This document shows, piece by piece, positions 1 through 64,000 of a DNA stretch of 64,000 nt. A program made the translations under genes and the position numbers. Each line of letters begins with the position of its first letter. The stretch's first letter is position 1. Under the pieces are notes generated by a model that saw only the letters and a list, made by a program, of their open reading frames with translations, searched no databases and had not been told where the DNA came from. Location of the stretch: assembly GCA_036004685.1 (NCBI GenBank), contig DASYRE010000007.1, positions 1 through 64,000 on the forward strand. The letters run 5' to 3'. This stretch comes from Candidatus Polarisedimenticolia bacterium. GTDB lineage: Bacteria; Acidobacteriota; Polarisedimenticolia; Gp22-AA2; AA152.

Positions 1-153
1 CACCGCCCCTACCGACAGCAGGAACGACAGCAGCACCGTCCCGCACGCGATCCACGACACCGCCCGCTTCGGCAAAAACCGCCGCCCCAGCAGGCCGTTC
101 ACCGCGAACCCCAGAAACGGCAGGACCGGTATCAGCCAGAGCAGGTTCAGCAT
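1..153 (-). CDS. nuoL: NADH-quinone oxidoreductase subunit L, N-terminal fragment
   Basis: The first 51 codons of a protein beginning MLNLLWLIPVLPFLGF are present, read leftward off the window edge. The hydrophobic N-terminus and its position 19 bp downstream of nuoK match NuoL, the largest antiporter-like membrane subunit of complex I, which helps pump protons. The ATG at 151-153 is the only plausible start after nuoK. Everything beyond the first transmembrane segments lies outside the window, so the assignment rests on gene order and the N-terminal pattern. Confidence 0.85.
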   Translation of the reverse strand, partial: MLNLLWLIPVLPFLGFAVNGLLGRRFLPKRAVSWIACGTVLLSFLLSVGAV

Positions 154-172
154 GGGAATCGGCAGCTCCCCG

Positions 173-478
173 CTACCATTTCATCAGGTTCATCTCGTCC
201 ACGTTGACCGTCTCCCGGTTCCGGAAGAGCGCGATCACGATGGCGAGGCCGACCGCCACCTCGGCGGCGGCGACGGTGATATTGAAGACGCCGAAGATCT
301 GCCCCACCAGGTTGTTCCACTGGCGGGAGAAGGTGACGAAGTTGATGTTGGCCGCATTCAGGATCAGCTCGATCGACATCAGGATGATAATCACGTTGCG
401 GCGGATCAGGACGCCCGTGATGCCGATGGCCACGAGGACCAGGCTCAGGATCATGAGGTGCTCGGGAGGAATCGCCAT
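173..478 (-). CDS. nuoK: NADH-quinone oxidoreductase subunit K
   Basis: This 101-residue protein has the usual NuoK length and three transmembrane helices. It shows family signatures: the membrane-embedded Glu in SIELILNAANINFV and a second conserved Glu in AAAEVAVGLAIVIAL. NuoK is part of the proton-translocating membrane arm of complex I. It lies between nuoJ (22 bp upstream) and nuoL (19 bp downstream), the standard order. Co-transcription from the nuoA promoter near 5.5 kb is expected. Confidence 0.95.
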   Translation of the reverse strand: MAIPPEHLMILSLVLVAIGITGVLIRRNVIIILMSIELILNAANINFVTFSRQWNNLVGQIFGVFNITVAAAEVAVGLAIVIALFRNRETVNVDEMNLMKW

Positions 479-499
479 GAAGACCTCGTCGGCCCGCGT

Positions 500-1000
500 C
501 TAGGCGCGGGGCCGGCCCAGCACGATGGCGCCGATCATCGCCACCAGAAGAAGCAGCGACACGACTTCGAAGGGTATCAGGTAGTTCCGGTAGAGCAGCG
601 CGCCGACGAGCTGGAGGTTCCCCTCCCCGCCGCTCGCCGCCACGGGCGCGGCCGGGGGGGCGTCCTTGACGAACACCGCGGCGAGCATCCCGAAGAGGAT
701 CAGGGTCAGCCCCGTGGAGAGGCCCAGGTGCAGCTTCCCCCCCGAGTAGCGCCGCGGCTCCTCCAGGTTCACGAGCATGATGACGAACAGGAAGAGCACC
801 ATGATGCCGCCGGCGTAGACGAGGACCTGGACGGCGAACAGGAACTCCGCCCCGAGCAGGACGTAAATCGCCGCGATGGCGATGAACGTCAGGACCAGAT
901 AGACGGCGGAATGCACCGCGTTCTTGCGGGTCACCATCATCAGGCCCCCCACCACCGCGAGCGCCGCGAAGAAATAGAAGACCAGGAGTCCGAGGTTCAT
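500..1000 (-). CDS. nuoJ: NADH-quinone oxidoreductase subunit J
   Basis: A 166-residue polytopic membrane protein with five predicted helices. The diagnostic NuoJ stretch VQVLVYAGGIMVLFLFVIML is present around residues 58-77; the helix after Tyr-Ala-Gly-Gly carries the pi-bulge linked to coupling in complex I. The C-terminal loop contains a short Gly/Ala/Pro-rich segment before the last helix. It follows nuoI with a 10-bp gap and precedes nuoK. Confidence 0.95.
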   Translation of the reverse strand: MNLGLLVFYFFAALAVVGGLMMVTRKNAVHSAVYLVLTFIAIAAIYVLLGAEFLFAVQVLVYAGGIMVLFLFVIMLVNLEEPRRYSGGKLHLGLSTGLTLILFGMLAAVFVKDAPPAAPVAASGGEGNLQLVGALLYRNYLIPFEVVSLLLLVAMIGAIVLGRPRA

Positions 1001-1010
1001 CGCGCCGGCC

Positions 1011-1478
1011 TCATCGGTCGTAGAGCTTCACGGGAAGACCGTCCACCAGCTCCCGGCGGTCGGCGACATAGACGTCGCGGTCGTAGCCGGCGAACTCGTA
1101 GTCGTGGGACATGTAGATCGCGGTGATCGGCTTGGTGGGGCAGGGATCCACGCACAGCCCGCAGAAGCAGCACCGCTCGTAGTTGATGGTGAAGCTGACC
1201 AGGTCCTTTCCCTTCCCGTCCGCCTTCTTCTCCGACACGATCGAGATGCACTCGGTCGGGCAGATCGCCTCGCACAACAGGCAGGAGATGCAGAGCTCCT
1301 CGCCCGTCTGCGGGTCCCTCCGCAGCCGCGGCACGCCGCGGAAGCGCGGAGCGAACTCGAGCGTCTCGCGCGGATACTCGACGGTGATGTGGGGGCGGAA
1401 CTGGTTCTTCAGCGTGACCCACATCCCCTGCCAGAGCTCCAGCAGGAGGAACTTCCGAAGCAGATTCCCGAAAATCAC
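1011..1478 (-). CDS. nuoI: NADH-quinone oxidoreductase subunit I (2x[4Fe-4S])
   Basis: A 155-residue peripheral-arm subunit carrying two ferredoxin motifs, CISCLLCEAICP and CCFCGLCVDPCP, which ligate clusters N6a and N6b and pass electrons to N2 in NuoB. An N-terminal amphipathic helix (LLLELWQGMWVTLKNQF) would pack on the membrane. The start is GTG at 1478. A second, divergent NuoI is encoded at 45397-45888, so this genome has at least two. The gene sits between nuoH and nuoJ as usual. Confidence 0.96.
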   Translation of the reverse strand: MIFGNLLRKFLLLELWQGMWVTLKNQFRPHITVEYPRETLEFAPRFRGVPRLRRDPQTGEELCISCLLCEAICPTECISIVSEKKADGKGKDLVSFTINYERCCFCGLCVDPCPTKPITAIYMSHDYEFAGYDRDVYVADRRELVDGLPVKLYDR

Positions 1479-1503
1479 GGGCGGCGTCCCTCCCGGGTCC
1501 CGA

Positions 1504-2568
1504 TCATCGCGCCAGGATCACCGCCAACCCGGTGGCGACCACGTTGGCGATGGAGAGCGGAATCATCCAGAACCACCCCAGCCTCATGAGCTGGTCGTAG
1601 CGATAGCGGGGAAACGTCCCGCGGAGCCAGAGGTAAACGAAGAGGACCAGGAAGGTCTTCGTGGCGAACCAGAAGACCCCCGGGAGCACGGGCGAGATCC
1701 AATCGAGGCCCAGATTGAGCCAGCCGAGCGCCTCGACGTTGGGGAACGGACGCATCCAGCCGCCCAGGAAGAGCGTCGTCGCGATCGAGGCGATGATGAT
1801 CATCGAGGTGTACTCGGCCAGGAAGAACAGGGCGAACTTCATCCCGCTGTACTCGGTGTGGAAGCCGGCGACCAGCTCCGACTCGGCCTCGGGGAGATCG
1901 AACGGCAGCCGGTTCGTCTCCGCCACGCCGCTGACGAAGAAGAGGAACAGCCCGAGGAACTGGGGGACGAAATACCAGACGTGCGCCGCGCGCTGGGCTT
2001 CCACGATCCCCACCATGCTGGCCGTGCCGCTGAGCATCATCACGCCGATGATCGAGAATCCGAAAGGCACCTCGTAGGAGACCATCTGGGCGGCGCTGCG
2101 TAGCGAGCCGAGCATCGAGTACTTGCTGTTGCTCGACCAGCCGCCGAGCATGATCCCGTAGACCCCGAGCGAAGAGATCGCCAGCAGGAAGACGACCCCG
2201 ACGTTGACGTCCGCGATCCAGGGATGGATCGAGTAGCCGAACAGATCGATCGTTCCCCCGCCCGAGAACGGAATCACGGCGAGGGCGGTGAACGCCGGGA
2301 TGATGGTCAGGATCGGGGCGAGCGTGAAGAGCAGGCGGTCCGCCTTGTCCGGGACGATGTCCTCCTTGATGAGGAGCTTCACCGCGTCGGCGATCGGCTG
2401 GAGGATTCCATGCGGCCCGACGCGGCGCGGCGCGAGGCGGAGCTGCATGAACCCGAGGATCTTCCTCTCCAGCAGCGTGAGGTAAGTGACGACGAGGGAA
2501 ACGACGCCGAGGACCACGAGGATCTGGCCGAGCGGGATCGCCAGGTTCCGGATCAGCGTGTCGGCCAT
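1504..2568 (-). CDS. nuoH: NADH-quinone oxidoreductase subunit H
   Basis: A 354-residue membrane subunit with about eight helices that forms much of the quinone-binding chamber of complex I. Recognisable blocks are LLERKILGFMQLRLAPRRVG near the N-terminus, the Glu-rich loop AETNRLPFDLPEAESELVAG, and the FHTEYSGMKFALFFLAEY helix. The ATG at 2566-2568 follows a GGAG-type site in the 29-bp gap after nuoD. The frame stays open upstream, but that extension is antisense-like Arg/Pro-rich sequence overlapping nuoD and is rejected. nuoE, nuoF and nuoG, often found between nuoD and nuoH, are absent. Confidence 0.97.
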   Translation of the reverse strand: MADTLIRNLAIPLGQILVVLGVVSLVVTYLTLLERKILGFMQLRLAPRRVGPHGILQPIADAVKLLIKEDIVPDKADRLLFTLAPILTIIPAFTALAVIPFSGGGTIDLFGYSIHPWIADVNVGVVFLLAISSLGVYGIMLGGWSSNSKYSMLGSLRSAAQMVSYEVPFGFSIIGVMMLSGTASMVGIVEAQRAAHVWYFVPQFLGLFLFFVSGVAETNRLPFDLPEAESELVAGFHTEYSGMKFALFFLAEYTSMIIIASIATTLFLGGWMRPFPNVEALGWLNLGLDWISPVLPGVFWFATKTFLVLFVYLWLRGTFPRYRYDQLMRLGWFWMIPLSIANVVATGLAVILAR

Positions 2569-2597
2569 GGGGTGTCGCCTCTCCTCAATCCCGTCGG

Positions 2598-3695
2598 CTA
2601 GCGGTCCACGTCTCCGAGGACGATGTCGAGCGTTCCGATCACGGCCACGACGTCGGCCACCAGCGAGCCCCGGATCATATGAGGCAGCGCCTGGAGGTTC
2701 ACGAAGGAGGGGGAGCGGAACCGCATCCGATACGGCTTGTCCTCTCCCTGGCTGACGATGTAGAAGCCCAGCTCGCCCCTCGGCCCTTCCACGGTGTGGT
2801 ACACCTCGCCGGCCGGCGGCTTGATGCGCTTCGGCACCTTCGCCATGACCTCCCCCGCCGGGAGATGGTCCAGCGCCTGCTCCACGATCCGCGTGCTCTG
2901 GCGCATCTCCTCCATCCGGATCAGGTAGCGATCGTAGGTGTCGCAATTGTAGGTGACGGGCACGTCGAACTGGAACCGGTCGTAGACCGAGTAGGGGTGC
3001 GCCTTCCGCAGGTCGTAGTCGACACCCGCGGAGCGCAGACACGGGCCGGTGACGCCGAAATCGATGGCGTCCTCCGCCCGGAGGATCCCGACCCCCTTCG
3101 TCCTGCCCAGCCAGATACGGTTCTTGGTGAGCAGGGTGTCGTACTCCTTCTGCCGCTCGGGGAAGATCTTGACGAAGTGACGCGCGCGATCGGTCCAGCC
3201 CGGGGGAAGATCCCAGGGCAAACCCCCGATGCGGTAGGCGTTGTAGGTGAGCCGCGCCCCGCAGAACGCCTCGAAGAGGTCCAGGATGATCTCGCGCTCG
3301 CGGAAGCAGTAGAAGAAGACGGTCATCGCCCCGATGTCCAGCGCGTGCGTGCCCAGCCAGACGAGGTGGCTCGCGATGCGCTGCAGCTCGGCCGTGATCA
3401 CGCGGATGTACTCGGCGCGCTCCGGCACCTTGACGCCCATCAGCTTCTCCACCGTCTCCACGTACCCGAGGTTCTCGTACATGGCGGCCACGTAGTCCAG
3501 CCGGTCGGTGTAGGGCTCGATCATGTGGTAGTTCTTCGTCTCGCAGAGCTTCTCGACGCCGCGATGCAGGTAGCCGATGATGACGTCGGTGTCGGTGACC
3601 GTCTCGCCGTCCAGGAGAAGCTTCAAACGAAGCACCCCATGGGTCGCCGGGTGCTGCGGGCCCATGTTGATGTCCATCATCTCGGTGCGAAACAT
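2598..3695 (-). CDS. nuoD: NADH-quinone oxidoreductase subunit D (49-kDa homologue)
   Basis: A 365-residue subunit with the NuoD signature GPQHPATHGVLR at residues 12-23 and the quinone-site region that follows. It descends from the hydrogenase large subunit and, with NuoB, frames the quinone-reduction site. LHRGVEKL around Arg45 matches the conserved Arg next to cluster N2 that MidA/NDUFAF7 methylates in other organisms; a midA gene lies at 43605-44885. NuoC and NuoD are separate here, with a 10-bp gap, not fused. Confidence 0.97.
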   Translation of the reverse strand: MFRTEMMDINMGPQHPATHGVLRLKLLLDGETVTDTDVIIGYLHRGVEKLCETKNYHMIEPYTDRLDYVAAMYENLGYVETVEKLMGVKVPERAEYIRVITAELQRIASHLVWLGTHALDIGAMTVFFYCFREREIILDLFEAFCGARLTYNAYRIGGLPWDLPPGWTDRARHFVKIFPERQKEYDTLLTKNRIWLGRTKGVGILRAEDAIDFGVTGPCLRSAGVDYDLRKAHPYSVYDRFQFDVPVTYNCDTYDRYLIRMEEMRQSTRIVEQALDHLPAGEVMAKVPKRIKPPAGEVYHTVEGPRGELGFYIVSQGEDKPYRMRFRSPSFVNLQALPHMIRGSLVADVVAVIGTLDIVLGDVDR

Positions 3696-3705
3696 CGCGT
3701 TCCCC

Positions 3706-4485
3706 TCAGCGGAGCTTCAGGTGATCCCGGTCGTATCCCTTGACCGGGTATTCCTTCCGCAGCGGATGACCCTGCCATTCGTCGGTCAGGAGGATGCGAC
3801 GCGGATCGGGGTGACCCTCGAAGGAGATGCCCAGGAGATCGAAGGCTTCCCGCTCGTGCCAGTTGGCGGTGCGCCAGATTCCCGCGACGCTCGGGACCGG
3901 CTCCCCGTCGGCGGTGCGCACTTTCAGGTTGATGCGGTGCTTCAGCGAAATCGAGAAGAGGTGGTAGACGACCTCGAACCGTTCCGGCCGATCGGGAAAG
4001 TCGACGCCGCAGAGGTTCGACAGGTGATCCATCCGGAGGTTCGGATCCTCTTTCAGGAACCGGCAGGCCTCCAGCAGGTTCTCCTTCTTGAGCAGGGCGG
4101 TCGCCTCGCCCGCGTGGAACGAGACTTCGACGACGGCCTGCGGCAGCTTGGCCTGGAGCGCCTTCAGCACGGGAGAGTCGACGGGCGCCTTGAGATCGAT
4201 CTTCGGAGGCGGCGCCGGCTTCGGGGGGGTCGACCCCGGCGCGGCCGGAGACTCCAGCTTCGGCGGCGGGGACGTCGAGGCGCCGGCGCGGGGCGGCGCC
4301 GCAGGCGGGTCCGGCTTGGGACCCGGGCCCGGCATCGGAGGAGCCTCCGGCTTCGGACCGGGACCGGGCATCGGAGGAGGATCGGGCTTCGGACCCGGGG
4401 CCGGCGGCGCCGGAGCGGGATCCGGCTTGGGATCGGGTTGCTGCGGGGGCGGCGGCCCGCCGGGGGGCTTGTTCTCTTCGTTCAC
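3706..4485 (-). CDS. nuoC: NADH-quinone oxidoreductase subunit C with long proline-rich N-terminal extension
   Basis: The C-terminal ~160 residues are a normal NuoC (30-kDa subunit): LSNLCGVDFPDRPERFEVVY, then WHEREAFDLLGISFEGHPD, then PLRKEYPVKGYDRD. Ahead of it is a roughly 95-residue tail of Pro, Lys, Gly, Asp and Ala with near-repeats of MPGPGPKPxxPP. The GTG at 4483-4485 is the only reasonable start, because the Pro-rich stretch has no internal start with a ribosome site and is continuously in frame. Typical bacterial NuoC lacks such a tail, so this protein is clearly longer than usual. The 114 bp up to nuoB hold no gene. Confidence 0.93.
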   Translation of the reverse strand: MNEENKPPGGPPPPQQPDPKPDPAPAPPAPGPKPDPPPMPGPGPKPEAPPMPGPGPKPDPPAAPPRAGASTSPPPKLESPAAPGSTPPKPAPPPKIDLKAPVDSPVLKALQAKLPQAVVEVSFHAGEATALLKKENLLEACRFLKEDPNLRMDHLSNLCGVDFPDRPERFEVVYHLFSISLKHRINLKVRTADGEPVPSVAGIWRTANWHEREAFDLLGISFEGHPDPRRILLTDEWQGHPLRKEYPVKGYDRDHLKLR

Positions 4486-4599
4486 AATGTCGCTCCCGCT
4501 GATTTCAGCCGATTCTCCGGGGCCGGTGCTCCGGGACGTCCGGCATCCTCTCTTCGCAAGTCCGCGCGGGGTCCCCGGTCCGGCCGGGGACGGAAAGCG

Positions 4600-5085
4600 T
4601 CAGGCGGATTTCCGGGCGAGAGTCATCTTGTCGATCTTGTCCTGTAGTTTGAGAATGCCGTAGAGCAGTCCTTCGGGACGCGGCGGGCAGCCGGGGATGT
4701 AAACGTCCACGGGGATGATCTTGTCCACCCCCTGCACCGTGCTGTAGGTATCGAAGGGTCCCCCGCACGTCGAGCAGGCGCCCATCGAGATCACCCACTT
4801 CGGATCGGGCATCTGGTCGTAGAGCCGCTTCACCATGGGAGCCATCTTCTCGACCACCGTCCCCGCCACGATCATCAGATCGCTCTGCCGCGGCGTCGCC
4901 CGATAGACCCCCGCTCCGAAACGATCGATGTCGAACCGGGAGGCGACCGTCGCCATCATCTCGATGGCGCAGCAGGCCAGGCCGAAGCTCATGGGCCAGA
5001 GCGCCGACTTGCGCGCCCAGTTGAAGACCTTGTCCAGCGAGGTGATGATGATGTTCGGTCCGAAGCGATCTTCGATCAAACCCAC
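4600..5085 (-). CDS. nuoB: NADH-quinone oxidoreductase subunit B (cluster N2)
   Basis: A 161-residue Fe-S subunit. The ligands of cluster N2 are visible: the tandem Cys in [11 protein letters not shown], Cys in [10 protein letters not shown], and Cys in [19 protein letters not shown] at 5083-5085, overlapping the nuoA stop by 10 bp, is chosen because AAAGGGGG lies just upstream; a TTG two codons further in is the alternative. The open frame extends much further upstream, but only as a shadow of nuoA. A paralogue lies at 44882-45400; this copy has an extra Cys (ACSTC) where the paralogue has Ser. Confidence 0.95.
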
Positions 5086-5441
5086 TCGAGGGCCCCCTTT
5101 TTCCAGGCGTAGAGGTAGCCGAGGACGAGGATCGCCAGGAAGAGCACCATCTCGACGAATCCGAACATGCCGAGAGCCCTGTATTTCACCGCCCACGGGA
5201 ACAAGAAGACAGTCTCCACGTCGAAGACGACGAAAAGCACCGCAATCACGTAGTAATGGACGGAATACCTGCGCCTCCCCTCCCCGGCCGTCTCCACGCC
5301 GCACTCGTACGCGGCCATTTTCGTCCGATCGTAACGCGAGGGTCGGACGATCGCCGCGACGACGAGGGCGAACACCGGGAAGATGCAGGCGACGATCAGG
5401 AAGACGAGAATCGGGCCGTAGGATTCACCGGCGACGGGCAC
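5076..5441 (-). CDS. nuoA: NADH-quinone oxidoreductase subunit A
   Basis: A 121-residue, three-helix membrane subunit. The family signature [23 protein letters not shown] lies around residues 42-64 in the loop that switches conformation near the quinone site (shown here only for identification; the invariant part is YECG). [13 protein letters not shown] is also typical. The start is GTG at 5439-5441. This is the first gene of the nuo operon and lies about 50 bp downstream of a TTGACA-type promoter. Confidence 0.95.
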
Positions 5442-5495
5442 GGGCTAGGAGCCTCCCCCACGTTTCTCGGCTCGTACATTTCTTTTCGGCGGAGC

Positions 5496-5525
5496 AATTT
5501 AGCACAGCGATTTCGGCAGTGTCAA
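5496..5525 (-). promoter_or_regulatory. Sigma-70-type promoter of the nuo operon
   Basis: On the minus strand TTGACA (5520-5525) is followed after 18 bp by TAAATT (5496-5501), preceded by TGC as an extended -10. It points at nuoA, whose start is 55 bp downstream. The -35 is a perfect consensus match, so this is a strong candidate. Confidence 0.65.
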
Positions 5526-5556
5526 ACCGGGCCGGAGGGAAAGGAAGGCGGACGGC

Positions 5557-5586
5557 AAAAGGGCCGGGAAAGAATCTCCCGGCCCT
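5557..5586 (-). terminator. Rho-independent terminator of the lytic transglycosylase gene
   Basis: A perfect 10-bp inverted repeat, AGGGCCGGGA (5560-5569) and TCCCGGCCCT (5577-5586), with a 7-nt loop. On the minus strand it is followed by TTTT. It lies 25 bp after the stop of the minus-strand gene at 5612 and insulates it from the nuo promoter just beyond. Confidence 0.8.
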
Positions 5587-5611
5587 CGCTTCGAGCGGTG
5601 CTGGCGGACTT

Positions 5612-6244
5612 CTAGTTCCGCTGGGGGAGAGCGGCGAAGACCCGCCCCGGATACTCCATCGGCAGCGACGCGTTGACCGCCTGGAGGGCGGCGATTCGAT
5701 TGGGCCCCTGGTTGTAGGCGGCCAGGGCGACCTCGACGCTGTTGAAACGGTTGATCAAGGTTCCGAGATAGTAGGTCCCCATCTCGATGTTGGTCAGGGG
5801 GTCCCAGAGGAGGCTGTCGCCGGTCCACCGGATGTTCAGCTCCTGAGCCACCTCACGGGCGGTGGAGGGAAGCAGCTGCATCAGGCCGAGGGCCCCTTTG
5901 TCCGATACGGCGAAGGGGTCGAAGGAGCTTTCCGCCTGAATCACCGCGAAAATCATGTCGGGGCTGACCCCGTATTTCCGGCTGACCTGCTCCACCCGGG
6001 TGGCCATCCCCTCCACGGAGGCGCGGGGCAGCCGGACATGGTTGTCTTCCAGAACTTCCCGCAGGCGAATGACGGTCGCCAGGTGGGTGTTGCCGGTGCG
6101 CAACTCTTCGATCTTCTCCTTCTGGACGGCCACCAGGTTGGTCAGGCCCTCCGTGTTGTCGATGACTCGCTGATATCGGGACCCGACCATGAACCCCAGG
6201 ACGATCATCAATGTCAGCGTAAGGCTATGAGTCGCGAACCGCAT
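5612..6244 (-). CDS. Lytic transglycosylase, SLT domain, membrane-anchored
   Basis: A 210-residue protein with an N-terminal hydrophobic anchor (residues 8-21), a short helical region, and an SLT domain. The catalytic Glu is in IQAESSFDPFAV (about residue 105), followed by GALGLMQLLPSTA and LAAYNQGPN, the standard substrate-groove motifs. It should cleave the MurNAc-GlcNAc bond of peptidoglycan with anhydro-MurNAc formation in the periplasm. ATG 6244 is preferred because AGGAGG lies 8 nt upstream; an in-frame GTG three codons earlier sits on the ribosome site. The gene stands alone with its own terminator. Confidence 0.9.
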   Translation of the reverse strand: MRFATHSLTLTLMIVLGFMVGSRYQRVIDNTEGLTNLVAVQKEKIEELRTGNTHLATVIRLREVLEDNHVRLPRASVEGMATRVEQVSRKYGVSPDMIFAVIQAESSFDPFAVSDKGALGLMQLLPSTAREVAQELNIRWTGDSLLWDPLTNIEMGTYYLGTLINRFNSVEVALAAYNQGPNRIAALQAVNASLPMEYPGRVFAALPQRN

Positions 6245-6403
6245 TGCACCCACCTCCTGCTGTCTTGGATGCTGGAAATATGGCTTTCCCAGCTCCTATG
6301 TCAAGGACAAAACAGGACTACGGCATGTCGGATTGGCTGACGATTATTCTACAACCTATTGAAAATTATTATCTTACTAGAACGGTCGATCCGGAGAGCC
6401 CTT

Positions 6404-6991
6404 TCAAGATTCTTTGAACCATCGCCGCAGCCTGTTGGGGTTCTGAACACTTGCAGGCCCTCCCGATGGTACCAAAGTACCCAAATCGACCCCTTTGACC
6501 TGGATGAAATCTCCGACTCGAAGGCCGGCCTTTCCCGCCGTCCCTCCCCGGACCTCGAGAACGTACCGAGCCTTGCGCATCGGAGCATAGCCGGGACAAG
6601 GATCGTGGCGGCAGGGTGGAACGTCGCTCTCGAAATAGACGACCTGAAGATCGCCGGAAAGCCAGATGAGATCGAGGGAGACGAGGCAGTTCTTCATCCA
6701 GAAAGAATGAAAATCCTCCTGATCGAACAGGAACAGCATCCCCTCCCGCCGGCCCACCTTCTGCCGGAACATGTACCCGCGGGCGTGCTCCTCGGGGGTG
6801 CGGGCGATTTCGAGCCGAACGGCGTGCCCATCGGGAAAGGTCGCCACCGGTTCGGTGGACGAGGACGGCTCCGGGCCGGCCGAGGGAGAATCGAGCCCGC
6901 AGGCTGCAGCCATCGCCAGGCCGGCGATCATTCCGGCGCGCCAGAATGCCGGCGGGGTTCGGTGCAAGCCCCGGAATCGCCAATGGACCAC
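6404..6991 (-). CDS. DUF192 family lipoprotein
   Basis: A 195-residue protein: a signal segment ending in a lipobox-like MAAAC (about residue 31), a Ser/Pro-rich spacer, then a DUF192 domain with RGYMFRQKVGRREGMLFLF and SFWMKNCLVSLDLIWL, the two most conserved blocks of the family. DUF192 proteins are small secreted or lipid-anchored beta-barrel-like domains of unknown biochemical role. The start is GTG 6991 with AAGGAG upstream. It is divergent from the gap operon. About 150 bp of unusually AT-rich DNA separates its end from the transglycosylase gene; I see no gene there. Confidence 0.85.
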   Translation of the reverse strand: MVHWRFRGLHRTPPAFWRAGMIAGLAMAAACGLDSPSAGPEPSSSTEPVATFPDGHAVRLEIARTPEEHARGYMFRQKVGRREGMLFLFDQEDFHSFWMKNCLVSLDLIWLSGDLQVVYFESDVPPCRHDPCPGYAPMRKARYVLEVRGGTAGKAGLRVGDFIQVKGVDLGTLVPSGGPASVQNPNRLRRWFKES

Positions 6992-7076
6992 CCGGTCGAT
7001 CTCCTTTCCCCGCGCATCCTAGCCGATTCGGGCGGGGCCCACAAACCGCTGCGACGCCTCGCGGGGCCCGGGTGAC

Positions 7077-7105
7077 TTGGGTTTTACGATATCATCCATT
7101 ATACT
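7077..7105 (+). promoter_or_regulatory. Putative promoter of the gap-pgk-tpiA-secG operon
   Basis: TTGGGT (7077-7082), 17 bp, TATACT (7100-7105). The -10 matches consensus in five of six positions; the -35 is weak. It lies 47 bp ahead of the inferred TTG start of gap, in an AT-rich patch within GC-rich surroundings. Confidence 0.5.
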
Positions 7106-7151
7106 TCGCGCGCTCCGCGGAAATCATCACAATTCTTTCCGGAGGAAGGGT

Positions 7152-8168
7152 TTGCCAGCTCGTGTCGGGATCAACGGCCTGGGACGAATCGGCCGCTGTC
7201 TGGTCCGCCTCGCCTGCGAGCGCCCCGATCTCGACGTCGTGGCGGTCAACGACGTGGCGAGTCCCCAAACCCTGGCCCACCTCCTGCGGCACGACTCGAC
7301 GGGGGGAGCCTGGAGATTGCCGGTCGAGGCGGGCGACGGCTGGCTGAGCATCCAGGGAAAGCGCATCCCGTGCACTGCGAGCCGCCATCCGGCCGAAGTC
7401 CCCTGGAGGGAGGCGGGAGCCGAGGTGGTGGTGGAAGCGACGGGACTCTTTCGCGACCGCCGGGGGGCTGCCGGCCACCTCGCCGCGGGGGCGCAGCGCG
7501 TGATCATCTCGGCCCCGTCGCCTGATGCCGATTTCACCGCGGTCGTCGGGGTGAATCACTATGACTACGATCCCAAGCTCCACCGAGTCCTGAGCAACGC
7601 CTCCTGCACCACGAATTGCATCGCCCCGATCCTGATGCTGATCGAGAAAGATCCGGGCATCGAGGCCGCCTCCCTCTCCACCATCCACTGCTATACCAAC
7701 GACCAGCCGCTCATGGATGCGCCGCATCGCGACTTGCGGCGGGCGCGGGCCGCCGGCTTGTCGATGATCCCCACGACGACCAGCGCGGAGCTGGCGCTCG
7801 GAAAGATCTTCCCGAATCTGGCGGGCAAGATCACCTGCCTCGCGGTGCGCGTTCCGACGGCCCAGGTGTCGGCCGTCGACCTGGCGATTCTCCTGGCGCG
7901 CGACGCCGACCTGAAGGCGGTGCGCGAGACCTTCCGAGCCGCCGCGCGGGGGCCTCTCGCGAGCCTTTTTGGATACGCCGAGGAGGAGTTGGTTTCCATC
8001 GACTACCGGGGCGATTCGCGCTCCGCCGTCGTGGACGGCCCCCTTCTCGCCATGCCCTCGTCCCGCCTGCTGCGGGTCTTCGCCTGGTACGACAACGAGG
8101 TGGGGTACACACATCGCCTGGCGGACTTGATCCTTCATCTCTCCCGGGTGGCAGGAGAGGAGCGATGA
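7152..8168 (+). CDS. gap: Glyceraldehyde-3-phosphate dehydrogenase, type I
   Basis: A 338-residue NAD(P)-dependent enzyme that oxidises and phosphorylates glyceraldehyde-3-phosphate. The N-terminal Rossmann motif VGINGLGRIGR, the active-site SNASCTTNCIAP (nucleophilic Cys), the phosphate-site segment RRARAAGLSMIPTTTSA, and the C-terminal WYDNEVGYTHR are present. A TTG at 7152-7154 is taken as the start because GGAGGAAGGG lies directly upstream and it yields the normal family N-terminus MPARVGING; the upstream in-frame ATG gives an atypical 25-residue extension that would contain the promoter. Its stop overlaps the pgk start (ATGA). Confidence 0.96.
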   Translation: MPARVGINGLGRIGRCLVRLACERPDLDVVAVNDVASPQTLAHLLRHDSTGGAWRLPVEAGDGWLSIQGKRIPCTASRHPAEVPWREAGAEVVVEATGLFRDRRGAAGHLAAGAQRVIISAPSPDADFTAVVGVNHYDYDPKLHRVLSNASCTTNCIAPILMLIEKDPGIEAASLSTIHCYTNDQPLMDAPHRDLRRARAAGLSMIPTTTSAELALGKIFPNLAGKITCLAVRVPTAQVSAVDLAILLARDADLKAVRETFRAAARGPLASLFGYAEEELVSIDYRGDSRSAVVDGPLLAMPSSRLLRVFAWYDNEVGYTHRLADLILHLSRVAGEER

Positions 8169-9367
8169 CCGGCCCTACCCGGAAAAAGGCTTCGGTGCGC
8201 GATCTCGACCTGCGAGGGAAGAGAGTCTTCGTGCGCGTCGATTTCAACGTCCCGCTGGAGGCGGGAAGAGTCTCCGACGACACGCGCATCCGGGCGTCGC
8301 TGCCGACGATCCGTCTGGTCCTGGAGAAGGGCGGCCGGCCGATCCTGGCGTCCCACCTCGGAAGGCCGAAAGGAAAACCGCAGCCCGAGTTCTCGCTCGC
8401 CCCCGTCACCGAAGCTCTCCGGCCCCTTCTGGGAACTCCGGTGACCTTCTCCCCGGAGTGCGTGGGGGAAGCGGCCGGCCGTCACGCCTCGGCCCTGGCC
8501 GAGGGGGAGACGCTTCTCCTGGAGAATCTGAGATTCCATCCGGGCGAGGAGAAGAACGACGAGGGCTTCGCCCGGCAGCTCGCCGCGCTCGCCGGCGCCT
8601 ACGTCAACGACGCCTTCGGCAGCGCCCACCGGGCCCACGCCTCCGTCGCCGCTCTTTGCGGGCTGCTCAGGCCGGCGGCTGCCGGCCTGCTGATGGAGAA
8701 GGAGATCGATTTTCTGGGACGCCTCCTCGGCTCGACCCCGCGGCCCTACGTCGCCCTCCTGGGCGGGGCGAAGGTCTCCGACAAGATCGCCCTGGTCAGG
8801 AACCTCATGCCCAAGGTCGACACCTTTCTGATCGGCGGGGCAATGGCCTATACCTTCCTCGCTTCCCGCGGGATCGCGACCGGAGACTCCCGCGTGGAGA
8901 CGGAGAGTGTCGCCGTGGCGAGCGCGATTCTGGAAGAAGCGAAGAAGGCGGGGGCGCCGATCCGTCTCCCGATCGACCATCGCGTAGCCGACTCGCTGGA
9001 GTCGCCCGGAGCGGCGCAGACCACCGAGGGGGAGGCTATCCCCTCCGGAAAGGTCGGCCTCGACATCGGTCCCCGCACCGTTGAGGTCTTCCGGGGAGAG
9101 CTTGCGTCGGCCCGCACCGTCCTGTGGAACGGCCCGGTGGGACTGTTTGAGCGGCCGCCCTTCGATGCCGGCTCCCGGGAATTGGCCGCGGCGATCGTCG
9201 CCTCCGGCGCCTTGAGCGTGGCCGGGGGGGGCGACACAGCGGCGGCGCTCGCCCGCTTCGGCCTGGCCGAGCGATTCAGCCACGTCTCCACCGGCGGGGG
9301 GGCGTCGCTCGAGTTTCTTTCCGGGCTCGAGCTCCCGGGCGTGGCGGCACTGACCGATCGGAGCTGA
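8165..9367 (+). CDS. pgk: Phosphoglycerate kinase
   Basis: A 400-residue glycolytic kinase. Seen in order: VFVRVDFNVPL (substrate site), ILASHLGRPKG, LLLENLRFHPGEEKND, NDAFGSAHRAHAS, the hinge-region ALLGGAKVSDKI, VLWNGPVGLFE, and the nucleotide-binding VAGGGDTAAAL and STGGGASLEFL. It transfers the acyl phosphate of 1,3-bisphosphoglycerate to ADP. The ATG at 8165 overlaps the gap stop by 4 nt, so translation is probably coupled. It is followed by tpiA after 4 bp. Confidence 0.97.
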   Translation: MTGPTRKKASVRDLDLRGKRVFVRVDFNVPLEAGRVSDDTRIRASLPTIRLVLEKGGRPILASHLGRPKGKPQPEFSLAPVTEALRPLLGTPVTFSPECVGEAAGRHASALAEGETLLLENLRFHPGEEKNDEGFARQLAALAGAYVNDAFGSAHRAHASVAALCGLLRPAAAGLLMEKEIDFLGRLLGSTPRPYVALLGGAKVSDKIALVRNLMPKVDTFLIGGAMAYTFLASRGIATGDSRVETESVAVASAILEEAKKAGAPIRLPIDHRVADSLESPGAAQTTEGEAIPSGKVGLDIGPRTVEVFRGELASARTVLWNGPVGLFERPPFDAGSRELAAAIVASGALSVAGGGDTAAALARFGLAERFSHVSTGGGASLEFLSGLELPGVAALTDRS

Positions 9368-9371
9368 AGCG

Positions 9372-10148
9372 ATGCGAGTCCCCTTCGTCATCGGCAACTG
9401 GAAGATGTCCACCACGCACGTCGAGGCGAAAGAGCTGGCCGTCCAGATCGTCGAGCGCGTCGGCGCGCTGCACGGCGTCGACGTCGTCCTGGCGCCCCCT
9501 TTCACTTCCCTTTCGGCGGTGGGGCCGGTCCTCCGGGGCCGCGGCATCGGGCTGGGGGCTCAGGACCTCCATTGGGAGGATCGGGGGGCCTTCACCGGAG
9601 CGATCTCCCACCGGATGCTGGAAGCCCTCGAATGCACTCACGTCCTCGTGGGGCATTCGGAGCGCCGCAAGCACTTCGGGGAGACCGACCACACGGTGAA
9701 CCGGAAGATCCAGGCCGCCTTGCGCGGCGGGCTCCGGCCCGTCCTGTGCGTCGGCGAGGAGGAGCAGGAGCGCACCGGCGGCCGGCTGCGCGCCGTGATT
9801 CGCCGGCAGGTAAGCCAGGGACTGGAGGAGATCGACTCCGGGGCCGCCGAGCGGCTCACGATCGCCTACGAGCCGGTCTGGGCGATCGGCACGGGACGGT
9901 CCGCCACGCCGGAGGACGCCGCGGAAGCCCACGAGGTGATCCGCCGCCAGCTCGAGCGGATCTTCGGGCCGGAGCGCTCCCGGACGGTCCGGATCCTGTA
10001 CGGAGGAAGCGTCACCGGAGAAAATGCCGCGGGATTCGCGGCGCGCGCCGAAGTGGACGGCGTCCTGGTCGGCGGGGCCTCGCTCGATGCGCAGAGCTTT
10101 GCCGCCATCGTCCACGCCGGCTGGGAGACGCGGCCGATCACGGGATAG
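9372..10148 (+). CDS. tpiA: Triosephosphate isomerase
   Basis: A 258-residue TIM barrel. The N-terminal GNWKM, the electrophilic His in [12 protein letters not shown], the catalytic Glu in [11 protein letters not shown], and the phosphate-binding [11 protein letters not shown] and VLVGGASLD are all present. It interconverts dihydroxyacetone phosphate and glyceraldehyde-3-phosphate. Third gene of the glycolytic operon; a 94-bp gap to secG contains no gene. Confidence 0.97.
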
Positions 10149-10242
10149 GACATCTTTACGTCACGCCGGTCTCTGTGCTAAAGTTCGGGCCCGTCAAAAA
10201 TCAACCGAGCTTGGAATCGCGAGGTCGGGAGAGAGACTCGAA

Positions 10243-10662
10243 ATGATGATTGCGCTGATAGCCCTCCATATTATCGTCTGTCTGATCCTCATCATCGTTG
10301 TTCTTCTCCAGTCGGGAAAGGGAGCGGATCTGGCGGGTGCTTTCGGCGGCGGCGGGAGCCAGACGGCTCTCGGAAGCCGGGGGGCCGCCACCGTCCTCTC
10401 CAAGGCGACGACCATCGCCGCGGTTCTCTTCATGTTCACTTCGCTGGCCCTGGCCATCATGTCCTCGCGCCGGACTTCCGCGGTGCTGCAGAGCGCGCCT
10501 CCGGGGGGGCAGTCCGCTCCTTTGAAGCCTCCCGCGACGACACCGCCGGCCGGCGGACAGGCCCCCGCGACGCCTCCCTCGGGCGCCGCTCCCGGGACCT
10601 CCCAGCCCGCTCCCGGGCAGCCGGCCCCGCAGCAGCCGCCGACGGGTCAGCCGACGAAGTAG
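10243..10662 (+). CDS. secG: Preprotein translocase subunit SecG with Pro-rich tail
   Basis: 139 residues. Two transmembrane helices (about residues 3-20 and 52-70) flank the SecG loop [20 protein letters not shown] and [14 protein letters not shown]. SecG assists SecYE in protein export. After the second helix a roughly 60-residue Pro/Ala/Gln/Gly tail follows, longer than in E. coli SecG but common in GC-rich lineages. Two adjacent ATG codons (10243 and 10246) could start; a GGGAGAGAG site precedes them. Its place after tpiA and before tRNA-Leu is a widespread arrangement. Confidence 0.93.
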
Positions 10663-10679
10663 CTGCGTTGTCCTCGATT

Positions 10680-10764
10680 GCCGAAGTGGTGGAACTGGCA
10701 GACACACCATCTTGAGGGGGTGGCGGGTAACACCGTGCGGGTTCGAATCCCGCCTTCGGCACCA
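10680..10764 (+). tRNA. tRNA-Leu (anticodon GAG)
   Basis: An 85-nt gene with encoded CCA. The acceptor stem GCCGAAG pairs with CTTCGGC; the anticodon stem CCATC/GGTGG encloses loop TTGAGGG, giving anticodon GAG for CUC codons; a long variable arm and the T arm CGGGTTCGAATCCCG follow. It lies 17 bp after secG and is probably co-transcribed with it. A stretch of different composition begins immediately downstream. Confidence 0.96.
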
Positions 10765-10931
10765 TTCCTTATAACTCCTTGTACTTAAAAACTCCCCTTG
10801 CACCCAGGGCAATCGAATGGCCTTCATCCGGCACGTTGGGAAAAGTTGGCTTTCTACCGGAAAGTGGGCCGTAAGAACCGCAGCCAGATTTCCAAGGACA
10901 AGTCCATCGTGCTAGGAGAAGTTCCGTCTTT

Positions 10932-13043
10932 TCATGGAGATGAGGCGGTTTTTTCTGATTGCCCTTCTCTGCATGACGCCGGCCTTTGCCGGGGGGACGA
11001 CGTTGATAGAGGTCCTTCCTTGATCGCAGTCTTCCTGTGGGAGTGTCCAGAACGAGGAGACCAGTTCGAACCCAGGGTTGTGGAAGCTGGGAGACGCGCA
11101 TACTCGTCGGCCCCGATGTCCCAAATCCCTCCCTGGATCGGGTTCGCGTCCGCGTAGGAGGGAAGGCCATGGGCCGAGGCAACGGAATTGTTGATGTCCA
11201 TCTTTCGCCCTGCCGGCATCCCTGTCGAGGTTCCGTGGTCCTTTGCGGGGCTGTTGGACTGGATGTGATAGTCGGAGGAGGCGGCACTCACAAATAGGGG
11301 ATCCTGGCAGCGATTCTGGTCCGCCGTTCCGTTCGCCGAGCCGTCGAAGTCAGACCCGGGAAGAATCCGAGCACATGAAAATGTAAGCGCACCGATTTGA
11401 GCCAGAACAGTTCCTCCAGCGTTAGGCGCGTAGATCAAGTTGTGCTGGAACTGGTTTTGTGCGCCGGCGGAGGTCGGGCTCGTCCAGTTGATGAGCTTCT
11501 TCGCGCTGGAGGAGTAGATGAGATTGTTGCGGAGGAGGTTGCCGGTATAGGTGCCGCCTTCCGTAGAATTGAAGGCCTCTCCGACTGGATTGATGCAGGT
11601 GTTGTTGTAGATCGAATTATTGGTGAACGTGTTGGAGGTATCTCCGCCTTCAAAGCCAGAGAACCAGAAGCATTTGCCATCCCCCCCGGCCGAGCCCGGA
11701 GCTATGCACACATTGTTATAGATCTGGATGTTCCGATGATAGTGATAAACAGGATTCCTCCCCTCGATTGCGAGCTTGAAACAGCTCCCCACGGCAACGA
11801 AGACATTGTCGCGGACGGTAATCCCGTCGACCGGCGATTCGAGAAGAATCGCCTTGTTCCCCGACCCTCCACGTCCCGCCGGGATGCATCGCTCCATCAA
11901 ATTACCTTCCACGAAAAACCCTGAGTAGTCTCCTGAGCCGACGTTAGAGGCCGTCCCGAACGTCGTGCAGTTGGGCGTTCCGCCCATACCGTCCCCAAGC
12001 ACGGTCGCGCCGCCCATGTCGTGGACCCAATTCCTGGCGAAAGCACCCGTGAAGGGCGCCGACGGATGACTCTCCGTATGAATGCCTTCGCTTGTCGAGT
12101 AGCTGAATTCGTTCTCGGTGATCTGGAGATTGTTCACACCGCCGCTTCCGACGACCGAGATCGTGACCGGCCGGGCGCTTCCGGTCTCCGAGTCAATGAA
12201 CTTGGAGAAGATGTTTCTCGTGATCGTGACGTTCGTGAGATTGCCCTGGGATTGAATCGCGCACCGCGCGCCGTTCCGGAAGGTCAGACCTCGGATCGTC
12301 ACGTTCGCGTTCGTGCTCGAGGAACTGGTCCCCAGCTCGAGGAGATCGGTGCGCCGGTGGTTCACACCAATCCCCTTGGTCGTGTTGGGATTCGTGACCG
12401 TCGGACCCCAGCGGACAAGCAGAGTATTGCCGGAGTCCCCGTTCCAGTTGCAGGCTCCGGACCATCCCACCGCATCATAGGTGGCGGTGATCTGAGCCGC
12501 CGAGGGACGCTTTCGCGTGATTGAGCCGTCTGGCTTTCGAGCGAAGTAGAGGCGGTCCTGCGAACCGTCGCACGTAGCCATCTGGTAGTACCACACGTCC
12601 GAGCAAGTTCCGGGAACGCCGGCGCAGACACCGGAGGAGCAATCCGAGCATTGCGTCCAGCCGCTCGGAGTGAACCTGATTCCCTCAAGATAGACCGTCT
12701 CCTGATCGACGAGGCCGTAGCGATATGGCTGGATGATGATGGGGTGTCCGACAGCTCCGGACTTCACGATGTTCCATTGACCATGCGTGAAGACATCGTA
12801 GACACCGGTCGTGCCCGGACAAGTTCCGTGCGCGACGTGCGTCCCGCGAAGGTAAAGAATCTCATCCTGAGCGGACAGCAACTCCGCGCCTTCGCTCAAC
12901 GTCCTCTTGGGCCCGGTCCTCCCGCAGACATCCGATACACCCGTACCCGACGTCCTACAACCAGGGTCGACATAGTAGGGACCGCCGGCCCAGGCCTGCG
13001 CCGCCAGTAAGGCCAGCGGGAAGAAGACCTTCACCCTCTTCAT
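10932..13043 (-). CDS. Secreted right-handed parallel beta-helix protein
   Basis: A 703-residue protein with a clear signal peptide (MKRVKVFFPLALLAAQAWAG). From about residue 250 to 560 it shows parallel beta-helix rungs with repeating N-x-F/I and NNT/NNL turns, e.g. VTIRGLTFRNGA, ITRNIFSKF, IQIYNNVCI. The block IWDIGADEYA (about residues 640-650) is the usual end of choice-of-anchor Q-type proteins. The N-terminal 240 residues contain many Cys. The last ~55 residues are Ser/Arg/Pro-rich, unlike the rest, and lie antisense to the orphan signal peptide, suggesting that the natural 3' end was lost. The gene is visibly less GC-rich than its neighbours. The 167 bp between it and the tRNA hold no gene I can support. 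Substrate or surface role unknown. Confidence 0.8.
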   Translation of the reverse strand: MKRVKVFFPLALLAAQAWAGGPYYVDPGCRTSGTGVSDVCGRTGPKRTLSEGAELLSAQDEILYLRGTHVAHGTCPGTTGVYDVFTHGQWNIVKSGAVGHPIIIQPYRYGLVDQETVYLEGIRFTPSGWTQCSDCSSGVCAGVPGTCSDVWYYQMATCDGSQDRLYFARKPDGSITRKRPSAAQITATYDAVGWSGACNWNGDSGNTLLVRWGPTVTNPNTTKGIGVNHRRTDLLELGTSSSSTNANVTIRGLTFRNGARCAIQSQGNLTNVTITRNIFSKFIDSETGSARPVTISVVGSGGVNNLQITENEFSYSTSEGIHTESHPSAPFTGAFARNWVHDMGGATVLGDGMGGTPNCTTFGTASNVGSGDYSGFFVEGNLMERCIPAGRGGSGNKAILLESPVDGITVRDNVFVAVGSCFKLAIEGRNPVYHYHRNIQIYNNVCIAPGSAGGDGKCFWFSGFEGGDTSNTFTNNSIYNNTCINPVGEAFNSTEGGTYTGNLLRNNLIYSSSAKKLINWTSPTSAGAQNQFQHNLIYAPNAGGTVLAQIGALTFSCARILPGSDFDGSANGTADQNRCQDPLFVSAASSDYHIQSNSPAKDHGTSTGMPAGRKMDINNSVASAHGLPSYADANPIQGGIWDIGADEYARLPASTTLGSNWSPRSGHSHRKTAIKEGPLSTSSPRQRPASCREGQSEKTASSP
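10934..11023 (+). pseudogene. Orphan signal-peptide fragment of a secreted protein gene
   Basis: A 29-codon plus-strand frame reads MEMRRFFLIALLCMTPAFAG and stops after nine more residues. It is a textbook Sec signal peptide with an Ala-x-Ala cleavage site (AFA|GG), and AGGAGA lies upstream. Nothing secreted follows: the frame ends at 11023 and the sequence continues as the antisense of the beta-helix gene. I read it as the 5' remnant of a gene truncated by rearrangement. A genuine 29-residue peptide cannot be excluded. Confidence 0.5.
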
Positions 13044-13372
13044 TCTCTTCCTTCACTCCCTCGTGGTGAGCTGGAACGGACTGTAACGGGTGGACTCACG
13101 AGATGCAAGTGATCCGCGGCGACACGGCGGCAAGGAAAAGGGGCGCGACGGCTCCGGGACCGCGAATCGAGGACCTCGAGGCGCCGGAACCCGGACCCAT
13201 TTCTCCCTCCCGGCCGAAGACAATTCCAAGAGGCGAAGAACGAACAAGAGCGACGCGGGGCTGTCACTCTTTCTTGCCGATATCCGATCTGCAAGGTAGA
13301 AAGCTTCCTGTGCCTGAAGAGGGGCGGGGTGCGCGATCTCGATTAATGACAAGGGACCGAAGGAGGAGAGGG
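13044..13372 (+). promoter_or_regulatory. Divergent intergenic region with putative promoter of the TIGR03118-like gene
   Basis: This 329-bp region separates the beta-helix gene from the divergent secreted-protein gene. On the plus strand TTGCCG (13274-13279), 17 bp, TAGAAA (13297-13302) is a moderate promoter about 70 bp before the ATG at 13373, and AAGGAGGAGAGGG (from 13360) is a strong ribosome site. A frame continuous with the downstream gene is open back to 13103 but is Arg/Gly/Pro-rich and has no ribosome site, so I treat it as non-coding. Confidence 0.4.
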
Positions 13373-15094
13373 ATGAAGTCCATGACCGGATTGTTCGTAT
13401 TGCTGGTGGCCGCGGCTCTGGCGACGGCCGCCATCGCCGACGACGTCTATCTGCCGACCGATCTGGTGTCGGACCAGCCCGGCGTCGCGCCGATCCTGGA
13501 TACGCACCTGGTCAACGGCTGGGGGATCGCGGTGCCCCCGAGCAGCGGCGCGTTTTGGGTGTCCTCGGAAGGCGCGGGCCTGAGCGTCCTCTACTCGGGG
13601 GACGTGGGTCCAAATCCGCTCGCGAAAGCCCCGCTGGAGGTCTCGATTCCGGGAGGGCATCCGACCGGCGTCGTCTTCAACACCATCGTCGGCGTCAGCG
13701 ATTTCGTGATCGCCTCGGGAAGCTCCGCGGCGCCGGCGACGTTTATCTTTGCGTCGCTCGCGGGAGAGGTGACCGGCTGGAGCCCCGCCGTATCGCAGAC
13801 CAGCGCCCAGCTGGCGTTCCAGGCGACGGATGGCGCGATCTACACCGGCATCGCCCTGGGCAACAACGGCGCGGGCAATTTCCTGTACCTGGCCGACTTC
13901 CACAATCGAAAAATCGACGTCCTGAACGCCAGCTTCCAAGTGGCGCACCTGGCCGGATCGTTCACCGACTCCGACCTGCCCGGCGACTATGCCCCCTTCA
14001 ACGTCGCCATCCTGGGCGGCAGGCTCCACGTCGCCTACGCGAAGCAGGATGCGGACGGCGAGGAGGAGATCACGGGTCCGCATCTCGGCTTCATCGACGT
14101 GTTCGACCTGAACGGCAACTTCCTCCAGCGGCTGGTGTCGCAGGGGCGGCTCAACGCCCCCTGGGCAATGGTCGTCGCCCCGGCGGGGTTCGGGCAGTTC
14201 AGCGGGGATCTGCTGGTCGGCAACTTCGGGGACGGCCGGATCAACGCTTATGATCCGGCGACCGGGGCGTTCGTCGGGACGCTCAGCCAATCTTCGAACG
14301 ATCCGATCGAGATCGACGGCCTGTGGGGGCTCGCGTTCGGCAACGGCACCACCGCGGGAAGCGCCACTTCGCTGTATTACGCCGCCGGCCCGAGCGACGA
14401 GACGCACGGGCTCTTCGGGAAGATCACGGCGAATCCCGCGGGAACGAGCCCGGTTCACGCGGCCGTTACGGGAGGCAACCTCGTGATCACCGGAAGTCGG
14501 GAAAACGACCGGATCGGCGTGCAGATGGACGACAAGACCCAGCGCCTCCTCGTCCTGGCCGACGAGCACGAGGTCGGCTCGTTCGATCCGGCATCGGTGA
14601 GCCGCATTCAGCTCCTGGGTTTCGCCGGCGACGACCGGTTCAAGATCGCGAGGGACGTGGCGATTCCGGCGATTCTCGACGGCGGCGCGGGGAACGACAA
14701 CCTGAGCGGCGGAGGGGGCGCCAACCTGATCCTGGGCGGCCCGGGAGACGACACCCTCCTCGGCTCGGCAGGCCGCGACATCCTGATCGGAGGCGAGGGC
14801 GCCGACCGCCTGCGCGGCAACGACGAGGACGATCTCCTGATCGGCGGATCGACGGCTTATGACGGCGACCTCACCGCCTGGCTGGCGATCCAGGGCGAAT
14901 GGATCTCGGGCGAATCTTACGCGGAGCGCGTCGACCACCTCCGCAACGGCTTGGAAGGGCTGCCGAAGCTCGATGGCACGACGGTTCTCGACGACGCGGC
15001 CAAGGACTTCCTCAGCGGGAACCAGGGACTCGATTGGTTCTTCGCGGGACCGGACGATTCGCTCGACCTCGAATCGGGAGAGCAGCAGAACTGA
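13373..15094 (+). CDS. Secreted TIGR03118-like beta-propeller protein with RTX-type Gly/Asp repeats
   Basis: 573 residues. After a signal peptide (about residues 1-22) comes a ~360-residue domain matching TIGR03118-type proteins: LVSDQPGVAPILDTHLVNGW, GHPTGVVFN, NGNFLQRLVSQGRLNAPW, GQFSGDLLVGNFGDGRINAY, IDGLWGLAFGNG. A C-terminal block has several GGxGxDxL nonapeptides (GGAGNDNLSGG, GGPGDDTLLGS, GGEGADRLRG), the RTX calcium-binding roll. Function is unknown; secretion and Ca binding are inferred. ATG 13373 is fixed by the ribosome site just upstream. Confidence 0.85.
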   Translation: MKSMTGLFVLLVAAALATAAIADDVYLPTDLVSDQPGVAPILDTHLVNGWGIAVPPSSGAFWVSSEGAGLSVLYSGDVGPNPLAKAPLEVSIPGGHPTGVVFNTIVGVSDFVIASGSSAAPATFIFASLAGEVTGWSPAVSQTSAQLAFQATDGAIYTGIALGNNGAGNFLYLADFHNRKIDVLNASFQVAHLAGSFTDSDLPGDYAPFNVAILGGRLHVAYAKQDADGEEEITGPHLGFIDVFDLNGNFLQRLVSQGRLNAPWAMVVAPAGFGQFSGDLLVGNFGDGRINAYDPATGAFVGTLSQSSNDPIEIDGLWGLAFGNGTTAGSATSLYYAAGPSDETHGLFGKITANPAGTSPVHAAVTGGNLVITGSRENDRIGVQMDDKTQRLLVLADEHEVGSFDPASVSRIQLLGFAGDDRFKIARDVAIPAILDGGAGNDNLSGGGGANLILGGPGDDTLLGSAGRDILIGGEGADRLRGNDEDDLLIGGSTAYDGDLTAWLAIQGEWISGESYAERVDHLRNGLEGLPKLDGTTVLDDAAKDFLSGNQGLDWFFAGPDDSLDLESGEQQN

Positions 15095-15165
15095 AGCCGC
15101 GCCTTATAGGGCGCGGAGGCTTCCTCCGGGCCCCTTTCCGTGTAGGAAGTCGTTGCCGGGCGCCC

Positions 15166-15188
15166 GGCCCGCTCGTTTCGGGCCTTCT
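15166..15188 (+). terminator. Possible terminator after the TIGR03118-like gene
   Basis: GGCCCG (15166-15171), 7-nt loop, CGGGCC (15179-15184), then TTCT. It is short, with a poor U-tract. The 209-bp gap 15095-15303 is otherwise without a gene; a second imperfect hairpin spans the stop codon (GAAGCC...GGCTTC, 15091-15122). Confidence 0.3.
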
Positions 15189-15303
15189 AAAGTGCTCTTA
15201 CCCTGTCCTCCGGGCGCGCTAATAGAGGACACCCCGGGCGTCGAGAAACGTGGCTGACTTCAACGTGGAGCAATAGGTCGAATCGGACAAGAAGAACGGG
15301 ACC

Positions 15304-15606
15304 CTAGTCGGCGAGCAGCTCGATCCCCATGCCGCCTCGCAGGCTGCGGCGGAAGGCCTGGGGAACTTCCTTCACCCAGCGGACCACGCCGCGGGCCGAG
15401 CGCTTTCCTTCGGGGCCATCCAGAACCAGGGTCAGGATGGTGTCGGGAGGATAGAGGTTGTTGCCTTGCAGGAAGAGGCCTTTCTCCCCGAGATCGGAGG
15501 TGTATCCAAGATGCAGCGCCGTCTCTTCCACGCCGTAGCGCACGGCGATCCGGCGCCGGCTCCGGTCCCGGGCCCTGCGTTCGAATTCGGCGGTCTTCAA
15601 GGCCAC
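15304..15606 (-). CDS. PilZ-domain protein
   Basis: 100 residues. An Arg-rich start (RRARDRSRRRIAVRYG) resembles the RxxxR c-di-GMP-binding motif, and the beta-barrel part reads YTSDLGEKGLFLQGNNLYPP, then ARGVVRWVKEV, then GMGIELLAD, typical of PilZ domains. Such proteins usually bind cyclic di-GMP or act as pilus or motility adaptors. It sits immediately upstream of a pseudopilin gene in the same direction (70-bp gap). A diguanylate cyclase with an intact active site is encoded at 62644-63726. Confidence 0.75.
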   Translation of the reverse strand: MALKTAEFERRARDRSRRRIAVRYGVEETALHLGYTSDLGEKGLFLQGNNLYPPDTILTLVLDGPEGKRSARGVVRWVKEVPQAFRRSLRGGMGIELLAD

Positions 15607-15676
15607 GGGCTTGCTCCCCGAAAACGAGTCGGCGTGGCTCGGCGCGCAGCCCGCGGGCTCGCCCCGAGCCGCCCGC

Positions 15677-16123
15677 CTAGCTCTGGGTACCCTGGGGCCA
15701 CTGGAAGAACTGACCGTCGGAGAAGACGATGTCGCAGTTGAAATTTGAGGTCATTCCGCCGGACCAAGTTCCCTGAAACCCGTCCTTACCCAGGCTGACG
15801 ACGGTGTAGCTCGAGCCGTCGGCGGGCGTCGCGACGCTCCAGGTGTGATCCCAGCCGTCTCCCTGCGGCGGGGTCTTGATGAAGAACGGCGAGATGTAGG
15901 TCTTGAGCGTGGGCCAGTCCGACACGCCCATCGGGTAGGTCGCATGATCGATATGATAGAGCTCGACCGCCTCCGAAATGGAATGCAGGTCCACCATCGA
16001 GCGCTTCTGCTTTCCCTTATCGAGGGCGTTAGTCAGGCTCGCCATGGCGATGGCGGCGATGATTCCGAGGATCGCGACGACGATGAGTAGCTCGATGAGG
16101 GTGAAACCGCTTTGTTTGCGCAT
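15677..16123 (-). CDS. Type IV pilin-like / type II secretion pseudopilin
   Basis: A 148-residue prepilin. The type III signal MRKQSG|FTLIELLIVVAILGI has the cleavage-site Gly, N-methylated Phe and Glu5, followed by the long hydrophobic helix. The remainder is GspG-like: HSISEAVELYHIDHATYP, then FIKTPPQGDGWDHTW. No assembly genes lie nearby, so pilus and type II secretion cannot be told apart. ATG 16123 is chosen by the signal sequence; the frame is open far upstream without coding character. Confidence 0.88.
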   Translation of the reverse strand: MRKQSGFTLIELLIVVAILGIIAAIAMASLTNALDKGKQKRSMVDLHSISEAVELYHIDHATYPMGVSDWPTLKTYISPFFIKTPPQGDGWDHTWSVATPADGSSYTVVSLGKDGFQGTWSGGMTSNFNCDIVFSDGQFFQWPQGTQS

Positions 16124-16310
16124 GGCAGCGCCCCTTTCCATTCCTTGACCGCCCATTCTTGCAGCAACGCCGATGCCAAAAAGACGGCCTCCCGGGGCGA
16201 GAGGACAACTGCTTGTGGTTTCATCGGCTTCCAAGCCGCGGACCGGTGTCCCTCGCGGATGCGGGATCGGAGGCGACGAAAAACTAACGATTTCCGTCTT
16301 TCGATGTTCA

Positions 16311-16333
16311 AAACGACTGACAGAATCTGTCAG
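16311..16333 (-). terminator. Terminator-like hairpin at the end of the csp-selenoprotein operon
   Basis: CTGACAG (16317-16323), AAT, CTGTCAG (16327-16333): a perfect 7-bp stem that includes the stop codon of the gene ending at 16330. On the minus strand it is followed by TCGTTTTG. It plausibly ends the four-gene operon. The rest of the 16124-16329 gap shows nothing. Confidence 0.5.
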
Positions 16334-16551
16334 GAGGAGGGGGGCGGCCCTTTGCGGCCGAGCGAGGAGAGCGAGATCGCCAGGGAGACGAAGATGGCGA
16401 TCATCGGGATCACGAGGGTAAACATGATCTTCTCGCCGATGACCAGTCCGACCCGCGACGAGGAGCCCCAGAGATAGGACGCCGCCGCCACTCCGAGCGC
16501 CGCGCCCCAGAGCGGCGGAAGCCATCCTCGGCGATGAGTCTTGCCGGCCAT
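16330..16551 (-). CDS. Small two-helix membrane protein
   Basis: 73 residues with two predicted transmembrane helices (about 14-30 and 39-62), a basic N-terminus and a short polar tail. I do not recognise a family. Its ATG directly follows the TGA of the metallopeptidase gene, so it is translated as part of the csp-selenoprotein-peptidase operon. The tight coupling is the main argument that it is real. Confidence 0.6.
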   Translation of the reverse strand: MAGKTHRRGWLPPLWGAALGVAAASYLWGSSSRVGLVIGEKIMFTLVIPMIAIFVSLAISLSSLGRKGPPPSS

Positions 16552-17019
16552 TCAATCCTCGAAGCGCCGCGCCATCCCGGCGCTCCGCGTGAGCTCCCCG
16601 GCGAACAGCTCCAGCTGCATCGCCGCCGGCGGCGGGTTCGATTTGCCGGGGCGATAGATCCCCTCGCGCCGCGCGTATTCCAGGATTTGGAAGTAATAGG
16701 ACTTGAAGCGGGGGCCGTGGTTGAAGTGCTTCAGGTGCGCCAGCTCGTGGCACACCGTGTTGATCAGGCTCGAATACTTGAGGGCGGCCCCGGTCTTCGC
16801 ATGCGTCAGCCGCACCGCGATCCGCCCGTCGGCATAGCAGACGCCGTAGCGGCGCTTGACCTGGGGCTTTTCCGGGGCGATCTCGCGGTAGGTCAAGCCG
16901 AAGTGGCGCGCGATCCGCTCCGCGTCCTGCCGGACCCGCGACATCAGGCCGGAATGATCGGCTCTTTTCCGAGGGGGAGAAAACAGGGAGGCGGCCGCCC
17001 GCCGCTTCAAACGCCTCAC
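16552..17019 (-). CDS. YgjP/SprT-like zinc metallopeptidase
   Basis: 155 residues with the zinc-binding HExxH motif in TVCHELAHLKHFNHGPRFKS (about residue 90), where the third ligand is probably the His of FNHGPRF. The upstream RRYGVCYADGRIAVRL strand is also typical of YgjP/SprT-like (DUF45, M48-related) proteins. The start is GTG at 17017-17019; this GTG overlaps the TGA stop of the preceding selenoprotein gene (GTGA), a key argument for reading that gene through its internal UGA. The function in bacteria is poorly known. Confidence 0.85.
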   Translation of the reverse strand: MRRLKRRAAASLFSPPRKRADHSGLMSRVRQDAERIARHFGLTYREIAPEKPQVKRRYGVCYADGRIAVRLTHAKTGAALKYSSLINTVCHELAHLKHFNHGPRFKSYYFQILEYARREGIYRPGKSNPPPAAMQLELFAGELTRSAGMARRFED

Positions 17020-17231
17020 GTGCCTCCGTAACCGATGGTGACGCGGCCCGCCTCGACGATCACGGGAACGCGCCGCTGGCCCTTGGAATGGGAGAGCATC
17101 TTCGTCAGCAGCGCCGGATCGCTCTTCACGTCGAAGTACTCGACCGGGCCGCCCTTCTGCGCGTAAGCCTCACGGGCCTCCTGCGTGTAGGGTCAGCCTT
17201 CCTTCCCGAAGATGAGAACCTTCTCGGCCAT
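17016..17231 (-). CDS. UXX-star-type selenoprotein (glutaredoxin-like UxxT), in-frame UGA decoded as Sec
   Basis: From ATG 17231 the frame reads MAEKVLIFGKEG, meets TGA at 17193-17195, and continues without interruption as PYTQEAREAYAQKG, then VEYFDVKSDPALLTKMLSHS, then RRVPVIVEAGRVTIGYGGT to TGA at 17016-17018: 71 residues with Sec13 in a U-P-Y-T motif. This matches the small glutaredoxin-fold selenoproteins (UXX-star families), where Sec replaces the first active-site Cys. The part after the UGA keeps glutaredoxin logic (cis-Pro in RRVPVIV, Gly-Gly near the end). The second stop overlaps the next gene's GTG by GTGA, which only makes sense if the UGA is read through. It lies 14 bp after the cold-shock gene. 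A degraded gene with a chance stop is the alternative, but codon structure beyond the UGA is intact. Confidence 0.88.
17160..17186 (-). promoter_or_regulatory. Candidate bacterial SECIS stem-loop after the UGA
   Basis: On the minus strand, 13 nt after the UGA, AGGCC-CGUGA-GGCUU forms a 5-bp stem with a 5-nt loop (17165-17179); a further CGC/GCG pairing can extend it below an internal loop. The loop lies about 18-22 nt after the UGA, as in E. coli formate dehydrogenase mRNAs. Bacterial SECIS elements are too variable for certainty. Confidence 0.4.
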
Positions 17232-17245
17232 GGAACCTCGCTGGG

Positions 17246-17455
17246 TCAACGGCTGCCGGCCGCGCGCACCTTGCCGGCCCGAGGTCCCTTCGGAGACTGC
17301 TCGATTTCGAAATCGACCTCGACTCCTTCGGACAACGATTCGAAGCTCAAGCCGTCCAGCGAGCTCTGGTGGAAGAACACCTCCTGGCCGTCGTTGCCGC
17401 GAATGAAGCCGAATCCCCGATCCTTCATCAGTCGTTTGATCTTTCCGGTGGGCAT
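17246..17455 (-). CDS. Cold-shock domain protein (first copy)
   Basis: 69 residues forming one cold-shock OB fold, with RNP1 DRGFGFIRG and RNP2 EVFFHQSSL. It would bind single-stranded RNA or DNA as an RNA chaperone. ATG 17455 is chosen since AAGGAG lies 7 nt upstream; a GTG one codon earlier is possible. First gene of the operon that continues into the selenoprotein. A second CspA-like gene is at 39747-39983. Confidence 0.9.
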   Translation of the reverse strand: MPTGKIKRLMKDRGFGFIRGNDGQEVFFHQSSLDGLSFESLSEGVEVDFEIEQSPKGPRAGKVRAAGSR

Positions 17456-17680
17456 CACCGCTCTCCTTCATCCCCTCGGGTGTTTCCTGTCAGTTTTCCG
17501 AAGGATCCCGAGGATGGCCGCCGAATCGATTCTGTCTCCCCACGGAGTGCGGAGTCGTTCAACGTGTGAATTTTTCGGATCATATACGGGGCCGAAAGGG
17601 TTGTCAATGAAGTGGTTGCCCCGAACTCTCCGGAACCGCTGTATGATTCTTCCGGCCGCCTTTGGGCGGGAGGAGAGCCC

Positions 17681-18439
17681 TTGAAAGGCAAGCCGATCAT
17701 CAAGAGTTACGAGCGCTACGCCGGCGCCCTGGGGCTGATCTTCCTGCTCTGGTTCATCGTCCTCGCCATCCGGCCGCTCGATCGGCAGGACTGGGCCCTG
17801 GAAAACGCGCTCGTCCTGGTAATCGTCGGGACCCTGGTCGCGACCCGGAAGCTTTTTCCATTCTCCCGCATCTCCTACACCCTTCTCTTCCTCTTCCTGT
17901 GCCTCCACGAGGTCGGAGCCCACTACACCTACGCGAAAGTCCCTTACGATCACTGGCTGGCGGCGCTGACCGGCGGCCGCTACGAGCACGTCGCCGCGCT
18001 GCACCGGAACCACTTCGATCGCCTGGCTCATTTCTCTTTCGGACTGTTGTGCGCCTACCCGATCCGCGAGGTCTTCCTGCGCGTCGCCGAGGCCCGCGGC
18101 TTCTGGGGATACTATCTGCCTCTCGACGTCACGATGGCCTTCTCCATGCTCTTCGAGATCCTGGAGTGGATCATCGCGAAGATCTTTGGCGGGGACCTGG
18201 GGATCGCCTACCTGGGGTCCCAGGGGGACGTCTGGGACGCTCAAAAAGACATGGGCCTCGCTTGCCTGGGGGCGATCCTGGCGATGACGCTCACGGCCGC
18301 GATCAATCTGCGCCTCCAGCGCGATTTCGGGCGGGAATGGGCGGAGAGCCTGCGGGTCAAGGGGCGGCGGCCCCTCGGCGAGAACGCTCTGGTCAGGCTG
18401 CTGACGAGGCGGAAGCGGAAGCCGCGTCTCAGCGCCTGA
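17681..18439 (+). CDS. DUF2238 (YjdF-like) integral membrane protein
   Basis: 252 residues with about six transmembrane helices. Family blocks are visible: HEVGAHYTYAKVPYDHW, then HRNHFDRLAHFSFGLL, then LFEILEWIIA, then LGSQGDVWDAQKDMGLA. The conserved acidic and His residues in the membrane suggest an enzyme or metal-binding role, but no function is established. The TTG at 17681 is chosen because GGGAGGAGAG ends 4 nt upstream; an in-frame GTG at 17612 would add 23 unlikely residues. It is divergent from the cold-shock operon. Confidence 0.85.
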   Translation: MKGKPIIKSYERYAGALGLIFLLWFIVLAIRPLDRQDWALENALVLVIVGTLVATRKLFPFSRISYTLLFLFLCLHEVGAHYTYAKVPYDHWLAALTGGRYEHVAALHRNHFDRLAHFSFGLLCAYPIREVFLRVAEARGFWGYYLPLDVTMAFSMLFEILEWIIAKIFGGDLGIAYLGSQGDVWDAQKDMGLACLGAILAMTLTAAINLRLQRDFGREWAESLRVKGRRPLGENALVRLLTRRKRKPRLSA

Positions 18440-18562
18440 CGGCGTCGCCTGTATGTCCATCCTCTTCCTCCCGCGGGGAAGTTCCATTATCCTCGGCTCC
18501 GCGGCCTGCGATCGAGCACTCCTCCCGGGAGACGGTCGCGAGCGCTTTTCCGGGGAGACAGT

Positions 18563-18664
18563 TTGGCGACACTGGTGCTTTCGGCCATTTTCACCTTGCT
18601 TCTGGCGGGGTGCGTCTGGGCGGGCTTGAAAATCTGGGGCTCCTCGAAGCGCGACGACCGATGA
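18563..18664 (+). CDS. Putative small membrane peptide (33 residues)
   Basis: A TTG-initiated frame reads MATLVLSAIFTLLLAGCVWA followed by GLKIWGSSKRDDR, one transmembrane helix with a basic cytosolic-type tail. GGGGAGA lies 4 nt upstream. The layout resembles short helper peptides of respiratory complexes (CcoQ/CcoS/CydX-like in size only). No homologue is recognised; it could be non-coding. The flanking parts of the 18440-18694 gap show nothing else. Confidence 0.4.
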   Translation: MATLVLSAIFTLLLAGCVWAGLKIWGSSKRDDR

Positions 18665-18694
18665 GGGGGGGGCGGCTCGCCGGCGCCCGGTGAA

Positions 18695-19036
18695 TCAGGT
18701 CGATGCGCCTTCCGGCGCCAGCTCGAAGCGGATCAGGCTGATTTCGGTCTCCCAGGTCATCGACGGATAGAACTTCCGCATCCCCTGGAGGACCACCTCC
18801 CGGCTCTCGAAAAGGTCGTCCCTCGCCTCTTCCTCCGTCACCTCCTTCAGGGGCTTGCATTCGCAGGCGGTGATCCGGAGCCGGAGGACGGCGCCTTCGG
18901 CGCATTTTCCCTCGACGATCTCGCCGGATAGGAACCTGCGGCGGCCGGCGCGAAAGGTGATCCGCTTTCTGCCGGAGAGGATGTCCTCCAGCGCCCCTTC
19001 GGAGAAGCGGATGCAACGGCGAGCCGGGGGATCCAT
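18695..19036 (-). CDS. ASCH-domain protein
   Basis: 113 residues of a PUA-like ASCH fold: ILSGRKRITFRAGRRRFLSG, then LRLRITACECKPLKEVTEEE, then FYPSMTWETEISLIRFEL. ASCH domains are thought to bind RNA, and some hydrolyse modified nucleosides; the role here is unknown. ATG 19036 is preferred since AGGAGG lies just ahead; the frame is open ten codons further upstream. Confidence 0.75.
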   Translation of the reverse strand: MDPPARRCIRFSEGALEDILSGRKRITFRAGRRRFLSGEIVEGKCAEGAVLRLRITACECKPLKEVTEEEARDDLFESREVVLQGMRKFYPSMTWETEISLIRFELAPEGAST

Positions 19037-19152
19037 CAGACGCCTCCTGGCGCTTCCCGGCGGCATCGCTCGATCCCGAGCCGCGGCGGGCCATGCCGCT
19101 TGGCGCGCCGCTTGCGGAGGAGTATCATGGAATCAAGCTAAGAGGTGCCGCC

Positions 19153-19728
19153 ATGAAGATCAAAAGCGCTCTCGCCGTGATTGCCGCGCTCTTCCTGTTC
19201 TCACCCGCTTTCGCCGCGGACCGGAACATCGACGTGTCGGTCGTTCTCGATCTCCTCGACGCGGGGGTTTCCGACCGCGCGATCGAGCGCTACGTCGAGA
19301 AGAACGAGTTCGCCTTCGAGCTCTCCTCCCGGGACCTCAAGGATTTGAAGGAAGCAGGAGCCTCCGACGAGCTGATCGAGTTCCTGCAGGGCCGCGAGGA
19401 CGACAAGTACGGCGACGCCGAGGAATACGGGGTGAGCTCGTACCCGCCATCCTATTCCTACGGTCTGTACTACGGCTACCCCTACTACTATTCGGGGTTC
19501 TACTACCCTTATTATCCCTATTATTACGGCCCCTACTTCAACTACAGCTATCGCTATCCCTACTACGGCGGCCGCCGCTCCGGCGGATCGGGCGTGGTCT
19601 CGCACTGGTATCGCAACCGGTCGGGCGGCTCGACCGGGACGACGACCCGCTCGAGTCCCTCGAGAGGCTCATCCTCCCATCGCGGCTCCTCCTCGCAGCG
19701 CGGCGGCGGGGGCGGCCGCAGGCGCTGA
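19153..19728 (+). CDS. Secreted tyrosine-rich protein
   Basis: 191 residues. A signal peptide (MKIKSALAVIAALFLFSPAFA) leads into about 60 residues of acidic helices (VVLDLLDAGVSDRAIERYVE, then LKDLKEAGASDELIEFLQGR) that look like two helix-turn units. Then comes a segment of Tyr, Pro and Gly (about residues 95-140) with YYGYPYYYSGFYYPYYPYYY, and a Ser/Arg/Gly-rich tail. Similar tails occur in bacterial surface or matrix proteins. No function is known. The 159 bp after it are empty. Confidence 0.75.
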   Translation: MKIKSALAVIAALFLFSPAFAADRNIDVSVVLDLLDAGVSDRAIERYVEKNEFAFELSSRDLKDLKEAGASDELIEFLQGREDDKYGDAEEYGVSSYPPSYSYGLYYGYPYYYSGFYYPYYPYYYGPYFNYSYRYPYYGGRRSGGSGVVSHWYRNRSGGSTGTTTRSSPSRGSSSHRGSSSQRGGGGGRRR

Positions 19729-19887
19729 GCCGACTAGTCGCGTCTCCGAAATCCCGTTACCTTTGGCCGTCGACTCGCGGCGGGCTTCTGCCGCGGGGTC
19801 CAAACCGCCCCGGATTCGCACGTACCGTTTTGGGCGTGCGATGCTCCGGCGCGCCTGGCCATTCGCACGGCCTTGGCGGTCTCGGGA

Positions 19888-20709
19888 TTAGCGTGATTTC
19901 TGAAACCCACCGCTGAAGCGCTGAAAGTGATTCAGCGGCCCGTGACCTGAGCCGACGGGCCGCGCCCGCCGCATCGCCTCCTCCACGTAGCGCTTCGCCT
20001 CCCCGACCGCCGAGCGAGCTCCTTCCCCGAGCGCGAGAAGCGCCGTAATGGCAGCCGAAAATGTGCATCCCGTGCCGTGATCGCACCGGGTCCGGATACG
20101 CGCTCCGGCAAACTCCGTGAACGATTCGCCGTCGAACAGGACATCGAGCGGCTCCCCTTCGGCATGCCCCCCCTTGATCACCACGTGCCGCGCGCCCATT
20201 CGATGAATTTCCCGCGCCGCCTCCCGCACGGCGGCCGGCGAGGCAAGGGTCCGTCCCGTCAGGATCTCCGCCTCGGGGAGGTTCGGCGTGATCACCCGGG
20301 CCAGCGGAACGAGTCCGCGGCGCACCGCCTCCACGGCGTCCGCCTGCAGAAGCACGGAGCCCGATTTCGAGACCATCACCGGATCCACGACGAGATTCGG
20401 GATCCGGTGCCGCCGCACCGCCTCCACCACCGTCTCGACGAGAGTGCGGCTGGCGAGCATCCCCGTCTTGGCCGCGTCCGTCCCGATGTCCTGCAGCACC
20501 GCGTCGATCTGGGCGACGACGAATTCGGCGGGAACCTCGTGAATGGCCCGAACCTCCCGCGTGTTCTGGGCGGTGAGCGCGACGAGCGCGCTCGTACCGT
20601 AGACGCCGAAGGCCGCGAACGTCTTCAGGTCGGCCTGGATGCCCGCGCCCCCTCCCGAATCGGAGCCCGCGATCGTCAGGGCCCGCGGCGTCGTCCGGGC
20701 GCGGCTCAT
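19888..20709 (-). CDS. thiD: Hydroxymethylpyrimidine/phosphomethylpyrimidine kinase
   Basis: A 273-residue ribokinase-fold enzyme that phosphorylates HMP and HMP-P in thiamine synthesis. Motifs: [67 protein letters not shown], and the catalytic/anion-hole [11 protein letters not shown]. The start overlaps the thiE stop (ATGA). It is the last gene of the AIR-synthase-like/thiE/thiD operon. Confidence 0.95.
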
Positions 20710-21380
20710 TCGCGGGCCCTCCCGGTTTCCTCCCGCTCTTCCTCTGTCCGGCGTCGGCGAAGTGGCGCGCCTATCGACGCCAGGAGGTCGCGCACCGCCT
20801 TCTCGGGATCTTCGGCCGCCATCACCGCGGAGATCACCGCGATCCCCGCGGCTCCGGCCTCGATCACCGAAGCGGCGTTGGCGGCGTGAATCCCGCCGAT
20901 CCCAACCACCGGAATCGAGACGGCCTTCACGATGGCCGATAGACCTTCCAGGCCGAGCGCTGGACCGGCGTCGGGCTTCGTGGAGGTAGGGAAGACGGGA
21001 CCGGCTCCCAGGTAGTCGGCCCCCGCTCTCTCGGCGGAGAGGGCCGCCTGGGGAGTTCGGGCCGAGACCCCCAGGAGCCGCGGCCTGGGCAGGAGGCGCC
21101 GCGCTTCCAGAGGCGGAAGATCCTCGGGACCCACGTGAACCCCGTCCGCCTCCAGGACGAGGGCCAGATCGACGCGATCGTTGACGAGGAACGCGGCCTG
21201 ATGCCGGTGCGCCATCCTGCGCATTTCGGCGCCCAGGGGCAGGAGGTCGCGCGGGGAGGCGCTCTTGTCGCGCAGCTGGACGGCCGTAGCGCCCGCCGCC
21301 AGGGCAGCGGCCACGATCGGCAGGAGGGGGCGGTCTCGCGTCAGGGCGGGATCGGTCAGGACGTACAGTTCGAAGCGCAT
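20706..21380 (-). CDS. thiE: Thiamine-phosphate synthase
   Basis: A 224-residue TIM barrel that joins HMP-PP and the thiazole phosphate to make thiamine phosphate. Seen are [17 protein letters not shown] (pyrophosphate site), [43 protein letters not shown], and [12 protein letters not shown]. It lies 5 bp after the AIR-synthase-like gene and overlaps thiD by 4 nt. I find no TPP riboswitch upstream of this operon. Confidence 0.95.
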
Positions 21381-21385
21381 CGGAG

Positions 21386-22453
21386 TCAGGCCCGCCGTGC
21401 CGCCGTCAGAGCCTCTCCGTACGCCGCCCAGAACGGATCCACGCCGGGGTGCGCCAGCTCGGACTCCGCGCCCCCTTCGGCCAGCACGATCCCCTGCTCC
21501 TTCTCCGTCACCTCGCCGATCAGGGCGGCCGGGATCGAGACTCCGGACCAGGCGGCGAGCAGCGCCTGGGCTCGATAGGGCTTGCAGGTGACGATGAGCG
21601 TGCCTTCACTGATGGAGGTGAAGGGATCGATGCCGAAATGGCCGCACACCCGGGAGACCGCCTCCGGCACCGGAATGGCTTCCTTCTCGATGCGCATCCC
21701 CACGCCGGAGGCCTGCGCCACCTCGACCAGCCCTCCGAACAGACCGCATTCCGTGGCGTCGTGCATCGCCGTCACGCCACGATTCCGGACGCCAATCGCC
21801 GCGGCCACGCGGCAATCCTGCACCACCGTCATCCGTTGGAAGAGGCCGGCGGCCTCGCGCGCCGTCCCGGCCCCGAGCTCCTTCTCGATCCGCTCCGGAA
21901 AGGTGACGCCGAAGAGGGCGGTGGCCTCGATCGCCGGTCCCTTGGTGATCAGGACCTGATCTCCCGGCTCGGCCATGGCGGGCGTCACGTAGCGGTTCGC
22001 GGGGCCGATCGCCGCCACCATGCCGCCACCGACCATCGGATAGGCGCATCCCTCGTAGCGCGCCGTGTGGCCGGCGACGACGCTTATCCCCAGGGCGCGG
22101 CATTCGGCGTCGATGCTCCGCCAGAGGATTTCCAGCTCTTCCTCGGTGATCGACAGCGGCAGGTTGAGATCGAACGCGGCGAAGGCCGGCGGCAGCGCCG
22201 ACGTGGCGGCGTCGGAGGCGAGGATGTGCACGGCGAACCACGCGGCGCGCTCCCAGCCGTACTCCGGAACCACGAACACCGGATCGGTGGTGAGGGCCAT
22301 CACGATCCCCTCGGCCACCTCGATGATGCCGACGTCGACGCCATGGCGGGGACCGACCAGAACTTTGGAGGAAGGCGCCCCCAGATGGGGAAAAATGACG
22401 CGCTCGAAGAACTCCGGGGAGATTTTCCCCATGGGTGGAAGCTTCCCGCTCAT
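21386..22453 (-). CDS. AIR synthase-related protein (HypE/ThiL superfamily)
   Basis: 355 residues with the two-domain AIR-synthase fold. The N-terminal half has LVGPRHGVDVGIIE, then MALTTDPVFVVPEYGWERAA, then ASDAATSALPPAFAAFDLNLP; the C-terminal half has HDATECGLFGGLVEVA and FGIDPFTSISEGTLIV. Members include HypE, SelD, ThiL, PurM and PurL. The Cys/Sec loop of SelD is missing. Because it leads an operon with thiE and thiD, a thiamine-monophosphate kinase-like role (ThiL) is a reasonable inference, but the sequence is nearer to uncharacterised COG0309-type proteins. The ATG follows GAAGGAG. Confidence 0.75.
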   Translation of the reverse strand: MSGKLPPMGKISPEFFERVIFPHLGAPSSKVLVGPRHGVDVGIIEVAEGIVMALTTDPVFVVPEYGWERAAWFAVHILASDAATSALPPAFAAFDLNLPLSITEEELEILWRSIDAECRALGISVVAGHTARYEGCAYPMVGGGMVAAIGPANRYVTPAMAEPGDQVLITKGPAIEATALFGVTFPERIEKELGAGTAREAAGLFQRMTVVQDCRVAAAIGVRNRGVTAMHDATECGLFGGLVEVAQASGVGMRIEKEAIPVPEAVSRVCGHFGIDPFTSISEGTLIVTCKPYRAQALLAAWSGVSIPAALIGEVTEKEQGIVLAEGGAESELAHPGVDPFWAAYGEALTAARRA

Positions 22454-22515
22454 CGCGGTCTCCTTCGCCGGCGGATCCTTCCGGAATCGATGGCGCTATG
22501 CTAGCACACCGCCCG

Positions 22516-22544
22516 TTGGACGCCGTGGGCCGCTGTGCTATCAT
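22516..22544 (+). promoter_or_regulatory. Promoter of tdh-kbl
   Basis: TTGGAC (22516-22521), 17 bp, TATCAT (22539-22544), with TGC before the -10. It lies about 85 bp upstream of the tdh ATG in the divergent gap 22454-22629. Confidence 0.55.
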
Positions 22545-22629
22545 CAACCCACTTGAAGGATCTCATTCAAGGATCTCCTTCCATGACGAGCGCACGTCTC
22601 GCCCGACCGAGGTGCTGCGGAGGTTCCGC

Positions 22630-23679
22630 ATGAGCCAGGAAACGATGGGAGCGGTGGTCAAGTCGCGCGCTTCCGCCGGCGCGGAATGGAAGCAGGTCCC
22701 GGTCCCGCAGGTCGGCCCCGAGGACATCCTGATCGAGGTCAAGGCGGCTTCCATCTGCGGAACCGATCTGCACATCTATCAATGGGACGAATGGGCGAGC
22801 CAGCGGATACACATCCCCCAGGTGATGGGGCACGAAACCGCAGGCGAGGTCGTGGAGACCGGGAAGGAAGTCACCACTGTCAAAGTGGGGGATTACGTCT
22901 CGGTCGAAACCCACATCACGTGCGGAACCTGCTATCCCTGCCGCGTGGGGCGCGCGGAGGTCTGCAGCAACGTCAAGATCGTCGGGGTGGACACCGACGG
23001 ATCGTTCGCCCGCTATCTGAAGCTTCCCGCCCGGTGCGCCTGGAAGAACGACCGCTCTCTGCCGCCCGAGATCGCCGCGCTTCAGGAACCGCTGGGCAAC
23101 GCCGTGGACACCGTGATGGCGGAGGACGTCTCGGGGAAGACGGTGGTGGTCCTCGGCGCGGGGCCGGTGGGCCTGCTCGCCATGGGCGTGGCGCGCGCCT
23201 CGGGCGCCTCGGTCATTTTCGCCACCGACATCTCCGACTACCGCCTCGGCCTCGCGAAGAAGATGGGGGCGACGCACACGTTCAACCCCAAGCGCGACCG
23301 TGTCGTGGAAGCGGTGATGGATCTGACGCGGGGAGACGGCGTGGACGTGGTGATCGAGATGTCGGGGAACCCCGACGCGCTGGCTCAGGGGTTCAAGGTT
23401 CTGGCTCCCGGAGGGCGCCTGTCGCTCCTGGGGCTGTCGCACGGGCCGGTGCGGATCGACCTGAACAATGCCGTGATCCTCAAGGGGGCCCGCATCTACG
23501 GAATCACGGGACGCAAGATCTTCACGACCTGGTACAAATCGTCCCGCCTGCTGACCTCCGGGATCCTGGACTTGAACCCCCTTTTGACCCACCGCCTTCC
23601 CGTCACGCAGTTCGCCGCGGCCATGGACCTCATGCAGAAGGGGGAATGCGGAAAGATCGCGCTGCTTCCCGCGGCGTGA
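22630..23679 (+). CDS. tdh: L-threonine 3-dehydrogenase
   Basis: A 349-residue zinc alcohol dehydrogenase-family enzyme that oxidises threonine to 2-amino-3-ketobutyrate with NAD. The catalytic zinc ligands are in [11 protein letters not shown] and MGHETAGEV; the four structural-zinc Cys are in [28 protein letters not shown] binds NAD. The C-terminal [13 protein letters not shown] is typical of Tdh. The ATG at 22630 follows GGAGG by 6 nt. The next gene, kbl, completes the pathway to glycine and acetyl-CoA. Confidence 0.95.
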
Positions 23680-23722
23680 TCGCCGGCGCCGGATGACCGG
23701 CGATCGCTTCAGGAGGACGGCC

Positions 23723-24901
23723 ATGCCCAAGCTCGATTTCATTCCCCAGGAACTCGCCGCGCTGAAGGAGCAGGGGCTCTACATCAACGTCCGCGTCGTC
23801 GATTCCCCGCAGGGAGCCTGGATCAACGTCGACGGGCGAAAAGTCCTGAATCTCTGCTCCAACAACTATCTCGGCTTCGCCAACCACGATCTGCTCAAGC
23901 GCCGCGCCCAGAAGGCGATCGAAACGCTCGGCGTCGGGCCGGCCGCCGTGCGGACGATCGCCGGCACGCTTTCGATCCACCGCGAGCTGGAAAGCCGCAT
24001 GGCCCGCTTCAAGGGCGTGGAGGCCGCGCTCGGGTTTCAATCGGGGTTCTGCGCGAATCTGGCGGCTCTCGGGGCCTTGGCCGGTCCGGAAGACGTCATC
24101 TTCTCCGACGAGCTGAATCACGCCAGCATCATCGACGGCTCGCGCCTCTCCCGCGCCAAGGTCGTCCGCTACGCCCATGCGGATCCCGCGGACCTCCGCG
24201 CCAAGCTGCGCGCCGAGGCCGCGGCGCGACGCCGGCTCGTCGTGACCGACGGCGTGTTCAGCATGGACGGCGACATCGCCCCCCTGCCCGAGCTGTGCTC
24301 CGTCGCGGCGGAATTCGAGGCCCTGGTCATGGTGGACGACGCCCACGGCGAGGGGGTGCTGGGGAGATCGGGCCGCGGAATCGTCGATCACTTCGGGCTG
24401 CACGGGAAGGTCGATCTTGAGGTCGGGACGCTGTCCAAGGCGTTCGGCGTGGTGGGCGGCATCGTCGCCGGCAGCCGGGACGTGGTGGACTACGTGGAGC
24501 AGAAGGGGCGGCCCTTGCTGTTCTCCAGCGCGGTCCCGCCGGCCGACGTGGCGGCCTGCATCGCCGCCATCGACGTGCTGGAGCGCTCCTCCGAGCCGGT
24601 GGATCGCCTGTGGGCCAATACCCGCCGGTTCAAGGAGGGGATGCGCGCCCTCGGCTTCGATCTCGGGCGGAGCGAGACGCCGATCACACCCGTCATGATC
24701 GGCGATCCCAAGCTCGCCGGCGCGTTCTCGCGAAAGCTCTTCGAGGAAGGAATCTTCGCCATGTCGATCGGATATCCGACGGTGGCGCGCGATAAGGCGC
24801 GGATCCGGGTCATGAACTCGGCCGCGCATTCCGACGAAGACCTGAGCTTCGCCTTGGAAGTCTTCGGCAGGGTGGGGCGGGAGCTGGCGATCCTGCGCTG
24901 A
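23723..24901 (+). CDS. kbl: Glycine C-acetyltransferase (2-amino-3-ketobutyrate CoA ligase)
   Basis: A 392-residue PLP enzyme of the alpha-oxoamine synthase family. [52 protein letters not shown] and the PLP-Lys motif [12 protein letters not shown] are present, and [14 protein letters not shown] near the end. It cleaves 2-amino-3-ketobutyrate with CoA. ATG 23723 has AGGAGGACGG immediately before it. It ends convergently 14 bp from the next minus-strand gene. Confidence 0.94.
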
Positions 24902-24915
24902 TGGACCCGGGATTC

Positions 24916-25632
24916 CTAGCCTCCCGAGGGCTTGGCCCCGCGCTTCTCTCCTTCCGTCTTGCCTTCCTTCAACGAGCCGATCCCCAGGACCAGGATCCTT
25001 TCCCCGGGATAGAGGGAGCGGTAGATCTCCTGGGCCCGCTCGGCGGGAAGCCGGATTTCGATCCGAATCGACTCCTTGCCCGCCCTCCTCGCCACCCAAC
25101 GACGCATCGCCCTCCGCAGCGCGGTGAAGCCCGACTTCCAAGTGATCCGGCGCTCGCCGACGACGCGGATTCTCACCGGCTCCTCGAAGGAGAGAACGTA
25201 TTCGCTCGGAGGATCGGGCGGGAAGATCTTCGGGTCCTTGAGCGGGTCCACCGGCTTGTCGGGATCGGGCGGCTTGATCACCTCACGGGGAGCCCCCCGC
25301 TCCTTGAGGACCAGGAGAGTGAGATGGCGCGGATCCAGGCTGGCGGTCCCGGCGGCGCCGCGCAGGGAGCCGATCTGGAACGGGATGGATTTGGGACTCA
25401 TCCCGCTGATGCGGTATTCCAGGCGGCCGGAAAGCAGATCCAGAACTAGGTAGGGCAGCTTGGAGGCCGCCAGGGGAAGCTCCGCTTCCAGGCGCCGGGT
25501 CTCCTGTTCCAGCGTCGGCCGGACTTTCGTAGGGGGGTACTCCGGGGCGCGGGACATGAGCAAAGCGATGACGGCAAACCCCGCCACCAGCAGGACGGCG
25601 CAAAACCCAAGGATCAGCCAGCTTCGATTCAT
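24916..25632 (-). CDS. Membrane-anchored protein of unknown function
   Basis: 238 residues: one N-terminal transmembrane helix (about 5-27), then a soluble region containing LVLDLLSGRLEYRISGMSPK, then a charged Pro/Asp-rich linker (KPPDPDKPVDPLKDPKIFPP), then an alpha/beta segment EEPVRIRVVGERR and a basic helix. I do not recognise a family. It follows two L,D-transpeptidase genes in the same direction (41-bp gap), so an envelope role is likely. The region resembles a degenerate YkuD-partner domain, but no catalytic Cys/His is present. Confidence 0.65.
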   Translation of the reverse strand: MNRSWLILGFCAVLLVAGFAVIALLMSRAPEYPPTKVRPTLEQETRRLEAELPLAASKLPYLVLDLLSGRLEYRISGMSPKSIPFQIGSLRGAAGTASLDPRHLTLLVLKERGAPREVIKPPDPDKPVDPLKDPKIFPPDPPSEYVLSFEEPVRIRVVGERRITWKSGFTALRRAMRRWVARRAGKESIRIEIRLPAERAQEIYRSLYPGERILVLGIGSLKEGKTEGEKRGAKPSGG

Positions 25633-25673
25633 GTCTCGAGGAATACCCCGCCGGCGGCGGCCGTGCTCGGACT

Positions 25674-26462
25674 TCAGAAGATGTAGACCGGAGTTCCGAC
25701 CTTTACGGCGTGAAAGACGGCGTCGAGATCCTTCGCGCCCAACCGGACGCAGCCGTGGGTCACCGACATGCCGAGCGACCGCTCGTAGAGGGTTCCGTGG
25801 ATCAGGTAGCCGTCTCCCAGGTCCATGGCGTAGGCTCCCAGCTCGTCGGGAGCGAGGCGCTCGGAGCTTTTCTTGGGCAGGTCCTCCCCCTCCTCGATGA
25901 ACGCCCAGTCGGGCTTGATCCAGACCGGCCGGACGACCTTCTTCTGGATTCGGAACTCGCCCTTCGGAGTGTCGAACGTCCATTCCCGCTTGCGCGGATG
26001 GTCGGGAAGGAAACGGCCGCTTCCCGTGGAGCAGATCGCCTCGCGCAGGACCTTGCCCTCGCGCATCAGAAACAACCGGTTGACGCCGGTGTCGATAAGG
26101 AGGTACGTCCCTCGGGGGGCGAGCGCCGCGATCCGTTTCTTCAGATCGTCACGCTTCTCCTGCAGATTTCGCGGCTTGCGGGGCCGGGGCGGGCGCGCGA
26201 CGGCGGGCGGCTCGGGAGGAGGCTGCTCGCGCGAAGGCTCTTCGACCGCGGGGGGCTCCTGGGCCGGCGGCGGCTGTTCCTGGGGAAGATCGGGCGATGG
26301 GGGGGGCGGGTTTGGCGCCGGCTCGTCCTGAGGAGGGGGAGCCGGGGGAGGCCGGTCCTCCTCCTGCATCAATCCGGGCGCCGCGGACGCCCGCAGAAAC
26401 CCCAGGACGAGCGCGGCGCTCAGGCCGAGAACCGCCACGGTGCCAGCGCGCCGGATCACCAT
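25674..26462 (-). CDS. L,D-transpeptidase (YkuD domain) with Pro/Glu-rich spacer
   Basis: 262 residues: signal/anchor helix (about 6-27), a long Pro/Glu/Gln-rich spacer (about 33-95), a short basic helix, and a YkuD domain (about 118-262). The active site is complete: IHGTLYERSLGMSVTHGCVRL, with catalytic His and Cys in HGCVRL. It would cross-link peptidoglycan stems at diaminopimelate or attach proteins to them. The spacer could let the domain reach the wall from the membrane. Its start overlaps the stop of the preceding transpeptidase gene by 7 nt. Confidence 0.9.
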   Translation of the reverse strand: MVIRRAGTVAVLGLSAALVLGFLRASAAPGLMQEEDRPPPAPPPQDEPAPNPPPPSPDLPQEQPPPAQEPPAVEEPSREQPPPEPPAVARPPRPRKPRNLQEKRDDLKKRIAALAPRGTYLLIDTGVNRLFLMREGKVLREAICSTGSGRFLPDHPRKREWTFDTPKGEFRIQKKVVRPVWIKPDWAFIEEGEDLPKKSSERLAPDELGAYAMDLGDGYLIHGTLYERSLGMSVTHGCVRLGAKDLDAVFHAVKVGTPVYIF

Positions 26463-27613
26463 GAATCCTCCGAATCGCGGGGGTTGTACCCGACGATGGC
26501 GACGGAGGTGCCGATCCTCGCCAACCGGAACAGCTCGTTCATCTCCGAATTGGTGAGCGCCACACACCCCTTCGTCCAATCCTGGTCCCGTCCTCCCTCT
26601 CCGTGGATTTCGATGAGCCCTCCCGGATCGGCCCCCTTGGGGATCGAGCCTTGCCGCCTGGCCTGCTCGAAGCGCCGGCGGTCCTGTTCGTTGGGATAGT
26701 CGAGCAGAAAGGCCCGGTAATACCGGGTCTGTCCGGGGCCGCGAATCTGCTGGATTCGGTACAGCCCTTCAGGGGTGGCGTCATCCCCCGCCCGGAGCTT
26801 GCGCTCCATCCCTCCCAGTCCGATGTCGACGGTATAGGTGCCGGCTCTCTTGCCGCTGCGATAGACGGTGAGGCGCCGGCGGAGCTTGTCGACCACGAAA
26901 GAGACCCCTCCGGAGCGACTTCGGCGGACCGCCTCGTCGACCCACTTTCTCCAGGACGGGATGTCGGGATGCGAGGTGTACCGGACCATGGAAGAAAGCA
27001 GGAGCTGCTCCGCCTGGCGGATGCGCTGCGTGCCGCTCTGCGCCGCCTGGAGCGCAGCCGGGTAGTCCTTGTTCTTCATCCTCACCTCGGCCACTTCCAG
27101 ATCGACGGCCGCCCCCACCAGCAAGCGGGAAACCTGCGGATCCTTCGGGGCCACGAAGCGCTTGATTTCGCGGGATCGATCCAGGAGATCGCGCAGCGCC
27201 GCCAGCTCCGAGGCGGTGTCGCTCTGGCTCTTCTGCCGCCGGTCTCCGGCCAGCTTCATGGCCCGGACCGCCATGAACCTCGACTGCTCGGCAAGCGAGA
27301 TGGTGGCCCGGTAATCCCGGCGAAAGGCGAGGCGCGAAGACTCCATGACCTCGCTGCGTTGCGCGCGGCGCAGGTCCTGTTCCGCCTGCTTCAGCTCGTC
27401 GGCCGCGTAGCGGCCGGCCTCGGCGCGCCGGGCGCGCTCCACCGCAGTCCGGGCAGCGGCCAGGATGGCGACGGGAGGCTTTTCACAAGCGACGAGGAGA
27501 AGGAGGGAAAGCGCGGCGGCCACAGCAAGAAAACCCCGGCGGGTCCGCCAAGCCGGGGCGGATCCGCCGGGATTCGATTTCGACGGCTCGGGGCGTCTGC
27601 TATTTCTTGGCAC
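26456..27613 (-). CDS. Lipoprotein with DUF4398-like region fused to an L,D-transpeptidase domain
   Basis: 385 residues. An RR-containing signal with lipobox LLLVAC (Cys about residue 43) leads into a helical DUF4398-like region (about 48-200; Ala/Arg/Glu-rich, e.g. AADELKQAEQDLRRAQR), then a YkuD domain with FVVDKLRRRLTVYRSGKRAG and the active site IEIHGEGGRDQDWTKGCVAL. The start is a GTG at 27613, overlapping the preceding DUF4398 gene by 14 nt; no better start exists before the signal peptide. The neighbour upstream is a stand-alone DUF4398 lipoprotein, so this gene looks like a fusion of the same module to a cross-linking enzyme. Confidence 0.85.
   Translation of the reverse strand: MPRNSRRPEPSKSNPGGSAPAWRTRRGFLAVAAALSLLLLVACEKPPVAILAAARTAVERARRAEAGRYAADELKQAEQDLRRAQRSEVMESSRLAFRRDYRATISLAEQSRFMAVRAMKLAGDRRQKSQSDTASELAALRDLLDRSREIKRFVAPKDPQVSRLLVGAAVDLEVAEVRMKNKDYPAALQAAQSGTQRIRQAEQLLLSSMVRYTSHPDIPSWRKWVDEAVRRSRSGGVSFVVDKLRRRLTVYRSGKRAGTYTVDIGLGGMERKLRAGDDATPEGLYRIQQIRGPGQTRYYRAFLLDYPNEQDRRRFEQARRQGSIPKGADPGGLIEIHGEGGRDQDWTKGCVALTNSEMNELFRLARIGTSVAIVGYNPRDSEDSW
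27531..27572 (-). other. Strong hairpin with U-tract inside the start of the transpeptidase gene
   Basis: Arms 27536-27550 and 27558-27572 pair over 15 bp with one mismatch around a 7-nt loop; the minus strand continues GTTTTCTT. It looks like an intrinsic terminator but lies within the first codons of the downstream gene (about codons 14-27), so it may attenuate transcription between the DUF4398 gene and the transpeptidases. Confidence 0.55.
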
Positions 27614-28199
27614 CAGACCGTGTCGCGGCAGCCTGGGCGATCTGATCGCTGATGCTCGTGGCCTTTTCTTTGACCGAATTGGCCTTGTCCCTGGCGGTCA
27701 TGTAGTCGTTGCTGCTCATGGCCGTCTGGGCCTCGCTGAGGGTGGCCGCCAGCCCATCCAGGTCCTGCTGGAAGAGAGCCAGATCCGCCTTCGTGTCCTT
27801 GCCCTTCGGGGCCCCGGCAAGGGCCGTCTTGGCGCTCTCGAGGGCGGTCGTAGCGTCGTTGATGGCGGTGGTGGCCTCGTTCTTGGCCGTCTCCATGTTC
27901 GTCGCGGCGGCTTCCTTCGCCTTCTCCGCGTCCGCCTTGGCCGTGTTGGCCAGCTCCTTCGCCTTGTCGTAGTTCTTGAACATCTTCTGCGACTGAGCGT
28001 CGATTTCGGCCTGGGCAGCGTTGATGCTGCTCTCGGCGGCCTGATACTCCGCGCTGGCGTACTTGTCGGCCTGGGCGGTCTTCGCGTCTTCCAGGGCAGC
28101 CTTCGCGCCATCCATCTCCGCTTGCGGAGGCTTGCCGCAGGCGATCACGGTCGCCAGCGCCACCACGAGCACAGCCATTCCAAGCCAAGACCGTTTCAT
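27600..28199 (-). CDS. DUF4398-like helical lipoprotein
   Basis: 199 residues: signal peptide with lipobox VIAC (Cys about residue 21), then an almost entirely helical Ala/Lys/Glu/Asp-rich chain with heptad-like spacing (e.g. AKAALEDAKTAQADKYASAE, ANTAKADAEKAKEAAATNME). It ends in TRSGAKK. Such lipoproteins are predicted to sit in the outer membrane as rods. A basic C-terminus recalls Lpp, but there is no direct evidence of peptidoglycan attachment. It has an AGGAGGG ribosome site and a strong upstream promoter, and is the first gene before two L,D-transpeptidases. Confidence 0.8.
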   Translation of the reverse strand: MKRSWLGMAVLVVALATVIACGKPPQAEMDGAKAALEDAKTAQADKYASAEYQAAESSINAAQAEIDAQSQKMFKNYDKAKELANTAKADAEKAKEAAATNMETAKNEATTAINDATTALESAKTALAGAPKGKDTKADLALFQQDLDGLAATLSEAQTAMSSNDYMTARDKANSVKEKATSISDQIAQAAATRSGAKK

Positions 28200-28450
28200 C
28201 GGTTTCCCTCCTGTGACGTTTGGAATCCCCAGCGGCGCGTCTACGCCTCCGGCACGCAACATGAACGCGCGAATCAGCCTTCCGCGGAACGTGTTTCGGG
28301 CACCACCTCCCTCACACCGAGGTCCATTCGACTCGGTCGGTCCTGGCGCTCCGCGGCACGACAGCCTGGAGCGGGCGGGGGCCATCCCGGAGGAACCTCC
28401 AGACCGGCCCATCGGGACTTGGCCGACCCAACCCTGCGAAAAGGATGCGT

Positions 28451-28477
28451 ATTATAGCAGAAATGAATTCCCGTCAA
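28451..28477 (-). promoter_or_regulatory. Promoter and long leader of the DUF4398/L,D-transpeptidase operon
   Basis: On the minus strand TTGACG (28472-28477), 15 bp, then a perfect TATAAT (28451-28456) preceded by TGC. The leader to ATG 28199 is about 245 nt, long for a bacterial 5' UTR. The gap 28200-28571 contains no gene; I could not match the leader to a known riboswitch. Confidence 0.65.
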
Positions 28478-28571
28478 GATTGCCCCCCGGGAGGGGGCTG
28501 ATTCCCGCGCCGGACGCCGAGATTCTCTTTGGGATCAAGAGATTGCATTCGCCAGCCTGAAGCCCTGGGAC

Positions 28572-30095
<1,524 letters not shown>

Positions 30096-30117
30096 TCAGC
30101 CGCGGCTTTTCTTCGGC

Positions 30118-30792
30118 TCAACGCTTCTTGAGAAGGACGCCGCTGTAGAAGAAAGCCGCCGACGCGCCCCCCAGGAGAGGGCCGATCCAATAGACGAGAT
30201 GGTTGTTCCAATGCCCGGAGGCCATGGCGGGGCCGAAGGCCCGGGCGGGATTCATGGCGGCCCCGGTCAGCGCTCCGCCCATGAGGATGTCGGCGCAGAC
30301 CATCAGACCGATCCCGAAACCGGCGATCTTGGGGGCCCGCTCGTCGACGGCGGTGGCCCATACGGCGAAAACCAGGAGAAAGGTCAGGACCGCTTCGATG
30401 AAGATGCCGGCTCCGGCCGAGACGCCAGGGTCGAGATCCGGGGTTCCCAGGGCGCGCGCCTGCCAGACGTGCGGCGCGAACATCATCCGGAGGAAAAAGC
30501 CTCCCAGGGCGGCCCCGACGAGCTGCGAGACGATGTAGGAGATCCCCGTCCGGCGGTCCATCCTCCCCGTCATCATGAACCCGAAGGTGACCGCCGGGTT
30601 GAGGTGCCCGCCGGAGAGATTCATCGTGCCGCTCACGGCGACGGACAGCGCCAGCCCGTGGGCGATGGCGATTCCCAGCAGACCCAGGCCTCGCCCCGTG
30701 AGCTCGTCCTGGCAGATGGAGCCCGCACCGATGAAGATCAAGATGAACGTGCCGATGGCTTCCGCGACAAAGGCTTTCATGGAATCCTGCAT
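30118..30792 (-). CDS. MIP family channel (aquaporin)
   Basis: A 224-residue, six-helix channel. Both half-helix motifs are present: SGGHLNPAVTFGFM (first NPA) and GAAMNPARAFGPAM (second NPA), with the Arg of the selectivity filter after the second. It would conduct water or small neutral solutes. Length and the absence of the extra glycerol-facilitator loop favour an aquaporin. GGAGG lies 4 nt before ATG 30792; a second in-frame ATG at 30780 is possible. Confidence 0.9.
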   Translation of the reverse strand: MQDSMKAFVAEAIGTFILIFIGAGSICQDELTGRGLGLLGIAIAHGLALSVAVSGTMNLSGGHLNPAVTFGFMMTGRMDRRTGISYIVSQLVGAALGGFFLRMMFAPHVWQARALGTPDLDPGVSAGAGIFIEAVLTFLLVFAVWATAVDERAPKIAGFGIGLMVCADILMGGALTGAAMNPARAFGPAMASGHWNNHLVYWIGPLLGGASAAFFYSGVLLKKR

Positions 30793-30951
30793 GGAACCTC
30801 CACCGACGGCCAAGGGTAAGGGAAGGAATGGGCGTCCTTCTCCGGGCGTTCCATCCCGGAAACGGCCAATAGGGTGTCTTAAGGAGGGCGCGCTGTCAAC
30901 GCCGATCCGGCCGCAGGGGCCGGGGGGAAGGAAGTCAGGAGGGCGGATGGG

Positions 30952-32172
30952 TCAGTGGGCGCTGCGCTCCAGGAATCTCTCGGCATCGAGGGCGGCCATA
31001 CATCCCGTCCCCGCGGCGGTGATGGCCTGCCGGTAGACGTGATCCGCGACGTCTCCGGCGGCGAAGACGCCGGGGACGCTGGTGGAGGTCCCGCCGAGGG
31101 TCACGAGATAGCCGTTCGCGTCCATCTCCAGCTGTTCGCGGAAAATGCGGGAGTTGGGAACGTGGCCGATCGCCACGAACACTCCGTCGCACCTCACCTC
31201 GCTGATCGCCCCGGTCTTCAAATTGCGGAGCACGGCGCGCTCGACTTTCCCTCGAGCCGGATCCCAGATCTCCTCGATGACCGAGTCCCAGACGAAGGAG
31301 ATCTTCGGGTTCTTGAAGGCCTTCTCCTGCATGATCTTGGAGGCCCGCAGCTTGTCGCGGCGATGGATGACCGACACCTTGGAGGCGAACTTCGTGAGAA
31401 AAACAGCCTCCTCCATGGCGGAATCTCCTCCGCCCACCACCAGGATTTCCTTCCCCTTGAAGAAGAAGCCGTCGCAGGTAGCGCACGTGGAGACGCCGTG
31501 CCCGATGAGCTTCCTTTCCGACTCCAGCCCGAGCAGGCGGGCGTCGGCGCCGGTCGCCACGATAAGGCTGCGGGTGCGGTAGGTCTCGCCATCGATAGTG
31601 AGGGACAAGGGAGAGGTCTTGAGATCCGCGGCGGTCGCGTCCCCGGTGACGAAACGGGCGCCGAAGCGCTGCGCTTGCGCGCGCATCTGTCCGATGAGCT
31701 CCGGCCCGAGGATGCCGGTGGGGAATCCGGGGAAGTTCTCCACTTCCGTGGTCATCGTGAGCTGCCCTCCCGCGGCCCTCCCCTCCACCACGAGGGGCTG
31801 CAGATTCGCCCGGGCGGTGTAGATGGCGGCCGTGAGGCCGGCCGAGCCCGATCCCAGGATGATCACGCTCTCGATCATCTCCGCCCCCCGGCTCTCGTCG
31901 GCCTCCCGCCGGTCCGAGAGCCCCAGCAGCGGATCCAGCTTGCCGTCTCGGTCCAGCGCCCGCAAGTCGTCATACCCTCCGATTCCCGTTCCGTCGATGA
32001 AGATCTGCGGAGCCGTCTTCCTGCCGCCGGAGCGCTGGCGCATTTCGAGCTCCAGATCGGGGGCTCCGTCCACGGCGATTTCCTCGAACGCCACCCCTTT
32101 GGACAGGAGAAGCGCCTTCGCTTGCCCGCAAAACCCGCAATATTTTCTTGTGTAGATCGTCACTTCCGGCAT
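30952..32172 (-). CDS. Glutaredoxin-thioredoxin reductase fusion protein
   Basis: 406 residues. Residues 1-83 are a glutaredoxin: active site YCGFC (Cys12/Cys15), the cis-Pro loop TAPQIFIDG and GGYDDL. A charged 15-residue linker leads to a complete thioredoxin reductase from about residue 99: FAD motif ILGSGSAGLTAAIYTARA, the redox CATC (Cys230/Cys233), the NADPH motif VVGGGDSAMEEA, and the C-terminal VFAAGDVADHVYRQ. A single uninterrupted frame covers both. The reductase could reduce its own tethered glutaredoxin with NADPH, without glutathione. Its ribosome site is unremarkable. It is divergent from the molybdopterin gene. Confidence 0.92.
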   Translation of the reverse strand: MPEVTIYTRKYCGFCGQAKALLLSKGVAFEEIAVDGAPDLELEMRQRSGGRKTAPQIFIDGTGIGGYDDLRALDRDGKLDPLLGLSDRREADESRGAEMIESVIILGSGSAGLTAAIYTARANLQPLVVEGRAAGGQLTMTTEVENFPGFPTGILGPELIGQMRAQAQRFGARFVTGDATAADLKTSPLSLTIDGETYRTRSLIVATGADARLLGLESERKLIGHGVSTCATCDGFFFKGKEILVVGGGDSAMEEAVFLTKFASKVSVIHRRDKLRASKIMQEKAFKNPKISFVWDSVIEEIWDPARGKVERAVLRNLKTGAISEVRCDGVFVAIGHVPNSRIFREQLEMDANGYLVTLGGTSTSVPGVFAAGDVADHVYRQAITAAGTGCMAALDAERFLERSAH

Positions 32173-32332
32173 GCGCGGCCCTCCGTGCGCGGAACTGCCC
32201 GGCGCCGATTCGGGGCGCTATTCTAGCATGGCCCGGTGAAACCCTTTTCTTGGCGGAGCGTTCGGGCGCTTTCCTTCTTGAGATGCCGGCCACCCCCGCG
32301 GAGGTTCTCACCGGCCCTTGTGCGGCGAGCCG

Positions 32333-32362
32333 TTGACACGCGGCGCCACCGGTCCCCATAAT
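32333..32362 (+). promoter_or_regulatory. Promoter of the molybdopterin oxidoreductase gene
   Basis: TTGACA (32333-32338), 18 bp, CATAAT (32357-32362), 33 bp before ATG 32395. The -35 is a perfect match and the -10 matches five of six. Confidence 0.65.
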
Positions 32363-32394
32363 CCCCTTCCTCCCCATCGGAATCGGAGCATTCG

Positions 32395-32991
32395 ATGAAT
32401 GACGAACGCTCGGGAACGGCCAAGACCCCGAAGGATCGCCTTCCTCCGCGCCAGGCGCGCACCTTGAAGTGGCCGGTTCTCACCTATGGCGACGTTCCGC
32501 GGATCGATCGGCGGGACTGGCGCTTCCGGCTCTTCGGTCGGGTACGACAGGAGATTTCGCTGACCTGGGAGGAATTCGGCGCCCTGCCACGGGTGGAGTG
32601 GGTCTCGGACGTCCACTGCGTGACCCGCTGGAGCCGCTTCGATAATCGCTGGGGGGGAGTTTCCTCCCGGGAGCTCGTCCGCCTCGCCGAGCCCGAGCCT
32701 GCCGCCCGGTTCGTGATGGTCCACGGGTACGGCGATTACACCACCAATCTTCCCATCGCGGTCCTGCTTGAGGAGAACGTGCTCTTCGCCACCCATCACG
32801 ACGGAAAGCCGCTGGAGGCGGAGCATGGCGGACCGATGCGGCTCGTCGTCCCGCGCCTCTATTTCTGGAAGAGCGCCAAGTGGGCCAACGGCCTGGAGTT
32901 TATGGACGAGGATCGGCTCGGGCTCTGGGAGCGCAATGGCTATCACCGGCGCGGCGATCCCTGGAAGGAAGAGCGCCACAGTGGCTGGTAG
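32395..32991 (+). CDS. Sulfite oxidase-family molybdopterin-binding protein
   Basis: 198 residues covering the molybdopterin domain of the sulfite oxidase/YuiH type: YGDVPRIDRRDWRFRLFG, then the cofactor Cys in SDVHCVTRWSRFDNRW, then HGYGDYTTNLPIA, then GGPMRLVVPRLYFWKSAKW. There is no Tat signal, so it is probably cytoplasmic; the substrate is unknown. moaA, needed for the cofactor, lies at 49513-50508. It is followed 30 bp later by a small membrane-protein gene. Confidence 0.88.
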   Translation: MNDERSGTAKTPKDRLPPRQARTLKWPVLTYGDVPRIDRRDWRFRLFGRVRQEISLTWEEFGALPRVEWVSDVHCVTRWSRFDNRWGGVSSRELVRLAEPEPAARFVMVHGYGDYTTNLPIAVLLEENVLFATHHDGKPLEAEHGGPMRLVVPRLYFWKSAKWANGLEFMDEDRLGLWERNGYHRRGDPWKEERHSGW

Positions 32992-33021
32992 GCTCTGCGG
33001 CCCGAAGAGGCGTCCCGCGCC

Positions 33022-33531
33022 GTGCTGCAAGGGCTGATCGGTCTCGGCGCCCTGGCCCTCTCGTTGCTCATGGGCCTTTGGATGCAAGGAGTCCGGGAGC
33101 GCCCCGTCTACGATCGTCCCCCCTTTCTGCTGCGTCCTGCCACGCGGCTGCTCTGGGATCCGATCCGGTGGTCGCTCTTCGCGGCCGGCGGAATCCTCCT
33201 GGCCAAGGCCTCCGCCGTAGCCGCGGCGGCGATCGGCCTGATTCTGTTCGGGCTCTGGTCCTGGAAGCGCTATCTCGCGAGCGCCCGCCACCGCCGGCGG
33301 ATGATCCGTGAGGCGTTCGCCCGGGAGAGGAAGCGGGACCCTTCCGCCAGCGATGAGCAGATCTTGGGGCGGATCCTCCATGCCATGCATGGGAGCTGGG
33401 GGGAAGAGCTCATCGACCAGATCGTGGCCGACAACCCGACGCCCGAGGCGGTCGCCGAAATGGTCCTGCGGATGGAGCGCGGCGCCCTTCCCGCGGGATT
33501 CCATCCCGGAAGGATCTTCCGGGGACGCTAA
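33022..33531 (+). CDS. Membrane protein with basic cytosolic domain, unknown
   Basis: 169 residues. Two hydrophobic stretches (about 3-20 and 50-78) precede a basic helical region (SARHRRRMIREAFARERKRD) and an acidic C-terminal segment (EELIDQIVADNPTPEAVAEM). I recognise no family. It follows the molybdopterin gene in the same direction and could be its membrane partner. GTG 33022 is tentative, as no strong ribosome site is visible. Confidence 0.6.
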   Translation: MLQGLIGLGALALSLLMGLWMQGVRERPVYDRPPFLLRPATRLLWDPIRWSLFAAGGILLAKASAVAAAAIGLILFGLWSWKRYLASARHRRRMIREAFARERKRDPSASDEQILGRILHAMHGSWGEELIDQIVADNPTPEAVAEMVLRMERGALPAGFHPGRIFRGR

Positions 33532-33639
33532 TGCCGGGACGCGTTGTCGACAAAGTGGGTCGAGCCGCGCCTTGAACAACGGTATTATGGCTTTGAGTCT
33601 CACGCGCAAGGAGTCCCAAGCTCTCACGGGGTTCGAAGA

Positions 33640-35238
33640 ATGACCGAGAACTTCACGGCCGCCGAGCGGGTTGTCCTCGCCCCGCACTTCACGAATCTCG
33701 ACGGTCCGGTCTTCGCGCTCACGAATCTGCCGGAGGTGGTCAAAGGGGCGCTCTTCGCCCGCTACTCCCGCTCGGCTAAATCGCTGCGTCGGCTTTTCCT
33801 GGACGAGTTCGCCGGCGAGCTTTCCACCACCCCTGCGGGGGCCGCGGCCCCCGGCGCGCCGCACAGGAGCCTGGCGCGAGCCGAAGAACTCTACGATCGC
33901 GTCTTTTTCGAGTATGGCGACGATTCGGTGGCCCAGCTCGGCGGGGTGCATCTGGCCTGCGAGGGGGCTTCGAACATCCTCACGAAGGTCCTCGAGTGGG
34001 GTCGTCTCATGGCCTACCTCGAACAGTCGACGCGCTACGTGCCGTACGACGATCGGCCCGCCGGCCGTTACCGCTTCCATATCCCCGAGGAGCTTCAAGG
34101 CGACCTGCGCGAGCGCTACGTGAGCACCCTCGATGCAGCCTTCGACACCTACAAAACATGGTTGCCGAGGATGCGGGACCACTACACGCGAAGCGTGCCC
34201 AAACAGCCCGAGGAGTCCGACGCGGTCTACCGCATGAGCATCCGGGCCAAAGCCCTTGACACGCTGCGCGGCCTGCTTCCCGCCGCGACCCAATCCAACG
34301 TCGGCATTTACGCGACCGCTCAGGCGTATGAACAGCTGCTCTTGCGCATGCGCGCCCATCCCCTCGAGGAGGTCCGCTGGTACGCGGAGCAGATCCTCAT
34401 CGAGCTGCGCAAAGTCATCCCGGCGTTTCTGCGGCGCGTGGATCTGCCGGAGCGAGGCGCGGCGTGGTCGGACTATCTCACGCGCGCGCGCGAGACGACC
34501 CGTGCGACGGCGAGCCGGCTCCTCGCCTCGATCGAGCCCGAATCCCGGGAGGAAGTGACTCTCACGGACTTCGACCCCGAAGGAGAGACCAAGGTGGTGG
34601 CCGCCGCGCTCTATGCGGCCTCCACGCTGCCCGACGATCAACTGCTCCGGATCGCGCGGCAAATGACCTCGGGGCAGCGTCGCGAGGTGCTCAGCGCCTA
34701 CCTCGGAGAGCGCGCCAACCGGCGACACAAGCCCGGGCGCGCTTTCGAGAGGACCCGCTATCGCTTCGACATCCTCGCCGATTACGGGGCCTTCCGTGAT
34801 CTGCAGCGCCATCGAATCCTGACGCTCGAGTGGCAACCGCTCTCTCCCCGCCTGGGTTACGCGACGCCCGCGGCCATCGAAGAGGCGGGCGCGCTCGACG
34901 ATTGGACGAGTGCGATGGAAGCGTCGGCCAACCTCTACGACGCCATCGCTCGCGCCGGCCTCGGCGAGGTGGCGCCCTACGGTATCGCCATGGCGTACCG
35001 CGTGCGCTTCTACATGGACATGAATGCCCGCGAGGCGATGCACGTGATCGAGCTCAGGACCACGCTGCAGGGTCATCCCGCCTACCGGCGCGTTTGCCAG
35101 CAGATGCACCGCCTCATTGCGGATCAGGCCGGACACCGCGCGATGGCGGACGCGATGCGGTTCACCAATCACTCCGAAGCAGCTCTCGAGCGCCTCGAGG
35201 CCGAACGCACCGCCGAGCGCCGCCGGCACCCGCGCTAA
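33640..35238 (+). CDS. Tandem ThyX-like (FAD-dependent thymidylate synthase family) protein
   Basis: 532 residues made of two ThyX-related domains. The first (about 1-270) has EYGDDSVAQLGGVHLACEGA, and a motif region WGRLMAYLEQSTRY (about 120-133) in which the RHR of ThyX is reduced to a single Arg while the Ser is kept. The second (about 310-532) has FRDLQRHRILTLEWQPLSPR, with RHR at 390-392 but Pro at 400 where the Ser belongs, and NAREAMHVIELRTTLQGHPA, close to the ThyX C-terminus. True ThyX methylates dUMP with folate and FAD and is about 220-250 residues. Double-length proteins like this are usually annotated by family only. Whether this one makes dTMP is uncertain. The ATG at 33640 has a weak ribosome site. 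Confidence 0.8.
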   Translation: MTENFTAAERVVLAPHFTNLDGPVFALTNLPEVVKGALFARYSRSAKSLRRLFLDEFAGELSTTPAGAAAPGAPHRSLARAEELYDRVFFEYGDDSVAQLGGVHLACEGASNILTKVLEWGRLMAYLEQSTRYVPYDDRPAGRYRFHIPEELQGDLRERYVSTLDAAFDTYKTWLPRMRDHYTRSVPKQPEESDAVYRMSIRAKALDTLRGLLPAATQSNVGIYATAQAYEQLLLRMRAHPLEEVRWYAEQILIELRKVIPAFLRRVDLPERGAAWSDYLTRARETTRATASRLLASIEPESREEVTLTDFDPEGETKVVAAALYAASTLPDDQLLRIARQMTSGQRREVLSAYLGERANRRHKPGRAFERTRYRFDILADYGAFRDLQRHRILTLEWQPLSPRLGYATPAAIEEAGALDDWTSAMEASANLYDAIARAGLGEVAPYGIAMAYRVRFYMDMNAREAMHVIELRTTLQGHPAYRRVCQQMHRLIADQAGHRAMADAMRFTNHSEAALERLEAERTAERRRHPR

Positions 35239-35395
35239 GCGAGCAGCGCCCCGGGTGCCGGGGAACTTCAAGGCGGGAATCGTCCGGGCGGCCGCCGCGC
35301 GAGTGCTTGGACGCCCCCCCTGCGGCGAGCCGGTCAGGAGCCCGCCGCTCGAGCAGCCTCGCCGCGCCATCTCGATGAGTCGTCGAAGGCCGTGC

Positions 35396-35704
35396 TTATT
35401 CGGTGAGGAGGAAGACGTCGTCCCCTTGAACCTCCAGGGGAACGCATCGGACGGAGACGTTCGGGTTGCGCGGGCTCGCCCCGGTGCAGACGTCGAACTG
35501 CCAGCCGTGCCAGGGGCAGGTCACGACGGCGCCCTCCAGGCTGCCTTCGCCCAGAGGTCCCCCCCGGTGGGGGCAGGTGTTCTCCACGGCATGGAACTTC
35601 CCTTCCACGTTGAAAACGGCCAGGACCTTTCCCTCCGCCACGACCACCTTGCCCGTTCCGGCGGGGATTTCGGAGCGCTGGACGATTCGGATCCGTTCCG
35701 CCAC
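35396..35704 (-). CDS. Rieske [2Fe-2S] ferredoxin (NirD-like), end of isc operon
   Basis: 102 residues with the Rieske motifs NTCPHRGGPLGEG and VTCPWHGWQFDVCTG, giving two Cys and two His ligands. The single-domain form resembles the soluble ferredoxin of dioxygenases or NirD. The GTG at 35704 follows a short GGA site. It is the last gene of the iscR-S-U-A-fdx unit (37-bp gap), so it may be co-regulated with cluster assembly. A second Rieske protein is at 39394-39750. The 157 bp between this gene and the ThyX gene are empty apart from a short GC hairpin (35249-35263). Confidence 0.88.
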   Translation of the reverse strand: MAERIRIVQRSEIPAGTGKVVVAEGKVLAVFNVEGKFHAVENTCPHRGGPLGEGSLEGAVVTCPWHGWQFDVCTGASPRNPNVSVRCVPLEVQGDDVFLLTE

Positions 35705-35741
35705 GAGCGTTCCTTTCCGCGAGTTTCTCGAGCCGGACCGG

Positions 35742-36143
35742 TCAGGCGGCCGTTTCTTCCTGCGGATCGGGGATGAACTGCGTCCCATACTCCGGCATCG
35801 AGTACGACTCCACCAGGACGCGAATGCCCGGCTGGTTGGGCAGAATCATGTCGATCGTCTCCCACGGGCAGTCCCGCGCGCAGATCGTGCAGCCGGTGCA
35901 GCGATCCCAGTCGACGCGACAGATCGGATTCACCTCGGGAGAGTCGGGGTTGGGGATCTTGACGATGCAGTCCACGGGGCACACCGTGATGCACGCCTCG
36001 CACCCGGTGCAGCCGTTTTCATTGATGATCGCCTTGGGTCGAGGCTTGCGCGGCTTCCGGGCCGGACGTGCGGCCGCGGCCGGCGCCTCCTTCGGCCCGG
36101 CGGCGGCGGGCGGCGGGTTCGTGTTAGCGCTCGCTTCGTCCAC
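35742..36143 (-). CDS. 2[4Fe-4S] ferredoxin with Ala/Pro/Lys-rich N-terminus
   Basis: 133 residues. After about 38 residues of Ala, Pro, Lys and Arg comes a bacterial-type ferredoxin with CTGCEACITVCP and CTGCTICARDCP, both complete 4-Cys motifs. A 15-residue insertion (IPNPDSPEVNPICRVDWDR) lies between the two motifs. The low-complexity N-terminus resembles the one on NuoC in this window. It could supply electrons to the Isc system. Confidence 0.87.
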   Translation of the reverse strand: MDEASANTNPPPAAAGPKEAPAAAARPARKPRKPRPKAIINENGCTGCEACITVCPVDCIVKIPNPDSPEVNPICRVDWDRCTGCTICARDCPWETIDMILPNQPGIRVLVESYSMPEYGTQFIPDPQEETAA

Positions 36144-36233
36144 GGTTCAGTTCTCCTGTCGATCGACGGCCGACGGTGCTCCCTCGCCATGCCGGGCCCA
36201 GGCACGGCGCGACTCCGGCGAGAGGGACGACGC

Positions 36234-36557
36234 TCATGTGTGGAACGACGTCCCGCACCCGCACTCGCCCTTGGCGTTCGGATTCACGAACGTGAAGCCG
36301 GTGCCGTTCAAGCCGTCGGTGAAGTCCACGGTGGTTCCGTTGAGGTAGAGGTAGCTCTTGGGATCCACGATGACCTTGACCCCATGCTGCTCGAAGACCC
36401 GATCCGCCTTGCCCGGCTCCTTCTCGAACACCAGACGGTAGGACAATCCCGAGCAGCCGCCTCCCGCGACGCTCACCCTCAGCCCGTATCCTTCCAGGCT
36501 TTCCTTCGCCATCAGGCCCTTGACTTCCTGGGCCGCCTTCTCGGTCAGCTGAATCAT
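36234..36557 (-). CDS. iscA: Iron-sulfur cluster assembly protein IscA/ErpA-type
   Basis: A 107-residue A-type carrier. The three conserved Cys are in VAGGGCSGLSYRL and in GECGCGTSFHT. VDPKSYLYLNGTTVDFTD is the standard central block. It delivers clusters, mainly [4Fe-4S], to apoproteins. The ATG overlaps the iscU stop by 4 nt, and the ferredoxin gene follows after 90 bp. Confidence 0.94.
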   Translation of the reverse strand: MIQLTEKAAQEVKGLMAKESLEGYGLRVSVAGGGCSGLSYRLVFEKEPGKADRVFEQHGVKVIVDPKSYLYLNGTTVDFTDGLNGTGFTFVNPNAKGECGCGTSFHT

Positions 36558-36985
36558 CCCTTTCCTCCCGAAGTGGTTTTACCTTCCGCTTCGCCCCGAT
36601 CGAGAAAATCCTCCACGGCCGCGCGGAGCGCGTCCTCCGCCAGGACCGAGCAGTGGATTTTTTCCTCCGGGAGCTCCAGCTCCCGGGCGATGTCGTCGTT
36701 CCGAATCTCCAGCGCCTCGCCCAACGTCCGTCCCGTCGCCCATTCGGCGGCCAGGCTAGCGCACGCGATGGAGCTGCCGCACCCGAAGACCTTGAAGCGC
36801 GCCTCTTCGATCCGCCCGCCTTCGACGAAGCGCAGCTGGATCCGGACCAGATCGCCTTTCGCCGCTTCCCCAGCGGTCCCCGTTCCCACCCCAGGCTCCC
36901 CGGGGGAGAAGCTGCCGGCGTTCCGCGGCCGGCGGCACCGCTCCGCGACCTTCGCGCTGCTCGCCTCGCGCGAAGCGCCGTTCAT
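36554..36985 (-). CDS. iscU: IscU-type Fe-S scaffold lacking the first ligand Cys (Cys to Lys)
   Basis: 143 residues, aligning closely with E. coli IscU from PRNAGSF to the end: [15 protein letters not shown] (Cys69) and [17 protein letters not shown] (His111, Cys112) are kept. However the first ligand motif, normally A-C-G-D, reads [12 protein letters not shown]: Lys43 replaces the Cys, while the neighbouring Asp is kept. There is an extra Cys17 in the N-terminal helix (ERCRRPRN). ATG 36985 overlaps the iscS stop (ATGA); an upstream start is less likely. It sits in a normal isc operon, so it is probably the working scaffold despite the substitution. Confidence 0.9.
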
Positions 36986-38199
36986 TGCCCGGCCGGCCAC
37001 GACGCGCCCGGTGCGCCCCGCCGGGCCATCTCGTAAAGGGGCGAGATCTCGCGCAGGCGCATCACGCTCTCCACGACCCGGCCGGCCACGTATTCTACCT
37101 CTTCCGCGGTATTGAACCGTCCGAGCCCGAACCGCAGGGAGGTGTGGGCCATCTCGTCGCCGACTCCCATCGCCTTCAACACGTAGGAGGGTTCGAGACT
37201 GGCGGAGGTGCAGGCGGAGCCGGAGGAGACCGCGACGTCGTTCATCGACATCATCAGAGACTCCCCTTCGACGTACGCGAAGCTCACGTTGAGGCTGTGC
37301 GGGAGACGCAGATGAGGGTGCCCGTTCAGGTGCACGTCCTCCAGATCGGAGACGATCCTCGCCTGCAGCCGGTCGCGCAGGCCCGCCAGCCGGACCGATT
37401 CCTCCGGCAGGATCTGCCCGGCGATTTCGCAGGCTTTGCCGAATCCGACGATGCCGGGAACGTTGAGCGTGCCGGAACGCAGCCCCTTTTCATGGCCGCC
37501 TCCCACGATCTGGGGAGCGATCCGGACGCGTGGATGGCGCTTTCGCACGTACAGCGCTCCGACCCCTTTGGGGCCGTAGATCTTATGGGCGGAGAACGAC
37601 ATGAGATCGATTCCCATCGCCTCGACGTCCATGGGAATCTTTCCCACCGCCTGGGCGGCGTCGCAATGGAACAGGATTCCCTTCGCTTTGGCGACTCGGC
37701 CGATTTCTTCGACCGGATGAACCGTTCCCACCTCGTTGTTGGCGGCCATGATGGAGATCAGGATCGTGCCGTCGGTGACGGCGTCGGCCACCGCCTCGGC
37801 GGAGACGCGGCCGTAGGAATCGACGGGAAGGTAGGTGACCCGGTAGCCGAGACGCTCCAGGCGGCCGCACGCGTCCAGAACCGCCTTGTGCTCGGTCCGG
37901 CACGTGATGAGGTGCTTTCCCTTTTCGGCATAGGCTTCGGCGGCCCCGAAGAGCGCCAGATTATCCGACTCCGTCGCGCCGCTGGTAAAGACGACCTCGC
38001 CCGGCGCGGCGTGGACGAGGGACGCGACCGACTCCCGGGCCTTCTCCACCGCCTCCTCGGCCCGCCATCCGAACGCGTGGCTCCGACTGGCAGCGTTTCC
38101 GAACTCCCGCCCGAAGAACGGGAGCATCGACTCGAGGACCGCGGGATCGACCGGCGTGGTGGCCTGATGATCCATGTACACCGGAGCCCGATCGCTCAT
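36982..38199 (-). CDS. iscS: Cysteine desulfurase IscS
   Basis: A 405-residue PLP enzyme. [20 protein letters not shown] at the start, [30 protein letters not shown], the PLP Lys in [31 protein letters not shown], and the catalytic Cys loop [18 protein letters not shown] identify it. It removes sulfur from cysteine as persulfide for IscU. The C-terminus is extended with Ala/Pro-rich residues compared with E. coli. The gene lies 1 bp after iscR. Confidence 0.97.
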
Positions 38200-38200
38200 C

Positions 38201-38596
38201 TCAGATCTCCCTCAGGGTCGTGCGGTCCAGCAGGTCGATCACCATCTGCTGGACTTTCGCCAGGGGCCGGCGCACGCGGCAGAGGCCCTCTTGCTCGCAG
38301 GGTCCCCTTCGGCGACTCTCGCAATCGATCAGGGCGACGGGGCCTTCGATCGCTTCCATCACCTCGCGCACGCTGATGGAGGCCGAACCGCGCGCCGGAG
38401 AGTAACCCCCCTTGGTGCCATGCTGGGACACGAGCAGCCCTTTGCGGGCAAGAGTCTGCAGCAGCTTGGCGAGGACTTCGAAGGGGATGCCGTAGGCTTC
38501 GGCGATTTCACGGGCGCTGGAGCGTTGATTATCCTTGGCCATGATGTGCTTCAGGGCCATGAGACTGTAGTCGGTCTTCTTGCTGAGTCGAAACAT
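38201..38596 (-). CDS. iscR: Rrf2-family Fe-S regulator IscR
   Basis: 131 residues: winged-helix DNA-binding part ([49 protein letters not shown]) and the cluster motif [15 protein letters not shown] (Cys-x7-Cys-x5-Cys) with nearby His absent. ATG 38596 is chosen to give the usual Rrf2 N-terminus [10 protein letters not shown]. It should repress the isc operon when its cluster is loaded, acting on the palindrome just upstream. Confidence 0.92.
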
Positions 38597-38622
38597 GCTC
38601 CGTCCGACCTCTCCCGTCTTCG

Positions 38623-38674
38623 ATATCCGACCTCTTATGTCGGATATTATAGGTTGGCCGAGCGCGCCTGTCAA
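38623..38674 (-). promoter_or_regulatory. isc promoter with IscR type-1-like operator
   Basis: TTGACA (38669-38674), 17 bp, TATAAT (38646-38651) on the minus strand: a perfect sigma-70 consensus. Overlapping and following the -10 is a perfect 25-bp palindrome, ATATCCGAC (38623-38631), 7 bp, GTCGGATAT (38639-38647). Its ATA...YYGAC...GTCRR...TAT pattern and 25-bp length match the E. coli IscR type-1 site. It would block RNA polymerase when IscR binds. Confidence 0.88.
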
Positions 38675-38692
38675 CGATCCCTCGAGCCCCAA

Positions 38693-39394
38693 TCAATCTC
38701 GTGGACCGGACTTGCGGAGATAGTGCAGAAAAAGCTCGCCTCGGGAACGGCGGAGCGAGACGAGGCGATAGTGAGGGAAACGATCCGGCAGGAAGCCGGC
38801 GCCGTCCACCGGAGTCGGACTGCGGGAGCCGCCGATGATCAATGGACAAAGCGTGAGGTAGATTTCGTCGATCAGCCCCCGGCGAAAGAAGTCGAAATTC
38901 GTTTCTCCTCCCCCCTCCAGCAGCAATTGAGCGACGCCCCGGGCCCGCAGCTCGCGCATGAGCCGGGGGAGCAGGACCTTCTTCCTTCCGAGGACGAGCA
39001 CCTCCGAGGAGCGCCGGACGGAGCTCAGCCGGCGGCTCGGAGCCGACGCGGTGGTCACGACGAGCCGCCGTACGTCGGAGGCCTGGAAGAACCGTCCCTG
39101 TCGCGGGACGGCCAGCGAGGAGCTCAGCAGGATGTTGAGAGGCTGTTCGGCGCGACCCGCCGCCAGGCGCTGCTTCCGCAGCGTCCGCGAGCGAATCCGC
39201 AGCGGGAAATCGACGGCGCGGAGCGTCCCGGCGCCGATCAGAATGGCGTCGGAGCGCGCTCGGATGCGATCCATCAGCCGGCGATCTTCACGGCTCGGAA
39301 AGCCGGGGCGCTCCCTCCGGTGGGAAGCAATCTTGCCATCCAGGCTCGTCGCGACGTTAAGGAAGCAGCAAGGGCGGCCGGCGCCGGCGCTCAT
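38693..39394 (-). CDS. RibD C-terminal-like reductase
   Basis: A 233-residue DHFR-like fold resembling the 5-amino-6-ribosylamino-uracil reductase domain of RibD: LNVATSLDGKIASH, DAILIGAGTLRAVDFPLRIR, LLLEGGGETNFDFFRRGLID, YLTLCPLIIGGSRSP. The N-terminal deaminase domain of RibD is absent, so either a separate deaminase exists or the substrate is different. It is the last gene of the csp-Rieske-reductase operon; its start shares one base with the Rieske stop (TAATG). Confidence 0.85.
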   Translation of the reverse strand: MSAGAGRPCCFLNVATSLDGKIASHRRERPGFPSREDRRLMDRIRARSDAILIGAGTLRAVDFPLRIRSRTLRKQRLAAGRAEQPLNILLSSSLAVPRQGRFFQASDVRRLVVTTASAPSRRLSSVRRSSEVLVLGRKKVLLPRLMRELRARGVAQLLLEGGGETNFDFFRRGLIDEIYLTLCPLIIGGSRSPTPVDGAGFLPDRFPHYRLVSLRRSRGELFLHYLRKSGPRD

Positions 39395-39750
39395 TACTCC
39401 TCGCCGTCGGAGTGGATGTCTTCTTGGAGGGGTTGCGGAGGCGTCTCCTCGATCTCCAAAACCAGATCCTCGCCCTGGCGAGACAGGCGATGCGTCTTCA
39501 ATCGGGCCCAGCTCCGCGTGAGGCCTTGGCCCGTCCGGATATCAAAGCACCAGTGATGCCACGCGCAGGTCAGCGTCCCGTCTCGAAGATCGCCGTTGCT
39601 GAGGTCGGCGCCCATGTGAGGGCAGGCCTCGTCCACCGCAAAGAGGGAGCCTCCCTCGTTGAACAGGGCGACCCTCCGCCCCCCCGCTCGGACGCTCCGG
39701 GAAAGGCCGGGAGGAAGCTCCTTCGCCTTTCCGACCACGAACCGGCTCAC
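39394..39750 (-). CDS. Rieske [2Fe-2S] protein (NirD-like, second copy)
   Basis: 118 residues with [14 protein letters not shown] and [15 protein letters not shown], the Cys-x-His and Cys-x2-His pairs of a Rieske centre. The acidic tail (EDIHSDGEE) is unusual. The adjacent reductase gene suggests that it supplies electrons to that enzyme or to an oxygenase elsewhere. Its start overlaps the cold-shock gene stop (ATGA). Confidence 0.87.
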
Positions 39751-39983
39751 GGCCCATCCGATCCGCTCGCCCCCTCCGGGCCTTGGCGCACGACATTCGC
39801 CGCTTTGGGACCTCGTTCTCCCTTCTCGACGTCGAAGATCACCGCGTCTCCCTCCCGCAGCGTCTGGAGCTTCCCGCCTCCCTTCAGGGAGGTGCGGTGC
39901 ACGAAGACATCCTGTCCGTCCTCGGCGACGATGAAGCCGAATCCCTTCTCGCGGTTAAACCACTTCACTCTTCCCTGCGCCAT
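39747..39983 (-). CDS. Cold-shock domain protein (second copy)
   Basis: 78 residues; the OB fold has [12 protein letters not shown] (RNP1) and DVFVHRTSL (RNP2), closer to CspA than the copy at 17246-17455. GGAGG lies 7 nt before ATG 39983. A short Gly/Ser/Pro tail follows the domain. It leads an operon with a Rieske protein and a reductase, an odd combination held together by 4-nt overlaps. Confidence 0.9.
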
Positions 39984-40023
39984 CGGGCACCTCCGGGCCG
40001 GGCGCATCCCGCCGACTTCCGCC

Positions 40024-41055
40024 TCAGGGCGTCGGCGTGAGAATCTCGATCTTCGCTCCGGCCTTCAACTTGCCGAGATAGGCGTTGAACGCTTCCTTCT
40101 CCTTTTGTTGAGACAGAAAGGCGGAAATCTGCTTCTTGGCCTCGGCGAGGCTCACGTCGCCCGCAGCCTTCTTGCCCGTGACCTTCAGGATGTGAAACCC
40201 GAACGGACTCTCGACGACGTCGCTCACCTCGTTCACCTTGAGATTGAAGGCGGCTTGAGAAAGGACCGGTAGGGTTCCGTTGCGCGAGACATAGCCCATT
40301 TCCCCGCCGTCCTTCCCATCCGGACTCTCCGAGAACTGGCGGGCCAGGGTCGCGAAGTCCTTGCCGCCGCGCACCTCCTTGAGCAGGGCCTCGATCTTCT
40401 GCCGGGCTTTCGCTTTCACGGGCGCCTCGGCGCGGGCATCGGCCCGCACGAAGATCTCCGAGAGCTTGACGGCCTCGGGCCGGCGCATCCGCTCCTTATT
40501 CTTCTGGTAGTAGTCGGAAATCTCCGCGTCGGAGACGGAGATCTTCGAGTCCACCTCGTTCTTGACGAGCTGCTCGATGGCAAGGTTGCGGCGGACCCGC
40601 TCCTTCATCTCGGCCGCGGTGAGGCCCTGCTCTTGAAGGTACTTGGTGAATTCCGCCTCCGAGGGGAATTTCGCCTGCAGCTCCTGGAGCTGCCGGTCGA
40701 CCGAGCCCTCGGGGACGGCGATCTTCGCCGCACGGGTCGCCTGGAAAAGGATCTCCGAGCTGACGAGGCTGTCGAGAAGCTGCTTGCGCAGATCCTGCAG
40801 TTGCGCAGCGGGCACGGCCTTCGGATCCTGCCCGTTCTTGTCGAGGAAGAGCTTCACGGCCTGCTCCAGCTGTTGGGAGGGGATTTCCGTCCCGTTCACG
40901 CGGGCGAGAGGCGTGGTCGGAGAGACTTTCGCCGCCGGCAAAGCCGGAGAAGCCTTCGCGGGAGCCGCTTTGCCCGCGGGATCGCTGCCTCTCGCCTGGC
41001 AAGCCGGAACGAAAAACAGGATGGAACCGAACATCGCGAGCAGTAGCCGCTTCAT
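40024..41055 (-). CDS. Parvulin-type peptidyl-prolyl isomerase lipoprotein (SurA/PrsA-like)
   Basis: 343 residues: signal with lipobox FVPAC (Cys about residue 19), an Ala/Pro/Lys spacer, a SurA-N-like helical region ([20 protein letters not shown], then [18 protein letters not shown]), and a parvulin domain (about 215-315) with [20 protein letters not shown] and [13 protein letters not shown]. It should help fold exported proteins in the periplasm. It stands as a single gene. Confidence 0.9.
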
Positions 41056-41165
41056 AAACGACGCTCCTCAGGGGAAAAACCGCAGGAAGAGCCCCTCCGC
41101 ACCCGGAAGGGTTAACTCCCGGCAAGGCTACTCCCATCACGGAATCAAGATCAAGCGGGGCCGGC

Positions 41166-41924
41166 TCAGGAAGCGGTGAGTCCCCCGTCCAGGGTGACGA
41201 CGCTTCCCGTCATCCATTGCGATTCGTCGGAGGCCAGATAGAGGGCGAGGGCGGCCACGTCCTCCGGCGTGCCCATGCGGCCGAGAGGATGCAGCCGGTC
41301 GAACTCGCCGCGCTCCAGCGCCTTGCCCTCACGATCGCGGCGGGCCCTCCACAGGGGGGTGTCGACGACTCCGGGGCAGATCGCGTTGACGCGAATCCCC
41401 TCGCGCGCGTGATCCAGGGCCATCGCCCGCGTCAGCTGAATCACTCCGCCTTTGGCGGCGCAATAGGCGGCGGCGTCGGTCATCGCCACCAGGCCGAGGG
41501 TCGACGCGTTGTTGATGATCGACCCGCCGGTCCGGCTCATACCCGGCACGGCCGCGCGGGAGGCGAGGTAGACCGATCGAAGGTTGTTCGCCAACACGCG
41601 GTCCCAGGTCTCCGGATCCGTCCGGACCACGGAGCCCGGCTCGAACGTCCCGTGATTGTTGAACAGGATCCGCAGCTCTCCGAACTCCTCCAGGGCTCGC
41701 CCGACCGCGCTCTCCGCCTGCGCAGGATCGGCGAGGTCGGCCGGGACCGCGATCGCGACTCCGCCGCTGGCGCGAATCAGGCGGACGGTCTCGTTCAAGG
41801 GGTCCATCCGGCGGCCGGCGACCGCCACCTTCGCCCCCTCGCGCGCGAAGAGCAGCGCCGCGGCGCGACCGATGCCGCTGCCTGCCCCCGTGACGAGGGC
41901 GCTCTTGCCTTGAAGCCTGGCCAT
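41166..41924 (-). CDS. Short-chain dehydrogenase/reductase
   Basis: A 252-residue classical SDR: cofactor motif VTGAGSGIGRAAALL, NNHG in place of the usual NNAG, Ser in IINNASTLGLV, catalytic YCAAK (Tyr-x3-Lys), ICPGVVDTPLW, and GSVVTLDGG near the end. The Arg-Arg after the second strand (AVAGRRMD) favours NADP(H). Substrate unknown. It lies 20 bp after ETF-QO, so a link to fatty- or amino-acid oxidation is possible. Confidence 0.88.
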   Translation of the reverse strand: MARLQGKSALVTGAGSGIGRAAALLFAREGAKVAVAGRRMDPLNETVRLIRASGGVAIAVPADLADPAQAESAVGRALEEFGELRILFNNHGTFEPGSVVRTDPETWDRVLANNLRSVYLASRAAVPGMSRTGGSIINNASTLGLVAMTDAAAYCAAKGGVIQLTRAMALDHAREGIRVNAICPGVVDTPLWRARRDREGKALERGEFDRLHPLGRMGTPEDVAALALYLASDESQWMTGSVVTLDGGLTAS

Positions 41925-41944
41925 GGCGCGCCCCTCCGGGTCCG

Positions 41945-43630
41945 TCACATGTCGAGATAGCGCGGACCGCCTCCTCCCTCGGGAGGAACCCACGTGATGA
42001 CTTGGTAGGGGTCCATGATGTCGCAGGTCTTGCAGTGCACGCAGTTCGAGGCGTTGATCTGCAGCCGCTTCCCGTTGCCGTCCTCGGCCTCGACCATCTC
42101 GTAGACGCGAGCGGGACAAAAGTGCTGGCAGGGGTTGCCGTATTCCTCGGTGCAGCGCGTCCGGCAGACGCTCGTGTCCACGAGGAGGTGAGAAGGCTGA
42201 TCTTCCTCGTGCCGCGTGCCGGAATGATAAACGTCCGTCAGCTTGTCGAAGGTGGTCCGGCCGTCGAACCGGATTCGCGTCTCCTCGAGCGAGGGGACGC
42301 TGCCCTCGAAATAGCGGTGGATCTTCTGCATCCGCTCGTGCCCCGCAGGGAACCGGCCGAACTCCCGGATTCCGCGGCCGCCGGTGATCATCTGGAGCCC
42401 CGAGTGGAACAGGCCCGCCCACAGGCCGTGCTCGAACCCCTGGTGGAAGTTCCGGACTTTGTGGAGCTCGCGGAACACGTAGCTGCCGCGCAAGCGCTGC
42501 TCGTATCGGGCGAGCGCCGTGGCGGACGTGTCGCCTTGGCGCAGCGCGTCGAAAACCGTCTCGGCCGCGATCATCCCCGATTTCATCGCCAGGTGAATTC
42601 CCTTCAGCCGCATCGGATTCAGCAACCCTCCCGAATCCCCGATGATGAGGGCGCCTTCCGCGACGAGCCGCGGAACGGCGTAGAAGCCCCCCTCGGGAAT
42701 GGCCTTGGCGCCATAGCCCGCGACCTTCCCCCCCTTCAGCATGGAGGCGACGTAGGGATGGGTCTTGTACCGCTGAAACTCGTGGTGCAGATCGAGCGTC
42801 GGGTCCCTGTAGTCCAGTCCGACGACCAGCCCCACCGCGAGCTGATCCTCCGAGAGCCCGTAGACGAATCCCCCGCCGAACGTCTCATTCTTGAGCGGAA
42901 ACCCGAGCGTGTGCGCGACGAGCCCCTGGAGCCCGCTCTCCCGGGGCACGCTCCAGATCTCCTTGACGCCCGCGGAATAGACCTGGGGACTCCTTCCCTC
43001 GTCGAGACGATGGCGCCGGGTCAGCTCCTTCACCAGCGTTCCGCGGGGACCCTCGCCGAGAATCGTCACCCGGGCCCGGATGTCGATACCCGGCTCGTAG
43101 TTCGACTTGCGCTGTCCCTGGCGGTCCACTCCCTTGTCGCCCGTGCGGACCCCGATCACCGCGTCGCCGTCGTAGAGAAGCTCGCGCCCCCCGAAGCCGG
43201 GCAGGACGTCCACGCCCCCCTGCTTTTCCAGGAGCTCTCCCAGCCAGCGCACGAGACGGCCGAGCGAGATGATGTAGTTGCCGTGATTCTGCAGGGGCGG
43301 CGGGACGATAGGCAGCCTAAATCGCCGCCGCGACGTCAGAAAGCTGACTTCGTCGTGGAGCACGGGCTGGAGCGGGGCGGTCTTCTCGGCGAAGTCCGGG
43401 ATGAGCTCTCGCAGAGCGATCGGATCGAGCACCGCGCCGGAAAAGGCATGCGAGCCGATGTCGGGCCCCTTTTCAATCAGGGCGATGCTGGTGTGCAAGG
43501 GGGCCTCGGCGCTCCCCGCCGCGGTCTGGTTGTGGGCCTGAATCAGTCGGGCCAGATGATAGGCCCCCGCGAGCGAAGCGGGACCCGCTCCGACGAACAG
43601 CACGTCAACTTCGAGGACTTCCCGCTCCAT
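41945..43630 (-). CDS. Electron transfer flavoprotein-ubiquinone oxidoreductase
   Basis: A 561-residue FAD/[4Fe-4S] enzyme passing electrons from ETF to quinone. The FAD motif VLFVGAGPASLAGAYHLARL, GSHAFSGAVLDPIALREL, the second dinucleotide region GEGPRGTLVKELTRRH, IGDSGGLLNPMRLKGIHLAM, and the cluster motif CVHCKTCDIMDP preceded by CTEEYGNPCQHFCPARVYE are diagnostic. ATG 43630 is chosen over an earlier GTG (43642); either overlaps the midA end. Peripheral membrane location is known for the family. Confidence 0.95.
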   Translation of the reverse strand: MEREVLEVDVLFVGAGPASLAGAYHLARLIQAHNQTAAGSAEAPLHTSIALIEKGPDIGSHAFSGAVLDPIALRELIPDFAEKTAPLQPVLHDEVSFLTSRRRFRLPIVPPPLQNHGNYIISLGRLVRWLGELLEKQGGVDVLPGFGGRELLYDGDAVIGVRTGDKGVDRQGQRKSNYEPGIDIRARVTILGEGPRGTLVKELTRRHRLDEGRSPQVYSAGVKEIWSVPRESGLQGLVAHTLGFPLKNETFGGGFVYGLSEDQLAVGLVVGLDYRDPTLDLHHEFQRYKTHPYVASMLKGGKVAGYGAKAIPEGGFYAVPRLVAEGALIIGDSGGLLNPMRLKGIHLAMKSGMIAAETVFDALRQGDTSATALARYEQRLRGSYVFRELHKVRNFHQGFEHGLWAGLFHSGLQMITGGRGIREFGRFPAGHERMQKIHRYFEGSVPSLEETRIRFDGRTTFDKLTDVYHSGTRHEEDQPSHLLVDTSVCRTRCTEEYGNPCQHFCPARVYEMVEAEDGNGKRLQINASNCVHCKTCDIMDPYQVITWVPPEGGGGPRYLDM

Positions 43631-44885
43631 TCCGGATGTCACCCGCCCTCTCGAGATTCACGTCGGCGTTCAAGGCGCCACCGGGCGCATCGCCGGGCGC
43701 CGGCGCCCGCCATTGCTCGGGAGGAGCCAGGCCGGCAAGATCCAAACCCATCCCTTCCGAGGCGAGTATCAGGATCTGGTGGCTCTCCCCCATTCCTCTC
43801 GCGAGGAACAAATCCTGCACCGCTTGCCGCTCCCGCAGCTCCTCCCAATCGAACTCCTCTGCCGGAGGGCGCAGGGTGTCCAGGATTCCGAGCGCCATCA
43901 GGAACCTTCCCTGACTCACCGGCCCCTTCGCGGTGAAGCCTGCCTCGGCGGCGGCGGCCCGGATCGAGCTGAAATTCACGTGAGCCGTGAGGTCCTGGAG
44001 ACCCATTCGATCCAGATAGTCCTCGCTGGCTCGATGCCGATGATAGGCCAGAAGGGTGCCGCGCTGGTGCCGCGGGGAGAAGATTTCCGGCGCGAGATGC
44101 CCATAGTCCATCAGCAGAATGTATCCGCGCTCCACTTTCGACGCGACGCTTCGGACCCAATCGATGGCCTCGAGAGGGACCTCGAGCTCCTGGCCCTCCC
44201 GCGGGAGGCATTCCAGGCGGTCCAGCTCCGCTTTCAGGCGCGGCGTCGAAAGCGGACCCAGGATTTCGACCGGTCGGTTCTCCCAGCCGACATGGATCTC
44301 ATGGAGCTTTCCGTCACGGCAGACGAGACGATGGACCGGCATGGCATCGAGGATCTCGTTCGCCAGGACGCATCCCCGGAACCGGCCGGCGGAGCGTTCC
44401 CATTCAGCAGGAGACAGCCACCGGGCGGTCCGGCCGAATCCCGCTTTCTCGAAGAGCTGCCGCTGGATCTCCGCCCGATCCCGATTGCCCTCCACCAGAG
44501 TCGCCAGGGGCAAATCGGCCCCGGGGCGGAGCCTTCCAAGCTCCCCAAGCGCTGCGAGCAGGAGCTCCCCGCTCCCCGGTCCCACCTCCACGACTTCCGA
44601 CGTTCCGCGGCCCACTCGATCGAGACATTCGGCGAGCTGTCTTCCCAGCAGCGTCCCGAATGCCGGATGCCGGGAGGGAGCGGTGTAATAGTCGGAATCC
44701 TCCGTGCGGCCCACCGGGTTCTCGGGGCGCATGTAGTATCCCCAGCGGGGATGATAGAGGGCCATCCGCATGAATTCCGAGAAAGGGAGCGGCCCCCGCT
44801 CGCCGATGCGGCGGCGCAAGGCGTCGAGGAGTTCCGGAACCCCGGACGTCCCTGCCGGGGGCTGAAGGGAGGCGCGGAAGGTCAT
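43605..44885 (-). CDS. Protein arginine methyltransferase MidA/NDUFAF7 homologue
   Basis: 426 residues of the MidA family (SAM-dependent, complex I assembly). [17 protein letters not shown] and [14 protein letters not shown] at the start, SAM motif [45 protein letters not shown] and [11 protein letters not shown] are typical. In mitochondria the homologue dimethylates an Arg of NDUFS2; the matching Arg45 is present in NuoD of this window. It lies directly after a second nuoB, with a 4-nt overlap. Confidence 0.88.
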
Positions 44886-45400
44886 CGCTTGCCGGCGATT
44901 TTCTTCTGGATCTCGAGGATGCCCGAGATCAGCGCCTCGGGCCGGGGGGGACAACCGGGAATGTATATATCCACCGGAACGATCTCATCGACGCCCTGAA
45001 CGGTGCAATACGAATGGAACATGCCCCCCGACGAGGCGCACGCTCCCATCGCGATGACCCATTTGGGCTCCGGCATCTGATCGTAGATCTTCTTGAGGGC
45101 GGGAGCCATCTTCTTGCTGACGGTCCCGGCCACGATCATGAGATCCGCCTGCCGCGGGGAGAACCGGAGCGCCTCGGCTCCGAACCGTGCGATGTCGAAG
45201 CGAGGGCCGACCATCGCCATCAGCTCGATGGCGCAACACGCGAGCCCCATGGGCATGGGCCACAGCGAGTTCTTGCGCGACCACGCCACAAGGTCGTCGA
45301 TCCGGGTGGTGAAGAGAGTGTCCTTGAGGACGTCCTCGTCGCGGGCCGAGGTTCCGTAGGGGTCGGCGCTGGAGGAAGGGGCGACCGCCGTCTCACTCAT
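44882..45400 (-). CDS. Second NuoB-type subunit (cluster N2 protein)
   Basis: 172 residues, clearly paralogous to nuoB at 4600-5085: [20 protein letters not shown], then [16 protein letters not shown], then [11 protein letters not shown], then [17 protein letters not shown]. All N2 Cys are kept. It has a 30-residue Ser/Ala/Asp-rich N-terminal extension. Its neighbours are a second nuoI and midA, not nuoA, C or D. It may belong to a second, split complex I set or be an alternative subunit. Confidence 0.93.
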
Positions 45401-45888
45401 TTATGGGCCCATTTCTTGACGGGATCGAACCGCACGCCGCCGATCTGCAGAAGCTTCTCCTTGCCGAAAATCAACTCTTGCCGGCTCCGGCCCGTGAGCT
45501 CGTACTCCTTGGTCAGGAAGATCGCCTCCTCCGGGCAAACCTCCTCGCAGTAGCCGCACATGATGCACCGCAGCATGTTGATCTCGAACTCCTGCGGCCC
45601 CTTTTCGACGTTGCTGGCCTCCAGCTGCCGGGCTTGGATGGTGATGGCGCGCGGCGGGCAGACCCACTGGCACAGGAAGCAGGCGACGCACTTGGTTCGT
45701 CCGTCCTGGTCGCGGACGAGAGCCGGGAGCCCACGGTAATTCTCGGGAAGCTTCCATTTCTCTTCGGGATACTGCATCGTCACCTTGGCGCGGAACATGT
45801 GCTTCAAGGTGAGCCAGAGCCCCTTGAGAATCCCCGGCAGATAGATTCTCTCCGCCAGGGTCAGCGACCGGGGCCGGCGGACGAGCAA
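45397..45888 (-). CDS. Second NuoI-type 2x[4Fe-4S] subunit
   Basis: 163 residues. [20 protein letters not shown] is the membrane-surface helix, and [15 protein letters not shown] and [15 protein letters not shown] are the two cluster motifs. [18 protein letters not shown] near the end is typical for NuoI of larger complexes. A TTG directly after the methyltransferase TAA is the start (45888). It differs considerably from the first NuoI (1011-1478). The stop overlaps nuoB2 (ATGA). Confidence 0.92.
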
Positions 45889-46593
45889 TTACTTGATTCC
45901 TACCACGACGGCGTGGTTGAAGTACTTCCACAAGCAATCGACGTCCCGGAATCCCGCTTCCTTCATCCAATGAAGGATTTCGGGGAGGGTCGCCGGGAGA
46001 TCGTTGTTGAGATGCCCCTTGACGCGGGTCTCAATCTCGTCGCGCGTGAGCCCGTTGAAGCGCAGGTAGTTCTTCCAGATCCTGAAGAACTTCTTGTCCA
46101 GATAGGACGAAGGCGACTGAATCAAGTCTCCGAAGAGAAACACCCCCTCTTCCTTGAGAGAGCGGTGAATGCTCTTCATGAGCTTGAGCTTGTCCTTGTC
46201 GGGCAAATGGTGCAGGGCCATCGAGGAGATGGCCAGGTCGTACTCGCGCATGAACTCATAGGTGCCGAAGTCGGAGTGGATCAGGTTGACCCGGTCCTTG
46301 TAAGGAAGCAGCTTCTGCCCGGCGACTTCGAGCATTTTCGCCGAGAGATCGATCGCCTCGACGCCGGCTTCTGGAAAACGCCGCAAGACCTCCGCCGTCA
46401 GCTCCCCGGTGCCGACCCCCAACTCGACGATGTCGATGAAGTCCCTTCCGAGAGAGGTGAGGAAATAGAGCATCACTTCGTGTATCTCGCGGTAACGAAG
46501 GATGACTCGTGGGAATATCTGGTCGTAGATTGCCGAAGCGTCGTCGAAGGTCTGCTCGATCTGGCGCAGGGTTGCCACCTTTGGGTCCTCCAT
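45889..46593 (-). CDS. SAM-dependent class I methyltransferase
   Basis: 234 residues with the Rossmann SAM motif DIVELGVGTGELTAEVL, AIDLSAKMLEVAGQ (motif II), and SMALHHLPDKDKLKLMKSIH (post-motif), like generic small-molecule or UbiE/Tam-type methyltransferases. The C-terminal part ends with NHAVVVGIK. Substrate unknown. It is the first gene of the unit that continues with nuoI2, nuoB2, midA and ETF-QO, so a respiratory-chain substrate such as a quinone or a subunit is a guess. Confidence 0.8.
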   Translation of the reverse strand: MEDPKVATLRQIEQTFDDASAIYDQIFPRVILRYREIHEVMLYFLTSLGRDFIDIVELGVGTGELTAEVLRRFPEAGVEAIDLSAKMLEVAGQKLLPYKDRVNLIHSDFGTYEFMREYDLAISSMALHHLPDKDKLKLMKSIHRSLKEEGVFLFGDLIQSPSSYLDKKFFRIWKNYLRFNGLTRDEIETRVKGHLNNDLPATLPEILHWMKEAGFRDVDCLWKYFNHAVVVGIK

Positions 46594-46661
46594 GTCCCCT
46601 TGGGACTCCGGGAGCCGGATCCTCCGGGGTATCTATCTCTCAGGGAACGTCGTGGAAGGGC

Positions 46662-47102
46662 TCATCCGCTCACGCCGGGAGCCGTCGTTTCCCTCGTCGT
46701 GCCGTGCTCTGTATCGCAATCTGAAAATCGGCTTCGGTAAAGAACGATTGCTTCCTTCAGGGCCTGCTCGGCCAGAATCGAGCAGCGAATCTTGCTTTCC
46801 GGCAGGCCTCCCAATGCCTGGGCAACCTGGGCATTGGTGATCATTCCCACCTCTTCAAGACGCCGCCCGCGAATCAACTCCGTGGTCATCGAGCCGGCGG
46901 CGATGGCCGCCGTGCAGCCAAACACTTTGAACCGGGCCTCCCTGACGCAGCCGGCGTCGATCCGGAGACTCAAGCGCATTACGTCCCCGTGATCGGCATT
47001 GCCAACCGTCACGACGACATCCGGCTCGGGGAGGTCTCCGACATTTCGGGGATGTCGATAGTGATCCAGCAGTATCTCCGAATAGCCCGGATGGTCGATC
47101 AT
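46662..47102 (-). CDS. Second IscU/NifU-N-like protein, first Cys replaced by His
   Basis: 146 residues of the IscU fold: [31 protein letters not shown] (Cys63) and ESKIRCSILAEQALKEAI (Cys107). The first ligand motif reads GNADHGDVMRL, with His38 where Cys is expected and Asp kept. His before the third Cys is Arg106 here. It is not in the isc operon and has its own promoter. The C-terminal 20 residues are Thr/Glu-rich. It may be a specialised or regulatory scaffold. Confidence 0.85.
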   Translation of the reverse strand: MIDHPGYSEILLDHYRHPRNVGDLPEPDVVVTVGNADHGDVMRLSLRIDAGCVREARFKVFGCTAAIAAGSMTTELIRGRRLEEVGMITNAQVAQALGGLPESKIRCSILAEQALKEAIVLYRSRFSDCDTEHGTTRETTAPGVSG

Positions 47103-47253
47103 GCCTTGGCTTCTCCGGAGACCGGACCACCGCCCGATTCGATGCCCTTTGAGCGTGAACGGACCGTGCTTTGATCGGTGTGGACCGTATTTGTTTCCTT
47201 CGGTCTTCTGGCCGAAGGCGATGGAAGGTGCGTCCCACTTCCGTCGAAGCGTT

Positions 47254-47283
47254 ATTTTAGCCGCAGTGCGGCAGGCGAGTCAA
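47254..47283 (-). promoter_or_regulatory. Promoter of the second iscU-like gene, with palindrome in the spacer
   Basis: On the minus strand TTGACT (47278-47283), 18 bp, TAAAAT (47254-47259). The spacer contains the inverted repeat GCCGCA-G-TGCGGC (47260-47272), which could be a repressor site. The leader to ATG 47102 is about 145 nt. The remaining part of the gap (47284-47342) is AT-rich and empty. Confidence 0.55.
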
Positions 47284-47342
47284 GGATGGAAATTATTGCT
47301 AAATCAATAGAATACAAGAGCTTATATAAATTTGGCGAAAGA

Positions 47343-48233
47343 TCAATATTTCATTTCCTCGATCCAGGCTCGAGCCGCCTTTCGCACGCGAGGATCGGAG
47401 TCGGTTTGGGAGAGACCCCGGACACTGTCGAATAAGCCTTTTGTTTGCAAATTCTTGAGAGCCCTCATCGCGTTCAGGATGGTGGTGCTTTTCTCATCCG
47501 GCTGCATTGAGGAGAAGCGATCCAGGTAGCGACGATCCAACATCTTAATTAGGACAGGCTCGCCCGCCGGATCGCCCTTTCTTGCCAGAGCCAAGGCGGC
47601 GTTCCAACGAACTTCCTCCGTCGAATCCGCCAGAGCCTGCTTCAGTTCTGCCACGTAGGAATCTCCGGGAAGCAATCCGAGGCCATAGGCGGATACTGAG
47701 CGAACCGCCGGGTCGCTGTCCTTAAGCCCCTCGTGGAACAGAGGTTCGGCCTCCGGAGCTGCGAGGCGCGCCAGACCCCAAGTGGCATAAAGACGTGTCT
47801 CCGAGTCATCATCGCGAACCGCCTCCAGAAGCGGAGGGACCGCCTCTCGCGATTCCGAGTTTCCAAGAGTGAGCGCCAGGTAGCGTCTTACTCGCGGATC
47901 CCTTTGCGGATGGGTGGCTTCATTCCTGAAAATAGCCGCCACGTCGCGCAGCAGCGCCGGGTCCCGTCTCCAGTCCTTGCCCTCGCGCAGGAGGTTCGAA
48001 AGCTCGAAGGCAGCCTGCCATCTTTGATTGAAGCGGCCTGACTGAAGGGTGCGCAGATGGTCCCGGGCCGTCGGAGGTTGGCGAGTCGCCAGAGTGTAAA
48101 GCAGAAAGACCCCCACGAGCCCAGCGACGACGGCCAGCGGCAGAAGGAAGAACTGAGTCACGACGCTCGCGTCGCTCCTGCCGTCGCCCGCCGGAAGGGC
48201 CGGTCCGGCCGAGCCGGATGAGGGATCGGTCAT
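47343..48233 (-). CDS. Membrane-anchored HEAT-repeat protein
   Basis: 296 residues: one transmembrane helix (about 27-48), then HEAT/PBS-lyase-type helical pairs from about residue 95, e.g. RRYLALTLGNSESREAVPPL, TRLYATWGLARLAAPEAEPL, VRSVSAYGLGLLPGDSYVAE, VRWNAALALARKGDPAGEPV. Such scaffolds usually mediate protein contacts; none is known here. The start overlaps the zinc-ribbon gene (ATGA). It is the last gene of the folE-to-HEAT operon. Confidence 0.85.
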   Translation of the reverse strand: MTDPSSGSAGPALPAGDGRSDASVVTQFFLLPLAVVAGLVGVFLLYTLATRQPPTARDHLRTLQSGRFNQRWQAAFELSNLLREGKDWRRDPALLRDVAAIFRNEATHPQRDPRVRRYLALTLGNSESREAVPPLLEAVRDDDSETRLYATWGLARLAAPEAEPLFHEGLKDSDPAVRSVSAYGLGLLPGDSYVAELKQALADSTEEVRWNAALALARKGDPAGEPVLIKMLDRRYLDRFSSMQPDEKSTTILNAMRALKNLQTKGLFDSVRGLSQTDSDPRVRKAARAWIEEMKY

Positions 48234-48679
48234 GGGGTCTTCTCTTTTTCCAGATACTTCCTTTCTTCGCGGTCGATGTCGGAAATGTGAAGGTCGAAGG
48301 CCGTATGCCGCGGGTCCCGAATCGTCCCCCGGTAGATCGCCCCGCAACGATAGCAAACGACCACCGCCGGGACATTGAGAAAGATCACCAGATCGATCCC
48401 CAGGCAGACCAGCAGGCTGATACCGTAGGTGAACGGACTCAAGGCGGCGCCGATGCCGGCGATGACGCAGCCAATCCTCTGGTTGAAGTCCCGCTGGGCG
48501 TAGAATCGCTGGCCGGCGCAAAGGCAGCAACGCGAGACCGGCTTTCCTTCGTAAATCCCTCCCGGAGAGTGAAGCTCCAGCTTCCTGGCACATCGGGAGC
48601 AGGTCCACGGCGACTGCGCCCAAGGCAGCGGAAGCGCCGTTTCCGCCTCGCAGCCGGGGCAGAGGAACTGGACGTTCAC
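48230..48679 (-). CDS. Zinc-ribbon membrane protein
   Basis: 149 residues. Four CxxC pairs (CPGC, CSRC, CCLC, CYRC) suggest two zinc ribbons. Two of the pairs flank a hydrophobic region (about 70-105) that could form two transmembrane helices. The C-terminus is charged. I recognise no named family. It starts at GTG 48679 and lies between a polytopic membrane protein and a HEAT protein; the three probably work together. Confidence 0.7.
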   Translation of the reverse strand: MNVQFLCPGCEAETALPLPWAQSPWTCSRCARKLELHSPGGIYEGKPVSRCCLCAGQRFYAQRDFNQRIGCVIAGIGAALSPFTYGISLLVCLGIDLVIFLNVPAVVVCYRCGAIYRGTIRDPRHTAFDLHISDIDREERKYLEKEKTP

Positions 48680-48701
48680 CTCCGCCTCGGGTCCGGGGAC
48701 C

Positions 48702-49469
48702 TCATTGCGGTATGCCCGCCGTCATGTACAGGAACCGGGAAATCATCTCTCCGATGAGGACGAAGATGACGGCGATATAGAGTAACCCCGTAGCCGATTG
48801 GGTGGAGCGGATCCGGACTGTGCGGTCCACCATGAAAGCGAGAACCGCCGGGGCGACCAGGCCGATGGCGACGCGCTGCCAGAAGAAGAAGGCCTGCCGG
48901 ATTCCGGCGGCTCTCCACACCGAGGTCTCCAAAGAGGCCTCGGTCGGGACGGCGGCGGCGATCCCCCCCATCCCGAAGACAATCCTGAGCGCGATACACG
49001 CGGCGAGCAGCCAGGTCATCCGCCGCAGGTGCTTGATGTCCAGCCCCGGAACATTCAGATACCAGTGACCGACCATCATCCCCATCGTGACGGAGCCCAG
49101 GAGCATGCCGGCGGCGATTGTGTTCGCCGTCAGGCTCCAGGAGGAAGCGGTCATGAGAGGAGCTTTGGGCTCGAAGCGGGCGCCGGCGAGAATCGCCGCC
49201 ATCCCCAAGAGGGTGGTCATGAAGAGAGCGGGGCGAATCCATGAGACGGGCGACCATTGGGAGACGAAAACCAGGGCAGCCGCGGAGGCGAGGGCCGCCT
49301 TGCCGAGCCCTCCCCCGAGGACTCCGCCCGCATAGCCGGCCGCGAGGAGGAGGAGCGCCGTGAAGCTGATCATTCGATGAAACCGCCGGCCGAACTCGCG
49401 GGGCGGGACGAGGAGCAGGGACCCCAGGGCTCCAACCCCAAGGACGGCCGCGAGCCATGAGAAGATCAT
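48702..49469 (-). CDS. Polytopic membrane protein, unknown
   Basis: 255 residues with about seven or eight predicted helices. A conserved-looking loop is MMVGHWYLNVPGLDIKHLRR, and the C-terminal RFLYMTAG. His and Trp within membrane segments would allow haem or quinone contacts, but that is speculative. ATG 49469 starts just before the first helix; the frame is open further upstream, overlapping moaA antisense-like sequence, and is not used. It follows moaA after 43 bp. Confidence 0.65.
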   Translation of the reverse strand: MIFSWLAAVLGVGALGSLLLVPPREFGRRFHRMISFTALLLLAAGYAGGVLGGGLGKAALASAAALVFVSQWSPVSWIRPALFMTTLLGMAAILAGARFEPKAPLMTASSWSLTANTIAAGMLLGSVTMGMMVGHWYLNVPGLDIKHLRRMTWLLAACIALRIVFGMGGIAAAVPTEASLETSVWRAAGIRQAFFFWQRVAIGLVAPAVLAFMVDRTVRIRSTQSATGLLYIAVIFVLIGEMISRFLYMTAGIPQ

Positions 49470-49512
49470 GGCGACCGCCGGACCGCCCGGCGGGACTCCG
49501 CCGGCCTCCGGC

Positions 49513-50508
49513 TCACCCTCCGATTTGCCACATTCTGCGGCCGGCCGGGACGACCGCCTCCTCCTGCAGCTCGAGACAACCGCCAACCCCCTTGTTTCTG
49601 ACCGCCCGCCGCCAAACCGCCTCGATCTCCTCCTCGGGGGCGCCCGAACGCAGGAGATCCTTCAAGTCGAGCTCTCCCGAGTCGAAAAGGCAGTTCCGGA
49701 TCTTTCCATCGGCGGTGATCCTCAGGCGATCGCATTGCATGCAGAACGGCTCCGTCACCGGGTTGATGAAGCCCACCTCCCCGCCGCCGTCGGCGTAGGA
49801 GAAGAGGCGGGCCGGCGCGCGCGGGTCGTTGAGGCGGGGTGTCAGGCCATAGTGCTCCTCGATGCGGGCCTTGACCTCACGGCCCGGAACGAGATGCTCG
49901 CGGCCGCGGGCCGGGCCCCCGCCGATCGGCATCAATTCGATGAATCGAAGTGCAAGACCTTCCTCCCGCGCCCATCGAGCGAGATCCAGGATTTCGTCGT
50001 CGTTCACGCCTCGGAGCAGGACGGTGTTGATTTTCACCGGGGCCAGTCCTGCCCGCCGCGCCGCAGCCAGGCCGCCAAGGACGCGGCGAAGGCCATCGAC
50101 TCCTCCCAGCGCGGTGAAGCGATCCGGCCGGAGCGTGTCGAGACTCACGGTCACCCGCTGAAGTCCCGCCTCTCGGAGAGGCTCGGCCAGCTCGTCGAGA
50201 TAGTACCCGTTCGTGGTCAGGGCGAGATCCTGTATCCCGTGAAGGTCGGCCAGCTTGCGGATCAACCGGGGAAGGTCCCGTCGAACGAGCGGCTCGCCTC
50301 CGGTAACCCGCACGTCGGTGATTCCCAGCCGCGCCCCGATACGAACCAGCGTTTCGAACTCCTCGTAGCTCAGAATCTCTTTTCGCGGCTGGAAGGCGAT
50401 CGCTCCGGTCGGCATGCAATAGGGACAGCGGAAATTGCAGCGATCGGTCACCGAGAGCCGGAGGCTGCGGTGCACGCGGCCGTGCGTGTCCCTCAGGGCA
50501 TCTTTCAT
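49513..50508 (-). CDS. moaA: GTP 3',8-cyclase
   Basis: 331 residues of a radical-SAM enzyme that rearranges GTP to 3',8-cH2GTP, the first step of molybdopterin synthesis. RLSVTDRCNFRCPYCMP carries the SAM cluster Cys; VRVTGGEPLVRRDLPRL, the C-terminal cluster FCMQCDRLRIT and NCLF, and the C-terminal Gly-Gly are all present. The molybdopterin enzyme at 32395-32991 is one possible client. The start overlaps the previous small gene by 4 nt. Confidence 0.96.
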   Translation of the reverse strand: MKDALRDTHGRVHRSLRLSVTDRCNFRCPYCMPTGAIAFQPRKEILSYEEFETLVRIGARLGITDVRVTGGEPLVRRDLPRLIRKLADLHGIQDLALTTNGYYLDELAEPLREAGLQRVTVSLDTLRPDRFTALGGVDGLRRVLGGLAAARRAGLAPVKINTVLLRGVNDDEILDLARWAREEGLALRFIELMPIGGGPARGREHLVPGREVKARIEEHYGLTPRLNDPRAPARLFSYADGGGEVGFINPVTEPFCMQCDRLRITADGKIRNCLFDSGELDLKDLLRSGAPEEEIEAVWRRAVRNKGVGGCLELQEEAVVPAGRRMWQIGG

Positions 50509-50732
50509 GCCGGCGTCCCTGGCGGCTTGGAGACGATCTCCCGGCGCAGAATTTCCAGCATCTTCTCCAGGGCCTCCGTCTCGGTCACGCCGTAGGAATG
50601 CAGGCGTTGCAGCCCCCCGGGAGCCGGGATTTCAAAGAAGCACTCCCAGGTGCCGTCCCGGCGCGGCAGGGTTCCCCAGCTGGCGTGCGGGAAGCGGCGA
50701 ATCTCGATGATCAAGTGCTCACGGTCCGTCAC
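50505..50732 (-). CDS. Small conserved-looking hypothetical protein
   Basis: 75 residues. LIIEIRRFPHASWGTLPRRD and ECFFEIPAPGG followed by the helix SYGVTETEALEKMLEILRRE suggest a compact alpha/beta fold. GTG 50732 has a GGAAGG site. It sits between queD (15 bp) and moaA (4-nt overlap) in a tight operon, which supports its reality. No function is known. Confidence 0.65.
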   Translation of the reverse strand: MTDREHLIIEIRRFPHASWGTLPRRDGTWECFFEIPAPGGLQRLHSYGVTETEALEKMLEILRREIVSKPPGTPA

Positions 50733-50747
50733 GCCACACCTTCCGAT

Positions 50748-51095
50748 TCAGCGGCCCCGATAGGTGACCGAGCTGTCCGGCGTCTCGAACAGCTTGATCT
50801 CCTGCAGGGCCGGAAACTCGTCTTTCAGCTGCTCCCAGATCCAGATGGCGATGTTCTCCGCCGTGGGATTATCCAGAGTGTCGTTGATGTTCCGGTGGTC
50901 CAGTCGATCCAGGACCCGCCGCTTCACCGAGGCCTCCAGGACGAAAAAGTCGAGGGTCATGCCCGTGTCGTCGTCGACGGGCATCTCCAGGGTGACGTGC
51001 AGCTCGTAACTGTGTCCGTGGAGCTCGAAGCAGGGCCCCTGGTAGCGCGGCAGCCGGTGGGCCGCCTCGAAGCGAAATCGCTTGCTGACGATCAA
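50748..51095 (-). CDS. queD: 6-carboxytetrahydropterin / 6-pyruvoyl-tetrahydropterin synthase family
   Basis: 115 residues with zinc ligands in FEAAHRLP and LHGHSYEL, the catalytic Cys in QGPCFELHGH, DHRNINDT, PTAENIAIWIWEQL and the C-terminal Glu in ETPDSSVTYRG. It converts dihydroneopterin triphosphate, the FolE product; the folE gene lies two genes upstream. The TTG start at 51095 overlaps the HAD stop (TTGA) and follows AGAGGACC. Queuosine or tetrahydrobiopterin synthesis are both possible; no queC/E/F is in view. Confidence 0.88.
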   Translation of the reverse strand: MIVSKRFRFEAAHRLPRYQGPCFELHGHSYELHVTLEMPVDDDTGMTLDFFVLEASVKRRVLDRLDHRNINDTLDNPTAENIAIWIWEQLKDEFPALQEIKLFETPDSSVTYRGR

Positions 51096-51814
51096 TTCGA
51101 GGTCCTCTCCCGATCGGCGTCCATTTCCAGCCTTCGCAATACCGCCACGATGCCTTCCCCGGCCCCGCCGTTCCGCTCGATCCGCACCCACTGGCAGCCG
51201 GCCCGGCGCGCGCCCTCGATGTCCTCGAGCTGGCGGTCCCCAACATGCAGCACCTGGCCGGGACGGACCCCGGCCCGGGCCGCGGCGGCGTGGAAGATCC
51301 GCGGATCGGGCTTTTCGTACCCTTCCAGCGCGGAGACCAGGATCGGTCCGAAATAATGACGTATCCCGAGCTCTCGAAGCAAGGCGGGCAGCCGGCTGTC
51401 CCAATTGGAGACCACGGCCATGGTGATTCCCCGGGCGGCAATCCGTTCGAGAGCACCCCGCACTTCCGGATACAGCCGCCAGGTCTCCCGGTGCCCGAAC
51501 CGCTCGAAAAGCTCCTCCGCAGCTCCCGGCGGCGGCTCCCCTCCTCCCAGCCGAGCCACGGTGCCGGCCAGCAGCCTTCTCCAGTATCCCCGCTCCCCCT
51601 CGGGAGACCAGCTGTAGCGCTCTCGATCCGGCGGCACGATTCTCGCCGCCTCGTCCCAGGCTTCCTCGAAGGCGCCCTCGGTCCTTTCCGGGTCGGCCGC
51701 GAACCCTCTCCGCGTCAGGACCTCCGAATAGATGGCGCCGACCGACGGGAAAGGACGGATCAGGGTGCCGCCGACGTCGAACGTGACCAGGCTCAGTTTC
51801 TCCGTAGGAATCAT
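51092..51814 (-). CDS. HAD-superfamily hydrolase
   Basis: 240 residues. Motif I is FDVGGTLIRPF (the usual second Asp is replaced by Gly, DxG), motif II VVSNWDSRLP, motif III Lys in YEKPDPRIF, motif IV HVGDRQLEDIEGARRAG. The first Asp nucleophile is kept, but the missing acid/base Asp may lower phosphatase activity. The cap region is helical. It is embedded between folE and queD with 4-nt overlaps at both ends, so removal of phosphates from a pterin intermediate is an attractive guess. Confidence 0.85.
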   Translation of the reverse strand: MIPTEKLSLVTFDVGGTLIRPFPSVGAIYSEVLTRRGFAADPERTEGAFEEAWDEAARIVPPDRERYSWSPEGERGYWRRLLAGTVARLGGGEPPPGAAEELFERFGHRETWRLYPEVRGALERIAARGITMAVVSNWDSRLPALLRELGIRHYFGPILVSALEGYEKPDPRIFHAAAARAGVRPGQVLHVGDRQLEDIEGARRAGCQWVRIERNGGAGEGIVAVLRRLEMDADRERTSN

Positions 51815-52425
51815 TCTCTCTCGGAATAGTTGGGAGGCCCAGCCAGCAAGGCGACCAAGTCGCGCCTCATGTCGGCCTTTTTCGCGAAAACTCCCCGGTA
51901 GCGCAGCGTCGTCACCAGGGATCCCGGCTGCGCGGCTCCGCGGCATGTCATGCATTGATGGCTTGCCTCCAGGAGGCATGCGGCTCCTCGAGGCGAGAGA
52001 ACCGCTTCGAGATGGTCCAGAATCTCCTCGGAAAGATCCTCCTGGATCTGCAGCCGGCGCGCCACCGAATCGACCAGCCGAGCCAGAGAGGAGAATCCAG
52101 CCAGATGAGGGCCCGGGAGGTAGCCGACCGCCGCCGTTCCCTGGAACGGCAGAAGGTGGTGCCGGCATATCGACACGAAGCGGATTCCCCGGACGACGAT
52201 CAGAGAATCGGGAGGGTCCTCGGCGAGAGGAACCAGGAGCTGCTTCCCGTCTTTGCGGTATCCGGCGAGAAGCTCTCCGGCCCAGGCTTCCGCGACTTGG
52301 CGCGGAGTCTCCCGGAGCACCGAAGGAGGCACCACCGGCCCGATTCCCTGTAGAAATATCCTGATCCCCCGCTCCATCAGCTTTCGGTTGAATCGCGGAG
52401 CAAGGGCCGACTTCTTGGATTTCAA
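51811..52425 (-). CDS. folE: GTP cyclohydrolase I
   Basis: 204 residues. The zinc site is seen in ISICRHHLLPF-like FVSICRHHLLPFQG and in EASHQCMTCRGAAQPG, and GYLPGPHLAGFSSLARLVD and TLRYRGVF complete the signature. It converts GTP to dihydroneopterin triphosphate for folate or preQ0. The TTG start at 52425 follows GGAGATCCC. It is the first gene of a long operon. A minus-strand TATAAT (52493-52498) lies upstream, but no convincing -35. Confidence 0.93.
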   Translation of the reverse strand: MKSKKSALAPRFNRKLMERGIRIFLQGIGPVVPPSVLRETPRQVAEAWAGELLAGYRKDGKQLLVPLAEDPPDSLIVVRGIRFVSICRHHLLPFQGTAAVGYLPGPHLAGFSSLARLVDSVARRLQIQEDLSEEILDHLEAVLSPRGAACLLEASHQCMTCRGAAQPGSLVTTLRYRGVFAKKADMRRDLVALLAGPPNYSERE

Positions 52426-52509
52426 GAGGGATCTCCGAAGGCGAGGATCGGTGGCTTTCGACGTGCAGCCGCCTCAGGTCCGAGTCCCTTCAATTATAGT
52501 CTTTGGGAC

Positions 52510-52542
52510 AAAAAAAAGAGGAAAGGGGGCTTCCCTTCCTCT
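52510..52542 (-). terminator. Rho-independent terminator of the RidA gene
   Basis: The arms AGAGGAA (52517-52523) and TTCCTCT (52536-52542) plus an inner GGG/CCC form a hairpin, and on the minus strand eight T follow (52510-52517). It lies 27 bp after the ridA-like stop, so it ends that gene and isolates folE. Confidence 0.9.
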
Positions 52543-52569
52543 GTCTCGGTTCGCTCGCCGAAGCGAGGG

Positions 52570-53034
52570 TTATTCGACTTCCAGGACCATTTCCAGCTCG
52601 ACGCAGGCGTTGAGAGGCAGCTCCGACACGCCGACCGCCAGCCGCGTATGCCTTCCCCTCTCCCCGAAGACCTTCGTCAAGACGTCGGAAGCGCCGTCGA
52701 GGACCTTCGCCGAATCATAGAAGCCCGGGGCCGAGGCGACGTAGCCGGTCACCCGGACCACGCGCCGGACCCGGTCCAGATCCTCGATGGCCACCTTGGC
52801 TGCGGCCAGGCAGCTCAAGGCCGCCAGGCGCGAGGCATCCTGAGCTTGCTCTTCGGTGACTTCGCGTCCGACTTTGCCGACGTACTTGAGCTTGCCGTTT
52901 TCCTTGGGAAACTTCCCGGAGAGGAACAGCAGGTTCCCGGTTCTGACGGAGTTCACGTAGGATCCCAGCGGTTTGCCAACCTCGGGCAGCTTCATCCCGA
53001 GCAATTCCAGCGCCTTTTCAGCTTCGCCGGCCAT
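52570..53034 (-). CDS. RidA/YjgF-family protein
   Basis: 154 residues, the longer YjgF variant: PLGSYVNSVRTGNLLFLSGK, VGREVTEEQAQDASRLAALS, VRVTGYVASAPGFYDSAKVL, VFGERGRHTRLAVGVSELPL, VELEMVLEVE. The Arg that binds the imine carboxylate in RidA is the one in GRHTRLAVGV. It probably hydrolyses reactive enamines/imines. GGGAGG precedes the ATG. It is a single gene ending in a strong terminator. The 173 bp up to the next gene are empty. Confidence 0.88.
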   Translation of the reverse strand: MAGEAEKALELLGMKLPEVGKPLGSYVNSVRTGNLLFLSGKFPKENGKLKYVGKVGREVTEEQAQDASRLAALSCLAAAKVAIEDLDRVRRVVRVTGYVASAPGFYDSAKVLDGASDVLTKVFGERGRHTRLAVGVSELPLNACVELEMVLEVE

Positions 53035-53207
53035 CGGCCCCGCCTCCCAGAATCATCGGCATCCTTCTCCGGAGCGCTTGGACGTGCGCCGGAAAATCCG
53101 GAGCGTCGGCTCTTCCGGAGAGCTCGATTGGGAGGCATCTTAGCACCCTGACCTGAGAATTCAAGGGATTATTTGGCTCCCAAACCCCTCTCGAATCAGG
53201 CGCTGCG

Positions 53208-56200
53208 TCAGGGCCGTCCACTGATTTTCCGAGTGTTAAACTTCTTCAGATACTCGAGGTGGGCCGCATCGTCCGGATAGTGCTCCCCCTCCGGATAGGG
53301 ATAGCCCGACATCCCGTGGAACGGGAGGGGCTCGACTGTGTCGGGGAACGCCGTGTTGGGGTCCATGTCTTTGCAGTAGCCGTTGACGTAGAGGACGAAA
53401 TCGCGCTTCCATCCTTTGGGGAGCGCGGGGAGTCCCGCGGTTCTGAACTTCAGGGTCACCTCTTCGCCCCTTCCGAAGATCACGAATCGATCATCCGCAT
53501 CCTGGAGGAGCCCGGAAACCGTACCCAGCCGGGTATAGGAGCCCGCCATGTTCCGGAAGGTGAAGCTCCGATCCATCAAAGAGTAGTCGTAGAGCAAGGG
53601 CTGCTTTCCATCCGGCGAATGCTCCCGTGGATAGCCGCGGCTGTGCAGGTCGGCGAAGGCCGGGGGCAGCTTGGTGATCTTGAGGGGGGGGTCCTTCTCC
53701 ACCTCGGAGAGAAATATCTGGTCCCAGTAGACGCGCAGGTTGGTGGTGATCCGGAACCGTCCGTCCGAGAAAGGGCCGTGATCCCGCAAATCGACGGTCA
53801 TCATCCGCGGCAGTCCCGCCGGATAGCCCATGTCCTCGACGAGGGTCTCCCACTCTCCTCCGTCCCCCACGATCTCGAGACGCGGTGAAATCGGCTCGAT
53901 GCCAGCCTGTGACGCGGCCAGATTGCTGGAAGAGTAGCCGTAATCGACCCATCCATACAGGAAGAGGACGAGGTTCTTCTTGCCTCGGACCGCCTCGCCG
54001 AAATCCACAGTCAGCGAGTGGGTTTCAGCATAGCCGGGCAGCCGATCCAGGACCGGGAAATGATCGGGATAGGTCCGATCGATTTTCACGATCGCAGGGA
54101 GAGCCGGCCGCCCATCGTCATCCCGCGCCGACACGGGCAAGATGGGCTTCCGATGGGAGAAGAGGGCGAAGGGAGGAGGTCCTCCCCCCCCAAAGCGCTC
54201 GTTCGGGTCGATGGCGCTCTCCACGGGATGGTCCACGACCCAGAGCTTGGCCTCGTCCAGATAGCTTACTTCCTCCAGGTTCTCCAGAAGCTGGAGCAGG
54301 AGGAATCCGTCACGCTCCCGGAGCTGGGCCGAATCGATCTTCAGGTACTCGTCGGGATCGGGGGGCCCGTAGACTCCCGGCTTGATCAAGAACCCGAGGC
54401 CTCCCACCCCCAGGAAGTCGGTGATGAACTCGAATCTCTTGCCGTTCCAGGCGAACAGCAGGGGACATGAGGATCCCTTCCGGTCCAGCTCGCGGATCTC
54501 CAGGGTCCGCCCCGGGCTCACTTCCAGCTCCGATTGGAGGACGCCGAGAGGCCAGATCAGACGGACGAAATCCACGAGCTTCCGGCTGCCCAGACCGAAG
54601 GCGAGGGCCGCCGACTCCTGACTGAGATAGCCGTTCCCGAGGCGGACTTCGCGCCGTTGGAAGCTGGAGCCTGCGTGGACCTCCACCTTCGTCCCCACGC
54701 CCTGGCGGTTGGAGTGAAGGCCGACCGTCCGAATCCGCAGCCAACTGTTGAGATTGCCGCCTTCGTTGCGCAGGAGCGCTGGGGCCGCGCCATGACGGCC
54801 CAGGATCAGGTCGGCGTCCCCGTCGAGATCCAGATCGGCGGCCGCCACGCCACGCCACTCGGCGGGGGGCAGCTTGTCGAGACCCGATCCTTCCGTTGCT
54901 TCCACGAACCGACCCGGCGCTTCGTTGCGGATCAGACGGACGGTCTTCCCCGCCACCACGAGATCGAGATCACCATCGTTGTCGACGTCGACGGCCGCCG
55001 AGCCCAGGGCCGCGGCATCGGGGGCGATGCCGGAGCCGGCCTCGAACTTTCCCCCCTCCAGATTCTTGAACCAGCCGGTTCGGGGCAAGAACAGGTCGGT
55101 CCAGCCGTCGCCGTCCAGGTCGGCAAGCGTCGCCCCGTCCCCTCGCCCCTGGCCCGGCAGGCCCGATTCGGCGCCGCGCGCCGTAAAGGTGCCGATCCGA
55201 TCGTTGCTGAAGAGGACGACGGGGCCCGCCGTCGTGGATACCACGAAGTCCAGATCCCGATCGTCGTCCAGGTCGGAGAAGGCGACCGAGACCGCGGAGA
55301 GCGGGCGCTCCACGCGCTTTTCCGCCGCCACCTCGCGAAACGTTCCATTGCCGTTGTTGTTATAGAAAAGAAGAGGAGGCCCTGCCGCGTCACCGGGCTT
55401 CTTGAAACGCGGAACGACGAGGTCGAGATCGCCGTCGTGGTCGGCGTCCCCCCACGCGGGAGAGAGGGAAATCCCCCCGCCTCCGACGCCCGCTTCGCCC
55501 GTCACGTCGGCGAACGTGCCGGCGCCGCGATTCCGGTAGAGGCGGTTTCCGTCGATCCCGGTGACGTAGAGGTCGGGATGTCCGTCGTTGTCGTAGTCTC
55601 CGAAGGCCGCCCCGATCCAGGGACCGTCCGTCTCCAGGCCGGAACCGGCCGTCTTATCTTCGAGCCGTCCCGAGCCGTCGTTGCGCCAGAGGATCGACTT
55701 GCCCCCCTCCGGCCCGCAACCCGGGACGAAAAGGTCCTCGTCGCCGTCGTCATCCACGTCGGCGATTGCGACGGCCGGGCCGTGGGAGCAGAGCGCTTCG
55801 CCGCCCGCGGCGCCCGTCCCGCCCCGGCCCTCTTCCGGAGGCCGCGCGGCCTCCTGTCCGGTGAGTATCGGCTCGAAGAAGATCTTCGCGGTCGATCTGC
55901 CGGGCCGGGGAACGCCAAAGACGCGGTAATCGGTCAACGCGAACGAATACTTGCCCTGCTCGCTGTACTGGAGTCCCATCGAAACGGCGGCGGCGCTGCC
56001 GTTCAACCGCCGGAACTCCGCCATTTCGCGATCGCCTTCCTCTTTTCTTCCCAGGGCCAGCAGCGAAGAGGCGAGCCGGAACCGCGCGGAGACGTTGGCG
56101 GGCTGGATCGCGAGCGTCTTGCGCAACGCGTCGACGGCTTCCCGATGCTGCCCGTTCCTCGCATGAAGAAGCCCGAGGTTGTAATGGGTGTCCGGATCGT

Positions 56201-56645
56201 CCGGATCCGTTTCGAGCACTTTCTTGAATTCGGCCATCGCTTCTTCGGTCTTGCCGTCCTGCTTCAAGGCAAGCCCCAGGGAATAGTGGGCGTAGGGATG
56301 CCCGGGGGAGACTTTCAAAGCTTTCTTGAATTCCTCCTCAGCCCGGGCGTTGTCGTGCAGGTTCAAGGCGGCGACGCCGAGGTTGTAATGTCCCTCCGCC
56401 CATCCGGGCACCGCGGCGGTGACACTCTCGAATTCCTTGGCCGCCTCCCCGTAATGGTGCTGCTCCATGTGGGCCGCGCCCAGGTTGTTGTGGCGGAAGA
56501 CCTGTTCCAAGTCGACGCCCGCGCGGACCGCGGGCTTCACCAGCCAGGAAGGATGGCCGCTTTCCCGCCGGCCGCAAGCCAGGACCGCCGCGAGGGACCA
56601 AAGCAGGAGCGCGAGGCGCAAGCGCGCCGAGCGGAAAACCGTCAT
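53208..56645 (-). CDS. Large lipoprotein: TPR, FG-GAP/VCBS repeats, ASPIC/UnbV and novel C-terminal region
   Basis: 1145 residues. Signal with lipobox VLAC (Cys24); TPR repeats about 45-230 (AEGHYNLGVAALNLHDNARA, PYAHYSLGLALKQDGKTEEA, PDTHYNLGLLHARNGQHREA); FG-GAP/VCBS blades about 280-620 with Ca-type DxDxDGxxD loops (ADVDDDGDEDLFVPG, GDYDNDGHPDLYVTG, ADLDLDGDADLILG); ASPIC/UnbV segment about 640-710 (NGYLSQESAALAFGLG); then about 400 residues with no domain I recognise, starting PDPDEYLKIDSAQLRERDGF and containing LFLYGWVDYGYSSSNLAASQ. The predicted location is the outer membrane or periplasm. The start overlaps the amidohydrolase stop (ATGA); frame extension upstream is antisense shadow. 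Confidence 0.85.
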   Translation of the reverse strand: MTVFRSARLRLALLLWSLAAVLACGRRESGHPSWLVKPAVRAGVDLEQVFRHNNLGAAHMEQHHYGEAAKEFESVTAAVPGWAEGHYNLGVAALNLHDNARAEEEFKKALKVSPGHPYAHYSLGLALKQDGKTEEAMAEFKKVLETDPDDPDTHYNLGLLHARNGQHREAVDALRKTLAIQPANVSARFRLASSLLALGRKEEGDREMAEFRRLNGSAAAVSMGLQYSEQGKYSFALTDYRVFGVPRPGRSTAKIFFEPILTGQEAARPPEEGRGGTGAAGGEALCSHGPAVAIADVDDDGDEDLFVPGCGPEGGKSILWRNDGSGRLEDKTAGSGLETDGPWIGAAFGDYDNDGHPDLYVTGIDGNRLYRNRGAGTFADVTGEAGVGGGGISLSPAWGDADHDGDLDLVVPRFKKPGDAAGPPLLFYNNNGNGTFREVAAEKRVERPLSAVSVAFSDLDDDRDLDFVVSTTAGPVVLFSNDRIGTFTARGAESGLPGQGRGDGATLADLDGDGWTDLFLPRTGWFKNLEGGKFEAGSGIAPDAAALGSAAVDVDNDGDLDLVVAGKTVRLIRNEAPGRFVEATEGSGLDKLPPAEWRGVAAADLDLDGDADLILGRHGAAPALLRNEGGNLNSWLRIRTVGLHSNRQGVGTKVEVHAGSSFQRREVRLGNGYLSQESAALAFGLGSRKLVDFVRLIWPLGVLQSELEVSPGRTLEIRELDRKGSSCPLLFAWNGKRFEFITDFLGVGGLGFLIKPGVYGPPDPDEYLKIDSAQLRERDGFLLLQLLENLEEVSYLDEAKLWVVDHPVESAIDPNERFGGGGPPPFALFSHRKPILPVSARDDDGRPALPAIVKIDRTYPDHFPVLDRLPGYAETHSLTVDFGEAVRGKKNLVLFLYGWVDYGYSSSNLAASQAGIEPISPRLEIVGDGGEWETLVEDMGYPAGLPRMMTVDLRDHGPFSDGRFRITTNLRVYWDQIFLSEVEKDPPLKITKLPPAFADLHSRGYPREHSPDGKQPLLYDYSLMDRSFTFRNMAGSYTRLGTVSGLLQDADDRFVIFGRGEEVTLKFRTAGLPALPKGWKRDFVLYVNGYCKDMDPNTAFPDTVEPLPFHGMSGYPYPEGEHYPDDAAHLEYLKKFNTRKISGRP

Positions 56646-58297
56646 TCCGTCCCCCTGCGAAGCACGCGCCCCGCCGTTTCGCCGGTGAGCCGGCCGTCCC
56701 GGACGGCGCCCTTTCCGTTGACGAAGACCTGCTCGATCCCATCCGGAAAGACGCGGGGATCGGCGCACGTCGCCCGCTCCCGGATTCGACGCGGATCCAG
56801 AACCACCAGATCCGCGAAGGCCCCCTGGCGCACGACTCCCCGCCGCCTCAGGCCCATCCTCGACGCGGGGAGCGAAGTCATCTTGCGAACCGCCTCCTCC
56901 AGCGTGAGGATTCCACGCTCCGCCACGTAATGACCCAGGACTCTGGGAAACGCGCCGTAGGCGCCGGGATGGGGGGAGCCCTTGCCGATGTCCCAGGCGT
57001 CGCTGACGAGCGCCCGCGTCGGGTGGGCGAGGAAAGGAACCAACGGCGCATCGTCGTCCTGGTCGCCGGAAATCCCGAAAATCAGCTGCGTGACGATTCC
57101 CCCCTCCTCCAGCATGAGGTCGGAGACCGCCTCGAAGGGATCGGTGCCTCTCAGGGCCGCCAGCTCTTCGAGGTTCTTCATCAAGGCTCCCTGGTTTCGG
57201 CGGCCGTTGACGTGTCCCACGTGGATTCGATTCCATCCGACCTCCCGGACGAGGTTCATGATCCACCCGTCCCCTTCCCAAGGGGGCCAGGACGGAACCG
57301 CCGTGCCGATTTCCCGCTTCATGCGCGCCCGGAGAAGCGGGTCCCGCAATCGATCCAGGAACGCGTCGACCCCCCCTTGCAGCGCCCAGGGCGGATAGAT
57401 GGCCAGCATCGTCGTGCAGACCCAGGTGTACGGGATCACGTCCATGGAAAGAGCGATCCCCTGACGGTGCGCCGTCTCCTCGCGCCGGATGATCGCATCG
57501 ACCATCTTCCAGGCGTCGGGACCGACGGACTCCTCGTGGGAATGATGGACCGGGCAGGCGCTGCGGCGGCCCACCTCGAGGATCTCCTCGACGGCCTCCA
57601 TGCAGGTGCTCGCGCCGCTTCCCCGCTGGTGGAAGGCGGCGAATCCTCCGGCGGCGCCAGCCGCGCGCGCGGTGGCGACCAGTTCGTCGGTCCGCGCGAA
57701 CTGGCCGGGGGGATAGATCAGCCCGTACGAGATGCCGTAGGCTCCCTCCTCGATCGCGTCCCGAACGTGGCGCTCCATGGCCCCGAGCTCGTCGCGGGCG
57801 GGAGGATCCGGCTTCATGCCCATGGCCGCCACCCGGACGGCGCCATGAGCCACCAGGGCTCCCACGTTCAGCAGCGGCCTTCCCGCCTCCACCACTCGAA
57901 GGTAATCGGCGAACGAGCGCCAGCGCCAATCGACCCCTTCGGGCGCGATGAAGCCGTTGATCTTCTGGAGAAGCGGCAGGCGCTCCGGAACCACGGGCGC
58001 CGGCCCGTATCCGCAATTCCCGGCGAGCTCCGTGGTGATGCCCTGAGCCAGACGCCCGCCGAGCAGACTTCGCTGTGCCGCCGCCGGCAGGGTAAACAGG
58101 AGATCGGAATGGGAATGAAGATCCACGAAGCCGGGACAGACGATCCGCCCTCGGACGTCGATCTCGAGGCTGCCTTTCGCCGGAATGGCGGGGGCGATCG
58201 CGGCGATCCGGTCGCCCCGGACAGCGACGTCGGCCGCGAATCGGAGCGCTCCCGTCCCGTCGACCACCTCGCCGTTCCGCAGGATCAGATCGAACAC
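56642..58297 (-). CDS. D-aminoacylase-type amidohydrolase
   Basis: A 551-residue metal-dependent hydrolase of the N-acyl-D-amino-acid deacylase group. CPGFVDLHSHSDLLF gives the His-x-His metal site, ELAGNCGYGPAP the bridging Cys, FAAFHQRGSG and CPVHHSHEESVG further His ligands, and LVSDAWDIGKGSPHPGAYG the catalytic Asp region. The N-terminal VFDLILRNGEVVDGTG is typical. There is no signal peptide, so it is probably cytoplasmic. The start is GTG 58297, 8 bp after the preceding gene; a longer open frame upstream is rejected as antisense-like. It is flanked on both sides by ASPIC lipoproteins. Confidence 0.88.
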   Translation of the reverse strand: MFDLILRNGEVVDGTGALRFAADVAVRGDRIAAIAPAIPAKGSLEIDVRGRIVCPGFVDLHSHSDLLFTLPAAAQRSLLGGRLAQGITTELAGNCGYGPAPVVPERLPLLQKINGFIAPEGVDWRWRSFADYLRVVEAGRPLLNVGALVAHGAVRVAAMGMKPDPPARDELGAMERHVRDAIEEGAYGISYGLIYPPGQFARTDELVATARAAGAAGGFAAFHQRGSGASTCMEAVEEILEVGRRSACPVHHSHEESVGPDAWKMVDAIIRREETAHRQGIALSMDVIPYTWVCTTMLAIYPPWALQGGVDAFLDRLRDPLLRARMKREIGTAVPSWPPWEGDGWIMNLVREVGWNRIHVGHVNGRRNQGALMKNLEELAALRGTDPFEAVSDLMLEEGGIVTQLIFGISGDQDDDAPLVPFLAHPTRALVSDAWDIGKGSPHPGAYGAFPRVLGHYVAERGILTLEEAVRKMTSLPASRMGLRRRGVVRQGAFADLVVLDPRRIRERATCADPRVFPDGIEQVFVNGKGAVRDGRLTGETAGRVLRRGTE

Positions 58298-58305
58298 TCT
58301 TCTTC

Positions 58306-60033
58306 TCAATCGCCCGGAGCGAGGCTCCGGGAGGACACGACCTTTTGTCCTTCCTGGACGACGTAGCTCTTCTCGGCCTCCAGGGCGCCCAAGGATTCGC
58401 GGGCGCCGCCGGGCCAGACGACTTCCACCGAATCGGCCCGGGGCGCGTCGCCCAGCCCGAACGTCACGGGAAGCTCGCTCTGGGAGCAATACGAGGAGCC
58501 GCTCTTCACCCAACGTCTCTGGAGGGCTTTACCGACCCGCACCTCGAAGCGGGCTCCGATGCCGCTGCGATTCGATCTCGTGCCCACGGCCGTCAGCCGG
58601 ATCTTGTGATGCCGGCTCCCCCCCTGGTTGATCAACAAAAGGGGCCGGCCATGATTGACGGCGATCAGGGCGTCCAGGTCTCCGTCCCCGTCCACGTCGG
58701 CGTAGGCGGCGCCGCGGCCGACCACCGGCCGCGACATTCCCGGACCGCTCTGCAGCCCCGTCTCCTCGAAGTTCCCGTCGCCCAGGTTCCGGAACAGAAG
58801 CGGGCGCTGCGCGTAGGTGACCTGTTCCTGGACCGCCTGGATGTCGTCCTCGACGTGACCGTTCGCGACCAGGATGTCGGATTGTCCGTCGAGATCGTAG
58901 TCGAAGAAGAACAGCCCGAAAGCGAGGAAGAGGAGGCTGGCCCGGCCCAAGGTCGAAGCGGGCGCCTTGTCGATGAAAATCCCCTGCGTGTTGTGGTAGA
59001 GCGCCAGCATCTGATTGGAGAAATTCCCGATGAGGAGACTCTCCGGACCGGCGTTCCGATAATCGGCCGAATCGATCCCCATCGCGCCGCGCGCCACCCC
59101 GCTCTCGCTGAACGCCATCCCCGTCTCCACGCCGCGCTCCTCGAACCTCCCGTCTCCCAGATTGTGGAACAGGAGATTGGGCTGGGTGTCGTTGGCGACG
59201 GCGATGTCGGGTCGTCCATCCTCGTCGAAATCGAGGACCGCGACGCCGAGCGACTTGCCTTTTCCCACCAGGATGCCCGCCTCCTCGGAGACGTCCCCGA
59301 ACCCTCCTTTCCCGTCGTTCCTGAAGAGCCGGCTCTTGGTTCCGGCGTAGGACTCTGGAGTGCAATACGACTTGGTCTTTCCATCCAGGGTGCAATAGAG
59401 ATCTTCGGCGGGCGTCCAGTGGACGTAGCTGCAAAGGAAAAGATCGAGATCGCCGTCCCCGTCGTAATCGAGGAACGCGGCGCTCGTCCCCCATTGCGGA
59501 GCCTCCAGCGCCGGGAACGGAGCCGGCACGAAGGTGCCGTTCCCGCGGTTCAGGAAGAGCCGGCTCGGGCCGAGGCCCGTCAGGAACAGGTCAATCGATC
59601 CGTCGTTGTTCACGTCCCCGGCGGCGGCCCCCATCCCGTAATACTCGATGTCCAGGCCGGCGGCGCGCGTCACGTCGGTGAAGGTTCCCTTCCCGTCGTT
59701 GCGAAACATCGCCTGGGTGGCTTTCTTGCCGCGGGCGTGACCGGGCCATTCCTTGCCGTTGACGAGGAACAAGTCCTGATCGCCGTCGCCGTCGTAGTCG
59801 AGGAACGCTGCCCCCGAGCCCATCGTCTCCGGAAGCCACTTCATCCCGAATGCGCCGTTGACGTGCAGGAAGTCGAGCCCCGAAGCCGCGGCCCGGTCAT
59901 CGAAGACGACCCGGAGCGCCGCCCGGCGCGGCGCGGCGGAAGCGGAGTCTCCGTGGGAAGGAGCGGGCGCCGGTTCGCGGGAGCAGGCGAGGGAAAGGAC
60001 TCCGACGAGCCACACCGGAATCGTCCATTTCAT
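58306..60033 (-). CDS. CRTAC1-like lipoprotein with FG-GAP/VCBS repeats and ASPIC/UnbV domain
   Basis: 575 residues: signal with lipobox LSLAC (Cys17), then seven-bladed FG-GAP/VCBS repeats with calcium loops (FLDYDGDGDQDLFLVNG, GDVNNDGSIDLFLTG, LDFDEDGRPDIAVAND, ADVDGDGDLDALIAVN), and a C-terminal ASPIC/UnbV domain (about 470-550; GTRSNRSGIGARFEV, SGSSYCSQSELPVTFGLGDA, VVWPGGARESL). Extracellular or surface-bound; ligands are unknown. Second gene of the four-gene unit. Confidence 0.9.
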   Translation of the reverse strand: MKWTIPVWLVGVLSLACSREPAPAPSHGDSASAAPRRAALRVVFDDRAAASGLDFLHVNGAFGMKWLPETMGSGAAFLDYDGDGDQDLFLVNGKEWPGHARGKKATQAMFRNDGKGTFTDVTRAAGLDIEYYGMGAAAGDVNNDGSIDLFLTGLGPSRLFLNRGNGTFVPAPFPALEAPQWGTSAAFLDYDGDGDLDLFLCSYVHWTPAEDLYCTLDGKTKSYCTPESYAGTKSRLFRNDGKGGFGDVSEEAGILVGKGKSLGVAVLDFDEDGRPDIAVANDTQPNLLFHNLGDGRFEERGVETGMAFSESGVARGAMGIDSADYRNAGPESLLIGNFSNQMLALYHNTQGIFIDKAPASTLGRASLLFLAFGLFFFDYDLDGQSDILVANGHVEDDIQAVQEQVTYAQRPLLFRNLGDGNFEETGLQSGPGMSRPVVGRGAAYADVDGDGDLDALIAVNHGRPLLLINQGGSRHHKIRLTAVGTRSNRSGIGARFEVRVGKALQRRWVKSGSSYCSQSELPVTFGLGDAPRADSVEVVWPGGARESLGALEAEKSYVVQEGQKVVSSRSLAPGD

Positions 60034-60112
60034 GGAGTTTCCCGTTTCCCGGGGAGCGGGACGAGGACGGGCGGAACAGGATGCGAAGATCCGGGCGGGC
60101 CTCCAGCGGCCC

Positions 60113-60403
60113 TCAGGGTTTCGCGCCTCCCAGATACCGCAGAGACTGGAGGTCGCGCGCGCGCGCTTTCAGATTGAAATCGCCCTGATTGCAGCGGGCG
60201 CACCCTTCGAAGGAGCGGTGCTTCGTCCGGAACGCGCAATCGAGCGAGTTGTACCAGAGCTTGAAGCGCCAGCAATAGAAGTCCGCGTCCGGGGGCCGAT
60301 AGGAGCACTTCAGCATCTCCTCGGACTGGGGCCCGCTCCGCCCGCGCTTCTCAGCGGAACGGGAATCGTTGCGTATCAGCTTGACCGGCGCTGGATAGTT
60401 CAT
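60113..60403 (-). CDS. Small Cys-rich protein, possible zinc-binding
   Basis: 96 residues with five Cys in the central part: LKCSYRPPDADFYCWRF, SLDCAFRTK, EGCARCNQGDF. Spacing (C-x10-C-x11-C-x11-C-x2-C) could bind zinc or a cluster. The basic C-terminus ends in LGGAKP. There is no signal peptide. It precedes the CRTAC-like gene by 79 bp in the same direction. The family is not recognised. Confidence 0.55.
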   Translation of the reverse strand: MNYPAPVKLIRNDSRSAEKRGRSGPQSEEMLKCSYRPPDADFYCWRFKLWYNSLDCAFRTKHRSFEGCARCNQGDFNLKARARDLQSLRYLGGAKP

Positions 60404-60511
60404 AGAGACGGTATTCTACCAGAGGCGGCGGCGGAAGCGGAAGTGGAAGAAACGGCGGAGCCGGGCGCTTCGATGTGTGCTAGTCTAGAGTTTCCCACAG
60501 GGAGGCGCTTC

Positions 60512-61432
60512 ATGCAGAAAGAAGGCTTGGTCGCCTACTTCGGCGGACGTCAGGTCCCCTTGTCCGACGCGCGCGTCAGCGTCCTGAGTCACGCTTTCCT
60601 TTACGGCACCGCGGTGTTCGAGGGGATCCGCGGCTACCGTTCCGCCGAAGGGGACGGCGTCCTCCTTTTCCGCCTGCGGGAGCATTACGTGCGTCTGGAG
60701 CGCAGCTGCCGGATCATCGGGATCTCGCTGCGCCACGACGCGGACGGACTCTGCCGCCTCACGACCGACTTGGTGCAGGCCAACCACTTCCAGCAGGACA
60801 TCTACGTGAGGCCGATCGCCTACAAATCGGCGGAGCGCATCGGGGTCCATCTGAGCGACGAGTCCGATCTGGTCATCGTGACGGTTCCTTTTGGGAAGTA
60901 CCTGGAGGACGACCGGCCTTTGGCGCTGGGGGTTTCAAGCTGGCGGCGCACGGAGGACAATGCGATTCCGGGGCGCGCGAAGGTGAACGGATCCTACGTC
61001 AATCTCGCGCTGGCCGCCTCGGAGGCCCGAAGCTGCGGCTATGACGAGGCGATCCTTCTGAACGAGGATGGCCACGTCTCCGAGGCGGCCGGGATGAACC
61101 TTTTCATCGTGCGGGACGGGCGCCTGATCACGCCGTCGATTTCGGGGAACCTTCTGGAGGGGATCACGCGGGACGCGGTGCGGACGCTGGCCCGGGACGA
61201 GGGCCTCGCGGTGGAGGAAAGACAGGTCGACCGCACGGAGCTTTACGTCGCGGACGAGGCGTTTCTCGTCGGAACCGCGGCGCAGGTCGTCCCCGTCGGA
61301 TCGATCGACCGGAGGCAGATTGGCAACGGCAAGTCCGGCCCGATCACGGCCCGGCTGAGAGATCTCTACGGGCGAGTGGTGCGTGGTCAGGTCCCTCGAT
61401 ACTCCGACTGGCTCACCCGCGTTCCCGTCTGA
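60512..61432 (+). CDS. ilvE: Branched-chain amino acid aminotransferase (class IV)
   Basis: 306 residues, PLP class IV fold. VSVLSHAFLYGTAVFEGIRG at the start, YVRPIAYKSAERIGV, the PLP Lys157 in GRAKVNGSYVNLALAASEAR, EDGHVSEAAGMNLFIVRDG and SISGNLLEGITRDAVRTLA fit IlvE. It transaminates Leu, Ile and Val with 2-oxoglutarate. GGGAGGCG lies before ATG 60512; the frame is open further upstream, as antisense of the neighbouring gene. It overlaps the next gene by up to 50 bp. Confidence 0.93.
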   Translation: MQKEGLVAYFGGRQVPLSDARVSVLSHAFLYGTAVFEGIRGYRSAEGDGVLLFRLREHYVRLERSCRIIGISLRHDADGLCRLTTDLVQANHFQQDIYVRPIAYKSAERIGVHLSDESDLVIVTVPFGKYLEDDRPLALGVSSWRRTEDNAIPGRAKVNGSYVNLALAASEARSCGYDEAILLNEDGHVSEAAGMNLFIVRDGRLITPSISGNLLEGITRDAVRTLARDEGLAVEERQVDRTELYVADEAFLVGTAAQVVPVGSIDRRQIGNGKSGPITARLRDLYGRVVRGQVPRYSDWLTRVPV

Positions 61433-62366
61433 GAGCACGCTCCAGACCCGCCTGAGAGGTCTCTTGCTTCACCTCTTCATCTCCGCCCTGTTGGCGTTCC
61501 GCTCCCGCCATCCATGGGTTGAATGCGTCGTCTGGCTGATCACGGGCTGGCTCGCCATATTGACCGCGACCCTCATTGCGGGCCTGGCGCTGCACGGTCT
61601 GATGGCTCCCGGGTCCTGGCTGCGCTCCCTGGCGAACATGACCCCGAACGTCGTCGGGGTCGGCGTGGTGCTGTTCTTCGGAATCCGTTCGACGCGCTCG
61701 AGCCCGGCCGCCGTCCTTTCTCTGCGAAGACCTCCCTGGCGCGCTCTTCCCTGGGTCGCGCTCTCTTCCTTGTGCCTGGCTTTGCTCGCCGCGGCCTTGA
61801 ACCTGTGGATCGAGAGGATCCTTCCGATGCCCGAATGGGTCGAGGATCTGTTCCGGGAGGCTCTGGAGTATCACACCCTGCCCGGGTTCCTCGGGGTCTT
61901 CTTGTTCCTGGTGGTGGCGGCCCCGGTAAGCGAAGAGCTCATGTTCCGCGGACTCTTCCTGCATCGTCTGCGGGAAGGCTATGGTCGAACGGCCGCCATC
62001 CTCGGCTCGGCGCTCTTCTTCGGAGCCTTCCACATCCTGCCGTGGCAGGTCATCGGAGCGACGCTCGTCGGGATCTATCTCGGCTGGCTTCTCATGCGCA
62101 CCGAGTCCATCTTCATGACGATGATCTCGCACGCCTTGTTCAACCTGGTGCCGGTGACGGCGGCGGGACTTTCGGAGCAGATGCCGATGTTGCGCGGGCT
62201 GGGAGCGGGGACCGAGGAGTTCCATCCGGGGCCCGGACTCCTGCTGGGGACGGTCCTGGCCCTGGCGGCCGGCATCCTGGGCACCCTGCGGGCCACCTCC
62301 CGGCCCTCGACTCTGGAGCCACCCGGGACGACCCCCGCCTCTCCGGCCTGGCCCCCTCCCGGATGA
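61383..62366 (+). CDS. CPBP-family intramembrane glutamic protease
   Basis: 327 residues, about eight transmembrane helices. All CPBP/Abi motifs are present: APVSEELMFRGLFLHRL (EExxxR), FGAFHILPWQ (FxxxH) and SHALFNLVP (HxxxN). Such proteins are homologues of Rce1 and bacteriocin-immunity proteases. GTG 61383 gives an N-terminus overlapping ilvE by 50 nt; a start about 25-30 codons later (TTG before the first helix) is also possible. The C-terminal 30 residues are Pro/Ser/Thr-rich. Confidence 0.85.
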   Translation: MVRSLDTPTGSPAFPSESTLQTRLRGLLLHLFISALLAFRSRHPWVECVVWLITGWLAILTATLIAGLALHGLMAPGSWLRSLANMTPNVVGVGVVLFFGIRSTRSSPAAVLSLRRPPWRALPWVALSSLCLALLAAALNLWIERILPMPEWVEDLFREALEYHTLPGFLGVFLFLVVAAPVSEELMFRGLFLHRLREGYGRTAAILGSALFFGAFHILPWQVIGATLVGIYLGWLLMRTESIFMTMISHALFNLVPVTAAGLSEQMPMLRGLGAGTEEFHPGPGLLLGTVLALAAGILGTLRATSRPSTLEPPGTTPASPAWPPPG

Positions 62367-62518
62367 CGCGGCCCAACGCCCGCGCGGCGTCGCTTTGCCG
62401 CCGACACTGATACGATTCCGTCTTCACTGTCAAGAAAACAACGCCGTCCGGACGGCGGGCACTTCTCCATTCCCCTTTACTGGCAAGGATTTCAGCCGAT
62501 TCTCACGAGGGATTCGCA

Positions 62519-62547
62519 TTGGCAGTCCCGTTCCTGCGTCGTATAAT
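62519..62547 (+). promoter_or_regulatory. Promoter of the REC-GGDEF gene
   Basis: TTGGCA (62519-62524), 17 bp, perfect TATAAT (62542-62547), about 97 bp before ATG 62644. A 16-bp palindrome CGCCGTCCGGACGGCG (62442-62457) lies upstream. The gap 62367-62643 contains no gene. Confidence 0.7.
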
Positions 62548-62643
62548 TAGGCCAAATTCCGCACTCAGAGAGTCGTTCGGATTCTCTCGAGGCCTTGACG
62601 GAACAGGAAGCGCGCGCGATCGAGCGCGCGCCGGGCAGAGCTT

Positions 62644-63726
62644 ATGGGGACCGACGCCGCAGCGAAAAAGACGCGCATCCTCATCGTGGACGACGACGCG
62701 GAGAGCGTCGAGCTCGTCTGGCAATGGCTCGCCCTCCAAGGGCACCAGATCCTTCTCGCCCGGGGCGCGACCGAGGCGCTTGAGAAAATCCGATCCACGC
62801 CGCCCGATTTGATCCTCCTGGATCTGCGCCTGCCTCCCGAGGAGGGCCTGGAGCTGGCCCGACTTCTCAAGAAGAGTCCCGAGACACGCACCATCCCGCT
62901 CATCGTCATGACCGTCCGGCGGGACGTCACGGCCAAGGTCGAATGCCTGCGGATCGGCGTCGATGACTTCGTCACGAAGCCCTTCCATTGGGACGAGCTG
63001 GACGCCACGATCCAATCCGCGCTGGAAAAGCGGCGGCTCTACACGGCGCTCGAGGAGACCAACCAGCAGCTCCAGAAGGCCAACGATCAGCTCTTGAGGC
63101 TCTCGGTGACCGACGACCTCACGAAGCTCTACAACGATCGCCACCTCCGGCAGCGCCTGTCGGAAGAGTTCAAGCGGTCGATGCGCTATGGCACCGCTTT
63201 GTCGCTGATTCTGATGGATCTCGATCACTTCAAGAAGATCAACGATCGTCACGGACACGATTGCGGCGACGCGATTCTCCGGCAGTTCGGCGAGATCCTG
63301 GTCGACAACGCCCGCGAGATCGACATCGTGGGGAGATACGGCGGGGAGGAGTTCCTGATGATCCTGCCCAGCACCGACGGCATCAAAGCCGCGATCTTCG
63401 CCGAGCGGGTGCGCAAGGCGACCGAAGAGCACCTCTTCCGCTTCCAGGATCAGATCATCCGCTTGACGACCTCGGCGGGAATCAGCTCCGTCCCCACCAA
63501 CCGCGAGATCCGCGAGGAGGAGCAGCTCACCCGGGCGGCCGATGAAGCGCTCTACCGGGCGAAGGAGGGGGGAAGGAACAAGGTGATCGTGGATCGAGGC
63601 TCCATGCCGGCGAAGATCCTGGACGGAGATCTCTCGCCGATTTTCAACGCTTCGTATGAGGAGGAGGATCTCTCCCGACCCGACCGGACGGGAGCGTCGA
63701 AGGAGATCAGGGGACCGAAGGGCTGA
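62644..63726 (+). CDS. Response regulator with diguanylate cyclase domain (REC-GGDEF)
   Basis: 360 residues. The receiver domain (about 10-125) has the acidic pocket VDDD, phospho-acceptor Asp60 in LILLDLRLP, Thr90 and Lys112 in TKPF. A coiled-coil linker (about 130-153) leads to a GGDEF domain with VTDDLTKLYNDRHL, MDLDHFKKINDRHGHDCGD and the active site RYGGEEF (233-237). The inhibitory RxxD I-site (224-227) is intact, so product inhibition is likely. It makes c-di-GMP on phosphorylation; a PilZ protein at 15304-15606 may respond. PleD/WspR-like layout. Confidence 0.95.
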   Translation: MGTDAAAKKTRILIVDDDAESVELVWQWLALQGHQILLARGATEALEKIRSTPPDLILLDLRLPPEEGLELARLLKKSPETRTIPLIVMTVRRDVTAKVECLRIGVDDFVTKPFHWDELDATIQSALEKRRLYTALEETNQQLQKANDQLLRLSVTDDLTKLYNDRHLRQRLSEEFKRSMRYGTALSLILMDLDHFKKINDRHGHDCGDAILRQFGEILVDNAREIDIVGRYGGEEFLMILPSTDGIKAAIFAERVRKATEEHLFRFQDQIIRLTTSAGISSVPTNREIREEEQLTRAADEALYRAKEGGRNKVIVDRGSMPAKILDGDLSPIFNASYEEEDLSRPDRTGASKEIRGPKG

Positions 63727-64000
63727 CGGGGCTTTCCTCGTCGTGGCTCTTCCCGGACGCCGCCAGAATGAGCCCGATCGCCCCCGCCGTGGAGGCGAGC
63801 ACGATGATCCCCTTCGGGCTTTTCCAGAATGAAGTTCCTTCCGGCTTCTTTCCCTGCACGATGTAGCAGAAACCTCGCGGCGTCCCGTCCACCCCCGGGA
63901 TCGGCGTCGCGGCCGTCGCCGGGACGGTGGCCAGATCCACCGAAAAAGTGTGCGCCGAAGTCACTCCGATGGGGCTTTCCAGGGAATAGACGTCGGACCC
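63707..64000 (-). CDS. C-terminal part of an unknown protein with one transmembrane helix (cut by window edge)
   Basis: 98 codons are visible, open to the right edge. The text around GTPRGFCYIVQGKKPEGTSF resembles the end of a beta-sandwich module; then FWKSPKGIIVLASTAGAIGL forms a transmembrane helix with a short Ser/Asp/Glu tail. The frame continues upstream past any start, so the true beginning lies outside. It converges on the REC-GGDEF gene with a 20-bp overlap of the two 3' ends. Function unknown. Confidence 0.7.
   Translation of the reverse strand, partial: GSDVYSLESPIGVTSAHTFSVDLATVPATAATPIPGVDGTPRGFCYIVQGKKPEGTSFWKSPKGIIVLASTAGAIGLILAASGKSHDEESPVSPSVP

Follow-up and report, generated by a model that had tools for sequence, protein, structure and literature searches.

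The window analyzed here, a stretch of 64,000 nucleotides of DNA from a Candidatus Polarisedimenticolia bacterium, carries on its minus strand (17231-17016) a small glutaredoxin-like frame that reads MAEKVLIFGKEG-TGA-PYT...VPVIV...IGYGGT-TGA. The locus raises the question of which of its UGA codons are decoded as selenocysteine (Sec) and where the gene ends. A preliminary description of this DNA took the first TGA as a Sec codon and the second as the true stop, with operon-level proof, and gave a product of 71 residues. Comparison with homologues favors another gene structure, namely a 74-residue glutaredoxin-fold selenoprotein of UXX-star family 1 with Sec13 and Sec72, and we assign a probability of about 0.9 to the two-Sec gene and the family assignment taken jointly.

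A protein search across 396 genomes of the phylum recovered dozens of homologues with an internal TGA, and further homologues were found in records labelled Deltaproteobacteria, Latescibacterota, and Planctomycetota. A scan of viral contigs yielded weak glutaredoxin matches only. Codon counts are based on 45 distinct homologues, which are related to each other, such that the counts and the p values derived from them overstate independence. The pattern used to define this set required a stop at codon 75, and an earlier, looser listing of homologues agrees with it.

When each TGA is read as U, the translated product is MAEKVLIFGKEGUPYTQEAREAYAQKGGPVEYFDVKSDPALLTKMLSHSKGQRRVPVIVEAGRVTIGYGGTU, followed by GV and a third TGA. 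The 3′ end of the frame is GGT-TGA-GGC-GTT-TGA, which corresponds to a C-terminal U-x-x-stop. The gene would occupy nucleotides 17007-17231 of the minus strand (74 codons plus stop; MAEKVLIFGKEG-U-PYT...IGYGGT-U-GV) with its true stop codon, TGA, at 17007-17009, a position at which 10 of the 45 homologues carry TAG or TAA. The product with TGA translated as Cys matches the Pfam glutaredoxin family (PF00462) at 37.5 bits (cut-off 22.9). The 71-residue product is three residues short, and the gene almost certainly has to be corrected to contain two selenocysteines and to end three codons farther downstream.

Codon 13 and the Sec machinery

UGA13 (17193-17195, minus strand) occupies the glutaredoxin catalytic position within the motif U-P-Y-T. 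Alternation between Sec and Cys at this codon, which the preliminary description had anticipated, is indeed seen among the 45 homologues (41 UGA and 4 Cys), and the glutaredoxin-like frame, including UGA13 and the 58 codons behind it, is conserved in dozens of genomes. The genome examined (3.84 Mb in 62 contigs) carries a tRNA-Sec with anticodon TCA (75 bits) and genes for SelA (564 bits), SelB (327 bits, in a single frame), and SelD (369 bits). Judged from this gene content, the organism is able to make selenocysteine, as had been supposed, and the machinery together with the codon counts indicates that UGA13 very probably encodes Sec. SelA is widespread in the phylum, and its presence is uninformative as a discriminator: it occurs in 33 of 36 genomes with the gene described here and in 29 of 34 without it. 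The SelD frame (L018, genome contig C8:40973-41899) itself contains an in-frame TGA in its GGU motif, which makes SelD a selenoprotein as well.

A candidate SECIS for UGA13 lies at 17165-17179 (minus strand) and consists of a short stem and a C-G-U-G-A loop, with the core GCCCGTGAGG at 17177-17168. The CGUGA loop is located 18 bases behind UGA13, and its G followed by U or G matches the published SECIS model (PMC13188914). Codon usage at this site is strongly constrained. At codon 19, all 41 Sec forms use GCC for Ala, whereas GCC makes up 84 of the 200 Ala codons in the rest of the same genes. At codon 20, 34 of the 41 use CGT for Arg, compared with 15 of 204 Arg codons elsewhere. The usual caution applies that the homologues are related. 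The combination GCC-CGT occurs in none of the four Cys13 forms. The homologue set would provide a natural case of codon choice fixed by an in-frame SECIS, wherein the Cys13 forms serve as the natural control. In the window alone, the hairpin folds no better than shuffled sequences and is weak by itself, and the GCCCGTGAGG core used as a genome-wide marker gave 24 hits, as many as its reversed control.

Codon 72 and the candidate SECIS behind the stop codon

UGA72 (17016-17018, minus strand) is the codon that had been read as the stop. It is TGA in all 45 homologues and never TAA or TAG. The two codons that follow mostly encode Gly-Val, as in the window, and otherwise Ser-Val, Glu-Val, His-Val, or Gly-Ile, and their third bases vary. 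Codon 75, for which a stop was required by the homologue pattern, is TGA in 35 cases, TAG in seven, and TAA in three. The difference between an invariant codon 72 and a variable stop at codon 75 gives a Fisher p value of 0.001, which overstates the independence of these related sequences. All four Cys13 homologues retain UGA72, and the residue at position 72 is Cys in a homologue from Thermus and Sec otherwise. Given that all 45 homologues share this UGA and that two conserved codons separate it from a stop, we conclude that the frame most probably ends three codons past UGA72.

The NCBIfam model NF041114 ("UXX-star selenoprotein family 1") matches residues 5-74 of the product across positions 1-70 of its 70 positions with 118.6 bits (cut-off 72). 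Because this match is full-length and includes the last two residues, it argues for two Sec residues and for membership in UXX-star family 1. Codon 72 most likely specifies a second Sec, with a SECIS located mostly past the stop codon, and the idea that the second TGA is the true stop does not hold.

The candidate SECIS hairpin for UGA72 is located behind the stop codon at 16991-17005 (minus strand; GCGGC-GGGCG-GCCGC). Nearly all homologues have a hairpin at this place. Across the set, the best simple hairpin behind UGA72 has a mean energy of −11.8 kcal/mol versus −3.4 to −5.1 kcal/mol at ten other offsets, and its loop position has a spread of 2.3 bases versus 7-10 at other offsets. The 44 hairpins have a mean z of −2.1 relative to dinucleotide shuffles, and GG or GU is found near the loop start in 42 of 44 sequences. 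The stems vary in sequence between genomes while pairing is kept, and since the hairpins were picked by energy, this pairing is not independent evidence. RNAalifold applied to the sequence-aligned regions returned no consensus structure because the stems vary, and the analysis relied instead on scanning for hairpins, with shuffles and other offsets as controls.

The SECIS model places a loop of 3-9 bases, with a G within the first two positions, at 16-37 bases behind the UGA (PMC13188914). As a set, the homologues conform to this model behind UGA72. In the window, the loop lies at 15 bases, and the hairpin is no better than shuffles; because this single fold is not significant, the claim of a SECIS for UGA72 rests on the homologues. 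A close relative (L030) has no simple hairpin behind UGA72 under the hairpin rule used. The homologue set appears to offer a clear natural example of a bacterial SECIS located mostly behind the stop codon. In a limited literature search, we found no prior description of such multi-genome evidence or of the codon-level constraint behind UGA13, and these are what the present analysis adds.

Neighboring genes and alternative decodings

A cold-shock domain protein (17246-17458, minus strand; PF00313, 67.5 bits) is encoded 14 bases upstream and is regarded here as a neighbor. Downstream lies a 155-amino acid frame for a YgjP/WLM-like metallopeptidase (16552-17019, minus strand; PF01863, 35.6 bits), which has three possible start codons (GTG at 17019, TTG at 17010, or ATG at 16944). 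The GTG does overlap UGA72 as GTGA, as originally noted. These genes and a small membrane protein had been proposed to form a previously unassigned operon. The order cold-shock gene, selenoprotein gene, metallopeptidase gene is indeed kept, but only in the window's family, which has four loci (L029-L032); neither flanking gene was found beside the other homologous loci within the flanks examined, and the small membrane protein was found in the window only and next to the gene in none of the relatives. An operon conserved across the phylum was also considered and rejected, as clustering of the neighboring frames returned family-level neighborhoods only.

The overlap permits an extension of the two-Sec reading that is not exclusive with it. 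Both decodings of UGA72 might be used, such that Sec insertion yields 74 residues and termination yields a 71-residue form with restart at the metallopeptidase GTG, and expression of the downstream gene would be adjusted to the selenium supply. In favor of this, all four family loci keep the GTGA overlap together with an open metallopeptidase frame that has a similar N terminus (VRRLKRRSAA). However, a SECIS in the same bases would preserve them without any start, and each of the four loci also offers an ATG or TTG farther downstream as a start. We regard this extension as improbable. It is equally doubtful that, in the window's family, one stretch has three uses, with UGA72 as a Sec codon, the overlapping GTG as a start, and the following bases as both SECIS and coding sequence. 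If this were true, a failure to insert Sec would terminate translation precisely at the start of the next gene, and metallopeptidase expression would follow the selenium supply.

Far less probable is the arrangement originally proposed, wherein UGA13 is the sole Sec codon and UGA72 is a stop coupled to the metallopeptidase start. Its main attraction is that the GTG overlaps UGA72 and opens the metallopeptidase frame in all four family loci. The overlap proves nothing about the stop, because the same bases form the candidate SECIS and later starts exist. A genuine stop at codon 72 is difficult to reconcile with the lack of TAA or TAG there in 45 homologues, with the two conserved codons and the invariable stop that follow, with the extension of the NF041114 match past UGA72, and with the Cys form known from Thermus. 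Moreover, the SECIS-like hairpin is present behind UGA72 even where no metallopeptidase was found beside the gene. That the UGAs are nonsense mutations in a decayed or misassembled gene has a negligible probability, since nothing but the UGAs themselves speaks for it and both are shared at the same codons by dozens of genomes with conserved amino acids on either side.

Proposed function and known relatives

The comparison establishes that both UGAs are conserved, that the frame runs to the third codon past UGA72, and that nucleotide constraint and a hairpin occur at the places expected for SECIS elements. We propose that tRNA-Sec and SelB decode both UGAs with the help of separate SECIS elements, one located in frame about 18 bases behind UGA13 and the other, past the true stop, about 15 bases behind UGA72. 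The Gly-Gly motif of glutaredoxins borders the glutathione site. Sec72, located just behind this motif, could take the place of glutathione and supply the resolving selenol for Sec13 from within the chain, and the pair would then form an internal diselenide, or a selenenyl sulfide in the Cys13 forms. We consider this redox mechanism plausible, although at slightly less than even odds. The main alternative is that the Sec13/Sec72 pair could bind a metal or metalloid, and a 2026 review suggests metals or unknown substrates as possible ligands of the Sec residues in UXX-star proteins (PMC13188914).

Some relatives have features of their own. On a Thermus thermophilus plasmid (L114:1995-2255), a homologue with Cys at both positions is located between hypE, a gene for a SIS-domain protein, and hypF, a setting that may point to a connection with hydrogenase maturation in this case. 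A more distant homologue (L095, G009:C19) carries CPHC and ends in ...GRG-TGA-TVH-stop, and it is possibly another UXX-star type with a C-terminal Sec only. The window also encodes, at 30952-32172 (minus strand), a 406-amino acid fusion of a glutaredoxin domain (CGFC; PF00462, 65.8 bits) with a thioredoxin-reductase-like flavoprotein (CATC). Elsewhere in the class and phylum, genomes show glutaredoxin matches in frames of 417-450 amino acids, and such fusions may be widespread.

With respect to known systems, the product shares with classical glutaredoxins (PF00462, Grx3, and selenoprotein glutaredoxins with UxxC) the Pfam family, the catalytic motif, the cis-Pro, and the Gly-Gly elements. Unlike these C/U-x-x-C proteins, it has U-P-Y-T and ends just behind Gly-Gly with the second Sec, and the usual C-terminal part is missing. 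It also matches NF041212 (Uxx-star family glutaredoxin-like (seleno)protein) with 90.9 bits (cut-off 66), a wider subfamily that includes Cys forms. The T. thermophilus member of this subfamily differs from the window product in having Cys at both places (...GCPYT...GRGCVV) and in being located among hyp genes. The closest counterpart is NF041114, listed as "Distant Grx-like protein 1" with UxxT and two Sec residues (Table 1 of the 2026 review, PMC13188914) and also covered, with one motif given, in PMC9312934. The window product resembles this family in its full-length match, both Sec positions, the UxxT motif, and the C-terminal U-x-x-stop (45 of 45 homologues), and no feature separates the two, although the cold-shock and metallopeptidase neighbors are particular to the window's family. 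By these sequence criteria, the gene is an additional member of an already cataloged family.
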